13,442 nt of DNA from Phytoactinopolyspora endophytica (lineage in GTDB: Bacteria > Actinomycetota > Actinomycetes > Jiangellales > Jiangellaceae), in contig NZ_ML142880.1 in assembly GCF_004138495.1 (NCBI RefSeq), positions 10,826 through 24,267 of the forward strand. Direction: 5' to 3'. The position numbers were made by a program, and so were the translations under genes. Shown one piece after another: positions 1-13,442 of this stretch; position 1 is the first letter of the stretch; the number at the start of each line of letters is the position of its first letter. Below the pieces are notes generated by a model. It had not been told where the DNA came from. It saw only the letters and a program-made list of their open reading frames with translations, and ran no database searches.

Positions 1-36
1 GATCGCGTGCGGCACCTGTTCCGATACCAGCTATAA
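1..36 (+). CDS. possible 3' end of an upstream gene (partial)
   Basis: Frame 1 is open from the window edge and reads DRVRHLFRYQL before a TAA at 34-36. Nine of its eleven codons end in G or C, as expected for coding DNA here. Two small hairpins follow within 100 bases, which would suit a gene end. Eleven codons are too few to name a family, and the opposite strand also has a short open frame off the edge, so this is only a weak call. Confidence 0.2.
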   Translation, partial: DRVRHLFRYQL

Positions 37-87
37 CTCGGCATTCATGGGGTTGTGGCACGCCTGGAACTGTGCGATTCGTCGGTC

Positions 88-128
88 GCGGACGGCAGTC
101 CGCAGCGCCTGGGTCCGGCTGGCCGGAC
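88..128. terminator. pair of perfect hairpins, possible terminator
   Basis: Two perfect 6-bp inverted repeats with 4-nt loops stand close together: GCGGAC/GTCCGC (88-103) and GTCCGG/CCGGAC (113-128). They lie between the putative upstream gene end and the DUF559 gene. There is no T-tract, which is common for actinobacterial terminators. Their arms share GTCCG, so they could also pair with each other in alternative ways. Confidence 0.35.
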
Positions 129-143
129 TCGTGCTGAGGCAAC

Positions 144-192
144 TTATCCACAGGCGTGACTGTAGTGCGCTTCTCGGACGGTTCTATCCACA
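144..192 (+). promoter_or_regulatory. two DnaA-box-like sites
   Basis: TTATCCACA at 144-152 matches the classic DnaA box exactly, and CTATCCACA at 184-192 differs by one base. Both continue with G, and they sit 40 bp apart on the same strand, about four helical turns, 50-100 bp before the proposed DUF559 start. Two boxes do not make an origin, and no dnaA, dnaN or AT-rich stretch is present. They may instead be a regulatory site for the downstream gene. Confidence 0.35.
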
Positions 193-244
193 GACTGCCG
201 TTAGCGGTTGTTGCTGCGACGACGTCTGGATTCAGCTTGGTTCC

Positions 245-1300
245 ATGGCAGTTGACCTGACCTCCTTCGCGAATGACGGGCGCTCGCTCGACACCATCGT
301 GCGTGAACAGGACGGCGTGGTCCGGCTCGAGGACATCGCGCATGTCATGACGCGGGCCATGGTCCGCCATGCGGTGAGGTCGGGTCGTTGGAGTTCGCCG
401 CATCGTGGTGTGTACGTCGCGCACAACGGCGAGCTGACCCGGAAACAAGAGCTGCTGGTGTGTCTGCGTGCAGCTCCTCCCGGCTCCGCGCTCGCTGGGT
501 TGACGGCGGCCGAGCTCGATGGTCTGCAGGGTTTCAAGGTCACCGAGGTGTACGTCGTGATCCCCACGAACGCGCGTCCGCCGGCACGCACCGGCCTGAT
601 AGTCAAGAAATCGCGGGTCTTGACCACGGACGACGTTCACCCGGTGCGCCAGCCTCGGAGGACCCGGTTGCCGCGCAGCCTGGTGGACAGCGCATCGTGG
701 ACTCCGCATGAAACTCGTGCCCGCGCGGTCATCCTCGCGGGCGTGCAGCAGAGGCTCACGCGGCCGGACGATCTTCGGGATGCCCTGAGCAGGCGAGCCA
801 ACTGCCGGCATCGGGTGTTGATCGCCGAGTCGATCGAGGATGCCGAAGGCGGTATTGCTTCCGTGCCCGAGCGTGAATTCGATCAGATCTGCCGCATGTT
901 CGACCTACCGGAACCAGAACGCCAAGCTGTCGTTCGGCGCTTGGACGGCCGGTACTACCTTGATGCCCATTGGCCGCGTTACGAGGTCGGAGCCGAGGTG
1001 CACGGCATCCAGCACATGGAGATCCTCAACTGGGACGCCGACCTGGACCGGCAAGCCGAGATCAGCGCGCGAGGCGATCGAGTCTTGCCGTTCACGTCCT
1101 TCTGGTGCGACACCACAAGACTCGCGTCGGGACGTTACTGGCTCAGGCCCTTCGAAACGGCGGCTGGTACGGCTGACGGCCTTGGCTCTGCGGTGTACGT
1201 GCGGCCACGGCTGGCGGCAAGAACATGCATTGCGGTTGTCATCACGACCGCAATGTCGTTCGGTGGGTGGGCGCCGTACATGGGGGCGCCTCCGGTGTGA
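245..1300 (+). CDS. AbiEi-like antitoxin-domain / DUF559 (PD-(D/E)XK-like) protein, C-terminus frameshifted
   Basis: The protein has an AbiEi-type winged-helix start (about residues 10-60, DGVVRLEDIAHV...VRHAVRSGRWSSPHRGVYVA) and a DUF559/Vsr-like nuclease-type domain near the end (PEREFD..., YYLDAHWP, GAEVHGIQHM, DRQAEISARGDRVLPF). This architecture is common in actinobacteria as 'type IV toxin-antitoxin AbiEi family antitoxin domain' proteins; most have no proven function. I start at ATG 245 because family members begin near MAVDLTSF; the open frame extends up to 47, but that stretch is unlike the family. No clear Shine-Dalgarno is visible. Family proteins end in ...VR...ALRNGGW; here that ending lies in the -1 frame (LLVRHHKTRVGTLLAQALRNGGWYG, stop at 1176), so a one-base loss near 1099 has probably replaced the true C-terminus with about 65 unrelated residues. 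It may be a pseudogene. Confidence 0.7.
   Translation: MAVDLTSFANDGRSLDTIVREQDGVVRLEDIAHVMTRAMVRHAVRSGRWSSPHRGVYVAHNGELTRKQELLVCLRAAPPGSALAGLTAAELDGLQGFKVTEVYVVIPTNARPPARTGLIVKKSRVLTTDDVHPVRQPRRTRLPRSLVDSASWTPHETRARAVILAGVQQRLTRPDDLRDALSRRANCRHRVLIAESIEDAEGGIASVPEREFDQICRMFDLPEPERQAVVRRLDGRYYLDAHWPRYEVGAEVHGIQHMEILNWDADLDRQAEISARGDRVLPFTSFWCDTTRLASGRYWLRPFETAAGTADGLGSAVYVRPRLAARTCIAVVITTAMSFGGWAPYMGAPPV
1201..1264 (+). repeat. 64-bp direct repeat with hairpin, copy 1
   Basis: This copy matches 1328-1391 at 59 of 64 positions. Its second half is a 12-bp stem (1228-1239 with 1244-1255, one G-T pair) closed by the tetraloop CATC. The copy starts 24 bases after the stop codon (1176) of the ancestral DUF559 frame. 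Confidence 0.85.
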
Positions 1301-1327
1301 ACGGTGCGCTGGTGTTGACGGGTTCAG

Positions 1328-1391
1328 GCGGCCACGGCTGGCGGCAAGAACATACATTGTGGTTGTCACCACGACCACAATGTCGTCCGGT
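1328..1391 (+). repeat. 64-bp direct repeat with hairpin, copy 2
   Basis: Second copy of the 1201-1264 repeat, offset by 127 bp. The stem is 1355-1366 with 1371-1382 and the loop is CACC. Of the five differences from copy 1, two fall at stem positions that pair with each other (C1233-G1250 becomes T1360-A1377), so pairing is kept. That suggests the fold, rather than the sequence alone, has been maintained. Confidence 0.85.
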
Positions 1392-1440
1392 ACAGGAGAT
1401 CGATAGGGCAACCGGTGCTCGTGGCGCGGGTGGCGCCTGG

Positions 1441-1613
1441 TGGTGGGCGCGCCGCTGCTTACCGGAGCCGTCCCTCCAGGCAAAGGACGCCTTCGGCGCC
1501 GCTTCGCGGCAGGCTTCGCCTGTCCTTGACCTGGAGACCTCTACGGCTCCGGTTCGGGCAGCGGTCGTCGGGCAGGCAGAGCCTGCCCGACGCTAGACGC
1601 GCCGCGCCCACCA
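1441..1613. repeat. nested multi-helix palindromic element with four-way junction
   Basis: Perfectly complementary arms are nested from outside in: 1441-1451 with 1603-1613 (11 bp), 1452-1458 with 1558-1564 (7 bp), 1461-1471 with 1543-1553 (11 bp), 1474-1480 with 1530-1536 (7 bp) and 1483-1487 with 1523-1527 (5 bp). The innermost stem encloses three hairpins that abut without an unpaired base: 1488-1498, 1499-1509 and 1510-1522, each with the triloop TTC flanked by C and G. A separate 11-bp hairpin (1567-1591) sits on the right side inside the outer stem. The terminal arm is TGGTGGGCGCG. It could be a MITE or REP-like mobile palindrome, or a structured RNA. No target-site duplication is obvious. 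Confidence 0.75.
1567..1591. terminator. perfect 11-bp hairpin, terminator-like
   Basis: GTCGGGCAGGC (1567-1577) and GCCTGCCCGAC (1581-1591) are exact reverse complements around the loop AGA. No T-run follows on either strand. It lies inside the outer arms of the nested palindrome and may be part of that element rather than an independent terminator. Confidence 0.45.
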
Positions 1614-1614
1614 A

Positions 1615-1831
1615 CGGCGAGACGTGGGGGAGCGACGCGGCAGTGTGCTGGATGGCGGGGCCGGATGGTGGTGGCGGCAAGGATGCCCAGCTTGCTGAAG
1701 GCGGTAGCGGCGAGACGTGGGGGAGTGACGTGGCAGTGTGCTGGATGGCGGGGCCGGATGGTGGGGAGCGGCGTGGCAGCGTGCTGGGCGGCAGGTGGTG
1801 GCGGCGAGGATGCCAGCGTGCTAAAGGCGGT
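1615..1831 (+). repeat. 93-bp tandem repeat, about 2.3 copies
   Basis: Unit 1 runs from 1615 to 1707 and unit 2 starts at 1708. Both begin CGGCGAGACGTGGGGGAG and contain GCAGTGTGCTGGATGGCGG. Unit 2 breaks off near 1765 and runs into a diverged third unit that ends GGTGGTGGCGGCGAGGATGCC...CTAAAGGCGGT. The 93-bp period is a multiple of three, which keeps frames open through it, but the translated repeat does not resemble a known protein. Confidence 0.75.
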
Positions 1832-1934
1832 GTCGAGGGAAGCGCAGGTAACCGCGGACGTACCGCCGCGCAACGGTTCACGGAGGAGCGTGTATTCGTG
1901 GCGGCGGTCCAACAGGGCCCTGGCTCGTACGGCG

Positions 1935-2336
1935 CTACGCGGAACGGGAGGCTGGGGTGGCGGCGAGGTCCTCAGCGTCTGATGTGTCGTCAGGTGTGTT
2001 CCTGATCGCTTCCAGGCGGGTCTTGTGCTCGCATCCCCACGCTCCCAGGGGACGCAGTGCGTCGTTGAGGGAAACGCCGAACTCGGTGAGCGAGTACTGG
2101 ACCTTCGGCGGGACCACGTGGTGAACCTCGCGGTGCACGACGCCGTCTCGTTCCAGCTCGCGCAGGTGCTGGATCAGCATCTTCTCGCTGACTCCGTCTA
2201 GACAGCGCTTGAGCTCACCGAACCGTTTCTCGCCCTCGCTGAGTGTCCAGAGGAGGAGCACCTTCCACTTACCGCCCACCACGTCGATGGCTGCGTCGAG
2301 TCCGCACACATACGACTGGCTGTTGCTCTTCGACAT
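1935..2336 (-). CDS. HxlR-family transcriptional regulator
   Basis: A 133-residue winged-helix regulator of the HxlR (MarR-like, DUF24) family, which usually acts as a dimer and often controls an adjacent transporter or detoxifying enzyme. The core is typical: C-GLDAAIDVVGGKWKVLLLWTL (residues 11-32), GEKRFGELKR, the recognition region VSEKMLIQHLRELERDGVV, and the wing PPKVQYSLTEFG. Cys11 sits where several HxlR proteins (YodB, HypR) carry a redox- or electrophile-sensing cysteine; Cys45 and Cys102 are also present, so thiol sensing is possible but not shown. I prefer ATG 2336, which has GGTGAG a few bases upstream; GTG 2348 in the same frame is the alternative. It is divergent from the MFS gene, and an HxlR-type operator lies 23 bases upstream of the start. 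Confidence 0.9.
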   Translation of the reverse strand: MSKSNSQSYVCGLDAAIDVVGGKWKVLLLWTLSEGEKRFGELKRCLDGVSEKMLIQHLRELERDGVVHREVHHVVPPKVQYSLTEFGVSLNDALRPLGAWGCEHKTRLEAIRNTPDDTSDAEDLAATPASRSA

Positions 2337-2358
2337 CCTCGCACTCACCCTACGGTAG

Positions 2359-2381
2359 GTACCTTACTAAATAGTGGGTAC
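2359..2381. promoter_or_regulatory. HxlR-type operator
   Basis: An inverted repeat, GTACC-TT-ACTA around the centre AA and then TAGT-G-GGTAC. The inner ACTA/TAGT and outer GTACC/GGTAC arms match perfectly, with a one-base length difference between them. A GTAC...ACTA/TAGT...GTAC layout is typical of HxlR operators. On the minus strand TATTTA inside it could serve as a -10 with TTACCA about 16 bp upstream, so binding would repress the regulator's own promoter. Confidence 0.65.
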
Positions 2382-2745
2382 TTGTCCGATGGTAATCGCC
2401 GAGCGATGATCGAACCATGACGAAATTCCTTCGCTGTCGCATCGCGTCGGCCCCATACGGTCGGTAGTCGATCCCGCGTGCTGGGCCGGAACCGACCGGG
2501 CGAATGGCTTGGTCGGGCTGGACGGTAGCGCCGAGCGGCTCGACGGGAACGTGACTGTCTGGCAGGTGCCGGACGGCTTGACGGGGACGTGACTGCCTGG
2601 CGGGTGCCGGATGGCTTCACGGGATCGCCCCCCCGTCGGATCGCAACAGGGATCACGCCCGACCGGCGATTCTCGGAGTGCGGCTGCGATGTCTCGTGGT
2701 TCCGCTCGTTCAACACCCTCACAACGTTCATAGGACGAGTTCTTC
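2382..2745. other. long intergenic region between hxlR-like gene and MFS gene
   Basis: No convincing gene is present. The main feature is the 38-bp tandem repeat at 2541-2616. The MFS start is about 365 bp from the HxlR operator, far for direct control, so either a long leader is transcribed or the transporter has its own promoter. A 16-codon frame at 2417-2467 (MTKFLRCRIASAPYGR) lacks a clear ribosome site and was not called. Confidence 0.5.
2541..2616 (+). repeat. 38-bp tandem repeat, two copies
   Basis: Copy 1 (2541-2578) and copy 2 (2579-2616) share the order GACGGG, ACGTGACTG, CTGGC, GGTGCCGGA and GGCTT with only a few substitutions. A short third start (CACGGG) follows. It lies in the leader between the HxlR operator and the MFS gene. 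Confidence 0.75.
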
Positions 2746-3906
2746 ATGCCAATTGCTGTTTTCTCACTCCTGCTGGTCGTCTTCAGCCTCACGACCGGTG
2801 AGTTCGTGATCGTCGGTATCCTGCCGGATGTCTCAGGTGACCTGTCGGTGTCGATCTCGGCCGCCGGCATGCTGGCCACCGCCTATGCACTGGGAATGAT
2901 CGTCGGGGGACCGACGGTCACCGTCATGACGGCGCGGATCGCTCGCAAACGGCTCATCATCGGCCTGGTCGCGGTGTCTGTGGCCGGGAACCTGGGGTCG
3001 GCGGTGGCGCCGAACTACGGCCTGCTCCTGGGTGCCCGGTTCGTCGCCGGTCTGGTGGTCGCCACGTTCTTCGCCGTCGCGATCACCACGGCAGTGTCGA
3101 TGGCTCCGGCAGGCAAGCAGGCCTCCACCGTGGCGAAGCTGACTCTGGGCATGAACCTCGGCATCATCCTCGGGACGCCGATGGGCACCTTCATCGGCCA
3201 GAACCTCGGCTGGCGGGCGACGTTCGTGGCCATCGCCGCAGTGAGCGTCACGGGTCTGCTCCTGGTACTGCGGTTCCTCCCGGCCCAGCCCGCGACCGCC
3301 ACCGGATCGGTCTTCGCGGAGCTGCGTGTGTTCGCAGACCGCGACGTCCGGCTCGCGATCACACTCACTGCCGCCGGCAACGTCGGGATCATGACCGTCT
3401 TCGTCTTCATTACGCCTCTGCTCACCGACATCAGCGGATTCTCTTCCGACGCGGTCCCGGTTCTGCTGCTCGTCTACGGCGCCGGCGCGGTGATCGGCAA
3501 CTTCCTCGGCGGATGGCTGGCGGACAGGTCGCTCATGCCGTCGCTGACCGGTCTGCTGAGTGTCTTGGCGGGGACCCTGGCTCTGTTCTGGCTGGTCAGC
3601 GGTGTCCAGGTGTTCGCAGCTGTGCTGACCTTCGTCATCGGGGTGCTGGCGTTCGCGATCATCCCAGGCATGCAGACGCGTGTCCTGGCCACCGCAACGG
3701 CTGCGCCCACCCTGGCCATCGCCGTCAACGCGTCCGGTTTCCAGGTCGCTGCCGCGTTCGCGGCGTGGCTTGGCGGGCGCGTCATTGACCACGACGCGCT
3801 CGGCCTGCGCTCGATCTACCTCGTCGGTGCCGGGCTCACGCTGGTGGGCTTGACCATCGCGGTCTACTCGATGCGCCGCGACCGAGTCCTGGTGTCGCAG
3901 CCCTGA
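2746..3906 (+). CDS. MFS transporter, DHA1-type drug efflux
   Basis: A 386-residue hydrophobic protein with about twelve membrane segments, the usual size for the DHA1 (AraJ/Cmx-like) branch of the major facilitator superfamily, which exports drugs or sugars by proton antiport. The start MPIAVFSLLLVVFSLTTGEFVIVGILPDV is characteristic. A degenerate motif A lies at GGPTVTVMTARIARKR (about residues 54-70), and the motif-C-like LGMNLGIILGTPMGTFIG followed by LGWRATF lies in the middle. ATG 2746 has AGGACGAG upstream at good spacing. The divergent HxlR regulator is the likely controller. The substrate cannot be told from sequence; export of a toxic or electrophilic compound would fit an HxlR partner. 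A hairpin follows the stop codon. Confidence 0.9.
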   Translation: MPIAVFSLLLVVFSLTTGEFVIVGILPDVSGDLSVSISAAGMLATAYALGMIVGGPTVTVMTARIARKRLIIGLVAVSVAGNLGSAVAPNYGLLLGARFVAGLVVATFFAVAITTAVSMAPAGKQASTVAKLTLGMNLGIILGTPMGTFIGQNLGWRATFVAIAAVSVTGLLLVLRFLPAQPATATGSVFAELRVFADRDVRLAITLTAAGNVGIMTVFVFITPLLTDISGFSSDAVPVLLLVYGAGAVIGNFLGGWLADRSLMPSLTGLLSVLAGTLALFWLVSGVQVFAAVLTFVIGVLAFAIIPGMQTRVLATATAAPTLAIAVNASGFQVAAAFAAWLGGRVIDHDALGLRSIYLVGAGLTLVGLTIAVYSMRRDRVLVSQP

Positions 3907-3922
3907 GTGGGATCTGCGGCCC

Positions 3923-3946
3923 CTGGTTCGAGTGGTATCGAGCCAG
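3923..3946 (+). terminator. hairpin after the MFS gene
   Basis: CTGGTTCGA and TCGAGCCAG form a 9-bp stem with one T-G pair and a 6-nt loop, beginning 17 bases after the MFS stop codon. Only G/C-rich sequence follows. Its position makes it a likely terminator. Confidence 0.5.
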
Positions 3947-3953
3947 ATGGGCG

Positions 3954-3989
3954 CATTCGTGACAAGTTCGGTCGTCATCGGGACGAATG
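3954..3989. repeat. inverted repeat CATTCGT/ACGAATG
   Basis: A perfect 7-bp inverted repeat (3954-3960, 3983-3989) with a 22-nt spacer directly after the terminator hairpin. It could be a spaced operator or a second stem; nothing decides between them. Confidence 0.3.
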
Positions 3990-4018
3990 TGCACTACGGT
4001 TTGTCTCGGTGTGTTTCT

Positions 4019-4046
4019 CAGGCGTGACGCGCCGTCACGTCGCCTG
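4019..4046. repeat. bulged hairpin CAGGCG-TGACG
   Basis: CAGGCG (4019-4024) pairs with CGCCTG (4041-4046) and TGACG with CGTCA inside it, leaving a CGC loop and a 3-nt bulge. This gives 11 bp of stem in the MFS-MocR gap. It is possibly part of termination for + strand transcripts. Confidence 0.4.
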
Positions 4047-4276
4047 CCGGGCACGACACGGTGAGCGGGAGAGAACGCACCGCTGCACGGCAAGCACGGG
4101 AGACGTACCGCTACGCGATGGGCGGGGAAACGTACCACCACGGTTGCCAGGGTTCGGGGTTGACGTCCGGGGGTCCTCGACGGTGTGCCTGATATCCGTG
4201 ACCATGGTGGGCGAGTGCGGGGTGCCTGTGGTGTCGGCCATGGGGAAGCTCGTGGGAGAGCAACGGAGGCAAGCTG

Positions 4277-4290
4277 CTGTACTAGTACAG
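4277..4290. promoter_or_regulatory. perfect 14-bp palindrome upstream of MocR gene
   Basis: CTGTACTAGTACAG is a perfect palindrome 69 bp before the MocR start. It contains TACTAG and TAGTAC, which could act as a -10 element, so a protein bound here would cover the promoter. Autoregulation by the MocR protein is the natural guess, since GntR/MocR regulators commonly bind near their own start. Confidence 0.55.
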
Positions 4291-4359
4291 TGAGTGTCGG
4301 GTTCGGGACGAGTGAAGCCGTCTTGTGGGGGACGGGGCGGCCGGGCGGAGGACGCAACG

Positions 4360-5937
4360 ATGGGTCGAGCCAGACGGATGAACGCCGACTTACCGATCAG
4401 CGGGCGGACATCTCGGGAAATTGCGGAGAGCATCGAGACCGGCGTCGAGACCGGGGATCTGCCTCCGCGTCAGGCGCTGCCGTCCGTGCGCGGCCTGGCG
4501 ACCCGCCTCGGGGTGAGCCCGACGACGGTCGCAACCGCCTACCGTGACCTGCGGATGCGTGGTGTGGTCACCAGCGAAGCAGGCCGGGTCACCCGCATCG
4601 GTACGCGTCCGCCGGTGTCGACCGCCGCCGCACAGGCCGCGCGGTCCGGGCCCTCTTGGTATGAAGGCCCGCGGCCGCCGGCAGGGTCAACGGCCTCACA
4701 GACCGACGAGGCGTCACCGAACAGCACGGCTCCGGCGCAGTACGACGGGTCGAGCGGGGCTCGGGGCGCCGACGGTCAGGGGCAGCTGAGTGGCCGTCGT
4801 GACCTCAGCGGCCTGCGTGATGTCAGCGACGGCAACCCCGACCCAGCGTTCCTGCCCGACGTCCAGGCCGTGCTGCGACGGCTCCGCGTCCCGCGCTACC
4901 TCTACGGCGAGCCGACGATCCTGCCGGAGCTCATGGAGATCATGCAGGCCGAGTTCGCCGACGTCTACGCACAAGCCGCCGGCCAGGGGTATGGAGGCAA
5001 TGGCGAGGCCGGACGAGGCGAGGGCTCTGCGAACGAGGCCGGCGCCGGTGAGACCGGTGATGTCTGCCTGGTCGGGAGCGCGCTGGACGGAGTGGAGCGA
5101 GTCCTCGCCGCCTGGACGAGGCTGGGGGACCGGGTGGTCATCGAGGACCCCGGGCACGCCGGGGTCCTCGACCTCGTGCACGCGATGGGTCTGGAGCCGA
5201 TCGGCGTCAGAGTCGACGACGCGGGTCCGCTCCCGGACGACCTCGACCGGGCCATGCAGCTGGGTCCGGCGGCCGTCGTCGTGACGCCGCGAGCGCAGAA
5301 TCCGACTGGGGCCGCGATCGACGACGAGCGGGCCGCCCGGCTCAGGACGGTGCTGGACGAGTATCCCGAGGTCGCAGTCGTGGAGGATGACCACGCGTGG
5401 CTGCTCGCCGGGGTGCAGTACGCCTCGCTGAGCGCGGGCCGCCGCACCTGGGCAGTGGTCCGCTCGGTCAGCAAGCATCTGGGGCCGGACATGCGGCTTG
5501 GCTTCCTGACGGGCGACCGTCGCACCGTCAGCCGGGTGGCCGGCCGGCAGATGCTCGGCGCCGGCTGGGTGAGCCACATCCTGCAGCATGCCGCCGTGGA
5601 GCTGTGGCGCGACGACGGAGTCAAGGCCGACGTACAGCGTGCCGCGTCGGCTTACCGGCTGCGGCGGGAGCAGTTCGTGGAGCGTCTCGCCGAGCGGGGC
5701 ATCCCGGCCCACGGCCGCTCCGGTTTCAACGTGCACATTCCGGTGCCCCAGGAGGCGCCGGTGATCCAGGAGATGCAGGCGCGTGGGTGGACGTTGCGGG
5801 CAGGGGAACTGCACCGGATCCGCAGCGAGAGCTTCGTCCGTGTCACGACGGCGACGCTCGAAACCGACGCGGGTCGCCAGCTGGCCGCGGACCTGGCGGC
5901 GGTCCTGGAACCGCAACGAATCAGCCACCTCGCCTGA
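4360..5937 (+). CDS. MocR-family regulator, PtsJ-like (wHTH plus PLP aminotransferase domain)
   Basis: A 525-residue protein with a GntR-type winged helix (about 14-82: GDLPPRQALPSVRGLATRLGVSP, TTVATAYRDLRMRGVV), a linker of about 80 residues rich in small and polar residues, and a fold-type I PLP aminotransferase domain. PLP-site residues are kept: Asn314 in TPRAQNPTG, Asp343-Asp344 in EDDHAW, and the Schiff-base lysine Lys372 in SVSKHLGPDMRLG. MocR proteins sense PLP or a PLP adduct and regulate genes of vitamin B6 or amino-acid metabolism. The domain resembles PtsJ (SDGNPDPAFLPD). I start at ATG 4360, which has GGAGG (4347-4351) at 8-base spacing; the frame runs 22 codons further upstream. 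A Gly/Glu-rich stretch at about 208-233 looks like an insertion. No B6 gene is adjacent, so the target is unknown. Confidence 0.88.
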   Translation: MGRARRMNADLPISGRTSREIAESIETGVETGDLPPRQALPSVRGLATRLGVSPTTVATAYRDLRMRGVVTSEAGRVTRIGTRPPVSTAAAQAARSGPSWYEGPRPPAGSTASQTDEASPNSTAPAQYDGSSGARGADGQGQLSGRRDLSGLRDVSDGNPDPAFLPDVQAVLRRLRVPRYLYGEPTILPELMEIMQAEFADVYAQAAGQGYGGNGEAGRGEGSANEAGAGETGDVCLVGSALDGVERVLAAWTRLGDRVVIEDPGHAGVLDLVHAMGLEPIGVRVDDAGPLPDDLDRAMQLGPAAVVVTPRAQNPTGAAIDDERAARLRTVLDEYPEVAVVEDDHAWLLAGVQYASLSAGRRTWAVVRSVSKHLGPDMRLGFLTGDRRTVSRVAGRQMLGAGWVSHILQHAAVELWRDDGVKADVQRAASAYRLRREQFVERLAERGIPAHGRSGFNVHIPVPQEAPVIQEMQARGWTLRAGELHRIRSESFVRVTTATLETDAGRQLAADLAAVLEPQRISHLA

Positions 5938-6120
5938 TGATGGTCCAACGGTTCGCCACATTTCGTCACGAATTTCGACTCATGGGCGCCCGGTATTAGC
6001 ACGTCAAACGGGGTCTTGTCCGGGTGCGTTCGCGTATGGGATGAAAGAGTGCGCTTTTGCGATTGCTTGTAGCGCCTCCCCGGTCCAGGATTAGTCGCTT
6101 AAGGGTGGAGCGAGTCATCA

Positions 6121-6142
6121 GGCTGGCCCGCGAGGGCCGGCC
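6121..6142. terminator. 9-bp hairpin with GNRA-type loop
   Basis: GGCTGGCCC and GGGCCGGCC form a 9-bp stem with one T-G pair around the loop GCGA, a stable GNRA tetraloop in RNA. It lies 184 bp after the MocR stop codon, so it may end that transcript or be part of a leader for the AraC genes. No T-tract follows. Confidence 0.4.
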
Positions 6143-6184
6143 GCTGAGGGGATGGGTGGTTGCGTGACCGATGAAGAGCCAAGA

Positions 6185-6227
6185 CGTCGTCACGACGACG
6201 AACAGGGGTATTAGGCGTACCAGTACG
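6185..6227. promoter_or_regulatory. two palindromes ahead of the AraC genes
   Basis: CGTCGTC-AC-GACGACG (6185-6200) and CGTAC-CA-GTACG (6216-6227) are perfect inverted repeats with 2-bp centres, 15 bp apart and about 180 bp before the first AraC gene. They have the size and symmetry of operators, but their protein is unknown. Confidence 0.35.
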
Positions 6228-6398
6228 TTATTGCAGGGCGGGGCTTACCGCATTCCGCTGAGTTCTCGCGGTTCAGCGTCCTGTCTCACGGCCACGGAAA
6301 CGGGCAATGTGCGCGATCTCGCAGTGGCCGATGTCGGCGTTGCGACGGTACAGCCGAGCCCAAACAAGGGGACATAACAGAAGAGAGGGTGAAGAACG

Positions 6399-6992
6399 TT
6401 GGCCAAGCAAGACGACCCGGCTGGGCCCGACGAACACGACGTGCCCGCCAGTGGGAACAGTGGGGGCGGTTCGGAGCACGAGGTGAACGAGTCACAGGAA
6501 GAGCCGGAGCCGCTGTCGGTGGCGCCGCGGTACTTGCACAAGGTGCTTGACCTGATCGAGGCACATCCCGAGTACGACCACACCACGGGCAGCATGGCCA
6601 TATACGCATCCATCAGTGAGCGGGCGCTGCAGTACCGCTTCAAGAGGCATCTGCAGACCACGCCCAAGACACATCTGCGGAATGTGCGCATGGAACGCGT
6701 GCGCACGGACCTGCTCGCGGCGTCGCCCGGGGACACGACCGCCGACAACATCGCGCATCGGTGGGGTTTCCGGCACTACGGGCACTTCACGGCGATGTAC
6801 ACGCAGCGGTTCAACGAGAAGCCGGCACAGGCGCTGTACCGGCCGCCCAGTACAGACGGGGCGAAGAAGATACCCGAACCACGGCAGGGCACGGCCGACG
6901 ATCAGCCGCCGGAAGCCGCCGCGGGCGGAGCGTCCGGGAAGCGTGCGAACACAAAGAAGGGTGGCGGCAAGCGGCGGCGAAAGGAGGAATGA
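6399..6992 (+). CDS. stand-alone AraC-type DNA-binding domain protein
   Basis: A 197-residue protein whose only folded part is an AraC/XylS double helix-turn-helix domain (about residues 44-148: SISERALQYRFKRHL...TPKTHLRNVRMERVRTDLLAASPGD...NIAHRWGFRHYGHFTAMYTQRFNEKPA). It has no ligand-binding or dimerisation domain. The first 40 residues are acidic and low-complexity, and the last 40 end in a basic tail, KRANTKKGGGKRRRKEE. The HTH region matches the next gene at 56 of 105 positions without gaps by my count, so the two are paralogues. TTG 6399 follows GAGAGGG at about 9 bases; GTG 6483, with GGAG upstream, is an in-frame alternative that would remove the acidic start. It could act as a competitor or co-regulator of the full-length paralogue. 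A T-tailed hairpin follows. Confidence 0.85.
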   Translation: MAKQDDPAGPDEHDVPASGNSGGGSEHEVNESQEEPEPLSVAPRYLHKVLDLIEAHPEYDHTTGSMAIYASISERALQYRFKRHLQTTPKTHLRNVRMERVRTDLLAASPGDTTADNIAHRWGFRHYGHFTAMYTQRFNEKPAQALYRPPSTDGAKKIPEPRQGTADDQPPEAAAGGASGKRANTKKGGGKRRRKEE

Positions 6993-7022
6993 CTCGTCTT
7001 TCCGGTGTCATACGATCACAAG

Positions 7023-7045
7023 AGCCTCGGAGAGGGGGCTATTTT
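7023..7045 (+). terminator. T-tailed hairpin between the two AraC genes
   Basis: AGCCTC (7023-7028) pairs with GGGGCT (7035-7040) with one T-G pair and the loop GGAGAG, followed by ATTTT. It is the only terminator in the window with a run of T. It lies 31 bp after the short AraC gene, so the second AraC gene probably has its own promoter; TTGACA at 7072-7077 is a perfect -35 hexamer but has no good -10 partner. Confidence 0.55.
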
Positions 7046-7262
7046 CGGCGGTAGACGCGTCACGGGCGGCATTGACAGCTGTGCGTGTCGTCGCAGTTGC
7101 CAGGTCACACGATCGATGCCGAAGATTTCTTCCGGATACCGCATGCTTGTCCTTTCGCGGACGGGATGAAACAATGCATCTCGTCGCTTGCGCCGGTCCT
7201 GTGAGTGGTCGAAGATGAGGGCGGACAGGCCGAAAGGATAGGCGTGGGAGGCGGCGTGACCT

Positions 7263-8303
7263 GTGGAATACGATGCATCTTTACCGCTTGGTCGTTATGA
7301 CGTCTTCCAAGGCGTCGGGCCGGACGGAATTGTTGAGACGCTCCACGATGTGCTGAGCTGGCATCTGCTGGAGTTGAAAGGCTTGGACCATGATGCGAGG
7401 CCGCGCGTTCATTGGCATCGTATCCGGGATGTACTGCTCAGCCACATCCAGTTGGGAAGTGCTGCGGAGATGATGGTCGACACGGACCAGCACGCGCTGA
7501 TCATCCAGACGCCCATGTCTGGACGCGTGCAGGTCCGTGTGGGCACACAGGACGTCGACCTGGAACCCGGGCTGGCCGTGATCACCTCCGACACGGATCG
7601 GCTGTCGATGCGCTGGAGCGCGGACTGCCGGATGTCCGTGGTCCGCATGGAGTTCGACGCCGTGAAGACGAGGTTGCTCGAACTGATCAGGGGACCGCTG
7701 CGCGAGCCGTTCCAGATCGAGACGGTCATGGACGTCGGCCAGGGTTATGGGCTGAGCTGGCGGCGATGGTGGTCGCTGCTGATCGAGGAGTTGGACCGTC
7801 CCGGCGCCTTGGTGGAACAACGGCGTGAGGCGGTGATATTCGAGAAGGCGCTGATGTCGTTGCTTTTGCGGGTGCAGCCGCACAATCACATGAGCTATCT
7901 GATACGGGACGATGATGCGGACACCGTTGACCAGAATGGAGTGCCGCTGGATGCCGTGCCGGATTACCCGCTGTATCTGCGTAAGGTGCTGCAGCTTATC
8001 GGGGATAATCCAGAGTGGGAGCATACGACGAGCAGCCTGGCGCAATTCGCTGCCATCAGCCCGCGGGCCCTGCAGGTCAGCTTCAAGCAACATGTCGGAA
8101 TGTCGCCTAAAACCTACCTCACCAACGTTAGACTTGACCGGGTATATGATGCCCTGCTCGCGGCGTCACGAGGGGAGGTGACAGTGGGACAGATAGCGCA
8201 AGGATACGGGTTTCATCATTACGGACGTTTCGTGATGCTATACCGGCAGAGATTCGGTGAGCGCCCGTATGACACACTGCTGCGTACTCCGCGCTCTGGG
8301 TAG
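7263..8303 (+). CDS. AraC-family regulator with N-terminal AraC_binding_2-type domain
   Basis: A 346-residue activator-type regulator. Residues 1 to about 200 form a beta-rich ligand/dimerisation domain of the AraC_binding_2 kind (HWHRIRDVLLSHIQLGSAAEMMVDT, SGRVQVRVGTQDVDLEPGLAVITSD), and residues 236-340 form the AraC/XylS DNA-binding domain (ISPRALQVSFKQHVGMSPKTYLTNVRLDRV, IAQGYGFHHYGRFVMLYRQRFGERP). The start is GTG 7263, with GGGAGG at 7246-7251, a slightly long 11-base gap. The HTH region is closely related to the upstream short protein. Its stop codon (8301-8303) is followed at once by the start of the recombinase-like gene, so the two are probably co-translated. The inducer is unknown. 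Confidence 0.92.
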   Translation: MEYDASLPLGRYDVFQGVGPDGIVETLHDVLSWHLLELKGLDHDARPRVHWHRIRDVLLSHIQLGSAAEMMVDTDQHALIIQTPMSGRVQVRVGTQDVDLEPGLAVITSDTDRLSMRWSADCRMSVVRMEFDAVKTRLLELIRGPLREPFQIETVMDVGQGYGLSWRRWWSLLIEELDRPGALVEQRREAVIFEKALMSLLLRVQPHNHMSYLIRDDDADTVDQNGVPLDAVPDYPLYLRKVLQLIGDNPEWEHTTSSLAQFAAISPRALQVSFKQHVGMSPKTYLTNVRLDRVYDALLAASRGEVTVGQIAQGYGFHHYGRFVMLYRQRFGERPYDTLLRTPRSG

Positions 8304-8306
8304 GTG

Positions 8307-9536
8307 ATGATGGGACGTCACAGGTACCGGTGCTCCAAGGGACACCCGGTAGACAAGCCTGGCCAGAAGTGCCTCGCTTGTCGGAAAGAGGAGATCGACG
8401 GGAAGAGTCAGCCCGGCAAATGCGCCAGATGCGGTATCGAGGTCGGCGAGGATGACCGCGGTCCGTGCGATCGATGCAGCCTCAAGGTACGGGTCAAAGA
8501 ACTCATAGCACCGGGCCCGCAGGAGGTTCCCCAGTCACTCAGAAGGTTCTACGACAGGGTGTGCTCGGCGCCCTGCCCACGCGCGGCGGAGCGCTGGCTC
8601 CGCGAGGGCACCGCGCCACGGATCCTGGCCGGCGTGGGCTCGGGCGATATCCCGATGACCCACGACGCCCTCGATGCGGAAGGGGACATCGAGGCGGCCG
8701 ACTACGTGCGTTACATGCTCGTCGCGGCCGGCATCCTCCAGAAGCGGGACGAGGGCCTCGAGCACGCGAAACGCTGGGCCCGAAGACTGCTCCTCACCGT
8801 CACAGGTGCCATGAACAGGCGGACCGTCACGGAGTTCTGGTCCTGCCACGTGGTGCCCAACATACGGTTCCTGAGCGAGACCGGCTCCGCGCGCCAGCTC
8901 GGCATCGTCAGGGCCAAGCGCAAGGTCAGGGGAGCGGTGGACTTCATGGTCTGGCTGGAGGCACGCGGCGTCGACCTGTATGACCTATGCCAGGCCGACG
9001 TGAACGAGTGGCTCAAGAGGGGTTCTCAGGCCAACGACGTCGCCAGCTTTCTGATGTGGGCGGGTACCCAGGGTTACTGCGTGCGGCTGCGAGTGCCCAC
9101 GGCCGAGGACTTGCTCGGCCTGGACTCCGAGGTCGACAAGTACTGGAGGCTCGTCGATCGTTTCCTGGACGACGAGGGTCTGGACGTGGCCGACCGGGTC
9201 GCGGGCGGGCTGGTGCTCATCTACGGCCGGCGTACCAATGAGATCTGCTCATTGACCAGTGATCACGTGACACTCGACGGGAAGGACGTCATCCTGCCCT
9301 TGGGCGGGCGAGACGTGCAGCTGCTCCCGGCGCTGTCCGCTCTGGTGATCAGGCTGATGCGCGGCGAGGGCGCGCATGGCGGCACGGTCACCCCGGATGA
9401 CCGGCGGACTCTGTTCGGCGGACCCTGGTACCGGGAGCACATCACCCCGTTCAGGCTCGCCGAGCGGCTCAGCACGCACGGGCTCGGCGAGGCGTCGGAT
9501 CTGATGACCCGCCGCAAGAAGCCCTTCAGCGCCTGA
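8307..9536 (+). CDS. zinc-ribbon, tyrosine-recombinase-like protein, probably C-terminally truncated
   Basis: A 409-residue protein. The N-terminus has two metal-binding clusters: Cys9-x3-His13...Cys22-x2-Cys25, then Cys39-x2-Cys42...Cys54-x2-Cys57. The rest resembles an actinobacterial 'site-specific integrase' family: a conserved helix region (SGDIPMTHDALD), a core-binding-like domain (about 175-240, RAKRKVRGAVDFMVWLEARG...CQADVNEWL) and a degenerate catalytic domain (VADRVAGGLVLIYGRRTNEICSLTSDHV, then PLGGRDVQLLP). Only the first arginine of the recombinase tetrad can be proposed (GRR). No HxxR or nucleophilic Tyr is visible. Relatives as I recall them continue after 'RLxxxGI' for about 45 residues and end in 'xWxxYA'; this protein stops at RLSTHGLGEASDLMTRRKKPFSA. 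Starts at GTG 8304, ATG 8307 or ATG 8310 are all possible, directly after the AraC stop. Confidence 0.7.
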   Translation: MMGRHRYRCSKGHPVDKPGQKCLACRKEEIDGKSQPGKCARCGIEVGEDDRGPCDRCSLKVRVKELIAPGPQEVPQSLRRFYDRVCSAPCPRAAERWLREGTAPRILAGVGSGDIPMTHDALDAEGDIEAADYVRYMLVAAGILQKRDEGLEHAKRWARRLLLTVTGAMNRRTVTEFWSCHVVPNIRFLSETGSARQLGIVRAKRKVRGAVDFMVWLEARGVDLYDLCQADVNEWLKRGSQANDVASFLMWAGTQGYCVRLRVPTAEDLLGLDSEVDKYWRLVDRFLDDEGLDVADRVAGGLVLIYGRRTNEICSLTSDHVTLDGKDVILPLGGRDVQLLPALSALVIRLMRGEGAHGGTVTPDDRRTLFGGPWYREHITPFRLAERLSTHGLGEASDLMTRRKKPFSA

Positions 9537-9585
9537 CACGAGTGACCGACACTCGGAAGGCTGGTACTGAGCGAGGACACGGCCC

Positions 9586-9629
9586 CGGTAGGTGATCGCT
9601 AAGTCACGCACCTTTGCGATCACCTACCG
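9586..9629. repeat. 14-bp perfect inverted repeat, 16-nt spacer (terminator or recombination site)
   Basis: CGGTAGGTGATCGC (9586-9599) and GCGATCACCTACCG (9616-9629) are exact reverse complements around TAAGTCACGCACCTTT. It lies 50 bp after the recombinase-like gene and between two convergent genes. A two-way terminator would fit the position. A recognition site for the recombinase-like family would fit the neighbour and the long exact arms; the 16-nt spacer is longer than a usual core site. Confidence 0.6.
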
Positions 9630-9669
9630 AGAGTCGTGCTTTGCGGGTCCGCCCACCCACGTCTGTCGT

Positions 9670-9749
9670 CCGGCCGTGGCCGGTGCGTTCATAGCCGGTG
9701 TGCCCGTATCGATCTGATCAGGCACGGAGCGCGGCCGGCTTGAGGCCGC
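9670..9749. repeat. two GC-rich hairpins between convergent genes
   Basis: CCGGCC-GT-GGCCGG (9670-9683) is a perfect palindrome around two bases. GCGGCC...GGCCGC (9731-9749) has a 7-nt loop and lies just past the end of the minus-strand oxidoreductase gene. The second is well placed to end that gene's transcript. Confidence 0.4.
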
Positions 9750-9763
9750 TCATCTCCGATTTC

Positions 9764-10753
9764 TCAGATGTCGTCGATGTCCACCGCGCCGCCTTCGTGG
9801 GCTGAGCGGAGGATGGCGTCGTGAACGCGCATGGTCTGGTAAGCGCAGTCGATCGTGGCGGTCGCGGGCTGGCGGTCCTCGCGTACGGCGGCGACGAACT
9901 CGGTGAGCTCTCCCAGGTAGCCGATGTCTTTCAAGCTGTCTTGGAGGCTGAGTGGGCGATCGCAGACTTCGACGACTTCGCCACTGTGATACCTCATCAT
10001 CCGGCCCGAGGTGTCGGTCTTGATGTAGTGCCCATGGTCCCCGGTTACGTGGAGCTCTTCGGTGAACTGGTCGACACGGTTGACCGTCATGGTGAGTGTG
10101 CCGATGCTGCCGTTGGCGAACGTCAGCGTGGCCACGTAGGAGTGTCCGTCGTGTTCCTTGGCGAAGACCTGCGTGACATCGCCGAACATGTAACGCGCGA
10201 GGTCGATCACGTGAATGCCGGACTCGAGGACGAACGAGTTGCCCCAGCCATGGGGCCGTTGGCCCATCGACCAGTTGATCGACAGCATGCTGGGCGCGCC
10301 GAACTCAGTTGACGCGATCGCGGTGCGCATCTTCTGATACACCGGCGAGAAGCGCTTCATGAAACCCGTCATGCAGGTCTGTCCAGAACGGCTGCTGGAC
10401 TCCCACATGGCTGCGGCGTCGGTGGCGGACGGGCCCGGTGGGGCCTCGGTCCAGACCGGATAGCCGGCTTCCATGGCGTCGATGGCCAGAGCAGGTTGTG
10501 TCGCGTGCCCGGTACATATCACGACCGCGTCGAATTCCACTTCGATCGCCTTGAGCATCTTCTTGTAATCGGTGTAGACCTCTTCTCCGGCAAATGCTCG
10601 AGCTTTGCCCCGGGCGCGTGAGTCATCGAGATCGCAGACCGCGGCGAGGTCCACGGGCAGGAACGAAAGGCACGGATAAATTCGTTCGGAAGCATGTTCC
10701 CCGGCACCGATGACAGCGAGCCGTACGCGTTGATCAATGCCCGAGGCCGTCAT
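9764..10753 (-). CDS. Gfo/Idh/MocA-family oxidoreductase with altered EKP motif
   Basis: A 329-residue protein with an N-terminal Rossmann domain (LAVIGAGEHASERIYP, residues 12-27, with acidic Asp41-Asp43 at the second strand end suggesting NAD preference) and the family's C-terminal alpha/beta domain. Members oxidise or reduce sugars, inositols and related polyols with NAD(P). Family signs include GFMKRFSPVY (130-139) and ESGIHVIDLARYMFGD (177-192), with His181 and Asp184 in the expected active-site positions. The usual EKP catalytic motif reads TEAPPG here: Glu103-Ala104-Pro105, so the lysine is missing. ATG 10753 has AGAGGA at good spacing; ATG 10768, in frame, has none. It lies downstream of the IclR gene on the same strand, but 473 bp away, so it probably has its own promoter. 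Confidence 0.9.
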   Translation of the reverse strand: MTASGIDQRVRLAVIGAGEHASERIYPCLSFLPVDLAAVCDLDDSRARGKARAFAGEEVYTDYKKMLKAIEVEFDAVVICTGHATQPALAIDAMEAGYPVWTEAPPGPSATDAAAMWESSSRSGQTCMTGFMKRFSPVYQKMRTAIASTEFGAPSMLSINWSMGQRPHGWGNSFVLESGIHVIDLARYMFGDVTQVFAKEHDGHSYVATLTFANGSIGTLTMTVNRVDQFTEELHVTGDHGHYIKTDTSGRMMRYHSGEVVEVCDRPLSLQDSLKDIGYLGELTEFVAAVREDRQPATATIDCAYQTMRVHDAILRSAHEGGAVDIDDI

Positions 10754-10931
10754 GAAGAGTCCTCTCATCGGTGTGGGTCCGGCTGTCGGAACGGTCTGAA
10801 GGTGTGTTGTTGACCAGCATCGTCTGTGTGGTCCCCCTCAACGAGACGGTGCGGAACACGAGCGATCGCTTCATCACAGCGCATCCGCCCAATGCACGAT
10901 TGTGGGCAGCGTCCTGCCCGTGAAGGTCAAA

Positions 10932-10949
10932 GCCGTTACGCGTCACGGC
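10932..10949. promoter_or_regulatory. 18-bp near-palindrome upstream of the oxidoreductase gene
   Basis: GCCGTTACGCGTCACGGC matches its reverse complement in 8 of 9 base pairs. It also reads as two adjacent CGTNACG units (CGTTACG, CGTCACG), the core of the palindrome in front of the IclR gene. It lies about 180 bp before the oxidoreductase start, so it could bind a regulator of that gene. Confidence 0.35.
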
Positions 10950-11160
10950 CGGTTACAGGGCGCCTCACATGGGGCGCCTCAAGATCGACAAGATATGCGA
11001 CGACGTTAGCACCATACGTCGCAATTGTCTGCGCTGAACCCATCCCTTTTTGGAATGAAATAGTCATCCAGGGACTCATGGACCTCTGGTATAGGAACGT
11101 CTCAAGCGAATAGCAGTCAGGTGCGACGAGCCCAGCCTGTATCGGGAATGGGGCAACCGC

Positions 11161-11198
11161 GACGGATCGCCTCGACGCAGATGCTGAGGCGATCCGTC
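11161..11198. terminator. 13-bp perfect hairpin after the IclR gene
   Basis: GACGGATCGCCTC (11161-11173) and GAGGCGATCCGTC (11186-11198) are exact complements with a 12-nt loop. The stem lies 29 bp past the IclR stop on that gene's strand. The T-rich side precedes the stem in the IclR direction, so it is not a classical intrinsic terminator, but its place and strength suggest transcript end or stabilisation. Confidence 0.6.
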
Positions 11199-11226
11199 AG
11201 AAACAAAAGATCGGGGGGAAGGCGAA

Positions 11227-12099
11227 CTATTCGGGCTCTTTCGCCAGGTGGCCGGCGACCTCGGTCAGCGAGGCGGCGATTTGCTCCATGTCCTTGATGG
11301 GGAAGCGGCTCGCAGGTCCGCTGACACTGATGGCAGTGGGGATGTGCGCGCCGATGATCGGCACGGCCACGCAGCGGCCGTCGACGTCGTTCTCGCAGTC
11401 GTCGATGCCGTAACCACGCCGGCGCACCTTGTCGAGCTCATCCAGGTAGTCCTGGACGGTGGTGATCGTGTTGGCGGACCGTTCCTCCATGTCGGTCTGT
11501 TCGAGGATCTCTCGGACCCTGGCCTCGGGGAGCCGTGAGGCGATCGCCTTGCCGAGTGCGGTGGAGTGCAGCGGGTCCTGGCTGCCGGGCGAGTACTCGA
11601 CGCGGACGGCGCGCTTGCTCGGCACGATCTCGACGTAGACGATGGAGTTACCCTTGAGCACTCCGAGGTTGGCGGTCTCACCGGTCTGGTCGCGCAGCCG
11701 CTCCAGCCAAGGCCGGGCACGCTCCTGCAGGATCTGCAGGCCGCGGGAGTGCATGCCGACGAAGCCGAGGCCGAGCCGGTACTGGCCGTCGCGGTCCCGC
11801 TCGACGTACTCGGCGTCCTCCAGGGTCCACAGGTAACGGAACGCTGTCGGCTTCGCCATGTCGATGCTATTGCTGACCTGTGCCAGCGACATCCCATCCA
11901 CTGATCTCTGGAGCAGGTTGAGCATCGAAATGACGCGTTCGACCGAGCGGTTCGTGTACTTCTTGGCGAGCTCCGGAGAGACGCTTCGCCGATCGGGAGC
12001 GTTCTCGATGTCGATCGACTCATGGCCGGTAGGCGGGCTGGTCGCGTCACCTTCCTGCTTTGCCGGAGCTCTCCTTGGCTGGCTTCGCCTGCGTGGCAT
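11227..12099 (-). CDS. IclR-family transcriptional regulator
   Basis: A 290-residue regulator with an N-terminal winged helix (about 51-110: RSVERVISMLNLLQRSVDGMSLAQVSNSIDMAKPTAFRYLWTLEDAEYVERDRDGQYRLG) and the IclR effector-binding domain (about 118-288), including LHSTALGKAIAS (177-188) and the ligand-pocket region GYGIDDCENDVDGRCVAVPI (229-248). IclR proteins bind small organic acids or sugars and usually repress catabolic genes. The first 50 residues are an extra polar, partly basic tail (MPRRRSQPRRAPAK) longer than most family members carry. ATG 12099 has AGGGGAG just upstream. A 13-bp palindrome lies 11 bases ahead of the start, suggesting autorepression. The oxidoreductase downstream on the same strand is the obvious candidate target. 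Confidence 0.93.
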   Translation of the reverse strand: MPRRRSQPRRAPAKQEGDATSPPTGHESIDIENAPDRRSVSPELAKKYTNRSVERVISMLNLLQRSVDGMSLAQVSNSIDMAKPTAFRYLWTLEDAEYVERDRDGQYRLGLGFVGMHSRGLQILQERARPWLERLRDQTGETANLGVLKGNSIVYVEIVPSKRAVRVEYSPGSQDPLHSTALGKAIASRLPEARVREILEQTDMEERSANTITTVQDYLDELDKVRRRGYGIDDCENDVDGRCVAVPIIGAHIPTAISVSGPASRFPIKDMEQIAASLTEVAGHLAKEPE

Positions 12100-12106
12100 G
12101 ATCTCC

Positions 12107-12125
12107 CCTTTTCGTTACGAAATGG
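12107..12125. promoter_or_regulatory. candidate IclR autoregulatory operator
   Basis: TTTCGT-T-ACGAAA (12110-12122) is a perfect odd palindrome, and CC/GG pairs flank it after one mismatch, giving an imperfect 19-bp site. It overlaps the region just upstream of the IclR ribosome site. CATAAAT slightly upstream on that strand could be a -10, placing the site at the start of transcription. Confidence 0.5.
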
Positions 12126-12447
12126 ATTTATGGTTTCAGGAGTCTACAGGAGCGACGCAAGACGCGGCAGGGAGCTGGAGTCCGCACTGTGAGACGTTCG
12201 CACCCGTGAAAGTGAGCGTTCACTAGGTCACGGCCGTGTCATGACGGCGCAACGTTCGCCTACGCGATGTTTCATTGCGCTTGCACGCAGCCTCGCAGGG
12301 TGGAAAATGGGAAGCCATACCGGTTGAGATGTGACCGGGATCACTTTCTGGAGGTGAGAGAAGGCTGTTTCACGGATGGGCACGGTCGCCCACGGGCATT
12401 CCCCGGTCGTGTCGGTATCAGTCATCCGCCTGTCGTGACGGTTGTGG

Positions 12448-12459
12448 CTAGCGCGCTAG
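12448..12459. promoter_or_regulatory. perfect 12-bp palindrome upstream of GNAT-like gene
   Basis: CTAGCGCGCTAG is a perfect palindrome ending 48 bases before the ATG at 12508. CTAG is rare in high-GC genomes, so a site with two of them is unlikely to be chance and has operator-like form. The binding protein is unknown. Confidence 0.45.
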
Positions 12460-12507
12460 TGGGTAGGGCTCGTCGTAGGTTTCGGTTCAGACAATGAGGT
12501 GACCGGA

Positions 12508-13155
12508 ATGGGCGATCTCCCCGCGAATCCCCTGGCGATCGAGCTGACCCTGGCGAATCGTGAGCTGTGGTGGCAGACCAAAGACACCGAGGATCGGCCA
12601 GAGTACTGGAAAGTCTCCGCCGACGTGTGGGACCTGGAGGTCTGCCCGGACGAGCATCGGCACGTGGGTGATCTCTGGTTAGCCGTCGCCGAGCTCAACC
12701 CGGACCGGTGCTTTTTGGACATGATCGAGCCGGAGCAGTGGGTGCTGGAGCTGATCGCCGAAACCGTGCTCGACCTCGCCAGCGGGACGCTTGTCTCCGA
12801 GCTCGACGACCAGATCAGCGACGGCGTACCGCGAATGGTGATCCTGTCCCGGTTCCAGCTGGACGAGGTCTGGCGAGGGTTCGGCCTCGCTGGGCCGCTG
12901 ATCGCCTCAACGCTTGAACGCTTCTCCAACACGGCACGCTTGGGCGTCTGCCATGTCTCGCCCGCCTACTTCATGCAGGAGTGCCCCGATCGGATCTCGG
13001 CGGAGCTGACCTGTGTACGCCTCGGGGAGCTGCTGGGGCGCGTCGGGTTCCACCTGTGGAAGGACGTCCACGTCGTCGACCTGAGAGACCGGGCACTGAT
13101 CGACGCCGGCCTGGAGCCTCTGCAGCGGTGGGGTCCGTGCGGCGGGCAGCAGTAG
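12508..13155 (+). CDS. hypothetical protein, possible GNAT-like fold
   Basis: A 215-residue soluble protein without signal peptide or membrane segment. The segment MVILSRFQLDEVWRGFGLAGPLIASTLERF...ARLGVCHVSP (about 107-150) resembles the central part of GNAT acetyltransferases, where a strand leads into the acetyl-CoA pyrophosphate loop (Q/RxxGxG/A) and helix. Here the loop would be WRGFGLAG, a loose match, so enzymatic activity is uncertain. The rest (WWQTKDTEDRPEYWKVSADVWDLE, ELNPDRCFLDMIEPEQWVLELI) is unfamiliar. ATG 12508 has GAGGTG at suitable spacing; GTG 12499 is a weaker in-frame start. It may be transcribed with the AraC-type gene that begins 63 bp after its stop. Confidence 0.6.
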   Translation: MGDLPANPLAIELTLANRELWWQTKDTEDRPEYWKVSADVWDLEVCPDEHRHVGDLWLAVAELNPDRCFLDMIEPEQWVLELIAETVLDLASGTLVSELDDQISDGVPRMVILSRFQLDEVWRGFGLAGPLIASTLERFSNTARLGVCHVSPAYFMQECPDRISAELTCVRLGELLGRVGFHLWKDVHVVDLRDRALIDAGLEPLQRWGPCGGQQ

Positions 13156-13218
13156 CGCTGCGTCGCCGCGACGGTCTACCTGAGTAGCCGTCCATCGAGC
13201 ATGCTGTGGAGGTGGAGG

Positions 13219-13442
13219 ATGGCGTTGCCGCTGGCAGGTCACCCGTTGATCCGCGCAGACAACTTCGAGGAGACGCAGCGTGCCCTGACATGCAGCTGGC
13301 GGCCCCTTCACATCGAGTGCCTGGGCACGTCCTCCCGGATGGACTTCCGCCTGAACGGCGTGCCCATGCCCCGGATGAGCGTCACCGCTATGACCTTCGG
13401 AAACGAGATCGCCACCGACGTGGGCGAGTTCGGGATGTACTC
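13219..13442 (+). CDS. AraC-type regulator, N-terminal part (cut by window edge)
   Basis: An open frame starts at ATG 13219, with GGAGG (13208-13212) six bases before it, and runs off the window after 74 complete codons. The visible part (MALPLAGHPLIRADNFEETQRAL..., LHIECLG, MDFRLNGVPMPRMSVTAMTFGNEIATDVGEFGMY) has the pattern of the AraC_binding_2 ligand domain: an early D-x-x-E helix, then strands with 'hxxLxYGxxVxxxxGxxxxY'. The helix-turn-helix part would lie beyond the edge, so the AraC assignment is an inference. ATG 13201 is an in-frame alternative start. It would be the third AraC-type gene in the window. Confidence 0.6.
   Translation, partial: MALPLAGHPLIRADNFEETQRALTCSWRPLHIECLGTSSRMDFRLNGVPMPRMSVTAMTFGNEIATDVGEFGMY

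Follow-up and report, generated by a model that had tools for sequence, protein, structure and literature searches.

Conserved boxes are carried by the ssoA-type origins, and the complementary-strand origin of G4 presents three hairpins on single-stranded DNA. On pIJ101, the minus origin is the sti locus. The fold-back palindromes of Streptomyces telomeres bear GNA-type loops on a folded single strand, and the REP13E12/DUF222 repeats of mycobacteria hold a DUF222 gene as a repeated, mobile-looking unit. Two reports on Frpo describe a folded single strand in which boxes that RNA polymerase can use, a -35 and a -10, are rebuilt (PMC9849209, PMC11541004). Single-strand origins of the RNA-polymerase type, such as ICEBs1 sso1 and the pBAA1 sso, are described in passages of a further report as a folded displaced strand that is recognised as a promoter and is active in one orientation (PMC4595007). 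The double-strand origin is treated in a survey of AICEs whose main text does not contain the term sso (PMC3218068).

The window analysed here is the whole of a 13,442-nt stretch of Phytoactinopolyspora endophytica DNA (GCF_004138495.1, NZ_ML142880.1, positions 10,826-24,267, forward strand). A 173-base nested palindrome lies in an intergenic gap at window positions 1441-1613. The whole analysis was computational, and the fold, covariation, loops, boxes, bubble, Rep orientation and DUF222 pairing reported below were all computed. With a probability of roughly 0.6, we read the family to which this palindrome belongs as single-stranded-DNA promoters acting as single-strand origins, and the window copy as an orphan of one branch of it, type A. 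Most members look like switches, at which reading and copying begin on DNA that is still single-stranded. By its geometry the family can be likened to Frpo/ssi of F-like plasmids, with boxes at the stem on a folded single strand, and some copies likewise lie near ArdC, relaxase and coupling-protein genes. Unlike Frpo/ssi, the cloverleaf family has a tip of GNA mini-hairpins and a -10 box in a bubble, mostly without its first T; its hosts are Actinobacteria and Alphaproteobacteria, and it also occurs on integrated and rolling-circle elements. The box geometry on a folded displaced strand is also that of ICEBs1 sso1 and the pBAA1 sso, from which the family differs by its four-way junction core and by its presence on pSAM2-type actinomycete elements.

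An initial annotation of the palindrome had been made from the sequence alone. All of the stems, loops and coordinates that it gave are present in the sequence, and its statement that the complementarity exceeds chance holds, as no dinucleotide shuffle folds as well on either strand (n=200). Against these 200 shuffles the fold z-scores were -7.26 (plus strand) and -8.83 (minus strand) with RNA parameters, and -8.55 (plus) and -9.16 (minus) with DNA parameters. The three hairpins at 1488-1522 abut without any free base, and each has a TTC loop. The junction is able to branch-migrate: the hairpins measure 3, 5 and 4 bp in the plus-strand RNA fold and 4, 4 and 5 bp in the DNA fold. The side hairpin, described initially as 11 bp long, is indeed present at 1566-1592, and its size is 11-12 bp here. 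The parts of the element are listed below in window coordinates, with a strand named where one is assigned.

1441..1451: 5' half of the outer arm (TGGTGGGCGCG), paired with 1603..1613 over 11 bp; compensatory changes in type A relatives.
1603..1613: 3' half of the outer arm, from sequence and fold; compensatory changes in type A relatives.
1452..1458: 5' half of the second stem, paired with 1558..1564 over 7 bp; from sequence and fold.
1558..1564: 3' half of the second stem, from sequence and fold.
1461..1471: 5' half of the third stem, paired with 1543..1553 over 11 bp; from the fold and the type A alignment.
1543..1553: 3' half of the third stem, from the fold and the type A alignment.
1474..1480: 5' half of the fourth stem, paired with 1530..1536 over 7 bp; from the fold and the type A alignment.
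1530..1536: 3' half of the fourth stem, from the fold and the type A alignment.
1483-1487/1523-1527: innermost (fifth) stem, 5 bp, read from the sequence.
1480..1531, plus strand: cloverleaf core (four-way junction), 71.7 bits with model R1, the window being among the 14 training sequences.
1488..1498: hairpin 1, 4 bp, TTC loop (GAA on the minus strand), from the sequence.
1499..1509: hairpin 2, 4 bp, TTC loop, from the sequence.
1510..1522: hairpin 3, 5 bp, TTC loop, from the sequence.
1537..1546, plus strand: ACCTCTACGG, bulge and stem; all 9 of the type A copies aligned have an identical CCTCTRCGGC.
1566..1592: side hairpin, common to type A relatives.
1479..1484, minus strand: site matching the -35 box of relatives, here TTTGCC, degraded.
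1456..1461, minus strand: site matching the -10 box of relatives after a spacer of 17, here TAAGCA, without the final T.

By DNA similarity, the window element is a single copy in its own genome. Covariance model R1, which was trained on 14 copies including the window and is the basis of all later model searches, finds three cores there; the locus is therefore not the lone copy without homologues or covariation whose possibility the initial annotation had raised. Its alternative of a REP-like element is not supported, with one DNA-similar copy (three cores by model) in the genome. A sensitive search of plasmids from the window matched a copy on a Streptosporangium plasmid (75.6% over 115 query positions, E 6e-7), together with short matches to the three-hairpin core on Streptomyces and Sphingobium plasmids. 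Further searches from these first relatives matched Prauserella, Pseudonocardia, Arthrobacter, Kocuria, Rhodococcus, Nocardia, Curtobacterium and others, and the copies that were folded have a common stem type, (GTC)AAGGG/CCCTT(GAC), which encloses three hairpins. Model copies were present in 19 of the 22 genomes of the window's family (E up to 1e-3), and the order-level search took in the identical 22 genomes. In a sample of the class, searched with stricter filters (E up to 1e-8), 28 of 148 genomes had model copies, and 10 of these 28 belong to the window's own family. The strict pattern occurs in at least 119 stretches of GTDB genomes, holding at least 134 cores. Plasmids of Skermanella and Microvirga scored 60.5 and 58.2 bits with the model, and these scores extend the family into the Alphaproteobacteria, where the sphingomonad form is more distant (32.4 bits). 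A similarity match, L034 (NZ_CP109481), gave no match to the covariance model, and pIJ101 was marginal (12.9 bits, E 0.051). IMG/VR viral contigs held 0 matches to the strict pattern, searched as the exact pattern only, and the Kocuria core had no match among phage records. Phage matches to the window (best 20 of 24 records; E 0.6, 82-84% over ~40 bases) were judged to be chance. A description of the family was not found in the literature, as searched in open-licence papers. One contig (L259, positions 2810-9815, genome G037) carries three direct copies with 3-4 kb between them.

The fold is supported by covariation. Among the 14 training copies, 7 pairs were altered on both sides. The test alignment comprised 50 model matches (48 distinct), included no training sequence and was fitted to the model structure. 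Double-sided changes were observed in 15 of its 21 pairs (109 such cells), and its covariation score was reached by 0 of 500 shuffles. The proportion of paired cells was 95.9%, against 84.7% in shuffles and at most 50.1% in slid registers. Further pair types were weakly above shuffles, since 61 of 500 shuffles were as high for the training set and 43 of 500 for the 50 matches. When 45 model matches were parsed independently of the model, 21 had a perfect junction without any free base, and the strict parser found mismatches, longer loops or extra bases in the remaining 24.

The loops of these junctions follow one type. TNC occupies 52 of the 58 triloops in the 21 perfect junctions. Within the 50-match set, hairpin 2 has TNC in 49 of 50 copies, all four bases occurring at N, and is closed by C-G in all 50; every one of the 37 triloops of hairpin 3 is TNC; hairpin 1 varies most, with TNC in 15 of 19 triloops. 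Copies found by the strict pattern were left out of these counts because the pattern preselects TNC loops. A TNC loop closed by C-G reads C-GNA-G on the opposite strand. GNA loops on G-C stems form DNA mini-hairpins that are reported, in part of one paper, to be extraordinarily stable (PMC4686876). Because C-GNA-G loops belong to this extra-stable DNA class, the loops indicate that the molecule which folds is the minus strand, as DNA. The initial suggestion that the fold could form in extruded DNA is supported, the fold being relevant as single-stranded or extruded DNA. In two genomes of the family a far longer hairpin stands in place of hairpin 1 (L066, 1501-1595; L063, 1501-1609), and the sphingomonad copy L033 shows a similar change of hairpin 1.

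The most informative feature of the relatives, which the initial annotation could not have drawn from one sequence, is a set of promoter-like boxes on the 3' arm of the minus strand. Arms were taken from 196 copies, 176 of which had full flanks, and 63 were left once similar upstream arms had been removed. These 63 copies are not phylogenetically independent, and 25 of the arms came from the strict pattern, which includes the -35 and excludes the -10. The first box is TTGAC in 37 of the 63, TTGAT or TTGAG in 22 and another sequence in 4. A NANNNT hexamer follows the TTGA-type box by 16-18 nt in 45 of the 63 non-redundant copies, as against 2 of 63 on the plus arm and a mean of 4.0 in shuffled arms (maximum 11 in 500). 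The spacer peaks at 16 (19 copies) and 17 (21 copies), and the hexamer was present in 25 of 38 copies found by model or similarity and in 20 of 25 found by pattern. With a spacer of 15 admitted, the count rose to 50 of 63 (plus arm 7; shuffles mean 5.2, maximum 13). The first T of the canonical -10 is kept in only 5 of these 50, as might be expected of a box that needs no melting. Under DNA parameters the mean unpaired probability was 0.08 for the -35, 0.20 for the spacer and 0.53 for the -10, and the -10 was more open than the spacer in 44 of the 50 copies with the box.

The box at a spacer of 16-18 is absent from 18 of the 63 copies, including the window copy, L044 and L039, the last of which has TATGCT at a spacer of 15. 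Actinomadura copies keep TTGAC and have TACGCC or TACGCA at the -10 site, and one copy from genome G155 is without a fitting hexamer; the promoter reading therefore does not hold for the window's nearest relatives. Fitting hexamers are present in the type A relatives L029 (GACACT) and L228 (CAGGAT). An ordinary double-stranded promoter reading leftward was considered and rejected: in 11 of 17 plasmid loci the gene annotated to the left is directed towards the element, and such a promoter leaves the covariation unexplained.

Out of 62 listed family places, 20 contexts were fetched, 17 of 18 kb and three shorter. A gene for RepSA (PF20199), the rolling-circle initiator of pSAM2, is found in 12 of the 20, and in 12 of these 12 it lies on the opposite strand, on the 5' side (upstream) of the element; the RepSA HMM was built from nine of the 12. 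Rep orientation in L153 and L210 agrees with these contexts, as it does on the 8-kb plasmid pPA43082 (L035), whose Rep_1 gene is on the minus strand. The exception is L175, with a Rep fragment on the same strand as both copies there. The 1.6-kb Curtobacterium plasmid D03b (L036) has an unannotated minus-strand ORF at 841-1578 with a Rep_trans match below cut-off, and the strand relation of this weak match to the element agrees with the RepSA contexts. If the displaced strand has the sense of rep, it would be the GNA strand.

Conjugation genes adjoin two of the plasmid copies, one before a TrwC relaxase gene (L044) and one between a coupling-protein gene and ArdC (L039). Among the 17 plasmid loci (L029-L033, L035-L044, L218, L219), the first gene on the 3' side reads rightward, the expected direction of the RNA, in 8, which gives no support to the idea that the element generally drives expression of the gene next to it. 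On a Skermanella plasmid (L218, 5004-6163) a core copy lies ~80 bp from an IS110 transposase gene, and a Streptomyces match falls under an IS110 gene; the palindrome may be an IS110 target.

The closest relatives of the window copy form the type A branch. The window copy is 76% identical over 179 positions, its full length, to a copy from Actinomadura chibensis and 70% identical over 182 positions to a Streptosporangium copy. Nine type A copies have in common CCTCTRCGGC, the side hairpin and a compensating outer arm; double changes occur in 18 of their 62 pairs, with an RNAalifold covariation term of only -0.12. Copies were assigned to type A by GGGGCCGCC within 60 nt upstream, a rule that yielded 79 copies in the fetched GTDB stretches, Actinomadura in the records checked. 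A DUF222 gene lies 3' of the type A copy in 35 of 35 cases with 2.5 kb available there (tblastn above 50% identity), 5' of it in 0 of 54, and near type B copies in 0 of 37. DUF222 (PF02720) is the sole Pfam match of the adjoining protein, whose C-terminus looks HNH-like by eye. The window's own genome has 10 DUF222 matches, 9 of them over the cut-off.

Pairs of type A copies within one stretch are inverted (+,-) in 13 of 13 cases and stand 1.9-2.8 kb apart; one of two type B pairs is (+,-) and the other direct. Genome G155 holds 26 copies, and all 11 pairs examined there are inverted, with varied cargo between the two copies. These 11 pairs gave no consistent target-site duplication, and the outer flanks of some are long inverted repeats; reading the cargo ORFs by eye revealed no transposase common to the units. 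The pairs at L244-L253 and L255 enclose ~1-3.7 kb of cargo that is GntR-like, NUDIX-like and acetyltransferase-like by eye. The mobile palindrome proposed initially is thus recognisable in a recurrent, mobile-looking family, whose close Actinomadura relatives are inverted pairs bounding a gene. Like Streptomyces telomeres, the (+,-) pairs have a GNA cloverleaf at each 3' end; unlike them, the cloverleaf is internal rather than terminal, and association with a terminal protein is limited to one neighbour (L030). The DUF222 gene in a repeated unit recalls the mycobacterial REP13E12 repeats, from which the Actinomadura units differ in being bounded by ~175 bp cloverleaf inverted repeats.

The window copy itself is solo, not paired, and sits in a ~0.76 kb gap between convergent genes, one for a plus-strand protein with a weak AbiEi_4 match below cut-off and one for a minus-strand HxlR regulator. 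Its boxes, TTTGCC-17-TAAGCA, do not make up a -35/-10 pair at promoter spacing. The other two copies in the genome have TTGAC with CAGAAT or AAGAAT at a spacer of 16, and one of them lies inside a RepSA/FtsK element (L094). A scan of window 1100-2000 for the sigma70 consensus found no promoter-like site, which is consistent with the degradation of this copy's boxes. A congener (G002) keeps both neighbour genes, with 76% and 81% DNA identity; between them are ~4 kb of other sequence and genes, with no model match above 14.4 bits. Because the congener has the neighbours without the element, cis-regulation of these genes was rejected and we place the element outside their regulation. The likeliest reading of the window element is an orphan mobile copy from the type A branch. 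Since its cloverleaf is intact but its boxes are degraded, we regard it as a mobile remnant that lacks an active promoter.

Other repeats surround the palindrome. Window 1201-1264 and 1328-1391 are two copies (92%) of a hairpin-bearing repeat, and window 1177-1440 used as a query gave 13 matches in its own genome, including itself; this is a REP-like repeat distinct from the palindrome. Imperfect GC-rich repeats of ~57 nt lie directly downstream (1615-1807). Elsewhere in the window, the ORF at 8304-9536 has no Pfam match; by eye it resembles a tyrosine recombinase that is truncated and has a zinc-finger-like stretch at its N-terminus.

We propose that the family serves rolling-circle and conjugative elements as a complementary-strand origin. 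Once single, the strand that is displaced or transferred, which is the minus strand in element orientation, would fold into a long stem with a cloverleaf crown of three GNA mini-hairpins. Pairing in the stem, below the tip, would make the TTGA-type -35 box double-stranded, and a preformed bubble 16-18 nt further along the 3' arm would contain the -10 box. Host RNA polymerase would bind this folded strand, with RNA made on the 5' arm; synthesis of the complementary strand would be primed by this RNA, from which genes could also be expressed. In Actinomadura the type A branch would have become the inverted terminal unit of DUF222 elements, with the window copy as an orphan. Polymerase binding, priming and mobility, like the inactivity of the window copy, are what we infer. 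An extension of this proposal, which we regard as speculative and rather improbable, is that the cloverleaf promoter/origin of actinobacterial and alphaproteobacterial mobile DNA is also the terminal unit of transposable elements of a new type. Such elements would be inverted pairs in which each strand has the GNA fold at its 3' end, would carry DUF222 or varied cargo and would move via their folded single-stranded ends, and the window copy would be an orphan end.

To one rival account we give slightly less than even odds. It takes the window copy to be simply a terminal repeat or a palindrome of MITE-like kind, which a DUF222 protein or another enzyme moves in trans, and a single-strand promoter is irrelevant to this copy. 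It overlaps with the single-strand-origin reading for the window copy and differs from it for the family. The uniform (+,-) arrangement of type A pairs (13 of 13), the DUF222 gene 3' in 35 of 35, the 11 inverted G155 pairs around varied cargo, the 10 DUF222 matches in the window's own genome (9 over cut-off) and the congener locus without the element all speak for it. It is weakened by the lack of a consistent target-site duplication at the 11 G155 pairs and by the lack of a transposase common to the units, as read by eye; moreover, the window copy is solo and an empty allele of the same species is not known.

The remaining alternatives concern what the fold does. Recruitment of a primase or primosome to single-stranded DNA, as at a G4- or PAS-like ssi, with no part for RNA polymerase and with the TTGA and NANNNT boxes incidental, seems unlikely to us: three hairpins on single-stranded DNA do resemble the G4 origin, and the window and Actinomadura copies retain the cloverleaf without good boxes, but the spacer peak at 16-17 on one arm only among 63 copies, together with the -10 bubble, is what RNA polymerase needs. 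We think a structured non-coding RNA, also raised by the initial annotation, very improbable. The covariation fits RNA as well as DNA, and the RNA fold z-scores (-7.26, -8.83) are in its favour; against it, a transcript from the conserved boxes would start downstream of the cloverleaf, the minus-strand loops are GNA, a DNA-stable class according to part of PMC4686876, and the Rfam scan of the window gave only two miRNA families, both far below the gathering cut-off. DNA is favoured by the type of loop and the position of the promoter, with no relevant Rfam match. A scan of 11 plasmid loci with Rfam found group II intron parts in L029 and nothing else, and a tRNA/tmRNA scan found none. Least probable of all, in our view, is a double-stranded-DNA cruciform acting as a Holliday-junction mimic on which a resolvase or recombinase would work, or else a terminator that serves the convergent genes in both directions. 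Junctions without an unpaired base in 21 of 45 model matches would suit the cruciform, and the position of the window copy between convergent genes the terminator, but the congener has the flanking genes without the element, and strand-specific loops and boxes are unnecessary for either.

If the single-strand-origin reading is true, the cloverleaf is likely a missing part of actinomycete integrative/conjugative elements and plasmids, namely that for priming and first expression of the displaced or entering single strand. Single-stranded-DNA promoters would then reach well beyond F-like plasmids, and the cloverleaf would be a ready marker of plasmid-derived DNA. There would also be a type of mobile element bounded by folded DNA around proteins with DUF222, a domain of unknown function.
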